A stretch of 64,000 bases of DNA, from positions 186,001-250,000 of the forward strand of contig NZ_KZ319289.1 in the NCBI RefSeq assembly GCF_002744755.1, given 5' to 3'. The notes below the pieces were generated by a model. The model was not told the origin of the DNA and searched no databases. It saw only the letters and a list, made by a program, of their open reading frames with translations. Positions 1 through 64,000 of this stretch are shown piece by piece. Source of the stretch: Leeuwenhoekiella nanhaiensis (GTDB lineage Bacteria > Bacteroidota > Bacteroidia > Flavobacteriales > Flavobacteriaceae). Each line of letters starts with the position of its first letter. Position 1 is the first letter of the stretch. Position numbers and translations under genes: made by a program.

Positions 1-2
1 CG

Positions 3-632
3 TTTAGCAACGTGGTTCAACCTACCCGCGAAGAGATCACCAATGGGAACTTCAAACTTAAAGGCAACTGGAACCGTGATTTCTTTAAAAGCGACAAACC
101 TCTGGTTCTCGAGTTGGGATGCGGAAAAGGAGAATATACGGTGGGCCTGGCGCAGCGATTTCCCGATAAAAACTTTTTAGGCATTGACATCAAAGGTGCC
201 CGTTTTTGGCGCGGAGCCAAAACCGCTTTGGAAGAGCAAATTGATAATGCGGGTTTTCTACGCACGCAGATTGAATTGGTAGATCAGGCTTTTGCGGCAA
301 ACGAGGTTTCTGAAATCTGGATCACCTTTCCCGATCCTCAAATCAAATACAAGCGCACCAAACATCGAATGACGAACTTCGAATTTCTGGAGCGCTACAA
401 AACCATTCTTAAGCCAGACGGGCTTATGCATCTCAAAACCGACTCTGAGTTCATGCACGGCTACACGCTGGGATTGCTTCACGGTCTGGGTCACGAGGTG
501 CTTTATGCGCATCATGATATTTACAGCAATCACATGGCACCAAAAGAAGTGGTTGGCATTCAGACTTTTTACGAAAAACAGTATCTTGAACAGGATAAAG
601 CGATTACCTATATCAAGTTTAAGATCAATTAA
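3..632 (+). CDS. trmB: tRNA (guanine-N7-)-methyltransferase TrmB, 5' partial
   Basis: TrmB methylates N7 of G46 in the tRNA variable loop using S-adenosylmethionine, in the cytoplasm. The visible protein holds the Rossmann motif I LELGCGKGEYT near its start and the family motif FPDPQIKYKRTKHRM in the middle. A GTG at position 12 could pass for a start, but the frame is open to the window edge and the residues before it (F-S-N-V-V-Q-P) fit the usual flavobacterial N-terminus, so the gene very probably begins upstream of the window. The reading frame ends six bases before the next gene, suggesting co-transcription with the LysE-type exporter. Identification is strong; the true start is not visible. 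Confidence 0.93.
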   Translation, partial: FSNVVQPTREEITNGNFKLKGNWNRDFFKSDKPLVLELGCGKGEYTVGLAQRFPDKNFLGIDIKGARFWRGAKTALEEQIDNAGFLRTQIELVDQAFAANEVSEIWITFPDPQIKYKRTKHRMTNFEFLERYKTILKPDGLMHLKTDSEFMHGYTLGLLHGLGHEVLYAHHDIYSNHMAPKEVVGIQTFYEKQYLEQDKAITYIKFKIN

Positions 633-638
633 CCGCCT

Positions 639-1256
639 TTGGAAATAACCAAACTTTTCTTTATCACCTATTTTGCGGCCTTGCTGGGCGTATTGCCCCC
701 TGGACTGGTCAATATGTCTGTCGCAAAAACCTGCGTGCATCGGGGTATGCGCAATGGGGTATTGGTGGCCATAGGAGCTTCGGTAGTAGTGATGATTCAG
801 GCGTTTTTTGCAGTATTGCTGGCTCGTTATATCTTTAGCAATGAAGCCGTGCGCAATACACTGTTTCGAACCGGGATTGTGATTTTTGGTATTCTCGCGG
901 TGTATTTCTTTATCAAGGCCAAAAAAAATAAAGTCAAAGAAGTAAAAATTCCTAAGCATAGCGGAAGGCGCAGTTTCTGGAAGGGTGTTTTCGTGGCAAC
1001 CATAAATGTATTGCCGCTACCGTATTTTTGTGCCATTAGTGCAGCTTTAAACATCACGAGCAAAGGACAGGCAGGTATTCTAGAAGTGGGCCTGTTTGTA
1101 CTGGCCGCAGCGGCGGGCACTTTTACCTCCCTGTATGTCTACGTGGTAGGATTTAACCGTATTCAGCACGAGCCGCGCAACTTCGCTAAATATTCTAATT
1201 ATTTTATGGCGGGGCTTATGATTATTCTGGTGCTCATCACCTTATTCAGAATGTAA
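639..1256 (+). CDS. LysE/RhtB-family amino-acid exporter
   Basis: This is a small integral membrane protein of the LysE/RhtB exporter family, which exports amino acids or related metabolites across the inner membrane. About six hydrophobic segments are visible. The first helix runs into a PPGLVNM stretch, similar to the proline-glycine motif in helix 1 of the family, and a basic loop (KAKKNKVKEVKIPKHSGRR) follows the third helix. The start chosen is a TTG at 639; the next ATG would delete the first helix, so TTG is preferred. It sits between trmB and the alkyltransferase-like gene with almost no gaps, so the three probably share a transcript. The substrate is unknown. Confidence 0.75.
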   Translation: MEITKLFFITYFAALLGVLPPGLVNMSVAKTCVHRGMRNGVLVAIGASVVVMIQAFFAVLLARYIFSNEAVRNTLFRTGIVIFGILAVYFFIKAKKNKVKEVKIPKHSGRRSFWKGVFVATINVLPLPYFCAISAALNITSKGQAGILEVGLFVLAAAAGTFTSLYVYVVGFNRIQHEPRNFAKYSNYFMAGLMIILVLITLFRM

Positions 1257-1257
1257 T

Positions 1258-1602
1258 ATGCCAAAGCCCGAAACACTTAACTTTTTTAACCGGGTTTATG
1301 AGGTGACAAAGCGTATTCCGTACGGCAGGGTGACTTCTTACGGAGCGATTGCACGTTATCTGGGGGCAGCCCGCAGTTCGCGTATGGTGGGTTATGCGCT
1401 AAATGGTTCGGTAAACCGCGACGATGTGCCTGCGCACCGGGTACTTAATCGCAATGGCCTGCTTACCGGCAAGCATCATTTTTCGGGGACCAATCTGATG
1501 CAGCAGTTACTCGAGAGTGAAGGTCACGAGGTTAAAGAGGATAAACTGCAAAACTTTGAAGACAAGTTTTGGGACCCTGTGACGGAGCTTGGTTTTTCCT
1601 GA
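1258..1602 (+). CDS. Alkyltransferase-like (ATL) protein, MGMT family without the active cysteine
   Basis: The protein resembles the C-terminal DNA-binding domain of O6-alkylguanine-DNA alkyltransferase: it keeps the helix-turn-helix region (RVTSYGAIARYLGA) and the asparagine hinge/recognition area. In the active-site motif the usual P-C-H-R is P-A-H-R (A59), so it cannot accept an alkyl group. Such ATL proteins are known to bind O6-alkylguanine and hand the lesion to nucleotide excision repair. At 114 residues it has the typical ATL length. The ATG lies one base after the exporter stop codon, so translation is likely coupled. Function is inferred from family; the Cys-to-Ala change is seen directly. 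Confidence 0.87.
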   Translation: MPKPETLNFFNRVYEVTKRIPYGRVTSYGAIARYLGAARSSRMVGYALNGSVNRDDVPAHRVLNRNGLLTGKHHFSGTNLMQQLLESEGHEVKEDKLQNFEDKFWDPVTELGFS

Positions 1603-1679
1603 AATTTATCACGTTTCCAGACTTATTTTATACCTTCAGTAAAGACCAGGAAGTCTTTTAGTTTCTGAAGTTTTCGGCC

Positions 1680-1687
1680 TATATTTG
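1680..1687 (+). promoter_or_regulatory. Candidate -7 box for mrp
   Basis: TATATTTG matches the Bacteroidota -7 consensus TAnnTTTG and lies 29 bases before the GTG start of the Mrp gene. No clear -33 TTG is seen at the usual distance, so the call rests on the -7 box and its position. Confidence 0.5.
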
Positions 1688-1716
1688 CATTTTAGAATTA
1701 ATCTAATTAAGAAGTT

Positions 1717-2853
1717 GTGAAATTAGAAAAACAAGCCCTTTTAGAAGCTTTAAAAACCATCAGCGTACCCGGTGAAGGTGAGGATATGGTGAGCAGTGGT
1801 GCCGTGACTAATGTGGTTACTTTTGGCGATGAGGTCATCGTAGATGTAACTATAAAAAACCCAAGTCTGCAGGCCAAGAAGAAAACCGAAGTGGAGATTA
1901 TGAAAGCCATTCATGCCGAAGTGCATCAGAAGGCTAAAGTAAAGGTAAACGTACGGGTTGACGCTCCTGAAAAGCAGCAGAAAAACGAAATTAAAGGGAA
2001 GCCCATTCCCGGCATACAAAATATTATTGCAGTAGCTTCCGGTAAAGGTGGGGTTGGTAAATCTACGATCACCGCAAACCTGGCTGTAAGCCTGCAAAAA
2101 ATGGGCTTTAAAGTAGGTATCCTTGATGCTGATATCTACGGGCCATCTATCCCGATGATGTTTGATGTGCAGGAAGAGAAACCTCTTTCTGTTAAAGTAG
2201 ACGGGAAGCAAAAAATGAAACCTGTGGAGAGTTACGGCGTAAAAGTGCTTTCAATAGGATTTTTTACCCGTCCCGATCAGGCAGTGGTATGGCGCGGACC
2301 TATGGCTTCAAAAGCTTTAAATCAAATGATTTTTGACGCAGCCTGGGGTGAACTTGACTTTCTTCTGGTTGACCTGCCTCCAGGTACCGGTGACATTCAC
2401 CTGAGTATCGTACAGGCGATGCCCATTACCGGTGCTGTTGTGGTGAGTACGCCGCAGAATGTAGCTTTGGCAGATGCCAAAAAAGGTGTGGCGATGTTTC
2501 AGCAGGAAAGTATAAACGTTCCGGTTCTTGGAATTGTTGAAAATATGGCCTGGTTTACTCCCGAAGAATTACCAGATAATAAATATTTCATCTTCGGAAA
2601 AGAAGGCGCCCGTAATCTGGCCGAAGACTTAAATGTGCCGCTTTTGGCGCAGATTCCTTTGGTACAAAGCATTCGCGAAGCCGGTGATGTGGGAAGACCC
2701 GCTGCATTGCAGGAAAATACTATATTAGCCGAAGCTTTTGAAGAAATGACTCGCAACAGCGTAGAACAGCTTGTTAAACGCAATACCGATTTGCCACCTA
2801 CCGAGGCGGTTAAAATCACCACAATGGCGGGTTGTGCCGCAGTTAAAAAATAA
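1717..2853 (+). CDS. mrp: Mrp/ApbC/NBP35-type P-loop ATPase, Fe-S cluster carrier
   Basis: Mrp/ApbC proteins bind and transfer Fe-S clusters to apo-proteins using a P-loop ATPase. Residues 1-80 form a DUF59 (MIP18-like) domain; the ATPase follows, with the deviant Walker A GKGGVGKS at about 109-116 and the switch motif VDLPPGTGD. The start is GTG at 1717; no better ATG fits the DUF59 domain. The Cys-X-X-Cys that many ApbC proteins carry after the ENM motif is missing here: the segment reads ENMAWFTPEELPDNKY. A single cysteine remains near the C-terminus (AGCAAVKK). The next gene is a NifU C-terminal-domain protein four bases downstream, supporting a shared Fe-S role. Confidence 0.92.
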   Translation: MKLEKQALLEALKTISVPGEGEDMVSSGAVTNVVTFGDEVIVDVTIKNPSLQAKKKTEVEIMKAIHAEVHQKAKVKVNVRVDAPEKQQKNEIKGKPIPGIQNIIAVASGKGGVGKSTITANLAVSLQKMGFKVGILDADIYGPSIPMMFDVQEEKPLSVKVDGKQKMKPVESYGVKVLSIGFFTRPDQAVVWRGPMASKALNQMIFDAAWGELDFLLVDLPPGTGDIHLSIVQAMPITGAVVVSTPQNVALADAKKGVAMFQQESINVPVLGIVENMAWFTPEELPDNKYFIFGKEGARNLAEDLNVPLLAQIPLVQSIREAGDVGRPAALQENTILAEAFEEMTRNSVEQLVKRNTDLPPTEAVKITTMAGCAAVKK

Positions 2854-2857
2854 TGCT

Positions 2858-3100
2858 ATGACAGATTTAGAATTAAAAGGTAAGGTAGAGGCAGCTCTCG
2901 AAGAAATACGTCCTTTTTTACAAAGTGACGGGGGTGACATTGCTTTGCTGGCCATTGAAGACGGGCGCACCGTTAAAGTACAGCTTGAAGGGGCTTGCGT
3001 AGGATGTAGCGTTAATCAAATGACTCTAAAAAGCGGCGTTGAAATGACCATTAAAAAACACGCGCCACAAATAGAAGAGGTGATTAATATTACCGCTTAA
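2858..3100 (+). CDS. NifU C-terminal-domain (Nfu-type) Fe-S scaffold protein
   Basis: An 80-residue stand-alone NifU C-terminal domain, a small scaffold that binds a 4Fe-4S cluster between subunits through a C-X-X-C motif. The motif is seen as CVGC (C47, C50), following the family pattern LQSDGGDIALL near residue 21. An upstream in-frame start at 2771 would add 29 residues overlapping the mrp gene with no family resemblance, so ATG 2858 is chosen. It is followed by a clear terminator, so it is the last gene of the mrp transcript. Confidence 0.92.
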   Translation: MTDLELKGKVEAALEEIRPFLQSDGGDIALLAIEDGRTVKVQLEGACVGCSVNQMTLKSGVEMTIKKHAPQIEEVINITA

Positions 3101-3123
3101 GACCCATATTCAATAATCTATAC

Positions 3124-3157
3124 AACTGTCCGGTATTTTTCCGGGCAGTTTTTTTTG
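3124..3157 (+). terminator. Rho-independent terminator after mrp-nfu
   Basis: The stem AACTGTCCGG / CCGGGCAGTT (one G-T pair) has a loop of seven bases and is followed directly by a run of T. It lies 24 bases after the nfu stop codon. Confidence 0.85.
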
Positions 3158-3217
3158 TCTTGTTTTAAGCGTAATATGAACATTTAATAATATATTTAGA
3201 GGTTTAAAATTCAGATT

Positions 3218-4132
3218 ATGGGTCACTCTAACGGAAGGCGTACTGCCTTAAAAAATATCGCATTGGCAACATCAGGGGCAAGCCTTGGGCTTACCGCACT
3301 TAGCTGTAAGACCGAAACTAAAGAAGAGCCAGAGGAGCTTTTGAGAGAGGAAGCAATAGCATTAAAAGGTAACATCAACCACGCGGCCTGCTACTGGTGC
3401 TATGGGAGTATGCCACTTGAGAGTTTTGCACAGGGAGCGGCAGCGATTGGGCTTAAAGGCATTGACTTACTCAAACCCGAAGAGTGGGATACGGTTGAGC
3501 AGTATGGACTCAAATGCTCGGTAGCTACAGATACGTTTGCGAATATTGAAAATGGATTTAACGATCCTGCCAATCACGCAGATCTTCAGGCTAAATATGC
3601 CGGGCTTATTGATAAGGCAGCGGCCAAAGGAATTAAAAACGTTATTGTTTTTTCAGGAAACCGAAGGGAGTTGTCTGACGAAGAGGGAATCGCCAATTGT
3701 GCTGAAGGTCTTCAGCCACTTGTAAAGCAAGCCGAGGAAAAAGGCGTCATTTTGATTATGGAATTGCTTAACAGCAAGGTTGACCATAAAGATTACCAAT
3801 GCGATCATACCGCCTGGGGAGCCCAACTGTGCGAACGCATCGGTTCAGAGCATTTTAAATTGCTTTATGATATTTACCATATGCAAATTATGGAAGGGGA
3901 TGTGATACGTACCATAAGGGATTACAACCAGTACATCGCGCACTACCATACCGGAGGTGTACCCGGCAGAAACGAGATCAATGACAGCCAGGAATTGAAT
4001 TACCCTGCCATTATGAAGGCCATTCTGGATACTGGCTATACCGGTTATGTGGCTCAGGAATTTATACCTACATACGACGATAAGCTCGCCGCTTTACGGG
4101 AAGGTGTGCGTATTTGCGATGTACAGTACTAA
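3218..4132 (+). CDS. Exported TIM-barrel sugar isomerase, hydroxypyruvate-isomerase-like lipoprotein
   Basis: The protein has the fold of AP-endonuclease-2-like TIM-barrel sugar isomerases/epimerases and most resembles hydroxypyruvate isomerase. The N-terminus has a twin arginine (R7, R8), a hydrophobic stretch, and a cysteine at residue 30 (LTALSC), so it looks like a Tat-exported lipoprotein. Candidate metal/catalytic glutamates lie in IMELLNSKVDH and YVAQEF, with DIYHMQ between them. It has its own intergenic spaces on both sides. Hydroxypyruvate isomerase itself is usually cytoplasmic; export suggests a different substrate, perhaps a free sugar or keto-sugar. The fold is well supported; the reaction is not. 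Confidence 0.78.
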   Translation: MGHSNGRRTALKNIALATSGASLGLTALSCKTETKEEPEELLREEAIALKGNINHAACYWCYGSMPLESFAQGAAAIGLKGIDLLKPEEWDTVEQYGLKCSVATDTFANIENGFNDPANHADLQAKYAGLIDKAAAKGIKNVIVFSGNRRELSDEEGIANCAEGLQPLVKQAEEKGVILIMELLNSKVDHKDYQCDHTAWGAQLCERIGSEHFKLLYDIYHMQIMEGDVIRTIRDYNQYIAHYHTGGVPGRNEINDSQELNYPAIMKAILDTGYTGYVAQEFIPTYDDKLAALREGVRICDVQY

Positions 4133-4180
4133 TCCTATTAAATCACTAGACTTTAGAAGGGCTTAATCCGTAGTTTTTCT

Positions 4181-4188
4181 TAATTTTG
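4181..4188 (+). promoter_or_regulatory. Candidate -7 box for ferredoxin gene
   Basis: TAATTTTG matches TAnnTTTG and lies 65 bases before the ferredoxin start, leaving a leader of roughly 55-60 bases. No convincing -33 element was found. Confidence 0.4.
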
Positions 4189-4253
4189 CGCTCTGAAATG
4201 GCTTACCTTATCGGGGAGTCTCTTAATCGCCTAAGGGCATAATCGTATTTGTC

Positions 4254-4574
4254 ATGCAAGACATCACAATCACCGTAATTGACCGGGAAGGAGTTGCTCA
4301 CGCGCTTGAAGCTCCAACAGATATGAATTTAAACCTTATGGAAGTGTGCAAGATGTACGAACTTCCGGTTGAAGGTACCTGTGGTGGTATGGCGATGTGC
4401 GCTTCCTGCCAGTGCTATGTACTCTCCGATCATAAGCTGAATGAAATGGGTTACGATGAGGAAGCTATGCTTTCGGAAGCTTTTCACGTAGAAGATAACA
4501 GCCGTCTGGGTTGTCAGATTCCCATTACTCCAGATCTTAACGGCCTCGAAGTAAAACTGGCGCCCGAGAGTTAA
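4254..4574 (+). CDS. 2Fe-2S ferredoxin, adrenodoxin type
   Basis: A small electron-transfer protein of the adrenodoxin/Isc-ferredoxin class. Cysteines C43, C49 and C52 (G-T-C-G-G-M-A-M-C-A-S-C) and C87 (RLGCQI) form the C-X5-C-X2-C...C ligand set for one 2Fe-2S cluster. At 106 residues the length is typical. It stands alone, convergent with the SGNH lipoprotein gene, so its redox partner is not evident. An Fe-S assembly or P450/hydroxylase partner is possible, but nothing nearby shows it. Confidence 0.92.
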   Translation: MQDITITVIDREGVAHALEAPTDMNLNLMEVCKMYELPVEGTCGGMAMCASCQCYVLSDHKLNEMGYDEEAMLSEAFHVEDNSRLGCQIPITPDLNGLEVKLAPES

Positions 4575-4597
4575 GCCAAAACTTTAAGGGTATCGGC

Positions 4598-5353
4598 CTA
4601 ATTCGTTTTAAGAATTTCTAGTGCTACAGGAAGTAAGCGTTCTACAAATTCTGCATAAGCCTTTTCGGAAGGATGCAAGTTGTCTATAGCTACCAGTTCC
4701 GGGTCTTCAAGACCCTTTCGGGTGATGTCTGTAATATTCAAAAAGCTCACGTCAGAAGCTATTGTGATGCTTTTAGCTGCGTCGTTAAACGCGTTGATTT
4801 CGGCTGTTATTTCTTCCGGGTTTGTAGTGCTTTGGCCAAAAGGCGTAAACGCATAATCAGGTATGGAAAGTACCACAACCCGATCCCGGTCTCCTTTGGC
4901 CAGCTTCACAGCTGTTTCCAGTAATTCTTTAAACTCGGTTTTATAGGTTTCCAGGCTTCCACCCTGATACTGATTATTTACTCCAATGAGCAGGGTTACC
5001 AAATCCTGATTTTGTGCCGGGTTTTCCCCTTTAATTGCTTGAATAAGGCTTTCGGTACGCCAACCCGTTCGGGCAATGATTTTGACAGACAGGTCGGCTT
5101 CTGTTTCATTTTCAAATGCGGCTTTAAGCTGCATCGGGTAATTGCAGGTCGCGCATACGCTTTCACCAATGGTATAACTATCTCCCAAAGCCAGATAATT
5201 ATACGTTCCGCTTAGTTCGGCATCAGATGGGTTGGGTTCAGGATTTTCGGAAGGTAGTTCTGATTCCGGCTCCTGAAAGGTAATGGGGTCGTCTGCTGCG
5301 CCACAACCTAGTAGCAGGAATGCAAGTGAAAAGTAAAATGCTAGAGCTTTCAT
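4598..5353 (-). CDS. SGNH/GDSL-family hydrolase lipoprotein
   Basis: A 251-residue lipoprotein with the SGNH hydrolase fold, which hydrolyses esters or acetyl groups outside the cytoplasm. Block I is ALGDSYTIGE, block III is LLIGVNNQ, and the catalytic Asp-His pair is in DNLHPSEKAY. The signal peptide ends in LLLGCG, with the lipidated cysteine at residue 17. A longer frame starting at 5449 would put 32 residues before this signal and overlap the upstream gene, so ATG 5353 is chosen; it follows the metallophosphoesterase stop by 22 bases. The substrate is unknown. Confidence 0.85.
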   Translation of the reverse strand: MKALAFYFSLAFLLLGCGAADDPITFQEPESELPSENPEPNPSDAELSGTYNYLALGDSYTIGESVCATCNYPMQLKAAFENETEADLSVKIIARTGWRTESLIQAIKGENPAQNQDLVTLLIGVNNQYQGGSLETYKTEFKELLETAVKLAKGDRDRVVVLSIPDYAFTPFGQSTTNPEEITAEINAFNDAAKSITIASDVSFLNITDITRKGLEDPELVAIDNLHPSEKAYAEFVERLLPVALEILKTN

Positions 5354-5375
5354 ACTAAATCTACGAGTTGGGGGC

Positions 5376-6272
5376 TCAATTGGTTTTATAATCGATGAGT
5401 TTCTGCGGACCTTCCAGCAAAATGCGAACAATCTTAAGGACCCCGTCATCGGTGGTCGCTATTTGCCATTTGATGAGCGAGATAAAGCCGTTTTCAATTT
5501 CCAGACCGGTAATGCTTCGGGGGTGTACACAGCTTCCGTCATTAAAATAGGCAATATCACCCGGTTCTGGAAAACGGGGCCGGTGTGTATGACCGGTAAT
5601 CGTAAACTGGTTGTTGCGCTCAATAATCCATTTTTTGGTGCGGCGTTCCACTTTTTTGAGTTCGAGATAATTTTTAGCCGGGCTGGTAGGGTCAGAAATA
5701 CCCGCTCCCTGTAATGGCCGCCACAGGACCCTAACCATAAAGCGGTTAAAACGCCAGCCCACATAATTCATCCAGTCTGCCTGATGCCCATGACACAAAA
5801 AGAGTTCCTGCCCACTTTGTTCGTTTTTCAGAATTAATGACTCGTGTACTTCAATCCCAGGAAAAAGCGGTCTTTCCTCACCTGTTCTTCGATCAAAATG
5901 CGAATGCAGATTTTTTTTGACCTGCGACGGGTTTTTGTAAATCATATCGTGGTTGCCCCAGACCAGATGCAGTCTGTTTTCCAGATAAAACTTACGCATC
6001 AGTTCGTAGACATTTTGATGGGACTCGTATAGGGTAGAAAAATGCAGATTTTCCCAAAGCTCATCGCCATCTCCCAGTTCACAATAGGTAAACCCGTTTT
6101 TATAATACTGCTGGAGGGCATGAAAGTAGATGTTGCGGTTGTTTGCAAAATCGTCTGCACCGCTGTTGTCCCCGCGATGGCAATCGCTAAAAAGTATAAA
6201 CTTATCCGTATCGTTAAACGGAATTACTTTGGCATCCTGAAACGCCCGGTTAAAACGGCTTCTTGAAGACAT
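5376..6272 (-). CDS. Calcineurin-like metallophosphoesterase
   Basis: A soluble, probably cytoplasmic metallophosphoesterase. The dimetal motifs occur in order: SDCHRGD, GDGDELWE, WGNHD, CHGHQAD and GHTHRPRF. There is no signal peptide. The architecture recalls UDP-2,3-diacylglucosamine pyrophosphatase-like enzymes, but the resemblance does not fix a substrate. It lies directly upstream of the SGNH lipoprotein gene on the same strand and may share its transcript. The C-terminal 30 residues extend past the last motif without a recognisable domain. Confidence 0.85.
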   Translation of the reverse strand: MSSRSRFNRAFQDAKVIPFNDTDKFILFSDCHRGDNSGADDFANNRNIYFHALQQYYKNGFTYCELGDGDELWENLHFSTLYESHQNVYELMRKFYLENRLHLVWGNHDMIYKNPSQVKKNLHSHFDRRTGEERPLFPGIEVHESLILKNEQSGQELFLCHGHQADWMNYVGWRFNRFMVRVLWRPLQGAGISDPTSPAKNYLELKKVERRTKKWIIERNNQFTITGHTHRPRFPEPGDIAYFNDGSCVHPRSITGLEIENGFISLIKWQIATTDDGVLKIVRILLEGPQKLIDYKTN

Positions 6273-6313
6273 TTGCTATCGTATACAATCCTTTAAAGAT
6301 ACGATAAGCTGGT

Positions 6314-7090
6314 TTATGCGGTTATTTTAGAGTTGATTTCCTTCTCGATGCCATTCCACAAAATGATACGCTTTTTAAGTGCCGTAACCGCAGTATGACG
6401 GGCTTCTTCCCACTTCATCAGGTCAGTACCACAAAGTTCTTCAATCATTTTAAGAGCCATAGGGCCGTGCTCGTCGCCGTCAAGTTCTATATGACGGTCA
6501 AAGTAGTATTTAAATAGCGTGAGATCTTCCTGTGGGAAATTTTTGATGATGTTTCCAATAATCTGAGTAAACATATCGGGGATGAGGTCTTCACGGCCAA
6601 AGGTAAAGGCAGCAGCTATTTTATGCGGTTTCCCTTCAGAAATGGTTTCAAAGGTAAAGCGCAAAAATTCTTTAACGCTATCCGGAATTTCACTGACGGC
6701 GATTACCAAAAATATATCGGTGCCGTGTATGATGTGGTTTAAAAATGCATTGATCTGATCTAGAGAGGCTTCCGACTTTTTCATAGCATCCAGATACATC
6801 TCAAAATGACTCTGGCGCTTTCCGTCCATATTTACGTCGGTTTCCTCAGCCAAAACAATCTCGTTGATGAGGTAGCGCACCTCGGGATTTCCCAAAGGAT
6901 ACCAGGGCGTTGAAACTTTAGTAAGATCGTATTGCAATGACTTAAGCAGCGACATAAAATCCCATACAGCAAAGACATGATGCTGCATAAAAATCTTCAG
7001 ATCTTCAGGAGTTTTGAGTTTTTTATAGAGGCTGTGATTAAGAAGCTCCTCCTGAAACGGAGCAATCGCTTTTTCAATATCCTGTATCAT
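6314..7090 (-). CDS. DUF3050 family protein, heme-oxygenase-like fold
   Basis: A 258-residue soluble helical protein of the DUF3050 family, which has a heme-oxygenase-like/TENA-like helical bundle. The conserved acidic and histidine positions typical of such bundles are visible: MQHHVFAVWDFM near the N-terminus, NEIVLAEETDVN, and YYFDRHIELDGDEHG further on. These could bind a di-iron centre, as in heme-oxygenase-like diiron oxidases, but that is inference. No signal peptide is seen. It is a monocistronic-looking gene between the phosphoesterase and the acyl-CoA dehydrogenase, and no function is established. Confidence 0.8.
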   Translation of the reverse strand: MIQDIEKAIAPFQEELLNHSLYKKLKTPEDLKIFMQHHVFAVWDFMSLLKSLQYDLTKVSTPWYPLGNPEVRYLINEIVLAEETDVNMDGKRQSHFEMYLDAMKKSEASLDQINAFLNHIIHGTDIFLVIAVSEIPDSVKEFLRFTFETISEGKPHKIAAAFTFGREDLIPDMFTQIIGNIIKNFPQEDLTLFKYYFDRHIELDGDEHGPMALKMIEELCGTDLMKWEEARHTAVTALKKRIILWNGIEKEINSKITA

Positions 7091-7168
7091 CGCAATTAAT
7101 TTTTTGCAAAATTAATAAACGTCAGCAATACGCCTATACATTTCAATTAGATAATATCTATGAAGCAA

Positions 7169-8353
7169 TTACTTAAAAGCATTTAGGCCGGTAATGTCCA
7201 GGCCGGTAATCAGCAGGTGGATGTCGTGTGTACCTTCATAAGTAACCACACTTTCCAGATTCATCATATGACGCATAATGCTGTACTCGCCGGTAATGCC
7301 CATTCCGCCAAGGATTTGACGGGCATCGCGTGCAATTTTCAAAGCCATATCCACATTGTTGCGTTTAGCCATTGAGATTTGAGCCGAAGTAGCTTTGCCT
7401 TCATTACGTAAAGTTCCCAGTCGCCAGGCGAGGAGTTGGGCCTTGGTGATTTCGGTAATCATTTCGGCCAGCTTTTTCTGCTGAAGCTGGAAGGCACCAA
7501 TGGGCTTCCCAAATTGCTGGCGCTCTTTCGCGTAGCGCAGAGCGGTATCATAGCAGTCCATCGCAGCCCCTATTGCACCCCAGGCAATCCCGAAGCGTGC
7601 CGAATCTAAACACATTAAAGGAGCGCCCAGTCCCGATTTGTTGGGCAACAGGTTTTCTTTTGGGACCTTTACATTATCGAAAATGAGTTCGCCGGTAGCA
7701 CTTGCCCGCAACGACCATTTGTTATGGGTTTCGGGGGTTGAAAAGCCTTCCATCCCACGCTCAACGATGAGACCATGAATGCGGCCTTCTTCACTTTTTG
7801 CCCAGACCACAGCGATGTCGGCAAAGGGCGAATTGGAAATCCACATTTTTGCACCGTTCAGGACATAATGGTCACCGGCATCTTTAAAATTGGTCACCAT
7901 CCCGCCGGGATTGGAGCCGTGATCGGGTTCGGTGAGGCCAAAGCATCCCATAAATTCTCCGCTGGCGAGTTTATGTAAGTATTTTTTACGCTGCTCTTCA
8001 GAGCCAAATTTATAAATAGGATACATCACCAGAGAAGACTGTACCGAAGCTGTAGAGCGCACCCCGCTGTCTCCGCGTTCAATTTCCTGCATGATGAGAC
8101 CATACGCGATCTGGTCTAGACCGGCACCACCGTATTCTTCAGGAATGTAGGGACCAAAAGCGCCTATTTCAGCCAGACCACCTATGATTTGTTTAGGAAA
8201 TTCTGCTTTTTGAGCCGCTTCTTCAATAATTGGCGATACTTCCCGCTTTACCCAGTCGCGTGCTGCGCTGCGTACGAGTTTGTGTTCATCGGTTAGCAGG
8301 TCGTCAATGTTATAGTAGTCGGGTGATTCAAAAAGATCAGGTTTCATAAGCAC
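7169..8353 (-). CDS. gcdH: Acyl-CoA dehydrogenase, glutaryl-CoA dehydrogenase type
   Basis: A 394-residue FAD-dependent acyl-CoA dehydrogenase. The nearest subfamily by motif is glutaryl-CoA dehydrogenase, which oxidises and decarboxylates glutaryl-CoA to crotonyl-CoA in lysine and tryptophan breakdown. Signature segments are GVRSTASVQSSLVMYPIY (with the arginine expected to contact the substrate carboxylate), CFGLTEPDHGSNPGGM (FAD/substrate loop) and the catalytic glutamate in VVTYEGTHDIH near the C-terminus. Two possible starts (M1 or M3) differ by two codons. It stands alone with about 130 bases upstream. The acyl-CoA dehydrogenase family is certain; the glutaryl specificity is probable. 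Confidence 0.88.
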   Translation of the reverse strand: MLMKPDLFESPDYYNIDDLLTDEHKLVRSAARDWVKREVSPIIEEAAQKAEFPKQIIGGLAEIGAFGPYIPEEYGGAGLDQIAYGLIMQEIERGDSGVRSTASVQSSLVMYPIYKFGSEEQRKKYLHKLASGEFMGCFGLTEPDHGSNPGGMVTNFKDAGDHYVLNGAKMWISNSPFADIAVVWAKSEEGRIHGLIVERGMEGFSTPETHNKWSLRASATGELIFDNVKVPKENLLPNKSGLGAPLMCLDSARFGIAWGAIGAAMDCYDTALRYAKERQQFGKPIGAFQLQQKKLAEMITEITKAQLLAWRLGTLRNEGKATSAQISMAKRNNVDMALKIARDARQILGGMGITGEYSIMRHMMNLESVVTYEGTHDIHLLITGLDITGLNAFK

Positions 8354-8486
8354 TGTTGTTAATCTCTAAAGTTTTGTGCGCTTTCACTAAAAATGATGTA
8401 ATGAAGGCACTTATAAGTGTGCTAAATTTAGAAAAATGCTAAAACCTATGCTACTCAAATAGGGAAATTTCGGCAGGGTAATTTTG

Positions 8487-9212
8487 CTACATTTTAAGGT
8501 AAAAATCCCTGACCAGGTTTTGGTAGGCTTCGGTGTACTGATGCCGTGTAGTTTCGATAATCAGATCGTCTTTCTCTAGGGATGCTTCGGGCTTGCGTGA
8601 AAAGGCGATAAGCACGCGCTTAGCCGGAACCTCAGGATTTCCCTGAATGCTTGTGATCTTAAAAGGATACAGATTTGCTTTCGCCGCCAGGCTTATGAAC
8701 TCCTCTTCCCGCATCTGCGGAATAATCACGCAAAAAACACCTGTTTCCTCCAGAAGCTGGTTCACAGAAGCGACCAAAAGTTCAAAAGGCATCGCGTCTT
8801 CAAAACGGGCCTGCTCACGGGCTGAGCCCTGTTGTTCTTCTAACTGAGTACTGCCCTCAAAATAGGGAGGATTGCATACGATGAGGTCGTAGGTGTCTTC
8901 AATTTCGGTAGCAAATTCATAGAGATGGGCGTGATAACAAAACAGACGATCACCCCAGGGTGAGGCTTCAAAATTGTCAACAGCCTGCTCGTAAGCATCT
9001 TCATCCAGTTCGAGAGCATCAATCACTTCGGCATCTGAGCGTTGTGCGAGCATCAATGCGATGACTCCCGTTCCGGTACCGATATCGAGTATAGAATACG
9101 GGTTTTGATGTACAGGCACCCAGGCTCCCAGTAGAACCCCGTCTGTGCCAATCTTCATCGCACAGCGATCCTGATTAACCGTAAATTGTTTGAATTTGAA
9201 AGGTTTTGACAC
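8487..9212 (-). CDS. trmN6: tRNA1(Val) (adenine(37)-N6)-methyltransferase
   Basis: A class I SAM methyltransferase of the YfiC/TrmN6 type, which modifies A37 of tRNA1(Val). It has motif I LDIGTGTGVIALMLAQR and the adenine-N6 catalytic motif NPPYFEGS. The N-terminal FKFKQFTVNQDRCAMKIGTDGVLLG segment is characteristic of the family, given here only in part because of its length. At 241 residues the size is normal. Upstream on the same strand lie a small membrane protein, rimM and rpsP, a translation-related neighbourhood, but a 150-base gap with a repeat element separates it from them. Confidence 0.9.
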   Translation of the reverse strand: MSKPFKFKQFTVNQDRCAMKIGTDGVLLGAWVPVHQNPYSILDIGTGTGVIALMLAQRSDAEVIDALELDEDAYEQAVDNFEASPWGDRLFCYHAHLYEFATEIEDTYDLIVCNPPYFEGSTQLEEQQGSAREQARFEDAMPFELLVASVNQLLEETGVFCVIIPQMREEEFISLAAKANLYPFKITSIQGNPEVPAKRVLIAFSRKPEASLEKDDLIIETTRHQYTEAYQNLVRDFYLKM

Positions 9213-9250
9213 AGAAATAGATTTAGAAATTTTGTCGTTTGGGTATTTGG

Positions 9251-9346
9251 GCGTGCCTGCCTGCCGGCAGAGGCGGGCTATTCGCTACAAGTCCTCGTCC
9301 CCATTTGCCGGGACTGTGGGCTTTTCGCTGCTATCCCTCACGCTTC
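9251..9346. repeat. Dispersed GC-rich intergenic repeat
   Basis: A GC-rich stretch in an otherwise AT-rich gap, with the palindrome CTGCCGGCAG at 9261-9270 followed by GGCGGGCTATTCGCTACAAG and, further on, TTCGCTGCTATCCCTCACGC. From memory, closely similar sequence is common between genes in flavobacterial genomes. Only one copy is in this window. Confidence 0.6.
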
Positions 9347-9361
9347 ATTCAATAGCGGAAT

Positions 9362-9631
9362 TTATAGATTATAAATGAAAGCGATAAGCGTTAGGAGAAT
9401 ACAGATGGCAATAAAAATCACCCACTGTTTTATAATTCGGTTTTGTTTCCGCAGTTTTAGGGTCTGCCTGTATTTCTCCAGTTCGGCAGGTTTTAATTTT
9501 TTAGAATCAAATTTAAAACCGGAGTTGGCAATCTTGTACCCAGAAGCATCCCTGCGGTGGCCGCTGTGCTTTTCCTGGCGCTCACGCCGTCTTTGAAGCG
9601 TGGCCTTAAATTGATCTAAACTGCCATTCAT
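9362..9631 (-). CDS. Small C-terminally anchored membrane protein
   Basis: An 89-residue protein with a basic, hydrophilic N-terminal two thirds and one hydrophobic segment at the C-terminus (WVIFIAICILLTLIAFIYNL). It is therefore probably tail-anchored with its bulk in the cytoplasm. No domain is recognised. It lies 41 bases downstream of rimM on the same strand, suggesting it belongs to the rpsP-rimM transcript. The high Lys/Arg content would suit contact with RNA or phospholipid, but this is speculation. Confidence 0.7.
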   Translation of the reverse strand: MNGSLDQFKATLQRRRERQEKHSGHRRDASGYKIANSGFKFDSKKLKPAELEKYRQTLKLRKQNRIIKQWVIFIAICILLTLIAFIYNL

Positions 9632-9672
9632 AATCTGGTACTTTACTTATAAGTACTCAGAACGCTGAAACG

Positions 9673-10197
9673 TTACAAATAAATAGCAATCAATCCTTCA
9701 GGCGTATCAAGCGTAATGGTTTTGGTACTGCGATCTACTTTTTTGATAAAGTCATCATTTATAGGAATAAGGACTTCTTTTCCCTGATGGTCAATTTCAA
9801 ATAAAGCCTGTGCGGTGTTGTCGTTGATCCCGGTAATGGTACCTACTTCGCCATAGTACACGTCTTTTACGGTAAAGCCGATGACCTCGTGGTAGTAAAA
9901 TTTATTGCCTTCGAGTTTGGGTAACATAGAAAGCGGAAGATAGAGTTCTGCATTGACCAGATCGTCTGCATCTTCTTCGGTATTCACGTCTTCAAAATCG
10001 ATGCGGAGCAGGGTAGATTTGTGCAGTTGAGCACTACGAATAAAAAAAGGAACCAGATTGCCATTAAATTCGACAAAAACTGATTCCAATTCTTCGTAAA
10101 CCTCAGGTTCGTCTGTATCTAGCTTAGCCAGTAACTCCCCTTTAAAGCTGAATTTTCGCACGATTTTGCCCAGATAGAAACATTCTTCTTTGCGCAT
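9673..10197 (-). CDS. rimM: 16S rRNA processing protein RimM
   Basis: RimM assists maturation of the 30S subunit head, binding S19 near the 3' domain of 16S rRNA. The protein is 174 residues, with the N-terminal RimM barrel (FYLGKIVRKFSFKGELLAKL) and the C-terminal PRC-barrel region (YYHEVIGFTVKDVYYGEVG, then VLIPINDDFIKKVD). It follows rpsP by 12 bases on the same strand, the common bacterial arrangement of these two genes. Confidence 0.94.
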   Translation of the reverse strand: MRKEECFYLGKIVRKFSFKGELLAKLDTDEPEVYEELESVFVEFNGNLVPFFIRSAQLHKSTLLRIDFEDVNTEEDADDLVNAELYLPLSMLPKLEGNKFYYHEVIGFTVKDVYYGEVGTITGINDNTAQALFEIDHQGKEVLIPINDDFIKKVDRSTKTITLDTPEGLIAIYL

Positions 10198-10209
10198 CGT
10201 GAGCGAGTA

Positions 10210-10749
10210 TTACTTAGCTTCTTCTTCGTTGTTCTCTTCAGCAGCAGGAGCTTCTTCAGTAGCAGCTTCAGCTTCTGGAGCTTCTTCTATTTCTTCCTCT
10301 TGAGGCTGAGCAGCAGCGATACGAGCTTCATTAGCAGCTTTTTCAGCAGCTAAAGCCTCTTTACGTGCTTTTTCCTGTTCCTTAGAAAGGTTTTCTTTTT
10401 TAGCATCAATTTTAGATGCTTTTTCTTCAACCCAGGCATTGAACTTTTCTTCAGCCTGCTCTTCGGTTAATGCGCCTTTACGCACACCACCGGCAAGGTG
10501 ATTTTTAAGCAATACCCCAGTGTAAGAAAGTAAACGTTTTGCAGTTTCGGTAGGCTGAGCCCCGTTTTGCAACCATTTTACAGATGAATCTACGTCCAGG
10601 TCAATAGTCGCAGGATTGGTGTTTGGATTGTAAGTTCCTAGTTTTTCTAAGAATTTACCATCACGTTTAGCACGCGTGTCTGCGGCTACTACCCAGTAAA
10701 AAGGTTTTCCTTTTTTACCGTGTCTTTGTAATCTGATTTTTACTGGCAT
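10210..10749 (-). CDS. rpsP: 30S ribosomal protein S16 with long acidic tail
   Basis: S16 is an early-assembling 30S protein. Residues 1-80 are canonical (PVKIRLQRHGKKGKPFYWV at the start). The remaining hundred residues form a lysine/glutamate/alanine-rich helix followed by a very acidic tail of E and A, ending EENNEEEAK. The protein is 179 residues, against about 80 in E. coli; such extensions are familiar in Bacteroidota. It is the first gene of an rpsP-rimM transcript with its own promoter and structured leader. Confidence 0.95.
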   Translation of the reverse strand: MPVKIRLQRHGKKGKPFYWVVAADTRAKRDGKFLEKLGTYNPNTNPATIDLDVDSSVKWLQNGAQPTETAKRLLSYTGVLLKNHLAGGVRKGALTEEQAEEKFNAWVEEKASKIDAKKENLSKEQEKARKEALAAEKAANEARIAAAQPQEEEIEEAPEAEAATEEAPAAEENNEEEAK

Positions 10750-10763
10750 AAAAATTAATTTTT

Positions 10764-10841
10764 GGGGTACCCGACCCCGGTTATAATTTAAAAATAAGCC
10801 CTCTGCTTAACGTTAAGCAGACTGCTGTCTTTATTGAGGGC
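10764..10841 (-). promoter_or_regulatory. Structured leader of rpsP
   Basis: The stretch between the rpsP promoter and its ATG holds a perfect 20-base palindrome, TCTGCTTAACGTTAAGCAGA (10802-10821). It is bracketed by GCCCTC (10798-10803) and GAGGGC (10836-10841), which can pair with each other in competition with the palindrome ends. Nearer the start codon is a second hairpin, GGGGT/ACCCC (10764-10778). All lie inside the predicted 5' leader. The arrangement could be an autoregulatory or stability element. Confidence 0.45.
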
Positions 10842-10842
10842 G

Positions 10843-10871
10843 CAAATATACTACAATTTTCTGTTTATCAA
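10843..10871 (-). promoter_or_regulatory. Promoter of rpsP
   Basis: On the minus strand a TTG (plus positions 10869-10871) is followed after 18 bases by TATATTTG (10843-10850). This matches the Bacteroidota -33/-7 arrangement. Transcription would begin near 10836, giving a leader of about 85 bases. Confidence 0.65.
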
Positions 10872-10924
10872 TGCGTTTAAAGCTTGTAAAATTAGTAATT
10901 TGCAGTCCCTTAATTACACTGTTG

Positions 10925-11749
10925 ATGATCAGGCCTTTTCTTTTCGTTATTTTGAGTCTGTTGTTGGTGTCGTGTGCAGATGATGTCACCTTCAATACAC
11001 CCGCATTTCAAGGTATTAAAGACACCCTTTTTTTTAAGGCTGCGGGCACCCGTGCTCAATTAACCGATGCCAATGAGGTGATCATCTCCGGAAGTCTAAA
11101 CGGAGAGCGCGTAGACCTTAAGTTACCGGCTTACGGTACCGGAGTTTTTGACCTGAGCGCAGGTTCTTTGGCAATGGCAGATTTCTATGAGGCAGACGGC
11201 AAACAATACAGTACCCGCTTTGACGGGGAAGGTGAAGTTGTGGTAGAGCGGGTTGATGACAGCCTGTATACAGGTTCGTTTCGGTTTAGGGCTGTAGCAC
11301 CGGCAGATACAACCGAAGTATATTTTACACGTGGTTATTTTTACGAGGTGCCCTTTTTTAAAGAGCCGCCCCCGCCAGTTATAATACCCGTTGTGGAAAG
11401 CGCTTTTGGTTGCAAAATACAGGGAAACATGTTTAGACCCGAAGTGACCTATTCTTCTGAAGGTAACGGGATCATTACCGGGGTGGGCAGTACAAACTCG
11501 GTGATTGTTCGTTTGCGTTTTCCACGGAATATACAACCTGGAGTTTACGATCTGACTGATTTTAATGTGAACAGCCCCTACCAGGCGTCTTATATTTCGG
11601 GAGCATTTAATCCTCAGGTGCAGTCGGGTACGGTGACGATTATTTCCAATAACATCAATCAAAAATCGGTAGGAGGAACTTTTGAGTTTACCGCTCAGGG
11701 CGCAGGAACCATTCAGGTTACCGAAGGTTTCTTTGGTTTCAATTATTAA
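10925..11749 (+). CDS. Secreted lipoprotein of unknown function (DUF6252-like)
   Basis: A 274-residue lipoprotein whose signal peptide ends in LLLVSCADD (cysteine 17). The mature part is beta-rich, with two similar halves: each has a strand region about folding or value conversion, then a segment ending in an FTRGYF or VTEGFF motif. This resembles the DUF6252 lipoproteins common in flavobacteria, though I hold that assignment loosely. The open frame extends to an ATG at 10871, but that start overlaps the divergent rpsP promoter and puts residues before the signal peptide, so ATG 10925 is chosen. No enzymatic motif is visible. Confidence 0.7.
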   Translation: MIRPFLFVILSLLLVSCADDVTFNTPAFQGIKDTLFFKAAGTRAQLTDANEVIISGSLNGERVDLKLPAYGTGVFDLSAGSLAMADFYEADGKQYSTRFDGEGEVVVERVDDSLYTGSFRFRAVAPADTTEVYFTRGYFYEVPFFKEPPPPVIIPVVESAFGCKIQGNMFRPEVTYSSEGNGIITGVGSTNSVIVRLRFPRNIQPGVYDLTDFNVNSPYQASYISGAFNPQVQSGTVTIISNNINQKSVGGTFEFTAQGAGTIQVTEGFFGFNY

Positions 11750-11865
11750 GGCCTGTTATTTTTGGTTTTTACACGTTTCCCTTTCTTAAATAACACTTCT
11801 TTATCAGTCTTTTGTATTCGGGTTGAGTAGTTTAGCTTTTTAATTGCATTACACCCAACAATCAT

Positions 11866-12678
11866 TTGAATACCAAATTTCTATTTTATGCCCGGGCAGG
11901 TCTTTTTGCAAAGGCTGTGCTTTTTTTGGCTATTGGAGTTCTTACTACTATGGCCGCATTCAATTTGGGCGGATTTAAGACGGGAAGTTTTACGCTGATG
12001 AATTTTCTGGCCGAGAAAGCTGCGGGCAGAGCTCTGTTAATTTTGTGGGCAGTAGCCTTGTCAGGCTATGTGTTTTGGCGGGTTTATGAAAGTATCGCAG
12101 ATAAGCGCGAATTCGGAAACGATCTTACCGGTATTGCAGAGCGTATCGGTTTCGGTTTTGGGGGCTTGGTTTACGCCTTTCTGGCTGTGAGTGCGTTGCT
12201 TGTAGCTCTAAATCCGCAAACATCATCCTGGCTCAAGGAGACCGATATGCAGCAACTTATCCAAACCGATCTGGGTAAGTACACAGTCATGGCGATAGCA
12301 GTTGGTATGCTGGGCGCCACTTTGAATGAGTTTTACATCGCCATTTCCAGAAAGTTTTCCAGAACCATTGCGATTGAGAGCGTAAAGCCGTTTTACAAAA
12401 AGCTGATTTTAACCAGCGGAATGATAGGTTATGCCTCCCGTGGCATCACGCTGGGTATCGCTTCGTTTTTATTGTGGGATTCGGCTTTTACCAATCGGGA
12501 TCTGGAAGACACCAATAAAGAAGCCGCTTTCTCGGTTATGGAATATTTATTTGGCAACTGGACGCTTGGTGTAATTGCCCTTGGTTTCATTACTTATTCA
12601 TGCTACGTTTTTGTTGAAGTACGCTATCGAAATCTCCAGACCTTTAGAAAAAACCCAGACACTAGCCCGGGGTTATAG
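11866..12678 (+). CDS. DUF1206 integral membrane protein
   Basis: A 270-residue inner-membrane protein with about six hydrophobic helices arranged as three similar two-helix units, each beginning near an aromatic/arginine-glycine motif (FYARAGLFAKAVLF, IAERIGFGFGGLVYAF, MIGYASRGITLGIASF). This threefold repeat is typical of the DUF1206 family. The start is TTG at 11866; no ATG fits. No function is established for the family. The gene ends four bases before the convergent S9 peptidase stop. Confidence 0.8.
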   Translation: MNTKFLFYARAGLFAKAVLFLAIGVLTTMAAFNLGGFKTGSFTLMNFLAEKAAGRALLILWAVALSGYVFWRVYESIADKREFGNDLTGIAERIGFGFGGLVYAFLAVSALLVALNPQTSSWLKETDMQQLIQTDLGKYTVMAIAVGMLGATLNEFYIAISRKFSRTIAIESVKPFYKKLILTSGMIGYASRGITLGIASFLLWDSAFTNRDLEDTNKEAAFSVMEYLFGNWTLGVIALGFITYSCYVFVEVRYRNLQTFRKNPDTSPGL

Positions 12679-12682
12679 GTTT

Positions 12683-15064
12683 TTATTCTATACCCAAAAG
12701 ACTCTCATTAAAAAGCTTCAGAATACGTTTGTACTCATCGGTCCAGCTGCTGGGCTCTACAAAACTGTGATCTTCTACCGGGTACACTGCCAGCTCCCAG
12801 TTGTCTTTACCTAATTCGATCAGGCGTTGCGTAAGCCTTACGACATCCTGAAAATGTACGTTGGTGTCTACCATTCCGTGCTCAATGAGTAAATCACCTT
12901 TTAAGCCTTCGGCGAAATAAATAGGCGAGGAGCGTTTGTACGCGATGGGGTCGTGAGTGGGTTCGTTAAGAATATTTGATGTATAGCCGTGGTTGTAATG
13001 CGCCCAGTCTGTCACCGAACGCAAAGCAGCACCGGCTTTAAAGGTATCAGCTTCCGTAAATAAGGCCATAAGTGTAATAAAACCGCCGTAGCTTCCACCG
13101 TAAATCCCCACTTTATCAGGATCAATATCGTAGTTTTCGATAAGGTATTTCACGCCATCAACCTGATCAGACAAATCTTTTCCGCCCATATGACGGTAAA
13201 TACCGGTCCTCCAATCGCGACCATAACCTGAGCTGGCGCGGTAATCGATATCAATCACCGTATATCCCAAATCGGTGAGCATATTGTTGAACATGTATTC
13301 TCTGAAATAGCTGGACCACCATTTGTGAGCGTTTTGGAGATAGCCGGCTCCGTGCACAAACACCACAGCAGCATTGTTTTTTACCGAAGCATCCGGAACA
13401 TACAGTCTTGCAGGAACCATCGCTCCGTCTTCAGCTTCAAATCTGATGTTTTGCGGTACGCGCCAGTTGTAACTTTTAAAAGCTTCAGACTGGCCTGAGG
13501 TAAGTTGTTGGGCTTCAGCTTTTGAACCGGTTTTCTTAAAATATAATTCCCATGGCTTGTTGCTATACGAATGACGAATCGCCATATACTTTTCGTCTGG
13601 TGAAAGGCTTACTTCGTTGTTACCGGGCATTGATGTGAGTTTTTCCATCTTTCCGCCCATAACCGGCATGGTGTAGAAATGGCGTTCGCCGGGATCTACT
13701 TCTGAAGTGGTCAAAAACCAGGATTTTTTATCCTTAGACAAAAACGGATCAAAAACCTCGTATTCCCCTTCGGTCAGGGCTTTTTTGGTTCCGGTAGTAA
13801 CGTCAAGCAGGTAGAGGTGCGAATAGCCGCTGGCCTCAGACTGAAAGTAAATGTGCTTATTATCAGGCAACCAACCCAGAGTTCCGCCGCCAAAAGACCA
13901 GCCGATTCCGGGTCCGGCAATCCAGGCTTCGTCACGCTGGCGATCCAGGGTTTCGAGGCTTCCGTCTTCGAGATTGAGTAAAGCAATCCACCGGTCTTTG
14001 TTGTCTTTAGATCGAATGTTCACAATAGCCTTGCTGCCGTCGTCTGAAAATACAGCCTGCGAGATGATGACATCGCGTTCTTTTTCTTCCCACTCGCGAT
14101 CGGGATAATCGCTAGTATAATCGGGCAGGTCTGTGATTCCAAGGAGTTTTGAGGTGTCTACCTTATAAACCGTGTCTTTTTTAACGTTGTAAATGGCAAG
14201 GGAATTTTCGGTGTTATCCTTACCCACTTTGCTGCGCGCCCGTAAATCCTGCGTATAGCCGCTGGCATCTACATAATTGGGTACGTTGGTGCTTTCGCCC
14301 CGATCACGCTGCATCAGCATAATCGTTACAAAATCGGCTTTCGGACTCACCTGCAATCCGCTAACCGACTCATCCCCGGCGTAAAAGGTATAGGGATTAG
14401 GATCTGCCGTCATTTCGCGGTAGGCTTTAGAGATCGAATCCTGCTCTTCCCGTTCGCGTACAATTTGCAGCAGGCTTAAATTTTCATCTTTAAGCCACTG
14501 GTCTTTTTCCGATAGTTTTTTGGACCTGTCCTCAGGAGCCTTGCCTTCCCTGATGTTGGTGATTTTGCTTAGCATTCCCGTTTCGGTATCCAAAACATAG
14601 GCATTGTTATCGTATTCAAAAGCAATTTGACTTTCGTCTGCCAGAAACGTGTAATTGCCAATGCGGCTTCCCAGATCAATAAGTTCTTTGGAGCGGTCGT
14701 TCTTAAGTTCGTAAACCCAAAGCGCACCATCTTCAGTATATAATTTTTTGGTCTGATTGGAATTCCAGGTACCATATCGGCCCGGCATCGCTTTGCGCTC
14801 GGCCAGACTTACTTTTTTAATCTTATCCAGATCACTGATGTTTATTTTATAAAGACTGTCAGCAGGATTTCCTTCGGGGTTGTAGTCAAAATAGATGTTT
14901 TTGCTTTGCGTATCCCAGTTTACATTTTCGGGGAACGTACCCATCCACTTCGGGTCCTGCATTATTTTTTCTACGGAAAGGCTTGAGGTTTGGGCAAAAG
15001 CCGAAGTATTGAAAGCAAAAAGTACAAGAAGCGCCAGGCTCCAGAACGATTTAGTCATAAACAA
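12683..15064 (-). CDS. S9-family prolyl oligopeptidase-type peptidase, exported
   Basis: A 793-residue exported serine peptidase of family S9 (DPP4/acylaminoacyl-peptidase group), which cleaves short peptides. A signal peptide ends near AFAQ at residue 25. Residues 40-530 form the beta-propeller, and the alpha/beta-hydrolase domain follows. The catalytic triad is visible as S658 (GGSYGG), D733 (MVDTNVH) and H766 (EDHSF). The start could be M1 or M3. It is a single gene, with about 80 bases before it and a convergent DUF1206 gene after it. A general role in periplasmic peptide breakdown is likely. Confidence 0.92.
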   Translation of the reverse strand: MFMTKSFWSLALLVLFAFNTSAFAQTSSLSVEKIMQDPKWMGTFPENVNWDTQSKNIYFDYNPEGNPADSLYKINISDLDKIKKVSLAERKAMPGRYGTWNSNQTKKLYTEDGALWVYELKNDRSKELIDLGSRIGNYTFLADESQIAFEYDNNAYVLDTETGMLSKITNIREGKAPEDRSKKLSEKDQWLKDENLSLLQIVREREEQDSISKAYREMTADPNPYTFYAGDESVSGLQVSPKADFVTIMLMQRDRGESTNVPNYVDASGYTQDLRARSKVGKDNTENSLAIYNVKKDTVYKVDTSKLLGITDLPDYTSDYPDREWEEKERDVIISQAVFSDDGSKAIVNIRSKDNKDRWIALLNLEDGSLETLDRQRDEAWIAGPGIGWSFGGGTLGWLPDNKHIYFQSEASGYSHLYLLDVTTGTKKALTEGEYEVFDPFLSKDKKSWFLTTSEVDPGERHFYTMPVMGGKMEKLTSMPGNNEVSLSPDEKYMAIRHSYSNKPWELYFKKTGSKAEAQQLTSGQSEAFKSYNWRVPQNIRFEAEDGAMVPARLYVPDASVKNNAAVVFVHGAGYLQNAHKWWSSYFREYMFNNMLTDLGYTVIDIDYRASSGYGRDWRTGIYRHMGGKDLSDQVDGVKYLIENYDIDPDKVGIYGGSYGGFITLMALFTEADTFKAGAALRSVTDWAHYNHGYTSNILNEPTHDPIAYKRSSPIYFAEGLKGDLLIEHGMVDTNVHFQDVVRLTQRLIELGKDNWELAVYPVEDHSFVEPSSWTDEYKRILKLFNESLLGIE

Positions 15065-15142
15065 AAATTAAAGAATTAGCCAACTTGCGGAAAGTTACTG
15101 AATACTTAAATAATAAAATTGAGTCGAATTCAATAGCTGCTT

Positions 15143-15613
15143 TTATTTTGGATTAAAATTTTCCGCATCAAACTCTTCGCCTTCTAGAATAGAGTCTTTT
15201 ATTTTCTCTTCAAAGATGAAAAAGTGCCGTTCTGTAATTTCATAAGTACAGCATTTGCCTAAGAATCCATTAAATTTTTTATAAACTGTGTATTCTTCAT
15301 TTTGGTACTCAATTCTATTTGGATAGACAGGATATAGCGTAATAGAATTTATGATTCCAAGAAAAATTCCACCAAAAAGAAACATTGAGAGAAACAAGAG
15401 CGGTGTTAAGAGGTAAGCGGAAAAATAAATAGCAACCTTTTTAAAAGGGTGGATATATGAAAAGAATAAAATTAATCCTGACAGGTAAACTCCTAAAATT
15501 ATTGCATACGCTAATTGATAATTAAGGCTAATCTCAAAGATATTTTTAGCTGTAAAATTGGCAAGCGCCAGAACAAAAAGGGTAAAATGAATTTTGTAAA
15601 GTTTACGTCTCAT
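15143..15613 (-). CDS. Hypothetical membrane protein
   Basis: A 156-residue protein with about four hydrophobic segments between residues 8 and 95, then a hydrophilic C-terminal domain with a Cys-Cys pair (LGKCCTYE) and an acidic end. I do not recognise a family. The frame extends to 15694, but that extension lies inside a candidate structured RNA and its terminator, so the ATG at 15613 (MRRKLYKIHF) is preferred. It is downstream of that RNA and of the polysaccharide locus on the same strand, but the terminator probably separates it. Confidence 0.6.
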   Translation of the reverse strand: MRRKLYKIHFTLFVLALANFTAKNIFEISLNYQLAYAIILGVYLSGLILFFSYIHPFKKVAIYFSAYLLTPLLFLSMFLFGGIFLGIINSITLYPVYPNRIEYQNEEYTVYKKFNGFLGKCCTYEITERHFFIFEEKIKDSILEGEEFDAENFNPK

Positions 15614-15642
15614 TAAGTTGTACAATAGCCTAAATATAGTTA

Positions 15643-15679
15643 AAAACAAAAAAGCCTCTCCGCCTAAGGTGGAAAAGCT
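15643..15679 (-). terminator. Terminator of the candidate small RNA
   Basis: On the minus strand the stem AGCTTTTCC / GGAGAGGCT, with two G-T pairs and an inner CC/GG extension, is followed by a T-rich tract. It would also separate the polysaccharide operon from the hypothetical membrane protein gene downstream. Confidence 0.7.
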
Positions 15680-15772
15680 TCTCAAAGGTTTCACTACAAA
15701 ACCAGTCTTCCGTTGCCGGAAGACAACACAACTTCTTTATAAGGACCGGCAGCGCCGGATTGTTTTCTGAAT
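15646..15772 (-). ncRNA. Candidate structured small RNA
   Basis: About 127 bases on the minus strand with four successive hairpins: CCGGC/GCCGG (plus 15746-15758); GTCTTCCG-GCAA-CGGAAGAC, an 8-bp stem with a GNRA loop (15705-15724); GGTTT/AAACC (15687-15703); and a terminator stem AGCTTTTCC/GGAGAGGCT (15653-15679, two G-T pairs) followed by TTTTTTGTTTT. A -7 box precedes it. No convincing reading frame fits. It does not match the SRP RNA core motif or a tRNA as far as can be judged by eye; the class is unknown. Confidence 0.55.
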
Positions 15773-15778
15773 AAAGCA

Positions 15779-15786
15779 CAAAAATA
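15779..15786 (-). promoter_or_regulatory. -7 box for the candidate small RNA
   Basis: TATTTTTG on the minus strand fits TAnnTTTG and would start transcription just before the first hairpin. No clear -33 TTG is seen in the A/T-rich stretch upstream. Confidence 0.45.
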
Positions 15787-15824
15787 GCATTACTTTTTTA
15801 ATTTTTATGCTGTAATCTCCATTT

Positions 15825-16664
15825 TTAGGGTTGAATTTCTACTAAAGTATAAACCGGCAAATGGTCTGAAGCGTAGTGCAGATTTTTAGAATCGCTTAGT
15901 GTGGCGTGTTTCAATACTTTAACCGGACTCGTTTTACCCACAAAAATATAGTCGATGCGGCGGGTTACCGGTTGGTCAAAATCAAAACCATTAAAAGTGC
16001 CTTCCGGTCCAAAAGAACCGCTTAAGCTCGCTTTAAAGGTGTCTTTTAATTGTGTTTCCAAAACTGCAACAGGTTCAGAGTCGGGTTCCAGATTAAAGTC
16101 GCCGGTGACAAAAACCGGATAATTCAGGCTGTTGATTTCGCGTATCTGGTCAAGTATTAATTGGGCGCTGTATTTACGGGCTTCAACTCCTACGTGATCA
16201 AAATGCGTATTGAAGACATAAAAGCGGGCATCGGTTTCTTTGATTTCAAACAAGGCATAGGTGCAAATTCGGGGTAGCGCAGCGTCCCAGCCGGTAGAGA
16301 TTTCTTTCGGCGTAGTTGAGAGCCAAAAGGTATCACTTGCTATGAGTTCCAGTTTTTCCGCTTTGTAAAAAATCGCGGAAAATTCGCCTTTGTTTTCACC
16401 TTCACGACCAACTCCCACGTGTTTGTACCCGGTAAGATTTTCGCCCAAATACTGCATTTGTTCGGGTAAGGCTTCCTGTACGCCCATTACATCGGGAGCA
16501 TAAAAAAGTACCTGAGCGGTCAGAAATTCCTTGCGCTTACTCCAGGCGTCGTCCCCGTCAGATTCTGTAGCCATCCTGATGTTGTAGGTCATTAGACTGA
16601 GTTCCTGAGCCGGTAAAAGATTAAGGCCAAAAAGTGCAAAAAGAAGGAGAGCTGTAAACTTCAT
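15825..16664 (-). CDS. Exported endonuclease/exonuclease/phosphatase-fold hydrolase
   Basis: A 279-residue exported enzyme of the EEP superfamily, Mg-dependent phosphodiesterases/phosphatases that include DNase I, sphingomyelinases and inositol phosphatases. A signal peptide precedes LPAQELSLMTYNIRM. Family motifs are GVQEALPEQM (metal-binding Glu), NTHFDHVG, VTGDFNLEPDS, RRIDYIFV and ASDHLPV. It is the last gene of the polysaccharide operon, 78 bases after the sulfatase. In this setting it could remove a phosphodiester substituent from the glycan, but the family alone does not say so. The fold is certain; the substrate is unknown. Confidence 0.88.
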   Translation of the reverse strand: MKFTALLLFALFGLNLLPAQELSLMTYNIRMATESDGDDAWSKRKEFLTAQVLFYAPDVMGVQEALPEQMQYLGENLTGYKHVGVGREGENKGEFSAIFYKAEKLELIASDTFWLSTTPKEISTGWDAALPRICTYALFEIKETDARFYVFNTHFDHVGVEARKYSAQLILDQIREINSLNYPVFVTGDFNLEPDSEPVAVLETQLKDTFKASLSGSFGPEGTFNGFDFDQPVTRRIDYIFVGKTSPVKVLKHATLSDSKNLHYASDHLPVYTLVEIQP

Positions 16665-16742
16665 ATTTAGGTGTTTTTAAAATCGAAAATTAAGTCAAAG
16701 CTGGAAAATGGCATTACGATCTTGGGTTAAGTTCATATTAAG

Positions 16743-18386
16743 CTATTGCATCGGCGTACCGCGAAGACGCTCAAAGTTTTTATAGGCTTGCTCCACCTGC
16801 TTTTGTGGAGCCTGCTCAAATTCTTTTGCTGTAACACCGTAGGCTCCCTGAATTGAGTCTAGCTTTTTGTGCAAACCTGCAATGATTTCAGAGTATACAG
16901 GGTCATCAATTTTATTCTGAATTTCCTGCGGATCACTTTGTAAATCGTAAAATTCCCATGCGTCTATGTCATCGTAAAAATGCATCAGTTTGTAGCGCCT
17001 AGTACTTATGCCATAGTGCTTTTTGACCATATGAAACGCGGGAAAATCGTAATAATGATAGTACAAGACCTCTCTAAAATCGGTATCCGGTATTCTTTGT
17101 TCTAGTACCGGCCGAAGTGATTGCCCCTGCATGTCCACAGTTAGAGAATCACCCTGAGCGTAATCTAAAAAGGTTTGCGCAAAATCCAGGTTTTGTACCA
17201 GAGCTTCACTGTGGCTACCGGCTTTGATTGCTTTGGGGTATTGTACCAGAAGCGGAGTGCGATACGACTCTTCATACATAAACCGCTTGTCAAAAAATCC
17301 CTTTTCGCCCAGATAAAATCCCTGATCTGAAGTATAAACCACAATAGTGTTTTCGTCCAGATTATGAGCTTCGAGATAGTCAAGAATTTGGCCTACGCCT
17401 TCATCTACAGCAGCAATAGTCGCCATATAATCGCGTAAATAGCGCTGACCTTTCCACTCATCAAGTGCTTTGCCGTGCAGATTGGCTTTATGAAAAGCAT
17501 CGTTTTTGGGTTGGTAAGCGGCATCCCAGGCCTCGCGCTGTTGAGGGGTCATCCGTTCAAAATCGGTAGTCCAGGGATTATGAGCCAATTCAGGGCTGCC
17601 TAATTCTTTGGTCATTTTCAGATCATGACCTTCATACATATCTTTATAAACCGTTTGCAATTGCTCCTGAGAAGCCTGCGAACCGGCGTGATCTGTAAAA
17701 TAGGTGTCTGGCAAGGGGAAAGTAATCGAATCGTACTTTGTTGTGTGTCTTAATGCCGGCATCCAGTTGCGGTGCGGTGCCTTGTGATGCACCATCATAA
17801 AGAACGGCTTTGTAGTGTCACGCTGGGTATCGAGCCAGTTTAATGCATCTTGCGTAATGAGGTCTGTAGCATAACCCGTGACTCGAGTTGTGTCCCCTTC
17901 TTTTATAAAGTCCGGATTGTAGTAATTGCCCTGGTCTTTAATAATATTCCAGTAATCAAATCCCTGCGGATAGCCGTGCAAATGCCATTTGCCCAGAATC
18001 GCGGTGGTGTATCCCAGTTCCTGTAACTTTTTGGGCAAGGTAGGCTGGTCGCCATCAAAGCGATCCCCGTTTTGCCGAAAACCATTGATGTGGCTGTGTT
18101 TACCGGTCAAAATCACCGCCCGGCTGGGGCCACAAATAGAATTGGTCACATAGGCCCGATCCATACGCATGCCGTTAGTGGCAATGCGATCAATGTTAGG
18201 AGTAGGAGCTAACTGACTCACGGGATGTCCGTATGCACTTATTGCCTGAAACGCGTGATCATCAGACATAATGAAAATAATGTTGGGTTTTTTAGGCTGT
18301 ACCTCAGCGACCTCTGCTTTTTCGTTTTCCTCCTTGCAGGAAAGGAATGCGAGTATCACGAGTAAAATGGGAAAAGCGGTTTTCAT
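16743..18386 (-). CDS. Family S1 sulfatase, lipoprotein
   Basis: A 547-residue formylglycine-dependent sulfatase attached to a membrane by a lipoprotein signal (LAFLSCKEE, cysteine 17). The metal-binding aspartates are D42 and D43 (MSDDH). The modification motif C-G-P-S-R has its cysteine at 85, to be converted to formylglycine. The C-terminal domain carries YYHYYDFPAFHMVKKHYGI and RRYKLMHFYDD, a common pattern in bacterial glycan sulfatases; the S1 subfamily cannot be fixed by eye. It lies four bases from the upstream esterase gene in the operon. It implies that the target glycan, or part of the diet, is sulfated. No maturase gene is in the window. Confidence 0.9.
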   Translation of the reverse strand: MKTAFPILLVILAFLSCKEENEKAEVAEVQPKKPNIIFIMSDDHAFQAISAYGHPVSQLAPTPNIDRIATNGMRMDRAYVTNSICGPSRAVILTGKHSHINGFRQNGDRFDGDQPTLPKKLQELGYTTAILGKWHLHGYPQGFDYWNIIKDQGNYYNPDFIKEGDTTRVTGYATDLITQDALNWLDTQRDTTKPFFMMVHHKAPHRNWMPALRHTTKYDSITFPLPDTYFTDHAGSQASQEQLQTVYKDMYEGHDLKMTKELGSPELAHNPWTTDFERMTPQQREAWDAAYQPKNDAFHKANLHGKALDEWKGQRYLRDYMATIAAVDEGVGQILDYLEAHNLDENTIVVYTSDQGFYLGEKGFFDKRFMYEESYRTPLLVQYPKAIKAGSHSEALVQNLDFAQTFLDYAQGDSLTVDMQGQSLRPVLEQRIPDTDFREVLYYHYYDFPAFHMVKKHYGISTRRYKLMHFYDDIDAWEFYDLQSDPQEIQNKIDDPVYSEIIAGLHKKLDSIQGAYGVTAKEFEQAPQKQVEQAYKNFERLRGTPMQ

Positions 18387-18389
18387 TGG

Positions 18390-19295
18390 CTATTTTTTTT
18401 CAACAGATTCCTCGTGCTGCATAAGCTGTTGTTCATTTACTACCGCATTTAAAAACGCAGCTATTTCGGTCGTATACTCATAACCCAGACCGGCCCAGTC
18501 GTGATTGCCTCCCGGTGCGCTAAGCAAAGTGTAGGATGCATTGAGCTCTTTCAGCTTTGCTGCGATAAACGCATCGCCGTCAAGCGGTAAAAAACCCGGA
18601 CTTTCATAAGGACAAAAATGATGCGGGTCACTGGAATAAGGGACCAAATTATCTGCATCGCCGTGAATAAAGAAACCCGGAACTGCATTTTCTGAAGTAA
18701 GGTAGCGGGCATCTACCACAGCTCCTGCAAAAGATACCACGGCAGCTATTTTCGGGTAATTGCCCAAATCCTTAAAATCAGGATGCTGCGCCATATACGC
18801 GGTGTTTAAAATACCTTCTGCACCGGCGCTGCTCCCGGTAAGAATGATTTTTTCGGGATCAAAACTAAAATCCGGATTTGATTTAAGATAACCTAACGCA
18901 TCCAGAATATCGGACGTTGTTTGTTTAAAGGTTTCCAGTTTTTCGGAAGCCGGGCAATCACAACCAAAACCCGTCGCTTTGCCCTTGCGGGTAAGGTGAT
19001 AGCTTATGGATGCTACGGCGTATCCCTTAGTGGCCATAGTTTGTGAAAATTCGGTTTCCTGAGCGTTATCGCGTTTCCCTCCCGAAAAACCACCACCGTG
19101 AACCAGCACAATCAAAGGACGTGAGTTGTCGTTTCGATTTTGCGTTGCCGTATAAAAATCAAGCTTTAAGGTATCGGCATAGGTATGTGTAGATTTTACC
19201 AAATCTGCATAGACCTGACCCACGTATTTTTTTTGGGCTCCCAGAGTAAAGACTGAAAAAACAAGTGTCGCGAATATGCAGATTTGGCGTATCAT
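18390..19295 (-). CDS. Exported alpha/beta-hydrolase esterase
   Basis: A 301-residue exported alpha/beta hydrolase. The signal peptide ends near LGAQKK. HGGGFSGG forms the oxyanion hole; the nucleophile elbow is G-S-S-A-G with serine 156; GDADNLVPY carries a likely Asp, and GGNHDW the catalytic His. The HGGGF motif places it with carboxylesterases/acetylesterases that remove acyl groups from glycans. It sits between the GH3 glucosidase (11 bases) and the sulfatase (4 bases) in the polysaccharide operon, so deacylation of the same glycan is the likely role. Confidence 0.85.
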   Translation of the reverse strand: MIRQICIFATLVFSVFTLGAQKKYVGQVYADLVKSTHTYADTLKLDFYTATQNRNDNSRPLIVLVHGGGFSGGKRDNAQETEFSQTMATKGYAVASISYHLTRKGKATGFGCDCPASEKLETFKQTTSDILDALGYLKSNPDFSFDPEKIILTGSSAGAEGILNTAYMAQHPDFKDLGNYPKIAAVVSFAGAVVDARYLTSENAVPGFFIHGDADNLVPYSSDPHHFCPYESPGFLPLDGDAFIAAKLKELNASYTLLSAPGGNHDWAGLGYEYTTEIAAFLNAVVNEQQLMQHEESVEKK

Positions 19296-19306
19296 CCCGG
19301 CTAATT

Positions 19307-21583
19307 TTAGTTAAGCGTAAAGGTTTCTTTAAGGGAAGCATTGCTGTTTCCACCCACAAAGATTTCAAATTGGCCCGGCTCAGCTACAAACTCAAGTGCT
19401 CCGTTGTAAAATTTGAGATCGTCGGGTTCTAAAGTTAATGTAACCGTTTTGGTTTCTCCCTTCTTTAAAAACACTTTTTCAAAGCCTTTAAGTGTGCGTA
19501 CCGGTGGCGTAAGGCTGCGTACTACATCGTGCAGGTATAATTGCACCACTTCCTCACCGTCGTGGTCTCCGGTGTTGGTCACATCAACCTGTACCTCCAG
19601 AGATTCACCGAAATTGATTTCTTTTTTAGCTAACGAAAGTTTTCCATACTCAAAAGAAGTATAGCTTAAGCCATAACCAAACGGAAGCAAAGGCGCATTG
19701 GGCGAATCCAGATATTGTGATTTAAACTTCTCAAATTCAGCAGAAGGAGCAGGACGGCCGGTGTTTTTCATACTGTGATATACAGGGATTTGTCCTACGC
19801 TACGCGGCCAGCTTGCGGTAAGTTTTCCTGAAGGATTGTAATCTCCAAAAACCACATCGGCAACGGCATTACCGGCCTCAATACCGGGATGCCAAACCTG
19901 TAAAATACTTATGGGAAGGTCCATTTCTTCGGTGATGACCAGAGGGCGGCCACTCATCAAAACAAGCACTACCGGTTTTCCGGTTTTTACGAGTTCGCGT
20001 ATTAATTGCTTTTGACTGTTAGGGATGCTGATGTCGGTGCGGCTTCCGGCTTCACCACTCATTTCGGTGGCTTCACCTACCACAGCAACAATTACATCGG
20101 CCTCAGTTGTAGCGGCTAGCGCTCCTTCCAACAAAGCTTCCGGACTTTCCTCTGAGATTTCAATTCGCGGACCAAAGACGTTTACTTTTTTCGCGAATGC
20201 GGAATCATTAGAGATGTTGGCACCTTTAGCATAGGTAATCTCCGCCTGTGGGGCTACATTTTTGAATCCGGTTAAGATAGAAACTGAAAGTTGAGGGTTA
20301 CCGGTAGGTGCCCAGGTACCCAGCATATTGTTTTTACTGTCTGCCAGCGGACCAACAAGTGCGATTTTAGCATTTTTAGCTAGCGGAAGCGTATTGTTTT
20401 CATTCTTAAGTAAAACGAAAGACTTACGTGCTGCTTCGCGGGCAATAGCCTTGTTTGCATCGGTTAGAATATCGCGTTGCGGTCTTTTAGAATCGGAATA
20501 TTTATAGGGATCTTCAAACAGACCCAGTCGGTATTTGGCCTCCAGAATGCGTCGACAGGCCTGAGTGATGGTTTCTTCGGTGACCTTACCTTCTTCAACT
20601 GACTTTTTAAGGGTGGTTAAAAAGCCTTCGCCTACCATATCCATATCCAGCCCCGCATTGATGGAAAGCGCAGATACGGCCTGTAAATCGCCCATACCGT
20701 GCGCGATCATTTCGTTCACCGAAGTATAATCTGAAACTACAAAACCGTCAAAGCCCCAGCGATCGCGAAGTAGTGTAGTGAGTAACCATTTGTTTCCACT
20801 TGCGGGCACACCATCAACGTCGTTAAATGAACTCATGACACTCTCGGCACCTGCATCAATTGCGGCTTTATATGGAGGCAGGTAGTCATTAAACATTTTT
20901 ACCCGGCTCATATCGGTGGTGTTGTAATCACGGCCACCTTCTGAAGCGCCATAGAGTGCAAAGTGTTTTACGGTGGCAATCATCGTATTTTCGGCGGTAA
21001 GATCTTCCTGCTGGTAACCTTGCACCATTGCTTTTGCGATTTGAGAACCCAGATACGGGTCTTCCCCGGCACCTTCGGCAATACGGCCCCAGCGCGGGTC
21101 ACGCGCTATGTCTACCATCGGTGAAAAGTTCCAGTTGATGCCGTCTGCAGTGGCTTCCTGAGCAGCAATCTGAGCTGTTTTCTTTATCAGCTCCATATCC
21201 CAGCTGCTTGAAAGTCCTAACGGAATAGGAAATGTGGTTTTATACCCGTGAATAACATCAGAACCTATAAGCAGCGGAATACCCAGACGGGTATTTTTTA
21301 CCGCCAATTCCTGCGCCTGTCTTATTTTTTCAGGACCTGCAACCCCAAACAAACCGCCCACGTTGCCGGCCTTGATTTTATCTTCTACATTTTTACTCAC
21401 CACCGAGCCGGTTGCGACACCACCACCGGGAGTAAGTAAGTTAAGCTGACCTATTTTTTCTTCAAGGGTCATTTTTTTTAAAAGGGCTTCTACTTCAGGA
21501 ATAGCCTGTCTTTTTTGGGCAAATGCGGTAGTGGCAAGACAAAGCAGACCTATAATTAGAAATCTGGAACGAATACTTTTCAT
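19307..21583 (-). CDS. bglX: GH3 beta-glucosidase, exported
   Basis: A 758-residue periplasmic GH3 enzyme of the BglX type, which releases glucose from the non-reducing end of beta-glucooligosaccharides. The signal peptide ends at TTAFAQ. It has the three usual parts: TIM barrel with the KHF motif (K206) and nucleophile D285 in FVVSDYTS, then the alpha/beta sandwich, then a fibronectin-III-like domain. The frame extends to a GTG at 21604, but ATG 21583 gives a clean signal peptide. It follows the esterase gene by about 90 bases in the operon. GH3 enzymes act on beta-1,2-, 1,3- or 1,4-linked glucose; the neighbouring GH144-like genes favour beta-1,2. Confidence 0.92.
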   Translation of the reverse strand: MKSIRSRFLIIGLLCLATTAFAQKRQAIPEVEALLKKMTLEEKIGQLNLLTPGGGVATGSVVSKNVEDKIKAGNVGGLFGVAGPEKIRQAQELAVKNTRLGIPLLIGSDVIHGYKTTFPIPLGLSSSWDMELIKKTAQIAAQEATADGINWNFSPMVDIARDPRWGRIAEGAGEDPYLGSQIAKAMVQGYQQEDLTAENTMIATVKHFALYGASEGGRDYNTTDMSRVKMFNDYLPPYKAAIDAGAESVMSSFNDVDGVPASGNKWLLTTLLRDRWGFDGFVVSDYTSVNEMIAHGMGDLQAVSALSINAGLDMDMVGEGFLTTLKKSVEEGKVTEETITQACRRILEAKYRLGLFEDPYKYSDSKRPQRDILTDANKAIAREAARKSFVLLKNENNTLPLAKNAKIALVGPLADSKNNMLGTWAPTGNPQLSVSILTGFKNVAPQAEITYAKGANISNDSAFAKKVNVFGPRIEISEESPEALLEGALAATTEADVIVAVVGEATEMSGEAGSRTDISIPNSQKQLIRELVKTGKPVVLVLMSGRPLVITEEMDLPISILQVWHPGIEAGNAVADVVFGDYNPSGKLTASWPRSVGQIPVYHSMKNTGRPAPSAEFEKFKSQYLDSPNAPLLPFGYGLSYTSFEYGKLSLAKKEINFGESLEVQVDVTNTGDHDGEEVVQLYLHDVVRSLTPPVRTLKGFEKVFLKKGETKTVTLTLEPDDLKFYNGALEFVAEPGQFEIFVGGNSNASLKETFTLN

Positions 21584-21675
21584 ATTTAGAATTTTGTTAC
21601 CCACCGAAAATCTTTGTTTTAGTAGTGTCGTGGGTTTTGACTTAATTGCCCGTTACAGGCTTTTAACTTCAGTTT

Positions 21676-22452
21676 TTATTTGGTGTGACTAAAAAGCCAC
21701 AAAAGAAAATCGGGTTCGGCAAAAGCCGGGTCCCAGCTGTTGTGATTGGCATCTTCATAAATAGTAACACGGGGTTTGGCTCCCGCTTCAAGCATAGCCT
21801 GTGCCAGCTCTAGCGAATGAATGGGATTTACCACATTGTCTTCGGCACCATGAATAACCCAAAACGGTGTATTTAGAGCATAGTTTGGTACTTCGCTAGT
21901 GCTTCCGGCGCCGCAGATCGCGATTGCTGCAGCAAATGTTTCCGGGTGACGTTGCACCATTTCGTAAGTGCCCATTCCGCCCATAGAGAGCCCCGAGATA
22001 TACACTCGTGAAGGATCTGCTTTTCCGTCTTTAATAAACGAATTGACCAAATCTGCGGCCATTTGCAAATGCGGTGTAGGCTTTTGATCCGGGTGAAAGG
22101 TAATCCCGATAGGATACGTACTTCGGTCTACATCAACATTGGCCCAATACGAATCTTTAGGACACTGCGGAAAAATTACAATAGCCGGAAACGCATTGCG
22201 GTTACCTGAATCTGCAAATACTTTTGAGCCGTGTACCAGCTGACTTTCATTATCTGAACCCCGCTCACCTGCACCGTGTAGAAACAATACTAAAGGATAC
22301 TTTTTTCCAGCGTCGTAATTGACCGGATACTGTATACGGTACTGCAAACTGTCATCAGCTTTGTGGTAAACAGCACGTTCAAAAGTTTCCTGTGCCAGCA
22401 TTGTGGCTGAGGTAAAAAGAATGAGGACAAATAGTGATAAACGCATATTCAT
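21676..22452 (-). CDS. Exported phospholipase/carboxylesterase-type hydrolase
   Basis: A 258-residue exported alpha/beta hydrolase of the dienelactone/prolyl-oligopeptidase-like esterase group. A signal peptide precedes AQETFERAV. The oxyanion segment is FLHGAGERGSDN; the nucleophile elbow GLSMGG has serine 156; HGAEDNVV carries Asp and ANHNSW the His. It starts two bases after the first GH144-like gene stop, so translation is probably coupled. In SusCD operons such esterases commonly deacylate the glycan. The exact ester is unknown. Confidence 0.84.
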   Translation of the reverse strand: MNMRLSLFVLILFTSATMLAQETFERAVYHKADDSLQYRIQYPVNYDAGKKYPLVLFLHGAGERGSDNESQLVHGSKVFADSGNRNAFPAIVIFPQCPKDSYWANVDVDRSTYPIGITFHPDQKPTPHLQMAADLVNSFIKDGKADPSRVYISGLSMGGMGTYEMVQRHPETFAAAIAICGAGSTSEVPNYALNTPFWVIHGAEDNVVNPIHSLELAQAMLEAGAKPRVTIYEDANHNSWDPAFAEPDFLLWLFSHTK

Positions 22453-22454
22453 TG

Positions 22455-23855
22455 TTATTGAGGAATAGTGTAGGTAATATTAAGTTTGTCAAGACCGGCC
22501 TGTACGCGCTCATTTTGCATAAACAGTTTCCACAGCAGACCGCTTCGGTAATTTTCAATCATAACGAGAATGGGACCTTGATCAATCGCCAGATAGGCTT
22601 CGGCCACTTCATAGTTTTGAACCGGGCTGAAGGCATCATAGAAGCCTGCCGGACCCAGCAAAATATTCTTCAGTTCATAAAATCTGCGCAAAGCAGCCAT
22701 TGATTTTTCAGGAGTGTAGGGGAACGAACTCAATGCTGCTGTTGGCGTAATGACACCGGTATCATTACCCGGACTGTGGGCGGTATATCCCAGACTTCCA
22801 TCTGAATTAATGGTATAACTGGCCGTTAAACCCCAGAGATTGGAAGCATAACCCGGCCAGTTCTTGGGATTCTCAACGCAATATGCATAATTGCTCAACG
22901 CGTGATTAACGGTTGCGGTCTCATAATTTACAAAGGCATCAGATAAGCCAAATGGATTAAGACCTAAATAGGAGTAATGTGCCCAAAAAAGGGGACCACC
23001 GGTTTGCTCTTCGCCCGCGTGTCTTACTTCAAGTGGGTAGCCATAGGCCACTGCTGAAGATTTAATACCGCCATTTTGCGCCCAACCCTGATTGTAAACT
23101 TCAGGATCAATAGAATAGTCTTTGGAAGCCGCTGCCATAACATAAGTGATCAAGGTTTCATTGTAACCCTGCAGTCTCAGGTTGATCGCAAATTCATTCT
23201 CCGGGCTCCAATGCCAGTACAGTACATTTTCACCTTTGGTAAACCAGTTCCATTCTATGCCATCAATCAGTTTAAAAGCTTTTTGAGCAAGAGCCTGTTC
23301 TTCGGCAGAGCCGTTTTTAAAATATTCGCCTACGGTGATAAGCCCCTGAGCTACAAATGAAGTTTCTACCAGGTCGGCCCCGTCATCAAGCGTACTGAAA
23401 GGAATTACATCTCCGGTAGCACCATTCATCCAATGTGGCCAGGCGCCGTGAAAGCGGTCTGCTGTTTCGAGGAAATTGATGATTTTTGAAAGTCGGTTAA
23501 AGCCTTCTGCTCTTGAAACAAAATTGCGTTCAATCCCTACAAGAATTCCCATCAATCCAAAACCGGTACCCCCGGTAGCAACTATTTGCTGATCCCGGGT
23601 AGGATTTGCAGGAATGTAGCGCTCTTTTGCGGCCCCAGATTCGGTATTGGCATAATCCCAAAAGTATTTAAAGGTTTCGCTTTGCGTAAGATCTAATAAT
23701 TCGGCATCGGTAAGTTGGGGTTCTGAGTCCGGATTTTCGCCCCCATTGCCTCCATCAGGATTTTCCTCCTGTGGTTCAGTTACAGGGTCTGGGCTGTCAC
23801 TAGAACAGCTCATAACAAGTACGGTACTTAGAATTAAAATTACGTGCCTGATCAT
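22455..23855 (-). CDS. Glycoamylase-family (GH144-like) beta-glucanase lipoprotein, copy 2
   Basis: A 466-residue lipoprotein (VLVMSCSSD, cysteine 17) with a Gly/Asn/Glu-rich linker to residue 50 and then a single (alpha/alpha)6 barrel of the glycoamylase family (Pfam Glycoamylase). Characterised members from Chitinophaga pinensis and Parabacteroides distasonis act on beta-1,2-glucan (CAZy GH144). The acidic cluster D157-D158-G-A-D161-L-V-E164 occurs here, after RFHGAWPHW; I recall equivalent acidic residues being important in the Chitinophaga enzyme. Further conserved segments are VLYWHWSP and AIDQGPI. The linker suggests exposure at the cell surface. It is a tandem paralogue of the next gene upstream, two bases away. 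Confidence 0.83.
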   Translation of the reverse strand: MIRHVILILSTVLVMSCSSDSPDPVTEPQEENPDGGNGGENPDSEPQLTDAELLDLTQSETFKYFWDYANTESGAAKERYIPANPTRDQQIVATGGTGFGLMGILVGIERNFVSRAEGFNRLSKIINFLETADRFHGAWPHWMNGATGDVIPFSTLDDGADLVETSFVAQGLITVGEYFKNGSAEEQALAQKAFKLIDGIEWNWFTKGENVLYWHWSPENEFAINLRLQGYNETLITYVMAAASKDYSIDPEVYNQGWAQNGGIKSSAVAYGYPLEVRHAGEEQTGGPLFWAHYSYLGLNPFGLSDAFVNYETATVNHALSNYAYCVENPKNWPGYASNLWGLTASYTINSDGSLGYTAHSPGNDTGVITPTAALSSFPYTPEKSMAALRRFYELKNILLGPAGFYDAFSPVQNYEVAEAYLAIDQGPILVMIENYRSGLLWKLFMQNERVQAGLDKLNITYTIPQ

Positions 23856-23857
23856 TT

Positions 23858-25240
23858 TTAAGATTTTAGATACGGAGTTTCAAATCCGAGTTTTTTTAGT
23901 CCGTTGAGAACATCTTCATTTTTCATAAACAACTCCCAGAGCAGGCCGCTTCGGTAATTTTCAATCATTACAGGAATGGGGCCCTGATCAATCGCCAGAT
24001 AGCGCGGTAGGTACCAGTCGTCCTGTAAGCTGAATGCATCATAAGGACCGTACTCCCCAATGTATTGCGGAAGATCGGTATAGAGATGACGCAAAAATGC
24101 CTGACTTTCTTTAGGGGTGTAAGGCATCGAAGATAAAGCGGCCGTCGGGGAAATAACGCCCAGGTCTTCGCCGGGGCGGTGACCTGCATAACCTTTTATA
24201 GAATAGCTGGATGTCAGACCCCATAAATCAGGACCGTAGCCCTTGTAGTTTTCGGGGTTTTCGACAGCATATTCATATTGAATTTTTGCGTGGTTTACAT
24301 TGAGTTTCCAATAATCACCATATTGATCTGTGAGACCTTTAGGGTCTAATCCCAAATAGGAATAATGTGCCCAGAATAAAGGGCCAACAATGGCCTCGTC
24401 GTTATGCTCGTAATGATTAAGCACCGTTCGCATGCCGTACATCGAGGTGTCTTTTGCAATACCGCCGTCAAGTGCCCAGCCCTTTTCGTAAACAGTTTTA
24501 GAAATGGGATGCGTGGGCGATGCGGCCGCAAGAACATACATAATTAAAGCCTCATTGTAACCACCTACTGGGAAGTCCATCTTCCAGCCTACATTAGGAG
24601 ACCAGTGCCAGTACAACACATCTTTGCCCTGCGTGTACCAATCCCATTCTACTTCCTGCCAAAGCGTATCGATCTGGTTTGCTAGAGCCTGTTCGGCCTC
24701 ATTACCGTCACGATAGTACTCAGCTACAGCTAACATTCCCTGTACCAAAAAAGCGGTTTCTACCAGGTCACCTCCGTCATCGTTTTTGCTGAAAGGTTTA
24801 ACCTTTCCGGTAGTGCCATCAAGCCAATGTGGCCAGGCACCGTGAAAACGATCTGCCTGCTCCAGAAAGTTGACCATTTTTTGAAAACGTACAAATGCAG
24901 AATCTTTTGGGATAAAACCCCGCTCGACTCCTGCCAGTAAGGCCATAAAACCAAAACCGGTACCTCCTATGGTCACCACGTTTTTATCATTAGACGGGTA
25001 AATACCATCCATATGAATGCGCTCAGGAGCAAGACCTGAGTCTGGGTTGGCGCCATCCCAAAAATAATTGATGGTTTGTTTTTGTACCGAATCTAATAGG
25101 ACTTCATCAGAAATCGAATCGGAAGTCGCGTTAGCGACCTCCTGATTCTGATTCTCTGTTTGCGATTCTTTACATCCTGGCAGGGATAGAAGAATCAATC
25201 CAACTAAAAATAAACGTATATGCTTTGTTATCATTACCAT
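23858..25240 (-). CDS. Glycoamylase-family (GH144-like) beta-glucanase lipoprotein, copy 1
   Basis: A 460-residue lipoprotein (LSLPGCKES, cysteine 23) with the same single-domain (alpha/alpha)6 barrel as its neighbour. The acidic cluster is D154-D155-G-G-D158-L-V-E161, after RFHGAWPHWLDG; VLYWHWSPNVG and AIDQGPIPVMIENYRSG are also kept. The two copies are clearly homologous but differ in many loops, so they may split endo-cleavage and release of disaccharide. It has a shorter linker than copy 2. The ATG overlaps the susD stop by a few bases (a second Met two codons later would remove the overlap). The linkage is inferred from family members. Confidence 0.83.
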   Translation of the reverse strand: MVMITKHIRLFLVGLILLSLPGCKESQTENQNQEVANATSDSISDEVLLDSVQKQTINYFWDGANPDSGLAPERIHMDGIYPSNDKNVVTIGGTGFGFMALLAGVERGFIPKDSAFVRFQKMVNFLEQADRFHGAWPHWLDGTTGKVKPFSKNDDGGDLVETAFLVQGMLAVAEYYRDGNEAEQALANQIDTLWQEVEWDWYTQGKDVLYWHWSPNVGWKMDFPVGGYNEALIMYVLAAASPTHPISKTVYEKGWALDGGIAKDTSMYGMRTVLNHYEHNDEAIVGPLFWAHYSYLGLDPKGLTDQYGDYWKLNVNHAKIQYEYAVENPENYKGYGPDLWGLTSSYSIKGYAGHRPGEDLGVISPTAALSSMPYTPKESQAFLRHLYTDLPQYIGEYGPYDAFSLQDDWYLPRYLAIDQGPIPVMIENYRSGLLWELFMKNEDVLNGLKKLGFETPYLKS

Positions 25241-26655
25241 CCCGGGTTTTGTCTCATTGATGGTGTTTGAACAAGTTGATCATTAGGAATGGGGAACAAC
25301 TCGTGCTTACCTTCTATAAATGTTTTTCCGTCTGCAGCCATGGCTTCTTTAGCTTGTCCTGTACGAATAAGATCAAACCAGCGGTCGTGTTCCATCGCGA
25401 GTTCCAGACGACGCTCTTTCCAGATGGCGCGTCTAAGCTGAGCCTGATCTGTAGTGGTAATAGCAGGTAAATTTACACGGCTACGCACCCGGTTTAACGG
25501 AGTTAGAGCAGCGGCAGATTGCCCCAGCTCGTTTAAGGCTTCGGCACGTATAAGCAGAATTTCCGCAAAACGTAAAACGCGGATGTTTTTATCCCCGTCA
25601 CTTTGCCCTGCATTTGCAGAAGAGTAGGCCTTCTCGCTATAGCGTGGGTTTTCAACACTGGTACTTACTACTCTGCCATCCCATAAGGTTTCGCCTGCAA
25701 AAATAATGGTAGCATCACGACGTATGGCATCACCTTCGGCATTGAAAGCATCTTCCAGGTTTTGTGATGGAGAGTTAAAGCCCCATCCCCAGCCGCTGGG
25801 ACCACGAGCTCCCTGAGTTTGAGAATACTGCTGCACCCCGTGTTGTGGGATTTCACCACGAGCCTGAATTTCAAAAACGGATTCGGGACCGTTTTCGGTA
25901 GATTCTCTCCAGATGGTAGCATAATCAGGTTCCAGATCGTATTGATTTGACGTAATTAGATTATTTGCCATATCTGCTGCCTGCTGCCATTTACCCTGAT
26001 ACAGGTAAACTTTAGCCAGTAGCCCCTGTGCTGAACCTTTTGTTGCACGACCTATATCTGAAGATGCATAGTCATTTTTTAAAGGCAGGTCAGCAATGGC
26101 TTCAGTAAGATCCTGCTCAATATAGGCATATACCTCTTCAACCGGAGCGCGTTCAACCAGATCTACACTTTGAATAGGGACGTCACCAAATGAGCGTACC
26201 AGCCAAAAGTAATTGAGCGCACGCAAAAATTTAGCTTCTGCAATGATGCGCTCTTTAGGAGCACTTGTCGGTCCCTCATAGAGCTCGGTGAGTTCGATTG
26301 CCTGTCTGGCACGGCCAATAGTTTTGTACCATTGGGTCCACATGGCCCGTACAGATACCGATGAGGTGGTATGGTTAAGATTGTCAAGCTCCCGTTTGTC
26401 TGTTCCGGTGTCTGTAGGAGAACTTCCCTTATCGGAATTATCAGAAATCATATCGGTCATTCCTAAATAGGAAAAGGCATAGGAAAAGTCAGTATGCATT
26501 CCATACACACCAGTCAAGAAATCTACAGGTTCAAAGTCATCACTGTCTTCAGCGACAGGATCTACAACCTCTACTTCTTCCACAAAATTGTCGCAGTTAA
26601 CAAGCATAAAGCCTGCAAAAAGCGTGAGTATTATATGTTTTAATGTTTTATTCAT
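25234..26655 (-). CDS. susD: SusD/RagB glycan-binding lipoprotein
   Basis: SusD-type lipoproteins bind glycans at the cell surface and form a lid on the SusC channel. The protein is 473 residues, with a lipoprotein signal (FMLVNCDNF, cysteine 21), the N-terminal TPR helices (AKFLRALNYFWLVRSFGDVP is the classic signature) and the C-terminal SusD segment (IWKERRLELAMEHDRWFDLIRTG). It follows susC by 11 bases and precedes the GH144-like gene, in the order typical of polysaccharide utilisation loci. Confidence 0.95.
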   Translation of the reverse strand: MNKTLKHIILTLFAGFMLVNCDNFVEEVEVVDPVAEDSDDFEPVDFLTGVYGMHTDFSYAFSYLGMTDMISDNSDKGSSPTDTGTDKRELDNLNHTTSSVSVRAMWTQWYKTIGRARQAIELTELYEGPTSAPKERIIAEAKFLRALNYFWLVRSFGDVPIQSVDLVERAPVEEVYAYIEQDLTEAIADLPLKNDYASSDIGRATKGSAQGLLAKVYLYQGKWQQAADMANNLITSNQYDLEPDYATIWRESTENGPESVFEIQARGEIPQHGVQQYSQTQGARGPSGWGWGFNSPSQNLEDAFNAEGDAIRRDATIIFAGETLWDGRVVSTSVENPRYSEKAYSSANAGQSDGDKNIRVLRFAEILLIRAEALNELGQSAAALTPLNRVRSRVNLPAITTTDQAQLRRAIWKERRLELAMEHDRWFDLIRTGQAKEAMAADGKTFIEGKHELFPIPNDQLVQTPSMRQNPGW

Positions 26656-26666
26656 CGCTTTATTTT

Positions 26667-29600
26667 TTAGAGTTTGAAATTGGCGCCCAGTATAAACGAA
26701 CGTGTATTTGGGTATGCAGAAAGTTCAATACCGGTAGTTCCCGTAGGATCTCCATTCTGGTTTAGTTCAGGAGTAAAACCGGTATATTTTGTAAACATAA
26801 ACGGGTTTTGCAGAGTTACATATACCCTGGCGCTATTGATAAAATTGCTCAATTCGGGCAGCGTATATCCCAGTGTAATGTTATTGATTCGGAAATACGA
26901 ACCGTCTTCCAGATAGTATGAAGAAGCTTCTACGTCACGTTCTGCACCGGGATTTACATTTGTTGAGCCGGGACCGGTCCATCGTTTGTTGAACTGTTCG
27001 GCAGAAATGTTCTCACCACCAATACGGGTGTTGTATAGTCCGTTGTACACTTTGTTACCGCCTACTCCAAAACCGGAAACGCTTAGGTCAAAGCTCTTGT
27101 AGTTTGCGCCAATATTCACACCGTAGTTATAAGTTGGGATGTACGAACCGAAGTACTTTTTATCGCGGTCGTCAATAACACCGTCTTCATTTTGGTCTAC
27201 ATAGCGCAGGTGTCCGGGTCTGGCATTTCCAAGCGAAGTATTATTGTCAATCTCTTCCTGAGTTTGCCATACCCCGTCTGCCTCGTACATCCACCATGCA
27301 AAAATGGGTTGACCTTCTGCAAGCCGTTTGGTAATACGACCATTTCCTAAACTTCCACCAATAGCGCCATCGTAAGCAGGCTTTACATTCTGAACACGGT
27401 TTTCGTTTGTAGAAAAGTTTACGCCAATATTGTATGAAAAATCAGAACCAATCTGGTCTCTCCAGTTTACTAAAAATTCAAAACCGGAGTTGGAGATTTC
27501 TGCCGCTTCATCGAAGAAATTAGAACTGAATTCTGAATTGAGAATAGGTCTAACATTAAGAATAGCATTTGTGTTTAGTCTGTTGTAGTAGTCAATGGTA
27601 CCACTAAGACGTCTGTTAAGCATTGCAAAATCGAAACCTACTTCAAATTCTTCCGTCACCTCCCAGGATAACGGAATAGCAGGTGTTCCCAATGCAGCAC
27701 CAATGATTAAGCTTTGAGCAGGGCCAAAAACGTAGTTGGTGTTTCGGCTTCCGTCACCCGAATTGATTGACTGTACGTTGAAAGGAATGGCCTGATTTCC
27801 CAGTTTACCCCAACCTGCAAATAGTTTAAAATTATCCAGAACCCCGTTATCTTCCATAAAGGATTCATTAGTAAGCGTCCATCCTAAACTGAATGCCGGA
27901 AAGTAGCCAAAGAAGTTATCATCACCGGTAACAAAGTCACTGGTTCCATCCCGGCGTAACACAGCACGAAGGTAATAGCGGGAATCGTAGTTGTACTCAA
28001 CCCGACCAAAATACGACTGTAAATTGGTACTTTGGAATGTATCACCACCTACACTATCGTCAAATAAACGATCTGTTCTTAAGTTGAAATTACGCAGGTT
28101 GCGCTCAGGTCTAACATCGTACCCCTGTGAGGAGGTAAACTCACCGCCCTGATAGTTTTCACGGCTTAAGCCTACGGTAGCGCTTATGTTGTGCTTGTCA
28201 ATTTCTTTAGTGTAAGTCAAAAAGCCTTCCACGTTCCATCGGTATGATTCGGTGCGACTTACGCTGTAGGAGTTGTTTGCGAATTCTGTTGAAACAATGC
28301 CGTCTCCATTAGGGTCATCTCTTTCTGTGTCAAAAGTGGCTTCAGATCTTCTTGGGTCTGCGTTAAGCCACTGGGCTCTGATGTCTGAAAAACTGTGGTT
28401 TGTAGAGTAGAATTTTGTTGCCGCAAAACGAGTGGTGAGCATCAGGTCGTCTGTAATATCCAGTTCTGCTGCTATTTGACCCTGAAGACTGGTGGTATTT
28501 ATATAGGTGTCTTCAAAAAATACCTGAGATACCGGGTTGGCGTGTGTATTTAATCGTCCTACGCGCTGACCGGGCTCACTTTCAAACGTTACTATACCTG
28601 TAGCTTCGTTTACGAAAGACTGTCCAAATAGACCATTATCATATCGTACGGGTACCAGAGGTGATTGTCTGTAAGCACTACTGAATGCTCCGAAAGGTTT
28701 AGGAGTTTCGTTGGTATAGGCAATATTCAGGTTTTGAATAATTCTGAAATTGTCATTGAATAAATGGTACGTATTGTTACTACGTATAGTTCCTCTACGG
28801 AATTTTTGACCGTCTAGAATACCTTTTTCTTCAAAAAGGTTATAACTCAAAAAGTAATCGATATTATCTGAAGCTCCTGAAACCGAGAAGCTGTTGTTAT
28901 TGATGAGACCGGTTTGAAGCAATTCATCGTACCAGTCTGTGTCATAACGCTGATTTTCCTGAAGTAAAAAGCCGTCATTTGCGGCGCTTTCCTCATTGAA
29001 GTATTGAATATACTGGTCTGCGTTGGCCATTTTTACCTGATTTAAGATGGTCTTTGCTCCATAATAAGATTCAAACGAAAATACAGGCTTACCACTTTTA
29101 CCTCGTTTGGTAGTAATTAGAATAACCCCGTTTGCAGCACGTATACCATAAATGTTTGCATACGAAGCACCTTTGAGGAAGTCGATAGATTCAATATCGT
29201 TTGGGTTGATACTGCGAATATCACTTAGTGGCTGACCGTCTACAATATAAAGCGGAGACCGCCCACCTTCAGCAGTGCCTAAACCACGCATCAATACAGT
29301 AGGTGTAGAACCCGGCGCATCGTTTGCAATAATGTTCACACCGGCAACCTTACCCTGAACGGATTGAATCGCAGTAGTGGCCGGTTGTTTGGTGATTTCT
29401 TCACTATCAACCGAAACAATAGCTCCGGTGATATCAGAACGTTTTTGATTACCATAACCTACGACAACGACTTCGTCCAGTTCACTGGTTTGATCCTGCA
29501 ACGCGAGGGTATATACATCGTCATTAGTTACAGAAAACGTTTGCGATTGGAAACCCAAATAAGTAATACGTATTTGGTCACCCACGCTAGCTTCTAAAGA

Positions 29601-29786
29601 AAAGTTACCGTCAAAATCGGTTACGGTGTAGGTGTCTTTATCAACCACCTTTAATTCGGCGCCGGGTAAAGGCACATTGCGGGTGTCTGTAATAGTACCC
29701 GTAATGGTCTTGGTTTCCTGAGCTGAAAGGGAGAATGAAAACAGACCCAGAAAAAGCAAAAAGCTAATTTTACACTTCATATACAT
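26667..29786 (-). CDS. susC: SusC/RagA TonB-dependent outer-membrane transporter
   Basis: A 1039-residue TonB-dependent transporter that imports oligosaccharides across the outer membrane. After the signal peptide (SLSAQ) comes a carboxypeptidase-D regulatory-like domain (ITGTITDTRNVPLPGAELKV), then the plug (EVVVVGYGNQKRSDITGA; YGIRAANGVILITTKRG) and the 22-strand barrel ending in FILGANFKL. There is no STN domain, so it is not tied to an anti-sigma factor, fitting control by the Y_Y_Y-type regulator next to it. The start may be M1 or M3. It is the first gene of the operon. Confidence 0.95.
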   Translation of the reverse strand: MYMKCKISFLLFLGLFSFSLSAQETKTITGTITDTRNVPLPGAELKVVDKDTYTVTDFDGNFSLEASVGDQIRITYLGFQSQTFSVTNDDVYTLALQDQTSELDEVVVVGYGNQKRSDITGAIVSVDSEEITKQPATTAIQSVQGKVAGVNIIANDAPGSTPTVLMRGLGTAEGGRSPLYIVDGQPLSDIRSINPNDIESIDFLKGASYANIYGIRAANGVILITTKRGKSGKPVFSFESYYGAKTILNQVKMANADQYIQYFNEESAANDGFLLQENQRYDTDWYDELLQTGLINNNSFSVSGASDNIDYFLSYNLFEEKGILDGQKFRRGTIRSNNTYHLFNDNFRIIQNLNIAYTNETPKPFGAFSSAYRQSPLVPVRYDNGLFGQSFVNEATGIVTFESEPGQRVGRLNTHANPVSQVFFEDTYINTTSLQGQIAAELDITDDLMLTTRFAATKFYSTNHSFSDIRAQWLNADPRRSEATFDTERDDPNGDGIVSTEFANNSYSVSRTESYRWNVEGFLTYTKEIDKHNISATVGLSRENYQGGEFTSSQGYDVRPERNLRNFNLRTDRLFDDSVGGDTFQSTNLQSYFGRVEYNYDSRYYLRAVLRRDGTSDFVTGDDNFFGYFPAFSLGWTLTNESFMEDNGVLDNFKLFAGWGKLGNQAIPFNVQSINSGDGSRNTNYVFGPAQSLIIGAALGTPAIPLSWEVTEEFEVGFDFAMLNRRLSGTIDYYNRLNTNAILNVRPILNSEFSSNFFDEAAEISNSGFEFLVNWRDQIGSDFSYNIGVNFSTNENRVQNVKPAYDGAIGGSLGNGRITKRLAEGQPIFAWWMYEADGVWQTQEEIDNNTSLGNARPGHLRYVDQNEDGVIDDRDKKYFGSYIPTYNYGVNIGANYKSFDLSVSGFGVGGNKVYNGLYNTRIGGENISAEQFNKRWTGPGSTNVNPGAERDVEASSYYLEDGSYFRINNITLGYTLPELSNFINSARVYVTLQNPFMFTKYTGFTPELNQNGDPTGTTGIELSAYPNTRSFILGANFKL

Positions 29787-29860
29787 TAGTTTTTGAATTG
29801 GTTTTTAAAATTCTGGTGTGAATATAGGAGACTAAAAATCCAATCGAACTACATAAAAAA

Positions 29861-29998
29861 TACATCAAACTGTTAATTGAAATAAAGTTGTTGATTAACA
29901 GTTAGTTAGTGTTTAAAAAGAAAAATATACAACGTTTGCGAAATACGTTTGATGTAGTATTGAGAAAGTCTAAAAGCTAAAAATGAGCTTTTGATGTA
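29861..29998. promoter_or_regulatory. Candidate operator boxes upstream of susC
   Basis: Between the regulator stop and susC are three copies of TTTGATGTA: GTTTGATGTA at 29947-29956, TTTGATGTA at 29990-29998, and the inverted form TACATCAAAC at 29861-29870. The two direct copies are 43 bases apart, about four helical turns. A second perfect inverted repeat, AACTGTTAAT (29868-29877) and ATTAACAGTT (29894-29903), abuts the inverted box; this could be a hairpin ending the regulator transcript. The boxes are the natural candidates for binding by the LuxR-type domain of the neighbouring regulator. Confidence 0.5.
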
Positions 29999-30005
29999 TG
30001 AGAAA

Positions 30006-32753
30006 TTAATAATTTTTGATAAGAAATTTTGAAAGATTCTTACCGCTTTTTAATCCCAATTTTTTACGTAGACGGTAGCGGTGTATTTCAACTCCTCTTA
30101 CCGAAATCGCCATTAAAGGAGCAATCTCTTTCGTAGCCAGATTCATTTTTAAATAGGCACAAAGTTTCAAATCTTTAGAGCTCAAACCGGGATGATCTTC
30201 CAGTAGCTTTTGGAAGAATTCGTCATTGATTTCTTTAAATGTAGTTTCAAAAACTTTCCAGTTATCTTTAGCGTCAATGATGTGATTGATCTTGTTTTGA
30301 ATGTTTGAGACCTTCTTGGGATTGCCCCCCTTTTCTTTTACCTCTTCCAGTTCATTTTTAATATCGATGAGGCTGCTATTTCGTTTTGCAGCCAAATAGG
30401 TAGTATTCGCAAGTTCTTTCCGCTTTGCGTTAATTTCTTGCAACAGCTTATTACGCTCTGCGATCTGGTTTTTTCGGTCTTGCTCCTTAATGAGCTTGAG
30501 TTCGAGTTCTCTGCGGTGTTTGTTAAGCTTTTGCCTGTTTATATAAGCGATGAGCATAACCACGCCCAACAATAAGATTACATACACACAGAGCATCAGG
30601 TTTGATAAATACCAGGGTCTTAAAACAGTAAAGTTTAAGGTAAGAGGCTGTTCACTTTTGGCTCCCTTGTTGAAAGACCAGATATTTAGGGTGTAATTAC
30701 CCGCAGTTAGATTCTGAAAGGACAGGTTTCTACTTAAGGTGCCTTTCATACCATTAGACAGTTCATAAACAAAGCTGGGATCATGCAGGGAAGGTGCAGC
30801 AACGGCTATCGTGAGGTTTACGGCATCTTTGTAGGCAATCTCAAATGTTTTTGAAGTAATTGATCGTATGTTATCTGCGGTTTCAAGGCCGGTAAGCAGT
30901 GGGGGTTGCACGCTGCTCTGATCGTGATCTGCCCGCAGACGGTTCAGATTGATACGACCAAAACCTTCATTTAGGGTGATGTAAAAAATGCTGTCGTTTT
31001 GCTGAATAACCGTTTCGTAGTTTTTAACTATGCGGCTTTCTAATAAGGGTTCTACGATATGCAGGCTGTCCTTTTTAAAATCAGTATAGATCAGGCCATT
31101 GCCTTTTCGATTTTTAAACCAGTAAAAGTTATCCTGATCATTTAATAAGGCGTACGATTGATAATTTTTGAGGTCTTTAAAGTCCTCGAGCGTGTCGTTA
31201 ATACTGTTGTAACGGTACCAGTCTCCCGCATTGTAAAAAGCGATTTGCCCCTCTATTTCATAGATATGTGTTTTATAGGCTGAAAGGCCCCCGAGGTCAT
31301 CATACGATTCAGAATTGGTTATTTTCTGTCTTGGTAAGTCAAGCGCTGCTCTGTAAAAACCTTTGTAGGGATGTGCCGCCCAGAAGTTTTGACTGTTTTC
31401 AAACAAAACTTTTTCTACCGGTCCGGGTTTGGTTTCATCCAGAGGGAGTATTTTGAACTCATTTTGCTCAAAATGAAACCGGCGTAAGCCGTTGTAGGTA
31501 TAATTGAGGAATTGATTGGTTTTTGGGATGGAGACAAGACCATAGCTTCCCGAGCTTCCCGTAACCAGATCAAGCTGATCGTTTTTAAGTTCAAATAAGC
31601 CGAGATTGTGATTGATAAAAAGCCTGTTTTTAATAGTAGTAAACTTCCACACCTGACCCTGAGAGCCTGGGATGAAACGGATGCCTGCATCGGTAATTTT
31701 ATGAACGCCCGTATTTGTACCGGCATAGGTGGCTCCATTAAAGAAAACCAGATCATAAACAGCGCCTAGCTCACCCGTATTATCAAGAAAGTACTGCACC
31801 GCAGTATCGGGTAGAACCAGGTCAATGCCATTATCAAGCCCAATCCAGATTTTAGAACCGGCTTTGTGCAGGGAGAGCACCGTATTGTTTTGCAGCCCGT
31901 TTTGTCTGAAATGATTCTTTAGATTTCCGGTTCGGGTGTTGTAGTAGGCGATTCCGCCCTTTACAGTGCCAAGAATTAAAAGTTCGTCATTTACCGGCTG
32001 TATTTTATTGAGTTCATTGGTTTCCAGGAACTGTGTGAGCGCAGCATTTCCCCAGGGTTTTAAACTCGTATTTTCAAAAATAAAAATTCCGGTTCTACGG
32101 GTTCCGGCAAGAATTTTTCCATTGAAACTGCTGAGTTCAATGATTGCGCTTGGATTAACTGTAGCAGTGGTTAAGGTGTCTATTTGGTTATTTCTAAAGC
32201 GATATAACTTTCCACCATTAGAACCCAAATACAGGTCATCATCGTGCTGGTCCATCGCGGTTATTACAAAACCGGGCTCGTGCGCTTCAATTTTTTTGCC
32301 ATCATAATCATAGAATTTTCCGAAAGATCTGAAATAAACCGTGTCTCCTATGGAGCCTATTTGCCAGAACTCTTCATTCTCAAAAGTTGCGTCTATAAGA
32401 TGCGTAAGTGAGGTGTACTGCAAATCACCGGTTTCTGTAGTGGTCCAGTATCCAAATTCTTCGTAAGAACCCGTATAGACACGATCACCCTGGCAGTACA
32501 CAGAGCGTATGGTAGTGTGGTTGGGCAGCGTAAAGACTTCCCAGCGCTGACCGTCAAAGCGCAGTAAACCTTCATTGTTAGCGACAAACAATACACCATC
32601 TTTATTGGTGCTGAGGCCCCAGTTTTGACTCGCTGCGTTATAATCGCGGGTGCTGTAATTGGTTACCGGCGGAAAGAAATTCTGACCATAACCCAGTGTG
32701 GTTAAGATCAAAAAAAAGCAGCATACCCAATGTATTTTATGTTTTGACAGCAT
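30006..32753 (-). CDS. Membrane-bound propeller/Y_Y_Y regulator with LuxR-type HTH
   Basis: A 915-residue SusR-like sensor-regulator. After the signal peptide (LGYGQ) residues about 30-620 form two-component-regulator propeller repeats, followed by a Y_Y_Y-like domain (about 640-710), one transmembrane helix (YVILLLGVVMLIAYI), a coiled coil rich in K/E/L, and a C-terminal LuxR-type helix-turn-helix (LATKEIAPLMAISVRGVEIHR). There is no histidine kinase or receiver domain, so ligand sensing in the periplasm is wired straight to DNA binding. It lies immediately upstream of susC on the same strand and most likely controls it by binding the released oligosaccharide. Confidence 0.9.
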   Translation of the reverse strand: MLSKHKIHWVCCFFLILTTLGYGQNFFPPVTNYSTRDYNAASQNWGLSTNKDGVLFVANNEGLLRFDGQRWEVFTLPNHTTIRSVYCQGDRVYTGSYEEFGYWTTTETGDLQYTSLTHLIDATFENEEFWQIGSIGDTVYFRSFGKFYDYDGKKIEAHEPGFVITAMDQHDDDLYLGSNGGKLYRFRNNQIDTLTTATVNPSAIIELSSFNGKILAGTRRTGIFIFENTSLKPWGNAALTQFLETNELNKIQPVNDELLILGTVKGGIAYYNTRTGNLKNHFRQNGLQNNTVLSLHKAGSKIWIGLDNGIDLVLPDTAVQYFLDNTGELGAVYDLVFFNGATYAGTNTGVHKITDAGIRFIPGSQGQVWKFTTIKNRLFINHNLGLFELKNDQLDLVTGSSGSYGLVSIPKTNQFLNYTYNGLRRFHFEQNEFKILPLDETKPGPVEKVLFENSQNFWAAHPYKGFYRAALDLPRQKITNSESYDDLGGLSAYKTHIYEIEGQIAFYNAGDWYRYNSINDTLEDFKDLKNYQSYALLNDQDNFYWFKNRKGNGLIYTDFKKDSLHIVEPLLESRIVKNYETVIQQNDSIFYITLNEGFGRINLNRLRADHDQSSVQPPLLTGLETADNIRSITSKTFEIAYKDAVNLTIAVAAPSLHDPSFVYELSNGMKGTLSRNLSFQNLTAGNYTLNIWSFNKGAKSEQPLTLNFTVLRPWYLSNLMLCVYVILLLGVVMLIAYINRQKLNKHRRELELKLIKEQDRKNQIAERNKLLQEINAKRKELANTTYLAAKRNSSLIDIKNELEEVKEKGGNPKKVSNIQNKINHIIDAKDNWKVFETTFKEINDEFFQKLLEDHPGLSSKDLKLCAYLKMNLATKEIAPLMAISVRGVEIHRYRLRKKLGLKSGKNLSKFLIKNY

Positions 32754-32908
32754 ATGGAAAGGTAATTAATGCTTTTACAAGTTTCAACCGTAAAATTACA
32801 GGAAAGCAGTGCAGTATGATTAGCTTTTTATTCTAACCCCCTGAAAAATGATATAATTCCCTTAAATTGGGTTACTTGCATTTTGTCTTCCTTAAGAATG
32901 TTTTCCCT

Positions 32909-35900
32909 ATGAAATTTCTAAGCACCATCCTCTGTTTGTTTTTGCTTCTTTCGTGTTCTAAAGATCCGGAGTTGAATTACCGTTTCAAAAGTCTTTCTTC
33001 AGAACAAAGTGGGATTACGTTTAAGAATATGCTGACCAATAAACCGGAATGGAACGCACTCAATTATTTGTATTTCTATACCGGTAGCGGTGTTGCTGCC
33101 GGGGATTTTAACAATGACGGACTTGAAGATCTCTATTTCGTAAGCAATCAGGAAGAAGACCACCTCTACATTAACAAGGGTAATTTACAATTTGAAAATA
33201 CTGCAGCTGTGTCTGGAATAGAAGCTTCCCAGGGTTGGTCTACCGGGGTTACAACCGTAGATATCAATGCTGACGGACTTCTGGATATTTATGTCTCCCG
33301 ACTGGGAAAGCATATGAGTATGCGTGGCACCAATTTGCTGTACGTAAATCAAGGTGCGAATGACTCGGGAATCCCAATATTTAAAGAGCAGGCAGCAGCT
33401 TTTGGGCTCGACCTGATAGGCTTTAACCATCAGGCTGCATTCTTTGATTATGATCTGGACGGAGATCTGGATGCCTATATCCTGCAGTATTCCGTTGACC
33501 CTTCATCTATTTATGTGGATTCTAAAAAGCGACTGGAGCGTGATAGTCTTGCGGGTGGGCGTTTATATCGTAATGATGAAATGCAATTTGTAGATGTGAG
33601 CGAAAGCGCCGGTATCTACAGCAGCGCGATAGGTTTTGGTCTGGGTGTAGCCGTAAGCGATGTAAATGATGACGGCTGGCCTGATTTGTATGTGAGCAAT
33701 GATTTTTTTGAAAACGACTACTTCTACATCAATCAGCAGGATGGTACGTTTAAAGATTATTTTCAAACCCATCCGGAAGCTTTTCCGCATACCTCAAATT
33801 TTTCGATGGGGAATGATATTGCAGACCTCAATAACGATCTTCATCTCGATATTTTAACTCTGGATATGTTGCCCGATGATCTCGAGACCCGCATCACCTC
33901 TGAGAGTGACATCGGTTACCGGCAGTATAAGTCTTTTCTGGATATGAATTACCATCCCCAGTTTATCAGAAACGGATTGCACTACAATGATGGCACGATG
34001 CATTTTAAAGATTTATCGTTTATGGCCGGCGTAGCGGCAACCGACTGGTCCTGGGCGGGTTTGATTGCCGACCTTGACAACGATGGACTCAAAGATATTT
34101 TTATCACCAGTGGAATTTACGGCGCTACAAACGATAAGGATTTTGTCAATTTTCTGAATACCGATATCAGTCCGGGAATTATTTCTGAAAATATGAAGCC
34201 CGAAGATTTACGTTTTGTAGACCGTTTGCCTCAAAAGAAAACACCTGATTACATCTATAAAAACCAAAGCGGAATTGGCTTTGAGGAGATGTCAGGCGAT
34301 TGGTATGAGAAAACGAATTCGTTTAGTAGCGGGGCAGTTTACAGCGACCTGGATAATGATGGCGATCTCGACCTGGTTATTAACAAGGTAAATGAATCTG
34401 CAGAAATTTTGATAAATACCGCGTCTGCAGACGGCACGCACTATTTAAAATTACAGTTTAAGGGAAAAGACAAAAATACGTTGGGAATAGGAGCTAAAGT
34501 TTTTGCCTACGCACAAGACTTGAAGCTGCGTCAGGAGCACTTTCTGAGCCGGGGATATATTTCGGGTATAGCACCCGGCCTGCATTTAGGCCTGGGATCT
34601 CAGTCCAAACTAGACTCACTTGTTGTGGTGTATCCCGATAAAACCTATCAGACGTTGACTGATGTTGCAGCAAACCAAACGCTTACGCTCGATCAGCGGG
34701 AAGCATCAGGGGATTTTTACACACGTAAAGTCAGAAAAAATCCTGGTTTACTGGTAAACGGCAAAAGTCCGGTTGATTTTAAACATCAGGAAAATTGGTT
34801 TAATGCTTTTGATTTTGAACCACTCATTCCTTTTATGCTTACCAATCAGGGACCCAAAATGTCTAGTGCAGATATAAATGGGGACGGCCTCAAAGATCTC
34901 GTGATAGCAGGAGGTAAAGGTCAAAGCACTAAAGTCTATCTGCAACAGGAGGACGGAAGCTTTACTCAGGATGCGCAACCGGGTCTGGAACGCTTCTCGA
35001 GTATTGAAGGAATTGTGCCTGTTCTAACAGATACCGATGCTGATGGAGACGCAGACCTGATTGTAGGCTATGGCGGTAATGAGGCTGACGCCTATAACAT
35101 ATCAAGACCTTTGTTGTATTTTAGAAATACCAAAGGAAAATTTACCCGCGACACGCTCAATTTTAAAGGGATTAGTCTGAATGCTTCGGCGATTGCGGCA
35201 GCAGATTATGACGGGGATGGAGACACCGATCTTTTTGTAGCAGCGGCTGCTGTGCCGGGGAAATTTGGCTTTACGCCAAAACACTATCTGTTTAAAAATG
35301 ATGGAACAGGTAATTTTCAGGAAGCGGAAAGGACTGAATTTTTGCAGCAGGCCGGTCAGCTGATGGATGCGAAATGGACCGATGTTGACGGCGACAACAG
35401 ACCCGATCTGATTACTGCCGGTTACTGGACAGGAATACAAATTTACCGGAACAAACCGGAAGGATTTCAGCTTTTGAAGGACGAGGAGCTCACAGGTAGC
35501 ACCGGTTTTTGGAATTGTCTCGAGATTGCCGACCTCAATAATGACGGTCGCCCGGATATTATTGCGGGGAACTGGGGCCTCAACTCCCTTTGGCAGGCAG
35601 ATGCTGAGCAACCCATAAGGCTTTATTTGCAGGATTTTAGTGGCAATGGCGCAACGCTTCCGGTGGTGACGTATTTCCATAATGATACCGAAACGCCTTT
35701 TAATAGCAAGAATGAACTCGTCAAACAGATTCCGCAGATCAATAAGAAGTACCTGTCCTTTCAGGACTTTGCAAAAGCTTCGGTTACAGATATTTTTGGA
35801 GCCGAAAAATTAAATTCAGCCCTGAAACTTGAAGTAAATACGCTTGCCAGTTGTTATTTTATAAATACCGAAAAAGGCTTTGTGAAATACCAACTTCCGG

Positions 35901-36205
35901 CAGAAGCTCAGGCTTCGAGCATACACGCTATTCTGGCAGATGATGTAAATAATGACGGCTATACCGATCTGATTACCGGGGGAAATTTTTACCAGCTGAA
36001 TCTCAGGTTAGGCAGGCTTGATGCTTCAACCGGCAATCTGTTGCTCAATACCGGCAAGGGTCGTTTTCAGGATTCACCCGTGCCTGCAAAAGTATATGGT
36101 GAGGTGCGCGATCTTCTAAAAATTAAAGAACGGTTGGGTACTGAGCGGTTTCTTTTCAGCGTAAACAACGACAGTATTGCACTTTGGCAAAAACCTAAAC
36201 GCTAA
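32909..36205 (+). CDS. FG-GAP/VCBS-repeat lipoprotein with ASPIC/UnbV domain
   Basis: A 1098-residue surface-type lipoprotein (FLLLSCSKD). It has many calcium-binding FG-GAP/VCBS repeats (GDFNNDGLEDLYFV, ADLDNDGLKDIFIT, SDLDNDGDLDLVI, ADYDGDGDTDLFVA and others), which build one or two beta-propellers. A central ASPIC/UnbV domain occurs (about 520-600: KNTLGIGAKV ... LHLGLGSQSK). Proteins with this layout are frequent near SusCD loci in marine Bacteroidota and probably bind glycan or cell-surface material; no catalytic site is seen. It is divergent from the regulator and may respond to it. The open frame begins at 32867, but ATG 32909 gives the lipoprotein signal. It overlaps the convergent MFS gene by 11 bases. 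Confidence 0.85.
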   Translation: MKFLSTILCLFLLLSCSKDPELNYRFKSLSSEQSGITFKNMLTNKPEWNALNYLYFYTGSGVAAGDFNNDGLEDLYFVSNQEEDHLYINKGNLQFENTAAVSGIEASQGWSTGVTTVDINADGLLDIYVSRLGKHMSMRGTNLLYVNQGANDSGIPIFKEQAAAFGLDLIGFNHQAAFFDYDLDGDLDAYILQYSVDPSSIYVDSKKRLERDSLAGGRLYRNDEMQFVDVSESAGIYSSAIGFGLGVAVSDVNDDGWPDLYVSNDFFENDYFYINQQDGTFKDYFQTHPEAFPHTSNFSMGNDIADLNNDLHLDILTLDMLPDDLETRITSESDIGYRQYKSFLDMNYHPQFIRNGLHYNDGTMHFKDLSFMAGVAATDWSWAGLIADLDNDGLKDIFITSGIYGATNDKDFVNFLNTDISPGIISENMKPEDLRFVDRLPQKKTPDYIYKNQSGIGFEEMSGDWYEKTNSFSSGAVYSDLDNDGDLDLVINKVNESAEILINTASADGTHYLKLQFKGKDKNTLGIGAKVFAYAQDLKLRQEHFLSRGYISGIAPGLHLGLGSQSKLDSLVVVYPDKTYQTLTDVAANQTLTLDQREASGDFYTRKVRKNPGLLVNGKSPVDFKHQENWFNAFDFEPLIPFMLTNQGPKMSSADINGDGLKDLVIAGGKGQSTKVYLQQEDGSFTQDAQPGLERFSSIEGIVPVLTDTDADGDADLIVGYGGNEADAYNISRPLLYFRNTKGKFTRDTLNFKGISLNASAIAAADYDGDGDTDLFVAAAAVPGKFGFTPKHYLFKNDGTGNFQEAERTEFLQQAGQLMDAKWTDVDGDNRPDLITAGYWTGIQIYRNKPEGFQLLKDEELTGSTGFWNCLEIADLNNDGRPDIIAGNWGLNSLWQADAEQPIRLYLQDFSGNGATLPVVTYFHNDTETPFNSKNELVKQIPQINKKYLSFQDFAKASVTDIFGAEKLNSALKLEVNTLASCYFINTEKGFVKYQLPAEAQASSIHAILADDVNNDGYTDLITGGNFYQLNLRLGRLDASTGNLLLNTGKGRFQDSPVPAKVYGEVRDLLKIKERLGTERFLFSVNNDSIALWQKPKR

Positions 36206-37412
36206 CCGTCTTCTTCGGGATTTTTCTCAACCGCTGCGCATTTAAGGTTGCCAGTACCACAACGCCAAAAAGAACCAAAATCAGATACGTGAAGGCCACA
36301 CCCTGATCAATGAGATAGCCTATAAGCAAAGGTGCCAAAGCGGTGCTCAGGATCATAGACATCGAGAACAGGCTGTTTACTGCGCCCAGTTTTTCGGTGC
36401 CGTAGACTTCAGCCAGTACAGCAGATTTCACAGTCCCGGCCAGACCGGTAGTCACTCCGGTGAGAATGAGAAAAATCAGCGCGCCGGCAATACTGTCCAT
36501 AAAAGCAAAAGGCAAAAGTCCAACCGCCTGTGGGATCAGAAAATACCGGTAGAGGCGTTTGGCCGTAAACCGATCAACCCATAGTCCACCTACGATAGAC
36601 ATCACAAACCGGGTAGCGGCATAACCGGTAAAAAATGCCGCGTAGAGCGAAACCGACCAGCCCTTTTCCTCCACAAAAACATACTGGTAAAAGAAAATCG
36701 CTGTTGAGGTAAATGCCAGGGCAAAGGTAGAAGGCATCAGGATCATAAAGCGTTTGTCTTTAAGAATTCCGCCAAAATCTTTAGCCAGTACTTTAAAAGA
36801 AGGTCGTTTGGATACCTGTTCTTTTCGGTCAAAATAACTGAGGCCTTTAAACCACAGAAATCCCAGATAAATCAATAACATACCTGCGCTGGCCTGGGCC
36901 GCAACCTCAAAGCCGTAGGCAAGGATTATTGAAGTAATAATTATGGGAAATATAGCTTCGCCCATTGGGAAGCCCAGCGAGGCAATGCTTAAGGCTTTAC
37001 CCCGGTTTTCGCCAAAATACCGCGACATCACCGTCTGGCTGATGTGACTCATCATTCCCTGTCCGGTAAGCCGCAACCCGATCATCGCTAAAATGAGCAG
37101 GCTGATGTGGTAGGGCGAAAAACTAAGTAACAGGCAGGAAAGTATGAGTCCAATAATATTGAAAAACACTACTTTTTTAACCGGTTTGTGATCTATGGTG
37201 TGGCCTACGGTTATCAGAATTACTGAGGCAATAACGGTTCCCAAAGCGTAAATACTGCCAAAAGTACCTTCAGAAATACGGAAGGTTTTGAGTACTTCGG
37301 GCACGTAAAGCGAGATTAAAAACGTCTGCCCAAAACTGGATAAAAAAGTAAGCACCCAGCCAAAACTCGCGGATTTAAAATGATTTTTGAGAAAGAGGAG
37401 CAGGTTCTTCAA
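36195..37412 (-). CDS. Major facilitator superfamily transporter
   Basis: A 405-residue inner-membrane protein with 12 predicted helices in two six-helix halves. The central loop (FDRKEQVSKRPSFKVLAKDF) is basic, and the second half starts near RFMILMPSTFAL. The motif GHTIDHKPVKK after helix 2 corresponds to MFS motif A. Substrate is unknown; monocarboxylate, oligosaccharide or drug exporters are all possible. It is convergent with the FG-GAP lipoprotein and overlaps its end by 11 bases. It may carry products of the adjacent locus, but there is no direct evidence. Confidence 0.85.
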   Translation of the reverse strand: MKNLLLFLKNHFKSASFGWVLTFLSSFGQTFLISLYVPEVLKTFRISEGTFGSIYALGTVIASVILITVGHTIDHKPVKKVVFFNIIGLILSCLLLSFSPYHISLLILAMIGLRLTGQGMMSHISQTVMSRYFGENRGKALSIASLGFPMGEAIFPIIITSIILAYGFEVAAQASAGMLLIYLGFLWFKGLSYFDRKEQVSKRPSFKVLAKDFGGILKDKRFMILMPSTFALAFTSTAIFFYQYVFVEEKGWSVSLYAAFFTGYAATRFVMSIVGGLWVDRFTAKRLYRYFLIPQAVGLLPFAFMDSIAGALIFLILTGVTTGLAGTVKSAVLAEVYGTEKLGAVNSLFSMSMILSTALAPLLIGYLIDQGVAFTYLILVLFGVVVLATLNAQRLRKIPKKTVSV

Positions 37413-37653
37413 AACGGACTTTTTCTGGAGCGCAAAAGTACTAAACCCGAACCGGTTTAAACCGGTTTTACGTAAGGTATTAGCTGAGTTTAAGCCTGAG
37501 AGGCGTGATCTGTTTTTGAATGGGTGTGGGTTAGCAGCTTTATTTTAAAGAAACTTTAGATGTTTAGTTTTTCAAAGGGCATAGGTTTTGCTCATTTTAT
37601 CACCCGTTTATAATGGGATTTCCGGTAAAAGATTTGGACCAAAATAATAAGCT

Positions 37654-38493
37654 ATGAAACGAATACAAGATATTTCAATCTTCATAATATTAATCCTTGC
37701 GGGCATGATGCTTTCATTTCAATCTATAGCCGAAAAGCCGAAGCCCTATACCATTGTCAAAACCTGGGATTTACCGGGAGTTTTGGATGAAGTATCCGGT
37801 CTAAGCTGGGCGGGAAATGACCAGATTCTGATGGTTGAAGATGAGCACGCAACGCTTTACCTCTATGATTTGGAAGCTGAAAAACTGGAAAGAGAGATTG
37901 CTTTTGGTGAAAACGGAGATTTTGAAGGCGTTGCTTTGGACGGAAACACCGCTTTTGCGATGCGCAGTGATGGCATGCTGTTTGAAATTCAGCAGTATTT
38001 AGACGAAAACCCGAAAGTAAAAAACTACCGGTCTGCCCTTTCGCATAAAAACAACGTAGAAACCCTCGCGATAGATACACAAAATCACCAACTGCTTTTT
38101 GCCCCAAAAGACGAAGATCCTAACGATGATCAGGTCAAAGGTATTTATAGTTTTGATCTGGATACCCGTAAAATGCAGCCTGAGCAGCTTTTTAAAATTG
38201 ATATGCTTGACCGCGCGCTCAAAGACTATAAAGAAAAGAAGACCGAACGCACATTCAGACCTTCAGATTTAGCAGTGCATCCGCGCACCGGCGAGTTTTA
38301 TATTTTGGAAGGTGTGCACCCCAAACTACTTATCTTAAGCATTAAAGGTGACATCAAACGGGTTATTGATTTGGACGAAAAACACTTTCCCCAACCTGAA
38401 GGCATTACCTTTAGTCCTGATGGCAGGTTGTTTATTTCCAATGAAGGTCATGGGCAACCGGCAACCGTAGTCGAAATCAGGGTTTCTGAATAG
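37654..38493 (+). CDS. SdiA-regulated-type beta-propeller protein, exported
   Basis: A 279-residue exported protein with a signal or anchor segment (IFIILILAGMMLSF) and repeated strand motifs typical of six-bladed propellers of the SdiA-regulated/esterase-like-phytase-like group: VSGLSWAGNDQILMVEDEH, FEGVALDGNTAFAMRSDG, PSDLAVHPRTGEFYILEG, PEGITFSPDGRLFISNEG. Members of this family have no firm function. The gene has 240 bases in front without other features that I can see. It precedes, but is probably separate from, the sigma-factor locus. Confidence 0.78.
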   Translation: MKRIQDISIFIILILAGMMLSFQSIAEKPKPYTIVKTWDLPGVLDEVSGLSWAGNDQILMVEDEHATLYLYDLEAEKLEREIAFGENGDFEGVALDGNTAFAMRSDGMLFEIQQYLDENPKVKNYRSALSHKNNVETLAIDTQNHQLLFAPKDEDPNDDQVKGIYSFDLDTRKMQPEQLFKIDMLDRALKDYKEKKTERTFRPSDLAVHPRTGEFYILEGVHPKLLILSIKGDIKRVIDLDEKHFPQPEGITFSPDGRLFISNEGHGQPATVVEIRVSE

Positions 38494-38613
38494 ACTTTTA
38501 GCGCTTTGTGTTCATTACAAAACCTTTTCTTAACCAAAACATAAACCCGGAATAAGGCAGGAATAGAGGCTATTTGGTTTATTTGCCAAGTACGTGAGTA
38601 AACAAATATCCCT

Positions 38614-39177
38614 ATGAATTATTCAGATCAGGAATTATTGGCGCTTTTAGATAAGCATCAAAAGTTGGGCTTTGATCTGATTTTTGAGCGTTACTGGAAG
38701 CGACTCTACCGCTATGCCAATACTATTTATGCTGAGGAGCGTATTTGCGAAGATATTGTTCAGGAAGTTTTTATCAGTCTCTGGGAAAAGTCAAAAACGC
38801 AGAAAATCTTCAACCTCGAGGCCTATTTACTAAGGGCTGTAAAATTTAAAGTCATCAATCACTTGCGGGACTTAAAATTTACCCGTGAGCATCAGGAGGT
38901 TTTAAATGAGCTCTGTGTTCCAGCAAAGGCAGATCAGCTTCTGGTTTGCGATGATGTAGAAGCTTTAATTCATTATGAGATTGATAAACTTCCGCCTAAA
39001 TGCAAAAGGGTGTTTGTTTTGAGCCGCTTTGAGGATGTACCCAATGCAGAAATTGCACAGCAACTCAATATTTCTATACGCACGGTTGAGAAGCACATTA
39101 GCGATGCTTTAAAACACCTGAGAACTTCGCTTCCGGCAGGTGAATTGTCCCTGATTATTACCTTATTGTTTCAGTAA
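38614..39177 (+). CDS. ECF RNA polymerase sigma factor
   Basis: A 187-residue extracytoplasmic-function sigma factor of the Bacteroidota SusC-linked type. Region 2 is seen as YANTIYAEERICEDIVQEVFISLW, here quoted only in its core (EDIVQEVF), and region 4 as PNAEIAQQLNISIRTVEKHI. It is followed after 100 bases by a FecR-type anti-sigma factor and then an STN-bearing SusC. This is the standard trans-envelope signalling unit, in which substrate binding at SusC releases the sigma factor to transcribe the locus. Confidence 0.94.
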   Translation: MNYSDQELLALLDKHQKLGFDLIFERYWKRLYRYANTIYAEERICEDIVQEVFISLWEKSKTQKIFNLEAYLLRAVKFKVINHLRDLKFTREHQEVLNELCVPAKADQLLVCDDVEALIHYEIDKLPPKCKRVFVLSRFEDVPNAEIAQQLNISIRTVEKHISDALKHLRTSLPAGELSLIITLLFQ

Positions 39178-39277
39178 TGTAAACACCATTCCCCGTATTT
39201 AAACAAATCATTAAATGCGCAAAACGCGCTACGTGCAAACCCCGCTTCCTGTGACTTACCTATAAAAGGGTTCAATT

Positions 39278-40213
39278 TTGACACAGAAAGAATTTCAGAA
39301 ATTACTGGAAAAACAACGGCAGGGATCACTCAACAAAGCCGAAGAAAACCTGCTTGAAGAATTTGTAAACAGACTTCAGCAAAACCAGAAGCACAGACGT
39401 ATTGATCCGGGCGATGATCATAAAAAGCGTATTCGGAAACAAATTGATCAGGCTATTGATGCGCATAGGCATCAACGGCGTCTGTTGAATAGCAAGGTGC
39501 TTGCCTATGTTTCGGGTATAGCCGCTGTGCTTTGCATAAGCTTTTTTGCCTTCCGGTATTTTTCAGTTGAATATACAAGTGTTACCACAGGAAAGGGCGA
39601 ACAGCGCAGTCTGGTTATGAGTGACGGTTCAAAAATTTGGTTAAATGCCAATTCCAGCCTTACCTATCCTGTAAATTTTAATGAAAACCGAAATCTTCAA
39701 TTGACCGGTGAAGCCTTTTTTGAAGTCTTCCGTGACGAGCAGCACCCCTTTACTATTAAAACCGGAGCGGTGCGAACCACCGTATTGGGAACCAGCTTTA
39801 ACATCAACTCGTATGACCCGGCCAGTCCTGTGGTCAGCGTCCGCAGTGGAAAGGTTAAGGTAGAACATACAAACACCGGCGCAAAAGTGTATCTGGTTAA
39901 AAACCAGGAGCTGGTTTTTGAAAATGCAAATAGTCCGGTTACAACGACCGGAAATCTTCAGGATATTATGCTGTGGATGCAAAAAACGATTGTTCTAAAC
40001 AATACAAGTCTGCTCAAAACAGCCACAGTTTTAGAAAACTCGTATGACGTAAAGATTGATTTTGCCGATCCTTCAATAAAGGAGCTTCGCATAACAGGGA
40101 AATTTCACGATGAACCTTTAGAAACGGTCCTTCAAAGTATAGCGCTTATTAACCACTTAAAAATAGATACTCTCTCTCAAAACCACTTTATGATTCGGAA
40201 AAACGCCCCCTAA
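39278..40213 (+). CDS. fecR: FecR-family anti-sigma factor
   Basis: A 311-residue inner-membrane anti-sigma factor. Its cytoplasmic N-terminal part (about 1-75) should bind the sigma factor. A transmembrane helix follows (VLAYVSGIAAVLCISFFAF), then the periplasmic FecR domain (LVMSDGSKIWLNANSSLTYP ... TVLGTSFNI) and a C-terminal DUF4974 region that contacts the STN domain of SusC. The start is TTG at 39278 (LTQKEFQKLL); the next ATG lies far inside. Its neighbours on both sides complete the sigma/anti-sigma/SusC unit. Confidence 0.93.
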   Translation: MTQKEFQKLLEKQRQGSLNKAEENLLEEFVNRLQQNQKHRRIDPGDDHKKRIRKQIDQAIDAHRHQRRLLNSKVLAYVSGIAAVLCISFFAFRYFSVEYTSVTTGKGEQRSLVMSDGSKIWLNANSSLTYPVNFNENRNLQLTGEAFFEVFRDEQHPFTIKTGAVRTTVLGTSFNINSYDPASPVVSVRSGKVKVEHTNTGAKVYLVKNQELVFENANSPVTTTGNLQDIMLWMQKTIVLNNTSLLKTATVLENSYDVKIDFADPSIKELRITGKFHDEPLETVLQSIALINHLKIDTLSQNHFMIRKNAP

Positions 40214-40224
40214 AACAAAAGAGA

Positions 40225-40250
40225 CCCACTTCTGCTGCAACACAAGTGGG
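40225..40250 (+). other. Hairpin between fecR and susC
   Basis: CCCACTT (40225-40231) and AAGTGGG (40244-40250) form a perfect 7-bp stem with a 12-base loop in the short gap before susC. No T run follows, so it is not a typical terminator; it may limit read-through or stabilise the susC message. Confidence 0.4.
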
Positions 40251-40294
40251 CCGGAATAAATAAGACTACAACTGAAATTATAGCCATTATCAAC

Positions 40295-43200
40295 ATGAAA
40301 ACTAAACTACAAATTTTACAAACGTTTACCCTTTGGAAATTGAGGTATTTGACGCTTGTCCTTTTTTCTATAGTGACTTTACAGGCTTCGGCCAACCCTA
40401 ATCAAAATCTGAAATCTGTATATGTAACCACAAATTTTAAGAATACGCAACTGGCCGATGTTTTTGCCAATCTTGAAAAACAAACCAAATTCACCTTTGT
40501 TTTTGACAGCAAACTTCTGGAGACTACCAAAGCGGTAAATCTTAATGTACGTAACGAAAGCCTTGACCTTGTTCTCAACAAGATCGCTGCACAGACCCGT
40601 CTTTCTTTCACCCAGATTAATCACACCATTACGGTAGTACGTAACGAAATCCAGCAGCAAATAAAAGGGCGGGTTTTTGACAAGGATGGTCTTCCGCTAC
40701 CCGGTGCTACGGTAAAAATTCAGGGTTCATCAACCGGAGTTACAACAGATTTTGATGGAGTATTTACCATCAATGCGGGCAATGCTGTAGTTCTGGAAGT
40801 TTCCTATCTGGGCTTTATTACAAAAACTGTAAATGCATCACCCGGAGAAGACCTCAGCATTACACTGGAAGAAAATGTAAATGCCTTGAACGAGGTGGTA
40901 GTGACTGCTCTGGGGATTAAGCGGGAAGAGAAAAAACTGGGTTATGCCCAGCAGACTGTATCTTCCGAAGAGCTTTTAAATGCCCGTCCCAATAACTGGT
41001 CTGAAGCCTTACGCGGTAAAGTGCCCGGGCTTACCATTAACGGTCTGGGAGGTCCTATTGGTTCCCAGCAAATAATTCTGAGAGGAAACAGCTCTCTTGA
41101 TCCCGGTAATAATGGCGCACTGATCGTTATTGACGGTATCCCTGTTCAAAATGAATTTCCGGGTTCAGGTGCTTCAAATGCCTATATGGGAGGGTCTGCA
41201 AGTACAGACACACCGGTAGATTTTGGTAATGCCATAGCCAATTTAAATCCAGAGGATATTGAGAGCATTTCAGTATTAAAAGGTCCTGCGGCATCTGCGC
41301 TTTATGGATATCAGGCTGCAAACGGAGCTATTCTGATTACAACCAAAAAAGGCCAAAAGCAGACCGGTCTGGGGGTTACCATTACGTCAAACGCTAAGAT
41401 GGATGTCATTACCCGCTGGCCAGACTGGCAATACGAGTACGGTCAGGGTAGTGGTAGAGGCAGTTACTTAAAGCCTGCCACAGACTCTGAAGGCAACCCG
41501 GTAGCTTACGAAGACCGTTTGTATTATACCTATGGCGCTTCAGAAGATGGAAGGAGTACTGCCGGAAGCAGCAGCGCCTTCGGACCTCGTTTTAATGGGC
41601 AATTTTATTTTCAGTACGATCCGGAGCTTGAAGGGCAATCGGCAGAACGCCAGCTTTGGCGGCCTTATAAAGACAACCGCAAAGGTTTTTGGCGTAAAGG
41701 ACTTACGCTCACAAACAACATCGCTCTTCAGGGAGGAAGCGAAAAAGGATCGATGCGTGCTTCGGTTACTCACACCAAGAATGAGTGGATTATGCCAAAC
41801 ACCGGTTTTGAGCAAATGTCCCTTTCTGTTAATGCCAAACATCAGATTTCTAAAAGAATAAACCTGTCGTCTATCGTAAACTATTCCAAAAGAATGAGTG
41901 ATAACCTGCCGGGTCAGGGTTACAACAACCACTCCATCGCTTATTTTATGATTTTTCAAAACCCCAATGTGGACCTCGACTGGTACCGTCCTATCTGGAA
42001 AGAGGGTCAGGAACAGATCGATATGATACGGCCGTACAGCAGCTTTATCGACAACCCCTATGCGATGGCTTACGAAATTGAAAACAGCCTCAATCAACAC
42101 GCGATAACCGGTAATTTTCAGATAGATATCGAGTTGCATACCAACCTGAGCCTGATGCTTCGAGGAGCGCTGAATATGTACAACAAAAATATGGATCAGC
42201 GCAGACCCTATGACATCAACCGGTATGCACGGGGTTATTACCGCAAGACCAATGTGTTTAAAAATGAAATCAATACCGATTTCCTGTTAACCTACACCAA
42301 TAAATTTGGGGATCTCGACCTTACAGCAAATGTGGGTGGAAACAGTCTGGATTACGAATATTTAAGACAGGATTCCTGGACTGAAGGTCTGGAAATTCCC
42401 GGGGTGTACAATCTGGTAAATGGCTCTCAGCTTTTTACGAGTAAGTTTGAAGGTTATAATAAAGTAAACAGTCTGTATAGTCTGGTTTCTCTGGGGCTGA
42501 AAGATTTCTTATTTGTAGATTTTACCGGGCGTAATGACTGGAACAGTATGCTTCCTAAACAGAATATGTCCTACTTCTTTCCCTCAGCGAGTGCGTCGTT
42601 TGTGGTAAGCGAACTTGCAGAATTGCCTAAATCTATAGATTTTCTCAAGCTTAGAGGTTCTGTGGCGCAGGTAGGAGGTGCCGGGCAATACGGCAACCGC
42701 TACAGTACCAGTAAGTACTTTAGTCGCAGCGATTTCCCCGGTTCTGCCGTGGCTCCACATTCACTTTACAACACCGATTTTAAACCGGAGATCACGACCA
42801 GTACCGAACTGGGGTTCGATATACGCATGTTTAAGAGCAGGTTGAAACTGGACGCCGCTGTTTATCAAACCACCTCAAAAAACCAGATTTTTAGCTCGCC
42901 GTTACCCAACTCTTCAGGGTACAGCAGCGCCTTAATCAACGCCGGTTCTGTGCGTAACCGCGGGATTGAGCTGTTACTCAATGCTAAAGTGATAAACACG
43001 CCATCTTTTAGCTGGAATACTACGCTCAACTGGTCTAAAAATGAAGGGAAGGTATTGTCGCTTCACGAAAATGCAGAAGAAGGCAGGTTTGAGATGTTGA
43101 GTTCATCTGGTGCGCGTCTGGTTGCTGTTGAAGGAGGTTCACCGGCAGCGCTTTTTGGAAGAGGATATGAAAGAAATCCGCAGGGCGAAATCATTTTTGA

Positions 43201-43795
43201 TGCGGATGGATTCCCGCTTATGACTGATGATATCATTTTTATAGGCGACACCCAACCCAAGTGGGTAGCGGGCTTTATCAACTCGTTTCAGTATAAAAAT
43301 CTGAGATTAAATGTAGTTATTGATGGTAAGTATGGCGGGGTTATCTACTCGCACACGCATCACAAACTTACCCAGCAGGGTAAATTGAAACATACCCTCA
43401 TCGGTCGTGAAGAAGGGGTGCGTGTGGGTAAAGGTGTGGTTTTAAATGATGATGGCACGTATAGTCCCAATACCACGGCAATCCCTATTGCAGATTATTA
43501 TAATGAGATGTATCCCCTGGCCAATACCGAAGCCAATTCATTTGATGCTTCGTTTGTAAAACTGCGCGAGGTTACTCTGGAGTATAACTTCAGTAAAAAA
43601 TTGCTGGCCGGTAGCTTTTTAAGTGAAGCGGCAGTGTCGCTGTATGGCAGAAACCTGGCAGTGATTTCAGACTTCCCCATCTATGATCCTGAAGTGGCAG
43701 GGCTTGCCGGTGGCACCAATTTTCATCCCGGTGCTGAAGTAGGGCAGATGCCATCGCCTTCAGAATTTGGTATTAATGTTAAAGTAGGCTTTTAA
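40295..43795 (+). CDS. susC: SusC-type TonB-dependent transporter with STN signalling domain
   Basis: A 1166-residue outer-membrane transporter. After a signal peptide ending near LQASA comes the STN domain (about 45-115: LADVFANLEKQTKFTFVFD), which signals to the FecR protein. Then follow a carboxypeptidase-D-like domain (IKGRVFDKDGLPLPGATVKI), the plug (EVVVTALGIKREEKKLGYAQ; LYGYQAANGAILITTKKG) and the barrel, ending INVKVGF. The STN domain ties its expression to the upstream sigma/anti-sigma pair. Neighbouring phosphoesterases suggest that it imports phosphorylated organic molecules rather than a plain glycan. Confidence 0.95.
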   Translation: MKTKLQILQTFTLWKLRYLTLVLFSIVTLQASANPNQNLKSVYVTTNFKNTQLADVFANLEKQTKFTFVFDSKLLETTKAVNLNVRNESLDLVLNKIAAQTRLSFTQINHTITVVRNEIQQQIKGRVFDKDGLPLPGATVKIQGSSTGVTTDFDGVFTINAGNAVVLEVSYLGFITKTVNASPGEDLSITLEENVNALNEVVVTALGIKREEKKLGYAQQTVSSEELLNARPNNWSEALRGKVPGLTINGLGGPIGSQQIILRGNSSLDPGNNGALIVIDGIPVQNEFPGSGASNAYMGGSASTDTPVDFGNAIANLNPEDIESISVLKGPAASALYGYQAANGAILITTKKGQKQTGLGVTITSNAKMDVITRWPDWQYEYGQGSGRGSYLKPATDSEGNPVAYEDRLYYTYGASEDGRSTAGSSSAFGPRFNGQFYFQYDPELEGQSAERQLWRPYKDNRKGFWRKGLTLTNNIALQGGSEKGSMRASVTHTKNEWIMPNTGFEQMSLSVNAKHQISKRINLSSIVNYSKRMSDNLPGQGYNNHSIAYFMIFQNPNVDLDWYRPIWKEGQEQIDMIRPYSSFIDNPYAMAYEIENSLNQHAITGNFQIDIELHTNLSLMLRGALNMYNKNMDQRRPYDINRYARGYYRKTNVFKNEINTDFLLTYTNKFGDLDLTANVGGNSLDYEYLRQDSWTEGLEIPGVYNLVNGSQLFTSKFEGYNKVNSLYSLVSLGLKDFLFVDFTGRNDWNSMLPKQNMSYFFPSASASFVVSELAELPKSIDFLKLRGSVAQVGGAGQYGNRYSTSKYFSRSDFPGSAVAPHSLYNTDFKPEITTSTELGFDIRMFKSRLKLDAAVYQTTSKNQIFSSPLPNSSGYSSALINAGSVRNRGIELLLNAKVINTPSFSWNTTLNWSKNEGKVLSLHENAEEGRFEMLSSSGARLVAVEGGSPAALFGRGYERNPQGEIIFDADGFPLMTDDIIFIGDTQPKWVAGFINSFQYKNLRLNVVIDGKYGGVIYSHTHHKLTQQGKLKHTLIGREEGVRVGKGVVLNDDGTYSPNTTAIPIADYYNEMYPLANTEANSFDASFVKLREVTLEYNFSKKLLAGSFLSEAAVSLYGRNLAVISDFPIYDPEVAGLAGGTNFHPGAEVGQMPSPSEFGINVKVGF

Positions 43796-43807
43796 ATAAA
43801 TACAGAT

Positions 43808-45235
43808 ATGAAAACTTTAAAATTCTTAATAGCCGGATTTTTAGTGTGTGTGCTTTCTTCCTGCTCAACCAACTTTGAGGAAATAAACACAGACCCTAAC
43901 AATCTTGAACAAATCACGGCGGGAAGTGCCCTCAACCCTATCCTCTATGAATTGAGTACGCACAATGCCCTGCAACATCGCAATATAGGTGCGCAGCTTA
44001 TGCAGATGTTTATTCCAAATGAGGATAATACCAATGCTGTGTTTTACTACGATTTTGTACAAAATATAGGAGGATCTACCTGGAATACCTACTATTCTGA
44101 GCTCACGAATATCAAAGAGATGGAAAAGGCAGCCGTACGGGATGAGCTGCCTAATTACGAGGCAATTGCGCTTACACTAAAGGCCTATGCCTTTTCCATA
44201 CTTACAGATTGTTTTGGAGATGTACCGATGCTTGAAGCCGGTAGCGCGGAAGAGGGAGACTGGTTTCCTGAATTTACAGAGCAGGAAACGATTTATACCC
44301 AAATCCTGGAAGATCTGGAACGTGCAAATAGTTTATACGATACCGATCAGGCTATGCCTTACGTGAGTGATATACTGTTTCACAATGATGTGGCCAAATG
44401 GCAGAAGTTTACTAACTCGCTTCATATGCGTTTGCTTTTGCGTACGGTAAATCGCAATGCATCAGCTTATACTGAGTTGGCTGCTATAGCAAATAACCCG
44501 GCGACATACCCTGTTTTTACCGGGAATGACGATCACGCAGTTTTACAAATCTCAGGGGAAGCTCCCTTGCTTTCACCATGGAGCAGACCTCAGGATTTCA
44601 ATACGTTTAGGGTGTATAACGCCTTTTTTATTGACCATCTCAAGGAATTTGAAGACCCCAGACTTCCGGTTTTTGCAACCGAAGCGATGGGACTCAACAA
44701 TGAGCGCTATGGGTATATTGGTTTGCCTATAGATTTTAGAAATGATCCGGTTGCAGATTCAATTGCTACGGTTTCAGGTCCCCGGCAGCAGCTTGCAATA
44801 GCACCACTCATTGTACCTTTATTGAGCTATGCGGAAGTTGAGTTTATTAAAGCAGAGCTTGGACAGCGCGGACTTATAATCAATGAGCAGGAACACTATG
44901 AAAATGGGGTGGAAGCAGCCTTAACCATGTGGGGCGTGGACGTACCGGATAGCTATTTTGATAATACCGCTACTGCTTATGATGGCACACTTGAGCGTAT
45001 TATTCTTCAAAAGTACTTCGCCTTATTTTTTACCGATTATCAGGCGTGGTTTGAACATCGTAGAACAGGATTGCCTCAATTGCCTGTATCTTCAGACATG
45101 AAAAACAATCGGGAGATGCCTTCGCGTTTGTACTATCCTATTGATGAAGCAGACCGCAACAATCAAAATTATAAAGCGGCTGTTGAACGTATGGGAGGAG
45201 ATGAGATTAACATCAAAGTCTGGTGGGATAAATAA
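43808..45235 (+). CDS. susD: SusD-like surface lipoprotein (SusD_2 type)
   Basis: A 475-residue lipoprotein (CVLSSCSTNFEEINTDPN) of the SusD-like group whose mature part begins with the EINTDPN motif, typical of the SusD_2 subfamily. Helical TPR features (YEAIALTLKAYAFSILTDCFGDVPM) and a C-terminal FFTDYQAWFEHRRTG match the family. It follows susC by 12 bases. It presumably binds the same substrate as its partner SusC and closes its entrance. SusD_2 proteins are often linked to non-glycan substrates as well as glycans. Confidence 0.93.
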   Translation: MKTLKFLIAGFLVCVLSSCSTNFEEINTDPNNLEQITAGSALNPILYELSTHNALQHRNIGAQLMQMFIPNEDNTNAVFYYDFVQNIGGSTWNTYYSELTNIKEMEKAAVRDELPNYEAIALTLKAYAFSILTDCFGDVPMLEAGSAEEGDWFPEFTEQETIYTQILEDLERANSLYDTDQAMPYVSDILFHNDVAKWQKFTNSLHMRLLLRTVNRNASAYTELAAIANNPATYPVFTGNDDHAVLQISGEAPLLSPWSRPQDFNTFRVYNAFFIDHLKEFEDPRLPVFATEAMGLNNERYGYIGLPIDFRNDPVADSIATVSGPRQQLAIAPLIVPLLSYAEVEFIKAELGQRGLIINEQEHYENGVEAALTMWGVDVPDSYFDNTATAYDGTLERIILQKYFALFFTDYQAWFEHRRTGLPQLPVSSDMKNNREMPSRLYYPIDEADRNNQNYKAAVERMGGDEINIKVWWDK

Positions 45236-45272
45236 GCCAATCACTTTTGTAAAACCGAATTAAAAGAACATT

Positions 45273-46847
45273 ATGAAAACAATAAAATGGGCAGTCCTAA
45301 GCTGTATGCTTTCGCTGGCCGTAAACGCACAGCAAAAAGCAACGGGTTATGTCTTTGAAGATGAAAACAGAAACGGAAAGAAAGACCGTAACGAGAAAGG
45401 TATTGCCGGGGTTTCGGTTACTAATGGGGAAGATGTAATCGCCACCGATGCCAAAGGTAGCTACGAGCTTTCATTAAAAGAAGGGCAATCCCTTGCGGTC
45501 ATAAAGCCTGCAGGTTACAGTTTGCCGGTTAATGCGCAAAACCTGCCTCAGTTTTACTACAGTTACCGGCCCGAAGGTTCCCCGAAGTCTGATTTTAAAG
45601 GCATCGCACCTACCGGGAAATTACCAAAATCGGTAGACTTTGCGCTGTTGCCAGCTCAGGAAGAAGACCGCTTTACCGCGTTGATCTTTGGCGATCCACA
45701 GCCGTATACCGAGCAGGAAGTAGCGTATTTTGCCAAAGGCATTGTGAACGAGGTTGAAGGAATACAAGATGTAGTCTTTGGTCTAAGTCTGGGCGATCTG
45801 GTGGGTAATGATCTTGATCTGTTTAGCCCCTATATCACAGCTGTACAGCGCGTGGGAATTCCCTGGTTTAACCTGATGGGCAATCACGATATGAATTTTG
45901 ACGCACCCAGCGATGACCTTTCCGATGAAACGTATGAGTCTTATTTTGGCCCTGCCAACTATGCCTTTAACTACGGTAAAGTGCATTTTTTGGTTTTGGA
46001 TGATATTTTATATCCCGATCCCAGGGAAGGTAAAGGCTATTGGGGAGGTTTCCGTGAAGATCAGTTGCGGTTTATAGAAAACGACCTGGCTCTGGTACCT
46101 AAAGATCATTTAGTTGTGGTTGCTTTTCATATTCCGCTTAGCGAACCCCAAGGTGATCCGTTTAGGGATGCAGATCGCGAGCGTTTGTTTAAAGCCCTTC
46201 GGCCTTTTGAAAATACCCTTTCGCTTTCAGCCCACACCCACATTCAACGCCAGGACTATTTTACGGAAGCACAGGGCTGGCAGGGTAAAAAACCGCATCA
46301 TGAGTATAATGTAGGCACCACTTCAGGCGATTGGTATTCTGGGGCCTTTAATGAGCAGGGTGTACCTGTTTCGACCATGCGTGATGGTACGCCCAAGGGA
46401 TATGCGTTTATTCATTTCGACGGAAATACCTATAAAACCGATTATAAAGTTGCCGGAAAACCCGCAGCCTATCAAATGGAAATTTTTGCACCTAAAGTAC
46501 TGGCGCAGGGTAAGGGTACCAAAGCCGGTATCTACACCAATTTTTTTATGGGAGCTGAAGGCGATACGGTTGAGTACCGCGTTGATGCGGGCGAATGGAA
46601 ACCGATGGATTATATCAATGAGCAGGATCCTTCGTACGAAGCCACCATTTATGAGTGGGATACCGCCGAGGTTTTGATAGCCGGGAAGCGCGGCAGCAAC
46701 CCCGTTAAAAGCACACACCTCTGGTGGGGTAAGATTCCCACAAAGCTAGATTTGGGCACGCATACTATTGAAGTAAAAGCAACAGACCGGTATGGTAAAA
46801 CCCATCTGGGCACAGCCTCCTATCGTCTGGAAGAACCTGTTAAGTAA
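45273..46847 (+). CDS. Exported calcineurin-like phosphoesterase with N- and C-terminal accessory domains
   Basis: A 524-residue exported metallophosphoesterase. After the signal peptide (LAVNAQ) an SdrD-B-like/MetallophosN domain spans about 22-125 (EDENRNGKKDRNEKGIAGVS). The catalytic domain follows with D141 (FGDPQP), D175 (LGDLVGND), N204-H205-D206 (GNHD), H286 and the AHTH motif (H321, H323). A MetallophosC domain ends the protein. All metal ligands are present. It lies 37 bases after susD in the sigma-regulated locus and probably hydrolyses a phosphomonoester or diester imported or captured by SusCD. Confidence 0.93.
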   Translation: MKTIKWAVLSCMLSLAVNAQQKATGYVFEDENRNGKKDRNEKGIAGVSVTNGEDVIATDAKGSYELSLKEGQSLAVIKPAGYSLPVNAQNLPQFYYSYRPEGSPKSDFKGIAPTGKLPKSVDFALLPAQEEDRFTALIFGDPQPYTEQEVAYFAKGIVNEVEGIQDVVFGLSLGDLVGNDLDLFSPYITAVQRVGIPWFNLMGNHDMNFDAPSDDLSDETYESYFGPANYAFNYGKVHFLVLDDILYPDPREGKGYWGGFREDQLRFIENDLALVPKDHLVVVAFHIPLSEPQGDPFRDADRERLFKALRPFENTLSLSAHTHIQRQDYFTEAQGWQGKKPHHEYNVGTTSGDWYSGAFNEQGVPVSTMRDGTPKGYAFIHFDGNTYKTDYKVAGKPAAYQMEIFAPKVLAQGKGTKAGIYTNFFMGAEGDTVEYRVDAGEWKPMDYINEQDPSYEATIYEWDTAEVLIAGKRGSNPVKSTHLWWGKIPTKLDLGTHTIEVKATDRYGKTHLGTASYRLEEPVK

Positions 46848-46860
46848 ATGCTTGTTTGTT

Positions 46861-46907
46861 AAGCCTGCTTTTTCTGAGGATTCAGATGGGCAGGCTTTTT
46901 TTATTTT
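46861..46907 (+). terminator. Terminator between phosphoesterase and GDPD genes
   Basis: AAGCCTGC (46861-46868) and GCAGGCTT (46890-46897) form a perfect 8-bp stem followed by a run of T. It lies just after the phosphoesterase stop and before the GDPD start, so the GDPD gene may have separate or partial read-through expression. Confidence 0.8.
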
Positions 46908-46928
46908 TACAAAACCAATAATAAGAAT

Positions 46929-47852
46929 ATGAAGACTAAATTTATACAGGCAATTCTGCTAATAAGTGTTTTGGCAGGATGCAAATCAACTAGCGAAGAT
47001 TCTCAGGAACCCACTATGAATACAAAATCTGAAATACAGGTACAGGGCCATCGCGGTGAGCGGGGCAACATGCCCGAAAACTCCATTCCTGCATTTATAA
47101 GCGCGCTTAAAAAAGGCGTTGACGTGCTGGAGCTTGATGTGGTGATTTCGAAAGACAGTCAGGTCGTGGTAAGTCACGAGCCCTGGATGCTGGCTTTGTA
47201 TATGACTGCGCCCAATGGCGACTCGATTCCGCAGGATAAAGAAAAAGAGTACAACCTCTACCAAATGGATTACGCCGAAATCAAGCAGTTTGACGGTGGT
47301 TCAAAAGGGAATGTGCGCTTTCCGCAGCAGCAAAAGTTAAAAACTTACAAACCCCTGCTCAGCGAAGTTATTGATACGGTTGAAGCAACGATCAAAGCGG
47401 AAGGTTTAAAACCGGTGAAGTATAATATCGAAATCAAATCGGTGCCTGAGGAATACGACGTTTTTCAACCGCAACCGGAAGCTTTTGTAGATTTGGTTAT
47501 GAGAGTCATTCAGGAAAAGCAGATGGAAAAGCGTGTAAACCTTCAATCTTTTGACCCGGCGATTTTGGAGGCAGTACATACCAATTATCCGGAAATCGAA
47601 CTGGCTATTTTAGTAGGCGAAAATACCTATGAAGAGAACAAAAACATCCTGAGTTTTAAGCCTGAAATTTACAGTCCGCACTACAAACTGCTCGATTCAA
47701 CCGAAGTCTCGATAATTAGAAAAGACGGCTTAAAAATAATTCCCTGGACGGTCAACGAACCCGAAGCGATCCAAGAAGTCATTGCGCTCAAGGTAGACGG
47801 CATTATCACCGATTATCCCGAGCGGGTGTTTGAAGCTTTGAAAAATGAGTAA
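46929..47852 (+). CDS. Glycerophosphodiester phosphodiesterase, lipoprotein
   Basis: A 307-residue lipoprotein (VLAGCKSTS, cysteine 19) of the GDPD/PLC-like TIM-barrel family, which splits glycerophosphodiesters into glycerol-3-phosphate and an alcohol. The catalytic histidine and metal ligands are in QGHRGERGNMPENS, LELDVVISKD and VVSHEPW; a C-terminal IPWTVNEPEAIQ and DGIITDYPERV complete the signature. It follows the phosphoesterase but beyond a terminator. Together they suggest uptake and breakdown of phospholipid-derived or teichoic-acid-like phosphodiesters. Confidence 0.92.
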   Translation: MKTKFIQAILLISVLAGCKSTSEDSQEPTMNTKSEIQVQGHRGERGNMPENSIPAFISALKKGVDVLELDVVISKDSQVVVSHEPWMLALYMTAPNGDSIPQDKEKEYNLYQMDYAEIKQFDGGSKGNVRFPQQQKLKTYKPLLSEVIDTVEATIKAEGLKPVKYNIEIKSVPEEYDVFQPQPEAFVDLVMRVIQEKQMEKRVNLQSFDPAILEAVHTNYPEIELAILVGENTYEENKNILSFKPEIYSPHYKLLDSTEVSIIRKDGLKIIPWTVNEPEAIQEVIALKVDGIITDYPERVFEALKNE

Positions 47853-47873
47853 CAACACCTAAACTTTTGGCTC

Positions 47874-48545
47874 GTGAAGATTCGGGAACTAGAAATCTAT
47901 ACGGCTCGACCAGCGGAACAGCGTCAATTTTATGAAGAAACCTTAGGCCTCCGGGTTTTTGAGAAAGATGCAAAAAGCTTCTCGGTTAAACTGGGTGAAT
48001 CGATACTGACTTTTAAGGAACGCCAGACTGCCATACCCTATCATTTTGCGATTACAATTCCTGCCGGGAAAGACCGGGAAGCGCTTGTCTGGCTGAAGAA
48101 ACGCGTTGAAGTTTTAAAAAATGGCGAAAATGAAATTCAGCAGTTTGAAAACTGGAATGCACAGGCCATCTACTTTTACGACGCAGACCAGAATATAGTA
48201 GAATTTATCGCCAGAAACACCTTAGATAATCAGACTTCAGATCCTTTTGACAACGCACAGCTTCTTGAAATTTCAGAAATAGGTCTGCCTTCCACTTCTA
48301 TTAAACACATTTTCAATACGCTTCATAACAAGCTGGGATTTGAAATCTATGACGGTACTTTTGAACGCTTTTGTGCGATAGGTGATGAACACGGACTGAT
48401 TATTTGTATTGATAAAGATTCCCGAACCTGGTTTCCAACTAATGACAGGGCTTTTCCTTCAGACTTTGAATTGGATACAGTTGTTGAAGGTGTTGAATTC
48501 CGTATTATCTTTAAAAATGAACTTTTGAAAATTGAGCACCCGTAA
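47874..48545 (+). CDS. VOC-superfamily protein, two-domain
   Basis: A 223-residue protein with two vicinal-oxygen-chelate-type halves, as in extradiol dioxygenases and glyoxalase-like proteins. The N-terminal half (LEIYTARPAEQRQFYEETLGLRV) and the end of that half (AIYFYDADQNIVEFIAR) show one clear domain. The second half is more diverged. The metal ligands expected for an enzyme are not all visible, so catalysis is uncertain. The start is GTG at 47874, 22 bases after the GDPD gene. It has no signal peptide and is probably cytoplasmic. Confidence 0.75.
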   Translation: MKIRELEIYTARPAEQRQFYEETLGLRVFEKDAKSFSVKLGESILTFKERQTAIPYHFAITIPAGKDREALVWLKKRVEVLKNGENEIQQFENWNAQAIYFYDADQNIVEFIARNTLDNQTSDPFDNAQLLEISEIGLPSTSIKHIFNTLHNKLGFEIYDGTFERFCAIGDEHGLIICIDKDSRTWFPTNDRAFPSDFELDTVVEGVEFRIIFKNELLKIEHP

Positions 48546-48555
48546 TTCCGTTTCT

Positions 48556-48918
48556 ATGAATATAAAATCCATCCGCCCTTTTTTAGGGGCTAAAGATTTC
48601 AATACTTCCCGCGCTTTTTACCGGGATCTGGGTTTTGAAGAAGTAGTGCTTCCGCCTAAAATGGCTTTATTTAAAAAGGGGAATTTCGGTTTTTACCTGC
48701 AGGACGCTTACGTGAAAGACTGGGTAGATAACACCATGGTTTTTCTCGAAGTAGAGCTTGTGCAGCAGCATTTGGATCACATCAAAAGCCTTCAGCTTCC
48801 CGAAAAATACGCCGGAGTTCGCGTTTCAGAACTGGTGCATCAGGAATGGGGAAGCGAGTTTTTTGTACACGATCCTTCCGGAATCCTTTGGCATATAGGA
48901 GCTTTTAAACAAAACTGA
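48556..48918 (+). CDS. VOC-superfamily (glyoxalase/bleomycin-resistance-like) protein
   Basis: A 120-residue single-domain VOC protein: IRPFLGAKDFNTSRAFYRDLGFEEV at the start and EFFVHDPSGILWHIGAF at the end. Such proteins include glyoxalases, bleomycin-binding resistance proteins and fosfomycin resistance enzymes, and most small members remain unassigned. A TTG at 48532 could extend it into the preceding gene; ATG 48556 is preferred as it leaves a ten-base gap. It is co-directional with the two-domain VOC gene, so they may share a transcript. Confidence 0.78.
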   Translation: MNIKSIRPFLGAKDFNTSRAFYRDLGFEEVVLPPKMALFKKGNFGFYLQDAYVKDWVDNTMVFLEVELVQQHLDHIKSLQLPEKYAGVRVSELVHQEWGSEFFVHDPSGILWHIGAFKQN

Positions 48919-49016
48919 TGTATTTGACAAAAGTCAAATTGCTTCCAAAATCAAATAAGTATCTTTAACCTTACGGGCGAAAAGCCTCTTCATATTTAAA
49001 AATTAATTTATTTCTA

Positions 49017-50210
49017 ATGAAAAACTATATCGTTCTCGTATTCGCGCTTAGCTTCGGGATTTTATCAGCACAGGAATCCCTGTTCAATGGGCAGCAGGTG
49101 AGTTCGCCTGAAATTCACCCCGACAAATCCGTTACTTTTCGCCTCAATGCTCCAAAGGCAGATTCGGTTTATGTGACCGGCGATTTTCTGCCCAGCGTAA
49201 AAGTTCAAAGTCCGTATGGTGAAATGGACGGCCCCGGCAAAGCGCTATTAACCAAAAATGAAAAAGGGGTCTGGACCTACACCACAGAAGCCCTGGCTCC
49301 CGAATTGTACAATTACGCCTTTATAATAGACGGTTTTAAAACCACAGATCCGGCCAATCCGTTTTTGATTCGGGATGTGGCTTCGGTGATGAATATTTTT
49401 ATCGTTCCGGGAGAGCAGGCCGATTTGTATCGTGTGCAGGATGTCCCGCACGGTACCGTTGCCAGCCGCTGGTATGATTCAGAAGGTCTGGGAATGGATC
49501 GTAAAATCAGCATTTACACCCCGCCGGGATACGAACAGGAAACAAAAAAATTTCCTGTGCTGTACCTTTTACACGGTGCGGGTGGTGATGAAGAAGCCTG
49601 GTTGACTCTGGGGCGTACTTCACAAATTATGGACAACCTGATCGCGCAGGGCAAAGCACAGCCTATGCTTGTCGTGATGCCTAACGGAAATGTGATTCAG
49701 GATGCCGCACCGGGAGCAGGTAGCGCCGGGTATTACACGCCAAATTTTATGGTGCCCAAAACGATGAACGGGATGTATGAAGCCAATTTTGACGAAATTA
49801 TCCATTTTGTTGAAGACAACTACCGCGTAAAGGCCAATAAGGAAAACCGGGCAATTGCCGGACTTTCGATGGGAGGCTATCACGCCTTGCACATTTCGCG
49901 CTACTATCCCGATACCTTTGATTACGTAGGTTTGTTTTCGGCGGCGATTATGGCCCGTGGCGATGAAAGTGGGGAAGGTGTGTATTCCAACTTCGAGGAA
50001 ACCTTAAAAAACCAGATGGATAATGGCTACGAACTCTACTGGATCGGAATCGGCAAAACCGACTTTCTGTATGATGCCAATAAAGACTACCGCGCGATGC
50101 TGGATGAGATGGGAATGCCCTACGAGTATGTAGAAACCGAAGGCGGCCATATCTGGAGAAACTGGCGTATTTATCTTTCAGACTTCGTACCGCTCTTATT
50201 TCAGAAATAA
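49017..50210 (+). CDS. CE1-type feruloyl-esterase-like enzyme with N-terminal E-set domain
   Basis: A 397-residue exported esterase. After the signal peptide (ILSAQ) an early-set/CBM48-like domain spans about 25-130 (VTFRLNAPKADSVYVTGDF). The esterase-D/CE1 domain follows with LLHGAGGDEEAW, the nucleophile elbow GLSMGG (S284), a likely acid at D349 and the histidine H378 (EGGHIW). Enzymes with this architecture deacylate plant xylan, often removing ferulate or acetate. It has about 100 bases in front and a long repeat-filled gap after it, and is not part of a SusCD pair here. Confidence 0.85.
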   Translation: MKNYIVLVFALSFGILSAQESLFNGQQVSSPEIHPDKSVTFRLNAPKADSVYVTGDFLPSVKVQSPYGEMDGPGKALLTKNEKGVWTYTTEALAPELYNYAFIIDGFKTTDPANPFLIRDVASVMNIFIVPGEQADLYRVQDVPHGTVASRWYDSEGLGMDRKISIYTPPGYEQETKKFPVLYLLHGAGGDEEAWLTLGRTSQIMDNLIAQGKAQPMLVVMPNGNVIQDAAPGAGSAGYYTPNFMVPKTMNGMYEANFDEIIHFVEDNYRVKANKENRAIAGLSMGGYHALHISRYYPDTFDYVGLFSAAIMARGDESGEGVYSNFEETLKNQMDNGYELYWIGIGKTDFLYDANKDYRAMLDEMGMPYEYVETEGGHIWRNWRIYLSDFVPLLFQK

Positions 50211-51118
50211 AATTCAAGATTTAAGGTTCAAAATTCAAGGTTGGGTTTTGAGCTGATAGCTTTCTAAACTTTTTTAGATCAGTCTGAGGAGCCTAATTCA
50301 ATTTCACCTATCAAATTTGATTTAAGGGGGTTAATTTTATTCTTCAGCGGGGTAAGAAGTCCCTGGCGTTATCCTTATCCTCAGCCCTACTTAGGAGGGA
50401 GAAGGGAGCCTAATAATAACTGTTTTCAGAAATTTAAAATTTTTATTATTCAAATCCGAAGGATTAAACGAATCTCCTTCCCTCGGTTCAGAATAGATGC
50501 AGGCAACTCCGAAGGACAGGAGCGATAGCGACGCGGAGCTGACAAGGCGGTTTTCGCCCTGAGGCGAAAAATTCCTAAGCGAGGGGCTCCTTTCTTTTGG
50601 TTCGTTTTCTTTGGAGAAGCAAAGAAAATGAACAGAACATGATTTAGAAGTAGAGTTGACAAATCGACGTGAGGAGATTTACGAGATCAAAAGTAGTAAG
50701 CAACAGCGAGCTAATGAAAAATAAGGGGAACCTAAAGTAATTTTATATAACTAACTCTAAGCATTACTCTTTACAACTCAAACTGATTTGAAAAATTAAG
50801 CTAAAAGAAAAACGCTTTTGATAGCAGGTTTTTTATTTAGTATAGGAGTGGTTCAAAATTCAAGGTTGGGTTTTGAACCTTAAATTTTTGAACTGTAAAT
50901 ACTTTTCAGTTTAAAAATTGGGCTTAAATAGTTGGGCCTGGATTTCTTGTGAAGTGAGATTTAACCTCCTTCCCTTTAAAAGGAAAGCCGGGATGGGATG
51001 TTGTCAATAAAACCTGATCATCACATTCGGTGAAAACCAGACAGGCAATTCTTCTCAAAATAAGTGTACTTAAAACATTTTAACGTAACTTATTGACCTC
51101 ATTTCACTTTGCTTTCTT
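50211..51118. other. Long intergenic gap with repeats
   Basis: About 900 bases without a credible gene. A 27-base direct repeat occurs at 50225-50251 and 50850-50876 (core GGTTCAAAATTCAAGG). A dispersed repeat sits at 50589-50634. Small open frames here overlap these repeats and are not believed. No tRNA-like structure was seen. Confidence 0.6.
50589..50634. repeat. 46-bp dispersed repeat, copy A
   Basis: This matches the sequence at 58928-58973 in reverse orientation with one mismatch (GGAGAAG versus GGACAAG). It includes TTTTCTTTG and CAAAGAAAA, which can pair with each other. From memory, similar sequence is common in flavobacterial intergenic regions. Confidence 0.75.
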
Positions 51119-52822
51119 ATGGAACGATTTACAGCTTCTTTTTTACCGGTTTTGGTCCTGATGTTTTTAAGCGCTAGCGTATTTGCGCAGTACGATAATG
51201 TGCAGCCCGTTGAAATGATGGTTAATTTAACTCACGAGGACGGTCAGCTGCAGCCCATTTGGGCCTGGTGGGGCTATGATGAGCCTAACTACACCTACAT
51301 GAAAGACGGTAAAAAGTTAGTCAGGGAAATCTCTGAACTGAGTCCGGTGCCTGTGTTTTTTAGGGCACACAGCCTGCTGGTTACCGGTGACGGCGAAGCA
51401 GCACTTAAATGGGGTTCAACCAATGCCTATACCGAAGATGATAACGGAAATCCCATCTACGACTGGACTATAATCGATAAAATTTTTGACACTTATATTG
51501 ATTTGGGAATGAAACCGCTGGCGCAAATTGGTTTTATGCCCGAAGCATTATCTACCAATCCCGAACCCTACCGGCACCACTGGAAACCGGGTGCTAAGTA
51601 TGAGGACATTTATACCGGCTGGGCATACCCGCCTAAGGATTACGACAAGTGGGCAGGGCTGGTTTATCAGTGGGTTAAACATTCGGTTGATCGCTACGGA
51701 AAAGAGGAGGTCGAAAGTTGGTACTGGGAGCTGTGGAATGAACCCAACATCGGCTACTGGCGCGGTACGACTGAAGAATACATCAAACTTTATGACTATA
51801 CGGCTGATGCGGTGAAGCGTGCTTTGCCTACGGCGAAAATAGGCGGCCCTGAAACAACCGGGCCGGGCTGGGACAAAGCCGAAGCCTTTCTGCGTACCTT
51901 TTTAGATCACGTGGTTTCCGGAAAGAACTATGCGACCGGCGAAACCGGAGCCCCGCTTGATTTTATTACGTTTCACGCCAAGGGAAGCCCCAAACTGGTT
52001 GATGGTACGGTCGTGATGAATATGGGCGCGCAGCTTAACGACATCCGTAAGGGTTTTGAAGTGGTGGCTTCCTATCCCGATTTGCGGTATTTGCCGGTGA
52101 TTATTGGCGAGTCTGACCCTGAAGGTTGTGCCGCCTGCTCTGAGGATGATTATCCCGAAAATGCCTATCGCAACGGTACCATGTACAGCAGTTATACCGC
52201 TGCTTCTTTTGCCCGAAAGTACGATTTGGCCAAAGCCTACGATATCAATCTGGCCGGTGCGGTGACCTGGGGTTTTGAGTTTGAAAATCAGCCATGGTAT
52301 GCCGGGTTTCGGGATATGGCCACAAACGGAGTCGATAAACCGGTGCTTAATATATTCCGCATGTTTGGGATGATGAAGTTTAACCGCCTTAAGGTGGAAG
52401 GCGATTTTGACTACGATTATAAAAAAATAAGCGATGCCAGTGTGCGCGATAATCCTGATGTGAATGCTTTGGCGTCTCGTGGAGAGGATGCTGTCACCGT
52501 CATGATTTTTAATTACCATGACCGGAATGATATTCAGGTGAAACCTACGCCTGTAACCTTAAATCTGGAGGCTTTACCTTCCAATAAAGTTTTGGTTTCC
52601 CAGTATCGGGTTGATGAGCAGTTCAGCAATTCGTACACAGCATACAAAGCTATGGGGTCTCCGCAGAATCCAACTCCCGAACAAATAGACCAACTGGAGC
52701 AGGCCGGTCAGTTACAGCTTTTCACTTCTCCACAGTATATGGATGTGAAGGACAGGAAACTCACCCTAAATCTGGATCTACCCAGACAGGGTGTGGCTTT
52801 GTTTAAAGTGGAGTTTAGATAA
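51119..52822 (+). CDS. GH39-like glycoside hydrolase, exported
   Basis: A 567-residue exported enzyme with the (beta/alpha)8 fold of GH39 (beta-xylosidase/alpha-L-iduronidase clan A). A signal peptide ends at VFAQ. The acid/base is expected at E208 in the motif WNEPNIGYW, and the nucleophile at E331 in VIIGESDPEG, by analogy with the family. A beta-sandwich C-terminal part follows, ending RQGVALFKVEF. At this length it matches typical GH39 enzymes. It is a single gene after a long repeat-rich gap, divergent in context from the AT-rich gene downstream. The natural substrate is uncertain, with xylo-oligosaccharides likely. Confidence 0.85.
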   Translation: MERFTASFLPVLVLMFLSASVFAQYDNVQPVEMMVNLTHEDGQLQPIWAWWGYDEPNYTYMKDGKKLVREISELSPVPVFFRAHSLLVTGDGEAALKWGSTNAYTEDDNGNPIYDWTIIDKIFDTYIDLGMKPLAQIGFMPEALSTNPEPYRHHWKPGAKYEDIYTGWAYPPKDYDKWAGLVYQWVKHSVDRYGKEEVESWYWELWNEPNIGYWRGTTEEYIKLYDYTADAVKRALPTAKIGGPETTGPGWDKAEAFLRTFLDHVVSGKNYATGETGAPLDFITFHAKGSPKLVDGTVVMNMGAQLNDIRKGFEVVASYPDLRYLPVIIGESDPEGCAACSEDDYPENAYRNGTMYSSYTAASFARKYDLAKAYDINLAGAVTWGFEFENQPWYAGFRDMATNGVDKPVLNIFRMFGMMKFNRLKVEGDFDYDYKKISDASVRDNPDVNALASRGEDAVTVMIFNYHDRNDIQVKPTPVTLNLEALPSNKVLVSQYRVDEQFSNSYTAYKAMGSPQNPTPEQIDQLEQAGQLQLFTSPQYMDVKDRKLTLNLDLPRQGVALFKVEFR

Positions 52823-52838
52823 AAAAAATTGTCAAGGT

Positions 52839-54155
52839 TTATTTTACAAATTTTCTAAATGCTCTAATTGTTTCATATATACCAATAGCTAAAAGAACTT
52901 TATTAAGAAAATTTAAAAGTATCACCCATCCGTATTCTGAATATTTTTCATTAGGAGTGTCTAAAAAATCGATTTTATGAAGAGGGTCGAAAAACTGAAT
53001 AAATAATGATAATGCACTAGAGAAATCATTAACCGGATATTGAATCAAAGCAATCATAATGGCGAAAATTATTGCTGATAGTATGGAAGTAACTAATACC
53101 GATTGAACCCAACTTGTTCCGAAATTGCTAAATCCCCAGCTTACCAATAGACTTCCAAAGGAATCAAACCTAGATTTTAGATTTTTTAACGAATACCTTA
53201 ATAATGCCCATTTTGCAGCTTTATAATAATCTGAGCTTACATTTTTATCATTTATATTAAGACTAGCAGTATAAAATTGAATGTAATTCTCATAAATCTG
53301 AAATGGTGAACCACATATCTTGGATGTAGGTATTGAAGAGTTTGAAAGATCCAATTTACTTATCGTACTCAGATTAAAATTAAACTTTTTAAAATCTCCT
53401 AAAAATGTGTTTTTCAGAATTAGACATTCAATTGTTGATTCAGTTATTTGAAGCTTCGATGATTTTTTCTGGTTGATGGTAAAATCTTGAATTATAAAAT
53501 TTTTGGATGCAAGGTTGTTTATAAGTATCCTATTTGATGAAGAATTAGATAATTTAAAATTTACCAAATTTTGAGTGTTCAGATTATTAATTAAGCTTAT
53601 TGTTTTACAACGAGTTTGCGAAATGTTTATAGTCTTAATTAGATCGAAGTCAACAGTTATATTATCAACTTTATTTATTGTTGATGGCAAATTATTATGA
53701 TTAATGGAGACAATATCTGCCATCCCTGAAATTTTTAAATTTCTAGAGTTTGTTGAGGTTGTATTGAACTGTTGAATTGATTTGTTGTTTTTTATTTCAA
53801 AATTAATAGTATCTAAATCCGCGGTGTAAAGTTGAGATATATTAGAGTCCTTTACTGTAATTTTTTTGCATTTTCCTGTTAGAGTCAAAGATTGAAAACG
53901 GAAATTATTTATTTCTAATTCTTCAAGGTTGTTAAGATTGATTATTGTAGAATCACCTTGTAAATCATCTAAAAAAACATTTGCCAAACCAAATTCATCT
54001 ATTTTAGAAACTCCAGAAATATTGTAATTACCAAATTTAATTATGCCCTTCTCTCGGTCGAATTTTTTCGTGATATGTATTCTATTTAATTCGTCACCTG
54101 ATTCACCTTTCTGAAAATACGTATTAACAAATATTGACCGCTCTGCTGTATTCAT
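52839..54155 (-). CDS. AT-rich orphan: repeat-rich N-terminus and C-terminal membrane helices
   Basis: A 438-residue protein of unknown function. Residues about 60-310 are a run of short strand-like units rich in Asn, Ile, Leu and Ser (NLNNLEELEINNF, LKISGMADIVSINHNN), consistent with a beta-solenoid. Two or three hydrophobic helices follow (SVLVTSILSAIIFAIMIALI; WVILLNFLNKVLLAIGIY), with a segment between them that looks like a short pore-type loop (IQFFDPLHKI). This resembles solenoid plus ion-channel-like fusions, but no family is confirmed. No signal peptide is visible. Base composition is much more AT-rich than its neighbours: one line inside is 14 of 60 G/C, while one in the GH39 gene is 33 of 60. 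It looks acquired by transfer. Confidence 0.65.
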   Translation of the reverse strand: MNTAERSIFVNTYFQKGESGDELNRIHITKKFDREKGIIKFGNYNISGVSKIDEFGLANVFLDDLQGDSTIINLNNLEELEINNFRFQSLTLTGKCKKITVKDSNISQLYTADLDTINFEIKNNKSIQQFNTTSTNSRNLKISGMADIVSINHNNLPSTINKVDNITVDFDLIKTINISQTRCKTISLINNLNTQNLVNFKLSNSSSNRILINNLASKNFIIQDFTINQKKSSKLQITESTIECLILKNTFLGDFKKFNFNLSTISKLDLSNSSIPTSKICGSPFQIYENYIQFYTASLNINDKNVSSDYYKAAKWALLRYSLKNLKSRFDSFGSLLVSWGFSNFGTSWVQSVLVTSILSAIIFAIMIALIQYPVNDFSSALSLFIQFFDPLHKIDFLDTPNEKYSEYGWVILLNFLNKVLLAIGIYETIRAFRKFVK

Positions 54156-54359
54156 CTGAATTATTTGATCTGAGTAAGATAACCAAAAAAGGCTATTGAT
54201 TTTTTAATTCAATATCATGTTAGATATGATTCTACACTAAATATCTAAGAAACTAGCAAATTTATCTTTTGAACTTACTAATGCTTTTATTTCAGAAATG
54301 ATAAATGAAAAGGTTGGACCCTGAATCTTAGGATTTCTAATAAAGAAAGCACTATCAAT

Positions 54360-54399
54360 ACATCTCGACTGCGCTCAGTGTGACACGCTCGATGTGACA
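54360..54399. repeat. REP-like dispersed repeat, copy A
   Basis: Contains GCTCAGTGTGACACGCTCGA (54373-54392), the exact reverse complement of 20 bases at 58771-58790. Together with the flanks (CTCGACTGCGCTCAGTG) it resembles a repeat seen between genes in many bacteria. Confidence 0.7.
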
Positions 54400-54408
54400 A
54401 GATTGATT

Positions 54409-54792
54409 TTAGAGTACTAAATCTTCAAACAAACATTTTAAAGTCGCTTCCAGATTTTCACTAAAGCCCGGATGGGTTTTAGAAGTTTGAATGACTGAAC
54501 TCCGTGTCGCGGTTAACCAGCGAAAGCGCTCTGCAGGCTCGAGCCTGGCGATAGGGCCGCCGTGTTTTTCACCATTGCAAATGGCTTTAAAGGCGCTGAG
54601 GTTTTTTTCAACCTGTTCCACATCGAGTTCGGGGCAGAAGGCTTCGAGCTTTTTTGCATCCAGCTTAAATTCCATCCCAATAAAACGTGGGCGTTTGCAG
54701 TAGAGCACCACGCCTACGTTAAAGAACTCCTCACGTTCTACCTGAGGAACGATGCGGATCACCGCATACTCATACAAGTGCCTGTCGTGCAT
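54409..54792 (-). CDS. DUF3037 family protein
   Basis: A 127-residue protein of the DUF3037 family. It starts MHDRHLYEYAVIRIVPQVER and carries EEFFNVGVVLYCKRPRF and the conserved AERFRWLTATRSSVIQ segment. The frame could start at 54816, but ATG 54792 gives the expected N-terminus. It overlaps the HipA-like kinase gene upstream by 23 bases, so the two are translated together. This family is regularly found beside HipA-like kinases, which implies a shared but undescribed role. Nothing in the sequence suggests an enzyme active site. Confidence 0.85.
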   Translation of the reverse strand: MHDRHLYEYAVIRIVPQVEREEFFNVGVVLYCKRPRFIGMEFKLDAKKLEAFCPELDVEQVEKNLSAFKAICNGEKHGGPIARLEPAERFRWLTATRSSVIQTSKTHPGFSENLEATLKCLFEDLVL

Positions 54793-55564
54793 CGTTTGCG
54801 GTTTTGGTGAATACATCAGAATAGGTGAGTCGTGTTTTTAAAAACTGAAAATAGACTTCACGCAGTTGCTGTGGATTTTCCTCAGTGCCTTCCCAATGCA
54901 GCCATTCGTCGGGGATGAGGTTTACCACGTTTTGAAGCACCTGTTCGGTGAGCAGGGCTTTGAGTTTGGTGTTAGCTTCCTCCAATTGAGAGGCTTGGGG
55001 CAGCAACACATGATCTTTAATCAAAGCAAAAGGCGTGGCCGCGCTTTTTTCCCAGTTGGTAAAACTGTGGTGGAAATACAAGGTCGCGCCGTGGTCAATA
55101 AGCCAGAGTTCGCGATGCCACATCAGCATATTGGTATTGCGAAACGTACGGTCAATATTGGTCATAAAGGCGTCAAACCAAACGATTTCCGAAGCCAGTT
55201 GCGCGTCAACCGTGGTCACCACCGGGTCAAAATTGATGGCTCCCGATAAAAAATGTAAACCGATATTGAGTCCCTGCGAAAACTTCAGTAAATCCTGAAT
55301 TTCCTCATCGGCTTCGGTACGGCCAAAAGCTTCATCCAGATTTGCAAAAACCACTTCGGGCACTTTAAATCCCAGAATACGGCCAATCTCACAACCCAGC
55401 AATTCGGCAATAAGCGCCTTGGGACCGTGCCCGGCCCCTCTGAATTTTACCACATATTTAAAGCCGTCATCAGCATCGGCGACAGCGGGCAACGAACCGC
55501 CTTCCCGCAAGGGTGTGATGTAGCGGGTGACGTTGACATGGCGTATTTCGGGAGGTGTTTGCAT
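54770..55564 (-). CDS. HipA-like kinase (HipA_2 family)
   Basis: A 264-residue stand-alone HipA-like kinase domain. The ATP-lysine is probably K40 (FKYVVKFRG). The catalytic loop is NIDRTFRNTN, with D138, N143 and N145, and the metal-binding aspartate is D157 in LWLIDHGATLYF, so the kinase residues appear intact. It is much shorter than HipA toxins (about 440 residues) and has no HipB-type antitoxin next to it; its neighbour is DUF3037, with which it overlaps. The target is unknown; toxin-like, regulatory or defence functions are all possible. Confidence 0.82.
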   Translation of the reverse strand: MQTPPEIRHVNVTRYITPLREGGSLPAVADADDGFKYVVKFRGAGHGPKALIAELLGCEIGRILGFKVPEVVFANLDEAFGRTEADEEIQDLLKFSQGLNIGLHFLSGAINFDPVVTTVDAQLASEIVWFDAFMTNIDRTFRNTNMLMWHRELWLIDHGATLYFHHSFTNWEKSAATPFALIKDHVLLPQASQLEEANTKLKALLTEQVLQNVVNLIPDEWLHWEGTEENPQQLREVYFQFLKTRLTYSDVFTKTANDARQALV

Positions 55565-55704
55565 AATTCTTTAAAAACAGGATAAAAGTACATCTTTTCG
55601 GTTTTACCAATCACTAATCGGTCATTCCCTTTGCACGCAAACAGGATGGGACAGGATAAGCTTTACGCATGCAGGCCGTAAATTGAATTTTTATATCCTC
55701 AACT

Positions 55705-57315
55705 ATGCTTAAACTTTATTGCTTTCGTTTAGAAAAAGTAATCTTTTTTATAGGTCTTTTTCAGTTTAGCTCAAGCTATGCCCAAAACCAAACCATTACC
55801 AACGACAGCTTTTGGGAGACCGTTGAGGGCCAACCCATCTATTCTCAGGGCGGGGGGATTTTTCAGTTTAGAGATTCGCAAAGCGGAAGTCCAAAGTATT
55901 ACTGGTATGGGGTGCACTATGCCGAAGCCGAAACCTATAGGGATGATCCTTCGGTTACTTTGGAACGCAACCATTTTAAGGGCGTCACCTGTTATACCTC
56001 TACCGATCTGGTAAACTGGACCTTCGAAAAACAAGTACTTACCCCGGAAGCGGTAAACTATGATAGCAATCCGACCTGGCTGGGACGTATGGGGGTTGCA
56101 TATGTAGCCGAAATTGATCAATATGCCTTGTTTATTCAACACGGGAAAAACGTGATGATCGCCCTGGCCGATTCACCCTTAGGCGATTTCAAAGTCCACC
56201 GCCATATCGATATGACCGGCCGCATAGGCACTCCCAATACCGGGGATCAAACCGTTTTCACCGATCCTAATACCGGCAAATCTTACCTGGTGTACTCGTA
56301 CGGGCAGGGGCGCAACAAGATTTATGTTTCAGAAATTGGCGTACGCGACGGTAAAGTTGATTTGCTCGATCTTACCGAAATCTTTAGAGGCGCCAGTCGC
56401 GAGGGCAATTGTATGTTTAAATACAAGGATAAGTATTATATGGCGGCGTCTAATATCTACGGTTGGGACGGCTCTTTGGCCTATTATCTGGTTGCCGACG
56501 ACATTCGCGGACCTTATAAACCCACCAATGAAATGCTGATTATGCCCGGCAGCGAGCAGGATTATGCCCACGTCTCGCAGACCGGATTTTTTTATACCCT
56601 AAAAGGAAGTAAAGAAGAAACCGTTTTGTTTTGCGGAGACCGCTGGGCCGAGTTTGCCGGAAACGGGTTAGGCTATAACCAGTGGGTGCCGCTGTCTTTT
56701 AAAGAGGATGTTCCGCACTTCAATTCGCTGCACGCCTGGAATCTCGACGCTGTAACCGGAAACTGGACCGTCGCCAAAACCAACAATTACGTTAAAAACG
56801 GCAGTTTTGAAGCCGACCGCCGCCACATTCCCAGTAACAACAAACCGGTGCAGGAACAGCTTTTGGGCTGGCATACCGAAATTATTAAAGGCAACAAAAT
56901 CGCCACCAATGACCCATCTTCGCCGGTTTTGAATTACTTCAACACCCGCGAAGATCGTAAACAGGTTGTAGGCGAAAAGAGCCTGAATATAAGCGACTCG
57001 GTGCCTTTTGAACGTAGAATTACTCAGGAAATAAGTTCCACAGAATTTGTGGACTTACCTGACGGGAATTATACACTTTCCTTAAAAATCAAAAACAATT
57101 CCCGATTTGAACAGCTAAAGCTTTACGCCAGTAGCGGGGGTCAAACTTTTGAAATCCATTTAGATGACGAACACCCGGAATGGATTCCCGTGACTTTAGA
57201 ATCGGTAAACGTGCGGGATGGAAAAGTCACAGTGGGGATTTACGCTAAAGGCCAGAACGGTACCAGTGCACAGATTGATGATGTAAGATTGGAGATGGGA
57301 GCGATTAGACGTTAG
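55705..57315 (+). CDS. GH43-like glycoside hydrolase with C-terminal carbohydrate-binding domain
   Basis: A 536-residue exported enzyme. After a signal peptide (SSYAQNQ) a five-bladed beta-propeller of the GH43 type occupies about 35-350 (YYWYGVHYAEAET; GVTCYTSTDLVNWTFE; TVFTDPNTGKSYLVYS). Residues 365-536 form a beta-sandwich resembling a carbohydrate-binding module (NYVKNGSFEADRR; LPDGNYTLSLKIKNNS; AQIDDVRLEMG). The subfamily resembles those acting on galactan or arabinan side chains, but cannot be fixed by eye. It is divergent from the HipA-like/DUF3037 pair. Confidence 0.8.
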   Translation: MLKLYCFRLEKVIFFIGLFQFSSSYAQNQTITNDSFWETVEGQPIYSQGGGIFQFRDSQSGSPKYYWYGVHYAEAETYRDDPSVTLERNHFKGVTCYTSTDLVNWTFEKQVLTPEAVNYDSNPTWLGRMGVAYVAEIDQYALFIQHGKNVMIALADSPLGDFKVHRHIDMTGRIGTPNTGDQTVFTDPNTGKSYLVYSYGQGRNKIYVSEIGVRDGKVDLLDLTEIFRGASREGNCMFKYKDKYYMAASNIYGWDGSLAYYLVADDIRGPYKPTNEMLIMPGSEQDYAHVSQTGFFYTLKGSKEETVLFCGDRWAEFAGNGLGYNQWVPLSFKEDVPHFNSLHAWNLDAVTGNWTVAKTNNYVKNGSFEADRRHIPSNNKPVQEQLLGWHTEIIKGNKIATNDPSSPVLNYFNTREDRKQVVGEKSLNISDSVPFERRITQEISSTEFVDLPDGNYTLSLKIKNNSRFEQLKLYASSGGQTFEIHLDDEHPEWIPVTLESVNVRDGKVTVGIYAKGQNGTSAQIDDVRLEMGAIRR

Positions 57316-57341
57316 ATGTAAGATTTTAGACTAAAGAGTTT

Positions 57342-58046
57342 TTAATAAGCAAACTCCAAAACAATAATCTTCCGTATTACTTCATCTTCAAGATCAGCTC
57401 CTCTGGTGACAAATGCTCCGGCCATATATGGATGTAAGAAACCTGATGAAAGCTTAACCTCATAGAATTTCGTAAGAAAAGGGCTGAAATGATTAATAGC
57501 TTCTAATGCCTGCATGTAGCTACCCACGGTATTAAATTCTGGCTGTTTTAGTGCCGCGGCTATGATAGAATCGTATTTAGCTTCGTTAATAAGCTCGATA
57601 TTTCCACCTCGTGAATACGTATATTCATAAGAGCCATCAGCCAGCTTATACTTATATCTTGCTTTGATATACGGAAAATCACTCCTAAGAATGCTGATCG
57701 AATCAGATTCGATTCTATCATAAGAACTATTTGGTAAAATCCATACCGAGTCTGGGTATTTATAGACTTTATAACGCAGGGTACTTGTTGCGAAACGTTT
57801 TCGAGCTTCTTTTGAAATACCAAAAGCAAATTGGTTTTCATTCCGTACATCCATCAAGAACTGGCGATAGGCGTCTGTAGTTTGAAGATCGGGATAATTC
57901 TTCTTGAGAAAATTATTTTCAAAGTCGGCAACTAGCGTATCCAGAGTTTTTGCCGGCTCAGTCCCCAAAACCCTATCAAATAAAGCCTCCTGAGCTGAAC
58001 AGGTAAAGCTAAGGAATGCAACGAGTAATACTTTTATGACGTTCAC
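57342..58046 (-). CDS. Exported protein of unknown function
   Basis: A 234-residue exported protein. The start is taken as GTG 58046, which gives a signal peptide (VIKVLLVAFLSFTCSAQ); the open frame runs on to 58178, but that extension lacks any resemblance to a protein domain. The mature part is hydrophilic with many Tyr and Ser and ends KIIVLEFAY. A tyrosine-rich stretch (YKYKLADGSYEYTYSRGGN) looks beta-stranded. I do not recognise a family. It lies convergent with the GH43-like gene and divergent from the next lipoprotein gene. Confidence 0.6.
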   Translation of the reverse strand: MNVIKVLLVAFLSFTCSAQEALFDRVLGTEPAKTLDTLVADFENNFLKKNYPDLQTTDAYRQFLMDVRNENQFAFGISKEARKRFATSTLRYKVYKYPDSVWILPNSSYDRIESDSISILRSDFPYIKARYKYKLADGSYEYTYSRGGNIELINEAKYDSIIAAALKQPEFNTVGSYMQALEAINHFSPFLTKFYEVKLSSGFLHPYMAGAFVTRGADLEDEVIRKIIVLEFAY

Positions 58047-58264
58047 GTTAAGAAACTTAGATGAGATTCTTTTAAAATTACGGCATTCCGAAATAAAAGA
58101 ACAGATCTGTTCTTTTATTTCAGATGCTAAAGTTTCTCCGTAGAGTAAATGTTTTTTATCAAATGGGTATAAATACAAGTAATTCTAAAGGCAAAATTAA
58201 ATCCCATAAAACCCATCCCAATTGTCCTAATAAACTAGTTTCGTAGAACTCAAAATACCAACTT

Positions 58265-58717
58265 ATGAAACCTTACCTGATTTTGCTTGCGGTTCTGATA
58301 CTTTCCTGTAAACCTTCCACCGAAAAAAATACTGTGGCAGAAGAACCTCAAACCACAGAACCTGATACGCTAAGCAGTCAAAACGAACCCGTTTTTGAAA
58401 CCCGGGAAGACGCAACTTTGGCGCAATTGCAGGGAGTCTGGGTGAGTACAGAAGATTCCAAATCGTACTTAAAAGTGACCGATGAGCAGCTGCTTGTGGG
58501 ATATGAAGGTATGGAAGACACATCAGATACCTATACCTTGCGCATTGCAGACCAGTTGCCCGATGGACAGCCGTCAAATCCCGACACCCAATATCTGATT
58601 TTGACTCAGGAAGGTGATACGATGAATTATGCGATTGATGAGCTTACCGAAGATTCCTTAACACTCCTGTATTTACCGCGGGGTAATTTTTTGAGTTATA
58701 CCAAAACGAAGAATTAA
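58265..58717 (+). CDS. Small lipoprotein of unknown function
   Basis: A 150-residue lipoprotein (VLILSCKPS, cysteine 15) with a Thr/Glu/Pro-rich linker (residues 16-50) and a beta-rich domain (LAQLQGVWVSTEDSKSYLKV; DTQYLILTQEGDTMNYAID; LTLLYLPRGNFLSYTK). The layout resembles lipocalin-like or copper/heavy-metal stress lipoproteins of Bacteroidota, but without a clear motif. It is a single gene followed by a long repeat-filled gap. Confidence 0.65.
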   Translation: MKPYLILLAVLILSCKPSTEKNTVAEEPQTTEPDTLSSQNEPVFETREDATLAQLQGVWVSTEDSKSYLKVTDEQLLVGYEGMEDTSDTYTLRIADQLPDGQPSNPDTQYLILTQEGDTMNYAIDELTEDSLTLLYLPRGNFLSYTKTKN

Positions 58718-58764
58718 ATAGCTTTTAGAGATTGCTCGTAATCAGCCACAATCGGTATTCTAAT

Positions 58765-58813
58765 GTCAGGTCGAGCGTGTCACACTGAGCTTGTCGAAGT
58801 GCAGTCGAGACCT
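58765..58813. repeat. REP-like dispersed repeat, copy B
   Basis: TCGAGCGTGTCACACTGAGC at 58771-58790 is the reverse complement of 54373-54392. The flanks (CTTGTCGAAG and GCAGTCGAGA) can pair imperfectly, so the element may fold into a hairpin. Confidence 0.7.
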
Positions 58814-58927
58814 CATACTAAGCATATCAGGTTTAATACTTCTATAAATGAACACACACAGACTTGGTTTTTGTATTGATTGTATATTAACCCTGTTCTA
58901 AGTAAAAATCCATTTAAATAATAGTTT

Positions 58928-58973
58928 TGTTCATTTTCTTTGCTTGTCCAAAGAAAACGAACCAAAAGAAAGG
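58928..58973. repeat. 46-bp dispersed repeat, copy B
   Basis: Reverse-complement copy of 50589-50634 with one mismatch in 46. It contains TTTTCTTTG and CAAAGAAAA in inverted order, so it can fold into a stem. Confidence 0.75.
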
Positions 58974-59327
58974 ACACTTTTTCTTAGGCATTTTTGCCTT
59001 ATCAGGCAAAACCGCAAGCAGCCCCCTAAATTTTCTCCAAGGCTTCGAAAATTTTTAACGGGTACTTCTTGCTATGCTGAAGAAAAAGAGGGCTAAAGAA
59101 TAAAACCCCTCCTTAATTCAAATTTAATGGATAACATAGTATTTACAGATGCCAATCCTTCCGAGATAACATGTTTTGGATTCTATTGTATGTGTATATG
59201 TTAAATGCTTCCTTATCGAGTTCCAAAACATGGGTCTTTAGAAGAATCAAGAGTCAAAACCCATTTCCAAAGAAATCGATATAGTAAAATTGACTATATT
59301 GTAAAGGTTAATTTTAAATCTTTACCT

Positions 59328-60662
59328 ATGAGCAATCTTCCCAGACGCAAATTTTTACGGCAAACCACTTTGGCTACCGCAGGCTTAAGCCTTTCGGGGT
59401 CGTTATTGGCAAATCCGGTTTCTATTTTTGGAGCCAATGACCGTATGAACTTTGCGGTAATAGGCTGTAACGGGATGGGATGGTCTAATATGCGGGCGCA
59501 TTTAAAACTGCCTAATGTGACCTGCGTCGCTTTGGCCGACGTAGATCAGCGGGTGCTCGACCGCCGCAGTGCTGAGGTACAGGAACTTACCGGCAAAGCC
59601 CCAAAAGTCTATACCGATTACCGCAAGATGCTGGAAAACAAGGACATCGATGCCGTCATCATTGGCACGCCAGACCATTGGCACTGCCTCAATATGGTTG
59701 ATGCGCTTCAGGCGGGTAAGCACGTGTATGTAGAGAAACCTTTGGCCAACAGTATTGAAGAATGTAACGTCATGCTCAAAGCCGCCAACGCGTCAGACAA
59801 GCTGGTGCAGGTGGGGCAGTGGCAACGCAGCGGGCAGCAATATGATGAGGCGATTAAATACGTACAATCGGGTGAACTGGGACAGATCCGACTTGTAAAA
59901 TGCTGGGCGTATCAGGGCTGGATGAATCCCGTACCCGAAAAACCCAATACGACTCCGCCTCCCGGAGTAGATTATGTGATGTGGCTGGGTCCTGCGCCGG
60001 AGCGTCCGTTTAATGAAAACCGCTTTCACTTCAATTTCCGCTGGTTTTGGGATTATGCAGGCGGTCTGATGACCGACTGGGGTGTGCACGAACTCGACAT
60101 AGCTCTTTTTGCGATGGGTGCCAAAGCACCAAAATCAATTCTAGCCTCCGGCGGAAAGCTGGCCTACCCTGATGATGCTTCCGAAACTCCCGATACGCTT
60201 CAGACGGTGTATGAGTTTGATAATTATAACCTGTTATGGGAACACGCTACCGGTATTGACGGCGGGCCTTACGGGCGTACCGAAGGGATCGCGTTTATAG
60301 GCAATAACGGTACGCTGGTGGTAAACCGCGGCGGCTGGGAAGTCATCCCGGAAGGTCAGCGTGTAGACGGGGAGTGGAAAACCAAAATTGACCGCATAGA
60401 CCTTATCAGACCTGAAGGCAATGCGCTGGATAAGCATGCTAAAAACTTCGTCGACGCCATACGCAACAACGATAAAAGCGCGCTGGCCTGCGGAGTTGAG
60501 ACCGGCAGCGTTGCAGCCATCACCGCGCATATGGGCAATATCGCCTATAAAACCGGTAAAAAGATCTATTGGGATGCCGCGAGCGGCTCGTTTAACGACG
60601 CCGAGGCAGACGCCCTTGTGGGTGCCCGTTACAACAACGGCTGGGAACTGCCTAAGGTGTAA
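59328..60662 (+). CDS. Tat-exported Gfo/Idh/MocA-family oxidoreductase
   Basis: A 444-residue NAD(P)-dependent sugar dehydrogenase-like protein with a twin-arginine signal (RRKFLRQTTLATAGLSLSG). The Rossmann motif is AVIGCNGMGWSNM; the family EKP motif is VYVEKPLANS. The C-terminal domain has FRWFWDYAGGLMTDWGVHE, typical of periplasmic members. Such proteins may carry a tightly bound NAD and act as sugar oxidoreductases or, in GH109, as glycosidases using a redox mechanism. The start at 59328 gives the Tat signal; the longer frame from 59205 does not. It is convergent with the SMP-30 lactonase gene. Confidence 0.88.
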   Translation: MSNLPRRKFLRQTTLATAGLSLSGSLLANPVSIFGANDRMNFAVIGCNGMGWSNMRAHLKLPNVTCVALADVDQRVLDRRSAEVQELTGKAPKVYTDYRKMLENKDIDAVIIGTPDHWHCLNMVDALQAGKHVYVEKPLANSIEECNVMLKAANASDKLVQVGQWQRSGQQYDEAIKYVQSGELGQIRLVKCWAYQGWMNPVPEKPNTTPPPGVDYVMWLGPAPERPFNENRFHFNFRWFWDYAGGLMTDWGVHELDIALFAMGAKAPKSILASGGKLAYPDDASETPDTLQTVYEFDNYNLLWEHATGIDGGPYGRTEGIAFIGNNGTLVVNRGGWEVIPEGQRVDGEWKTKIDRIDLIRPEGNALDKHAKNFVDAIRNNDKSALACGVETGSVAAITAHMGNIAYKTGKKIYWDAASGSFNDAEADALVGARYNNGWELPKV

Positions 60663-60692
60663 TTCCTCCGGAAGGTTTCCGGTTTCCTGAAA

Positions 60693-61580
60693 TTAGCGCT
60701 TTGCTCCTTGTACATTCATCTCCAGCAGGTAAACCGCCTGCTGGGCGGTGATAAAAAGAGTTTTGCGGTCTGTTCCGCCAAAGGTGACGTTGGCCGTCCA
60801 ATCTTTAGGAATGGGAATGTGTTCCACCTGAGTTCCTTTAGGATCATAAATGGTCACGCCCTTGCCTGTGAGGTACACATTGCCCGCGCTATCAAGCGTC
60901 ATACCGTCTGAACCCTGTTCTGTAAACAGCCTTTTGTTAGTAAGGTCGCCATTTTCGGCAATGGTAAACACATAGGTTTTGTTTGCGCCAATATCAGCGA
61001 TGTAAAGGGTTTTTCCATTCGGGGTGCCAATGATTCCGTTGGGTTTTACAAAATCGGTCGCGGCGATACGCAGGTCACCTGCCGGGGTTAAAAGGTACAC
61101 CTGTTCGGCTTCGATTTCCTTTTCGCTATGCTCCCAATACGGCCTTTTGTAAAACGGATCGGTAAAATAGAGGTTGCCGTTTGGGGCAATCCAGATATCG
61201 TTAGGTCCGTTAAGGCGTTTGTTTTCAAAGTTTTCGACCAAAACCTTCACTTCTTTTTGGGGCGAAATGCTCCAGAGTTCAGACTTGTTATCGGCAGCAG
61301 CCAACAGATTCCCGGAAGCATCAAAATAGAGTCCGTTAGCCCGGCCCGCACCTTCCATAAATACCGAAAGACTATCGGTTGCTGCATCCCATTTGTAAAT
61401 ACGGTCGTTAGGCTGATCGGTAAAATATACGTTGCCGGAAGCATCTGCCGCTGGGCCTTCGGTAAAGCTGAATTGGTCTGAGAGCAGTCGTGGAGTGCTT
61501 CCGCTTTTAATCAACTGTTTTTGACCGGCACAGGCGGAAAGCAGGATGGCGATGGTTAATGCAAGAATGGATTTAAGCAT
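60693..61580 (-). CDS. SMP-30/gluconolactonase-type lipoprotein
   Basis: A 295-residue lipoprotein (AILLSACAGQ, cysteine 17) with a six-bladed propeller of the SMP-30/gluconolactonase/LRE family, hydrolysing sugar lactones outside the cytoplasm. Metal-site motifs are FTEGPAADASGN (Glu), LNGPNDIWIAPNG (Asn) and SDGMTLDSAGN (Asp). Further blades begin NPNGNLYFTD-like (APNGNLYFTDPFY) and VKPNGIIGTPNGKTLYIAD. It is convergent with an exported sugar oxidoreductase, suggesting oxidation of a sugar to a lactone followed by ring opening. Confidence 0.88.
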   Translation of the reverse strand: MLKSILALTIAILLSACAGQKQLIKSGSTPRLLSDQFSFTEGPAADASGNVYFTDQPNDRIYKWDAATDSLSVFMEGAGRANGLYFDASGNLLAAADNKSELWSISPQKEVKVLVENFENKRLNGPNDIWIAPNGNLYFTDPFYKRPYWEHSEKEIEAEQVYLLTPAGDLRIAATDFVKPNGIIGTPNGKTLYIADIGANKTYVFTIAENGDLTNKRLFTEQGSDGMTLDSAGNVYLTGKGVTIYDPKGTQVEHIPIPKDWTANVTFGGTDRKTLFITAQQAVYLLEMNVQGAKR

Positions 61581-61670
61581 ACTGGGTTGTTTTTTGAATT
61601 CTAAAGATAGGGAAATGCGGGGGAGTGAGAGGTGAGTGGGTGAAAGGTAAGAGGTAAATGGTGGAAAGTG

Positions 61671-61727
61671 CGAAATACGAAATACGAAATACGAAATACG
61701 AAAGACGAAAGACGAAAGACGAAAGAC
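61671..61727. repeat. Heptamer tandem repeat (CGAAATA)4 then (CGAAAGA)4
   Basis: Four copies of CGAAATA followed by four of CGAAAGA, in register, span 56 bases between the SMP-30 and beta-lactamase genes. The abrupt change of unit suggests successive slippage. It is too short in period to be CRISPR. Confidence 0.9.
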
Positions 61728-61879
61728 ATTTGGTTTTAGGTAACCGATACTTTTTAGTGCTCTTTTATGGCCTCTTCTCGATTTTTTAAGACAGTGAATG
61801 AGGGATTGAGGATTGGAAATGAAGAATACCTCAAAGCACCATCAAAAATTTTTACTAATTTCAAAATCACAAATCATCA

Positions 61880-61923
61880 GGTTTTAGATAAAACCTTTTT
61901 TAACGACCGGTAGTACCGGTCGT
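61880..61923 (+). other. Two successive hairpins
   Basis: AGGTTTT/AAAACCT is followed by TTTTTT, and a perfect 10-base inverted repeat ACGACCGGTA-G-TACCGGTCGT (61903-61923) is followed by TTGTTTT. Both resemble rho-independent terminators, yet no gene ends here on the plus strand, so a short transcript or an operator is possible. Confidence 0.4.
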
Positions 61924-62053
61924 TTGTTTTGAGACCAGTCTGCTTCGGTTTTAAATGTTAATAAAATGTGAAATTTTGAGTTTTGAACTCTCATTTTCAT
62001 ACTCTCTGATGCTCTATCCTAGGCTTTGAGTAGCCTTTGCCTGGGGGATGCTA

Positions 62054-62105
62054 TACTTTTGGCTCGAAACTGATGGTTTTCGGAGCTGATAAAAAGATAT
62101 CTTTG
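62054..62105 (+). promoter_or_regulatory. Candidate -7 boxes for the metallo-beta-lactamase gene
   Basis: TACTTTTG (62054-62061) and TATCTTTG (62098-62105) both fit TAnnTTTG. The second is 57 bases before the ATG. A TTG at 62037 is closer to the first box than is usual, so the true promoter is uncertain. Confidence 0.4.
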
Positions 62106-62162
62106 CCCCGCTATCTTCGGGTAGCAGTCACTCAAGTTTTACGCTAATTCCCTGCTTTTTCT

Positions 62163-62912
62163 ATGCCTGCCGCTTTTAAATTTGGTTTGTTGTTGTGTTT
62201 TGTGTCGCTGTTTGGTTTTCAAAGGGCCTATGCCTCAGATCCCGAAATCATCTATCAATCTGAGCGGCTTGTCATCACCCGTCTTTCCGAAAACGCGTTT
62301 TTGCATACCTCCTTTTTACAAACCCGGGATTTTGGCTATGTGGCCTGTAATGGTCTTATAGTTCGTGATGGAAACGAGACCATTGTCTACGACACGCCTA
62401 CTGATGATGCGGGTTCGTACGAACTCATCACCTGGATTGAAGACAGCTTACAGGCTAAAGTGAAGGCGGTGATCCCCACGCATTTTCACGCCGATTGCCT
62501 GGGTGGATTGCAGGCTTTTCACGAGCAAATGATTCCGTCTTATGCGCACAGCAAAACCATTGCTCTGGCTCAGGAAAAGGATTACGCCGTGCCGCAACAT
62601 GCTTTTGAAGATCTGCTGGTTCTGGTAGTTGGAGATCAAAAAGCCACCGCTCGTTTTTTTGGGGAAGGGCATACCACTGATGATGTGGTGGGCTATTTTG
62701 CCCGTGAAAACATTCTCTTTGGTGGTTGCCTTATTAAAGCTTTAGATGCCTCAAAAGGCAATCTGGAAGATGCCAATCAGGACAGCTGGTCAGATACGGT
62801 ACGCAAGGTAAAAGCCGCCTATCCCGATGTGCAAATCGTGGTACCCGGTCACGGTGATCCCGGTGATAGCGGGTTACTTGATTATACGATAGCGCTTTTT
62901 GAAAAGAACTAA
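62163..62912 (+). CDS. Subclass B1 metallo-beta-lactamase
   Basis: A 249-residue periplasmic zinc beta-lactamase. The signal peptide ends near RAYAS. Zinc site 1 is H107, H109 (HFHADC) and H170 (FGEGHTTDD); site 2 is D111, C189 (FGGCLIK) and H230 (VPGHGDPGD). The lysine three residues after the cysteine (K192) and the segment KGNLEDANQDSW are characteristic of subclass B1. All ligands are present, so a carbapenem-hydrolysing enzyme is likely. It stands alone, without mobile-element sequences, and is probably an intrinsic chromosomal gene. Confidence 0.93.
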   Translation: MPAAFKFGLLLCFVSLFGFQRAYASDPEIIYQSERLVITRLSENAFLHTSFLQTRDFGYVACNGLIVRDGNETIVYDTPTDDAGSYELITWIEDSLQAKVKAVIPTHFHADCLGGLQAFHEQMIPSYAHSKTIALAQEKDYAVPQHAFEDLLVLVVGDQKATARFFGEGHTTDDVVGYFARENILFGGCLIKALDASKGNLEDANQDSWSDTVRKVKAAYPDVQIVVPGHGDPGDSGLLDYTIALFEKN

Positions 62913-63076
62913 AACAGATTTACGTAAAACCATAACATTCTTATGGCATTTTTCAGATTATGTCTCTATATTTAAAATTCTAATAAACTTGTAAGAAGTT
63001 AATTCTGAATTAAAAGCATTCCCTACTGTTTTTTGCTGCAAGTTTTGAAACTAGTAATTAAGCAAAAAATCAAATT

Positions 63077-64000
63077 ATGAGAATGTTTGTCTGGATTGCA
63101 GTAATCCTTCCTTTTTTAGCCCAGGCTCAAACCAATACACAAATAGCACTGAATATTGAGAATGCTACCGTCGATCAGGTTTATTTCGCTAACTCAGATT
63201 ATACCAAAGCCGCTGTACTGTTTGGAGAACGGGTTAAAGAAGTTGCACTAGCAGAGGGGAAAGCCACCTGGCAGGATCAGATTTCAAGGCCTCTTTTTAT
63301 CAATGCCGGGTATCATAACAGTGACACTAAAGAATTTTTCACCTACGCATTTTATGTTTCCCCAGGAGATAGCCTGGAGGTTTCGTTTGATGCAAAAAAT
63401 CCGGATTCTACGCTAGTGGTTCAGGGCAAAGGCTATCGCAATAATCAGCCCTTGCTTCAAAAAGTCTTGAGTGACCGGGAATCGTATGAAGCCTATCAAA
63501 AGGATTCTTTGCCCTATAATGTGCTTGAAGCAATTACCTTAAAGAATGCAGAGCATAAACAAATCTTAAAGGATTATAACGAAAAGTACAGTCCTGATCA
63601 ATCCCTTGTTGAAGTTACAGATTTATATGCTGAGTATTTTCCGTTATGGACGTATCTGACATTTAGCGGAGCACAAAAATTCTATGCAGGAGAAGCTTTT
63701 AAAAGAAATGAAAGCAAGTGGCAGGCGGTTGCAGACTCCCTTACGCTTAAATTACCTATGAACAATACCGCGCTTTTTGACATCCCCGATTATGTCTATT
63801 TTCTTCCTTTACATTTAATACGTCTTAAAGAATATGTGTGGAGTCATGATGACCTGCTTCCCTATTACTACGATACAGCTACTCAGGAGGAAGCTCTTGA
63901 ATTATATAATAATGACCGGGAGAACGTATTGAGGGAGAAGATTATCAATAAACATTTTGAAGGAAAGACCGCTGAATTTCTATATGCCACGCTATTTAAA
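63077..64000 (+). CDS. Exported protein, 3' partial, possibly N-terminal part of a TlpA-type thioredoxin protein
   Basis: The frame opens at ATG 63077 and stays open to the window edge (308 codons). The signal peptide is MRMFVWIAVILPFLAQAQ. The visible part contains a beta-rich segment (IALNIENATVDQVYFAN; YVSPGDSLEVSFDAKN) and then a helical stretch rich in Tyr, Lys and Glu. This layout, a beta domain followed by helices, is common in the N-terminal half of flavobacterial TlpA-family thioredoxins, but the CxxC domain would lie outside the window, so this is only a suggestion. Confidence 0.7.
   Translation, partial: MRMFVWIAVILPFLAQAQTNTQIALNIENATVDQVYFANSDYTKAAVLFGERVKEVALAEGKATWQDQISRPLFINAGYHNSDTKEFFTYAFYVSPGDSLEVSFDAKNPDSTLVVQGKGYRNNQPLLQKVLSDRESYEAYQKDSLPYNVLEAITLKNAEHKQILKDYNEKYSPDQSLVEVTDLYAEYFPLWTYLTFSGAQKFYAGEAFKRNESKWQAVADSLTLKLPMNNTALFDIPDYVYFLPLHLIRLKEYVWSHDDLLPYYYDTATQEEALELYNNDRENVLREKIINKHFEGKTAEFLYATLFK

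Follow-up and report, generated by a model that had tools for sequence, protein, structure and literature searches.

Regulatory RNAs can derive from sequence next to a tRNA, as do the tRNA spacer RNAs of the 3'ETS-leuZ type in E. coli. Among the Bacteroidota, the FopS/GibS small RNAs (sRNAs) of Bacteroides are described as having a single-stranded 5' seed, an intrinsic terminator and paralogues in one genome, and FopS was deposited in Rfam by its authors (PMC11697453). In Flavobacterium psychrophilum, Rfp18 is described as a strongly structured RNA, conserved in Flavobacterium and with at least three stem-loops, whose loss lowers the mRNA of two metalloproteases (PMC9723704). Two further RNAs, 6S-flavo and Flavo-1, are named in PMC2864571, the available portion of which names no tRNA-linked motif.

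Here we describe an RNA encoded in a 64,000-nucleotide stretch of the Leeuwenhoekiella nanhaiensis genome (hereafter the window). Compared by description, it resembles FopS/GibS as a Bacteroidota sRNA with a putative single-stranded 5' seed and an intrinsic terminator; but whereas FopS, as far as its available description goes, is a single-stranded 5' stretch followed by a terminator, the present RNA adds two hairpins and usually lies behind tRNA-Asp. Unlike the 3'ETS-leuZ type, it is family-wide and structured and has its own terminator, and in some lineages it stands apart from any tRNA behind its own promoter box. Our preferred reading, with a probability of roughly 0.6, is that the locus is an RNA gene equipped with a promoter and an intrinsic terminator of its own, acting in trans through a 5'-terminal seed, and that it represents the Leeuwenhoekiella form of a new RNA family. 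On the sequence comparisons, that it is a real, conserved sRNA seems to us close to certain.

The RNA lies on the minus strand. A preliminary description of this DNA had reported four hairpins, an 8-bp stem capped by a GNRA loop, a strong terminator and a TAnnTTTG box, on the same strand as the polysaccharide operon. Each of these was recovered: sequence and fold place the hairpins as hp1, hp2, hp3 and the terminator (table 1), the GNRA-capped stem is hp2 with its GCAA loop, the terminator ends in six T's, the sequence at the predicted promoter fits the box, and RNA and neighbouring genes share the minus strand. The 141 nt of the minus strand from 15786 to 15646 fold at -46.2 kcal/mol, against a mean of -34.04 (sd 3.75) in 200 dinucleotide shuffles (z -3.24), none of which folded as well. 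On the plus strand, 15600-15800 likewise folds a little better than its shuffles (z -2.53, 1 of 200 as good), as palindromic sequence does whichever strand is read. That the structure in the window is more than chance follows from the presence of the RNA in all 13 genomes of the genus and from the covariation of hp2. The least conserved part is hp1, which is absent from the RNAalifold consensus of the 13 genus sequences. The predicted transcript is about 125-130 nt long here and about 85 nt elsewhere. A coding explanation was rejected: a GTG-start open reading frame (ORF) at 15143-15694 (-) overlaps the RNA, but its in-frame ATG at 15613 lies beyond the RNA, and only one of the 13 genus loci has the 156-aa product, as against 13 of 13 for the RNA.

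Table 1. Features of the RNA, in window coordinates; R1 and R2 are covariance models.
Feature	Position	Strand	Basis or remark
Putative promoter box TAnnTTTG (TATTTTTG)	15786-15779	(-)	predicted +1 at ~15774
Variable 5' leader, including hp1	15735..15774	(-)	outside the family-wide core
hp1, CCGGC-GCU-GCCGG stem-loop	15758-15746	(-)	sequence and fold
Family-wide conserved core	15647..15734	(-)	covariance-model positions 1-85 of 85; R1 77.9 bits, R2 73.3 bits
Conserved 5' motif GUUGUGUUG, proposed seed	15724..15732	(-)	homologue comparison
hp2, GUCUUCCG-GCAA-CGGAAGAC, 8-bp stem, GNRA loop	15724-15705	(-)	strongest covariation
hp3, GGUUUUGUAGUGAAACC, GGUUU/AAACC stem, conserved GUAGU in the loop region	15703-15687	(-)	fold and covariation
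Conserved linker UUUGAGAAGC (elsewhere in Flavobacteriaceae often AAUGAGAAGC)	15677..15686	(-)	homologue comparison
Intrinsic terminator, stem and six T's	15683-15648	(-)	fold; pairing in homologues

With a 201-nt region as query, blastn hit every one of the 13 Leeuwenhoekiella genomes once, with 72-98% identity over 61-189 nt outside the query's own genome. In three of them the match was partial (61-99 nt), yet the whole core was present when the loci were read. Across the family, a core of ~85 nt recurs. It consists of the motif GUUGUGUUG, with an exact match in 83 of the 97 distinct homologues, followed by a hairpin that varies, by a second hairpin (GGUUU...AAACC, for example), by a linker (for instance AAUGAGAAGC) and by the terminator. 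To follow it, two covariance models were used, R1, built from ten sequences, and R2, built from 100 hits; the search for the R2 input took 88 of 139 loci, leaving out near-duplicates, chance hits in the window's own genome and weak blastn loci. In the resulting alignment A4 (100 rows, 97 distinct), which was fitted to the structure under test, 88.7% of cells pair and the covariation score is 0.469, against 0.172 in shuffled alignments and reached by none of 500 shuffles; structures or partners slid along the same alignment score 0.13 or less. The terminator helices pair in 97.0% and 92.6% of cells over the 97 distinct homologues. An alignment of the 13 genus sequences made with MAFFT, and so not fitted to the structure, led RNAalifold to predict hp2, hp3 and the terminator, with changes on both sides in 7 of 26 pairs, six of them in hp2 (6 of its 7 pairs). 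The stems therefore covary in both alignments, bearing out a check proposed in the preliminary description, though covariation is weak in an unfitted MAFFT alignment of ten diverse sequences, where the score was reached by 41 of 500 shuffles and the number of further pair types was matched by 383 of 500; we ascribe this weakness to the varying length of the hairpins. The longest stem between motif and linker averages 8.05 pairs, against 5.73 in shuffled regions, in 92 of the 97 homologues (five lacking motif or linker were dropped), a comparison that is not wholly model-free, R1 having served to find these homologues. Within 34 nt downstream of the motif, the longest stem is capped by a tetraloop in 40 of 92 homologues, and 21 of the 40 tetraloops are GNRA. 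Three loci (L057:505-566, L087:1177-1262 and L035:2299-2367) keep the linker and terminator with no intact GTTGTGTTG end, and are apparently decayed copies.

The RNA is widespread in Flavobacteriaceae. At E<=1e-5, R2 matched 191 of 239 genomes of the family, from 187 of 235 genera, and left 48 of the 239 without a match; some 50 of these genomes had fed the model, and when they are left out about 140 of 187 match. At the looser E<=1e-3, R1 matched 283 of 397, a count that is likely inflated because weak matches at this threshold are common outside the family, and we thus use the count at E<=1e-5. At that stricter threshold, a class sample (295 genomes, members of the family included) gave nine matches in the family and one outside (G519, without the motif), and an order sample (148 genomes, likewise including the family) gave 21 in the family and one outside (G769). 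At E<=1e-3, 23 genomes outside Flavobacteriaceae in the class sample have a weak match. No whole core was found in the ten loci from these genomes that were read, and the weak matches outside the family look like chance terminators. One of them, L150 (genome G590, 40 bits, reverse strand), has an exact GTTGTGTTG directly before the terminator with neither hp2 nor hp3, and would be either a chance occurrence or a reduced relative; another, L155, carries GTTGTGTAA. The carriers include, among the matches listed, Flavobacterium, Myroides, Kordia, Avrilella, Paenimyroides and Leeuwenhoekiella. Five contigs bear titles from outside this group (L174, L190, L193, L227 and L283, titled Nitrotoga, Chryseobacterium, Sphingobacterium, Rhizobium and Bifidobacterium); since they share long alignments with contigs of Flavobacterium or other flavobacteria, the titles probably reflect wrong bins or names. 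The window copy had no blastn match in phage and plasmid collections, while three viral contigs (L329, L330, L331) match the sequence patterns of the RNA.

The genomic surroundings of the homologues point to one neighbour. An upstream tRNA on the same strand lies within the fetched stretch for 70 of the 100 model hits, and the nearest is tRNA-Asp(GTC) in 70 of 70; in 60 of the 100 it lies within 80 nt, the closest spacing being 6 nt. Searches by sequence pattern agree: 108 of 121 pattern matches on 120 titled contigs, among the matches listed, lie within 200 nt behind tRNA-Asp. The other 13, among the same matches listed, include stand-alone copies (two in Leeuwenhoekiella, one in Avrilella), three copies behind a 3' fragment of tRNA-Asp only (L184, L201, L277), five at the edge of the stretch (L193, L196, L246, L259, L274) and two ambiguous cases (L219, L231). 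Fragments of tRNA-Asp also lie upstream of L089, L098 (twice), L101, L040 and L124, and may be what integrating elements would leave behind. Copies of the RNA beside 3' fragments of tRNA-Asp were seen in L087, L089, L098, L101, L124, L184, L201, L277, L330 and L331. It is as if integrating elements used tRNA-Asp as their attachment site and carried the RNA along. Two copies in L087 (668-752 and 3007-3091) are identical over 85 nt. Judged by eye, the RNA of viral contig L329 follows an apparently near-whole tRNA-Asp and that of L330 a tRNA-Asp fragment; in L331 the fragment lies close to the opposite end of the contig. Tandem arrays of two to four tRNA-Asp genes occur in L168, L208, L224, L031 and L135 (Myroides, Paenimyroides and others); L031 has one RNA per tRNA-Asp, and L168 two pattern matches for four tRNAs. 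Several of the tRNA-linked copies have, by eye, an extra terminator-like hairpin between the tRNA and the core.

Leeuwenhoekiella has a different layout. Each of its 13 genomes has a single tRNA-Asp match, and what comes after it is not the RNA but different sequence with a terminator-like hairpin (by eye). Run on these 13 tRNA-Asp loci, R2 gave six weak matches, the best three of which (L318, L319 and L321; 23.6-27.6 bits) span the tRNA and its terminator without the motif and may be a worn-down remnant of the RNA. By eye, L316, L317, L320 and L323-L328 share a conserved-looking stretch after tRNA-Asp that includes a terminator palindrome (around TGTAAATCATATGATTTACA) as well as another inverted repeat; this is possibly another small RNA or an attachment region. 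The RNA itself appears to have its own promoter here: each of the 13 genus copies has a TAnnTTTG box some 40-55 nt upstream of its core. When the bases of that stretch are shuffled, the probability that a box turns up anywhere in it is 2-12% per sequence. Outside the genus we considered 17 copies chosen by eye as lacking a close tRNA, among them L084 and L115, which have one 239 and 332 nt upstream. A box occurs within 100 nt in 11 of the 17 and is missing from the other six. In six of the 17, from six genomes (L105, L107, L115, L129, L132 and L138), it stands directly before the core, separated from the G of GUUGUG by four bases in five copies and by five in L129. The box is placed at -12 to -5 in the account of F. 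psychrophilum (PMC9723704); with this spacing, transcription is predicted to start at the G of GUUGUG in the five copies and one base earlier in L129. Predicted promoters directly before the core thus point to the functional 5' end of the RNA, and to a function apart from the tRNA.

Known families do not account for the locus. At the gathering score, no family of Rfam 15 matches the RNA in the window or in the sets of 20 and 10 loci scanned, and a relaxed scan of 15500-15900 returned seven matches, each below its own gathering score; the Rfam/Infernal check that the preliminary description had proposed, naming Flavo-1 and 6S, hence yielded no known family. The window's only Rfam match at gathering score is an S16-Flavobacteria ribosomal protein leader (RF03138) at 10754-10787 (-). 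Flavo-1 (RF01705) is likewise a Bacteroidota sRNA, with a 76-position model, but that model finds no match to the RNA, though it fires at L167:118-196, a separate element about 2 kb from the RNA in the same locus. Similarly, 6S-Flavo (RF01685) is a flavobacterial sRNA of similar length, but the genome's only match to it is on another contig (G000:C6:207322-207442), with 83.2 bits, just under Rfam's 85-bit cutoff. A literature search found no description of a tRNA-Asp-linked RNA of this kind. Judged by the databases searched, the RNA family would be new, and its gene layout is unusual, although Rfp18, compared by description, may be the same RNA.

What could such an RNA do? In the folded cores (90 of the 97 homologues), the first 8 nt have an unpaired probability above 0.8 in 87 of 90, with a mean of 0.96 against 0.30 for the rest. 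Base-pairing sRNAs are built in this way, with a conserved, unpaired motif at the 5' end ahead of hairpins and a terminator, and from this architecture we infer a seed mechanism. In the full transcript of the window the motif is only 0.60 unpaired, and the leader may partly pair with it. The functional unit would be the core starting at 5'-GUUGUGUUG. In tRNA-linked genomes this core would be cut from the tRNA-Asp transcript, or read through from it, while in stand-alone genomes a separate promoter would start the RNA at the core or upstream of it. The unpaired 5' motif, possibly together with the GUAGU loop of hp3, would then pair with mRNAs in trans, on the model of the FopS/GibS sRNAs of Bacteroides and their 5' seed; hp2 and the terminator would stabilize the RNA, and linkage to tRNA-Asp would couple the dose of the sRNA to transcription of the tRNA, and hence to growth. 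We regard action in trans, apart from the tRNA, as quite probable, and pairing through the 5' motif as the main mode as an even bet. The genome holds 26 sites of CAACACAAC (raw counts), one being the RNA's own complement and one lying within 60 nt before an ORF start; a reversed-pattern control is useless for this word because it reads the same backwards. Within the window, sites with up to one mismatch number 8, against 14.8 expected, and so show no excess. A duplex scan over the 49 window ORFs singled out no piece of the RNA: the seed was matched by its shuffled versions in 22 of 60 trials, the leader in 29 of 60 and the hp3-linker piece in 59 of 60.

The prevailing position behind tRNA-Asp invites another account, namely that the RNA serves the tRNA-Asp transcript as its trailer and terminator and is retained for correct 3' processing or termination, with the stand-alone copies as relics of rearrangement. 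The 60 of 100 hits within 80 nt of the tRNA, and the 108 of 121 matches within 200 nt on titled contigs, among the matches listed, are what this account would lead one to expect. In Leeuwenhoekiella, however, all 13 genomes have different sequence after tRNA-Asp, complete with a terminator-like hairpin, and keep the RNA at another site, preceded by a promoter box; six predicted stand-alone promoters stand directly before the core; the hairpin seen by eye between tRNA and core in several linked copies again looks like another terminator; and a mere terminator needs no conserved unpaired GUUGUGUUG. We consider this account improbable. The conserved motif can also be explained without antisense pairing, if the RNA binds a protein, as a sponge, a scaffold or part of a housekeeping particle, through contacts in GUUGUGUUG, the loop of hp3 and the AAUGAGAAGC linker. 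Such an RNA might well show three conserved sequence blocks besides its stems, recurrent GNRA loops (21 of 40 tetraloops) and no target in searches of the genome and the window, as is the case here, but no candidate protein was identified, and the block with the highest conservation is at the same time the most accessible one and sits at the 5' end. Seeds are often just such a block. A protein-binding role therefore strikes us as unlikely, if less so than a role as trailer. Somewhat less doubtful again, though still unlikely, is that the RNA is the Leeuwenhoekiella homologue of Rfp18, since the latter is likewise structured, conserved in Flavobacterium and endowed with at least three stem-loops, a likeness by description (PMC9723704), and many Flavobacterium contigs carry the RNA among the matches listed; against it, the available portion of the same source mentions no tRNA link for Rfp18.

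The surroundings in the window suggest a further possibility. The RNA's neighbours are genes for an S9 peptidase, a 156-aa protein, an Exo_endo_phos protein and a sulfatase, the last being part of a polysaccharide locus with SusC/D-like and GH3 genes. The 156-aa protein (15143-15613, minus strand), between the RNA and the S9 peptidase gene, has no Pfam match and occurs in one of the 13 genus loci. The preliminary description had proposed either an independent sRNA or a 3'-end-derived regulator of this locus. The second half of that proposal has in its favor that the RNA shares the strand of the polysaccharide locus and that the Exo_endo_phos gene adjoins it in 10 of 13 genus loci (the S9 gene is near it in 10 as well, the sulfatase in nine). 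On balance it is not supported: the RNA has its own promoter box, which lies within the gap; in three genus loci (L018-L020) none of the four tested neighbours is found within about 1.5 kb of the RNA; elsewhere the RNA lies mostly behind tRNA-Asp; and pieces of the RNA pair with the start regions of the 49 window ORFs no better than shuffled pieces do. The 13 genus loci gave no sign in the sequence that the RNA belongs functionally to the polysaccharide locus, and we deem a 3'-end-derived regulator very improbable. The first half, an independent sRNA, fared well, at the level of sequence, with the box in 13 of 13 genus copies, covariation, presence across the family and no Rfam match.

Taking the preferred reading, that of a trans-acting sRNA with a 5' seed, a wider scenario can be tentatively put forward, to which we would give somewhat less than even odds. 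The RNA would be a near-universal sRNA of Flavobacteriaceae, ancestrally the 3' half of the tRNA-Asp transcription unit, such that synthesis of tRNA-Asp would also make a global antisense regulator. A few lineages, Leeuwenhoekiella among them, would have freed it and given it a separate promoter, from which it would start at the seed in some of them, while elements integrating at tRNA-Asp would carry a copy and keep the arrangement. The split between tRNA-linked and stand-alone copies amounts to a natural experiment, one that indicates where the functional RNA has its 5' end, and the usual place directly behind tRNA-Asp would make the RNA easy to overlook. It is found in about 75-80% of the sampled genomes of a large and ecologically important family, with no Rfam match. 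Flavobacteriaceae are major degraders of marine polysaccharides, and to our knowledge little is known of RNA-based regulation in them; for such regulation, the present work provides a defined, testable RNA with a candidate seed.
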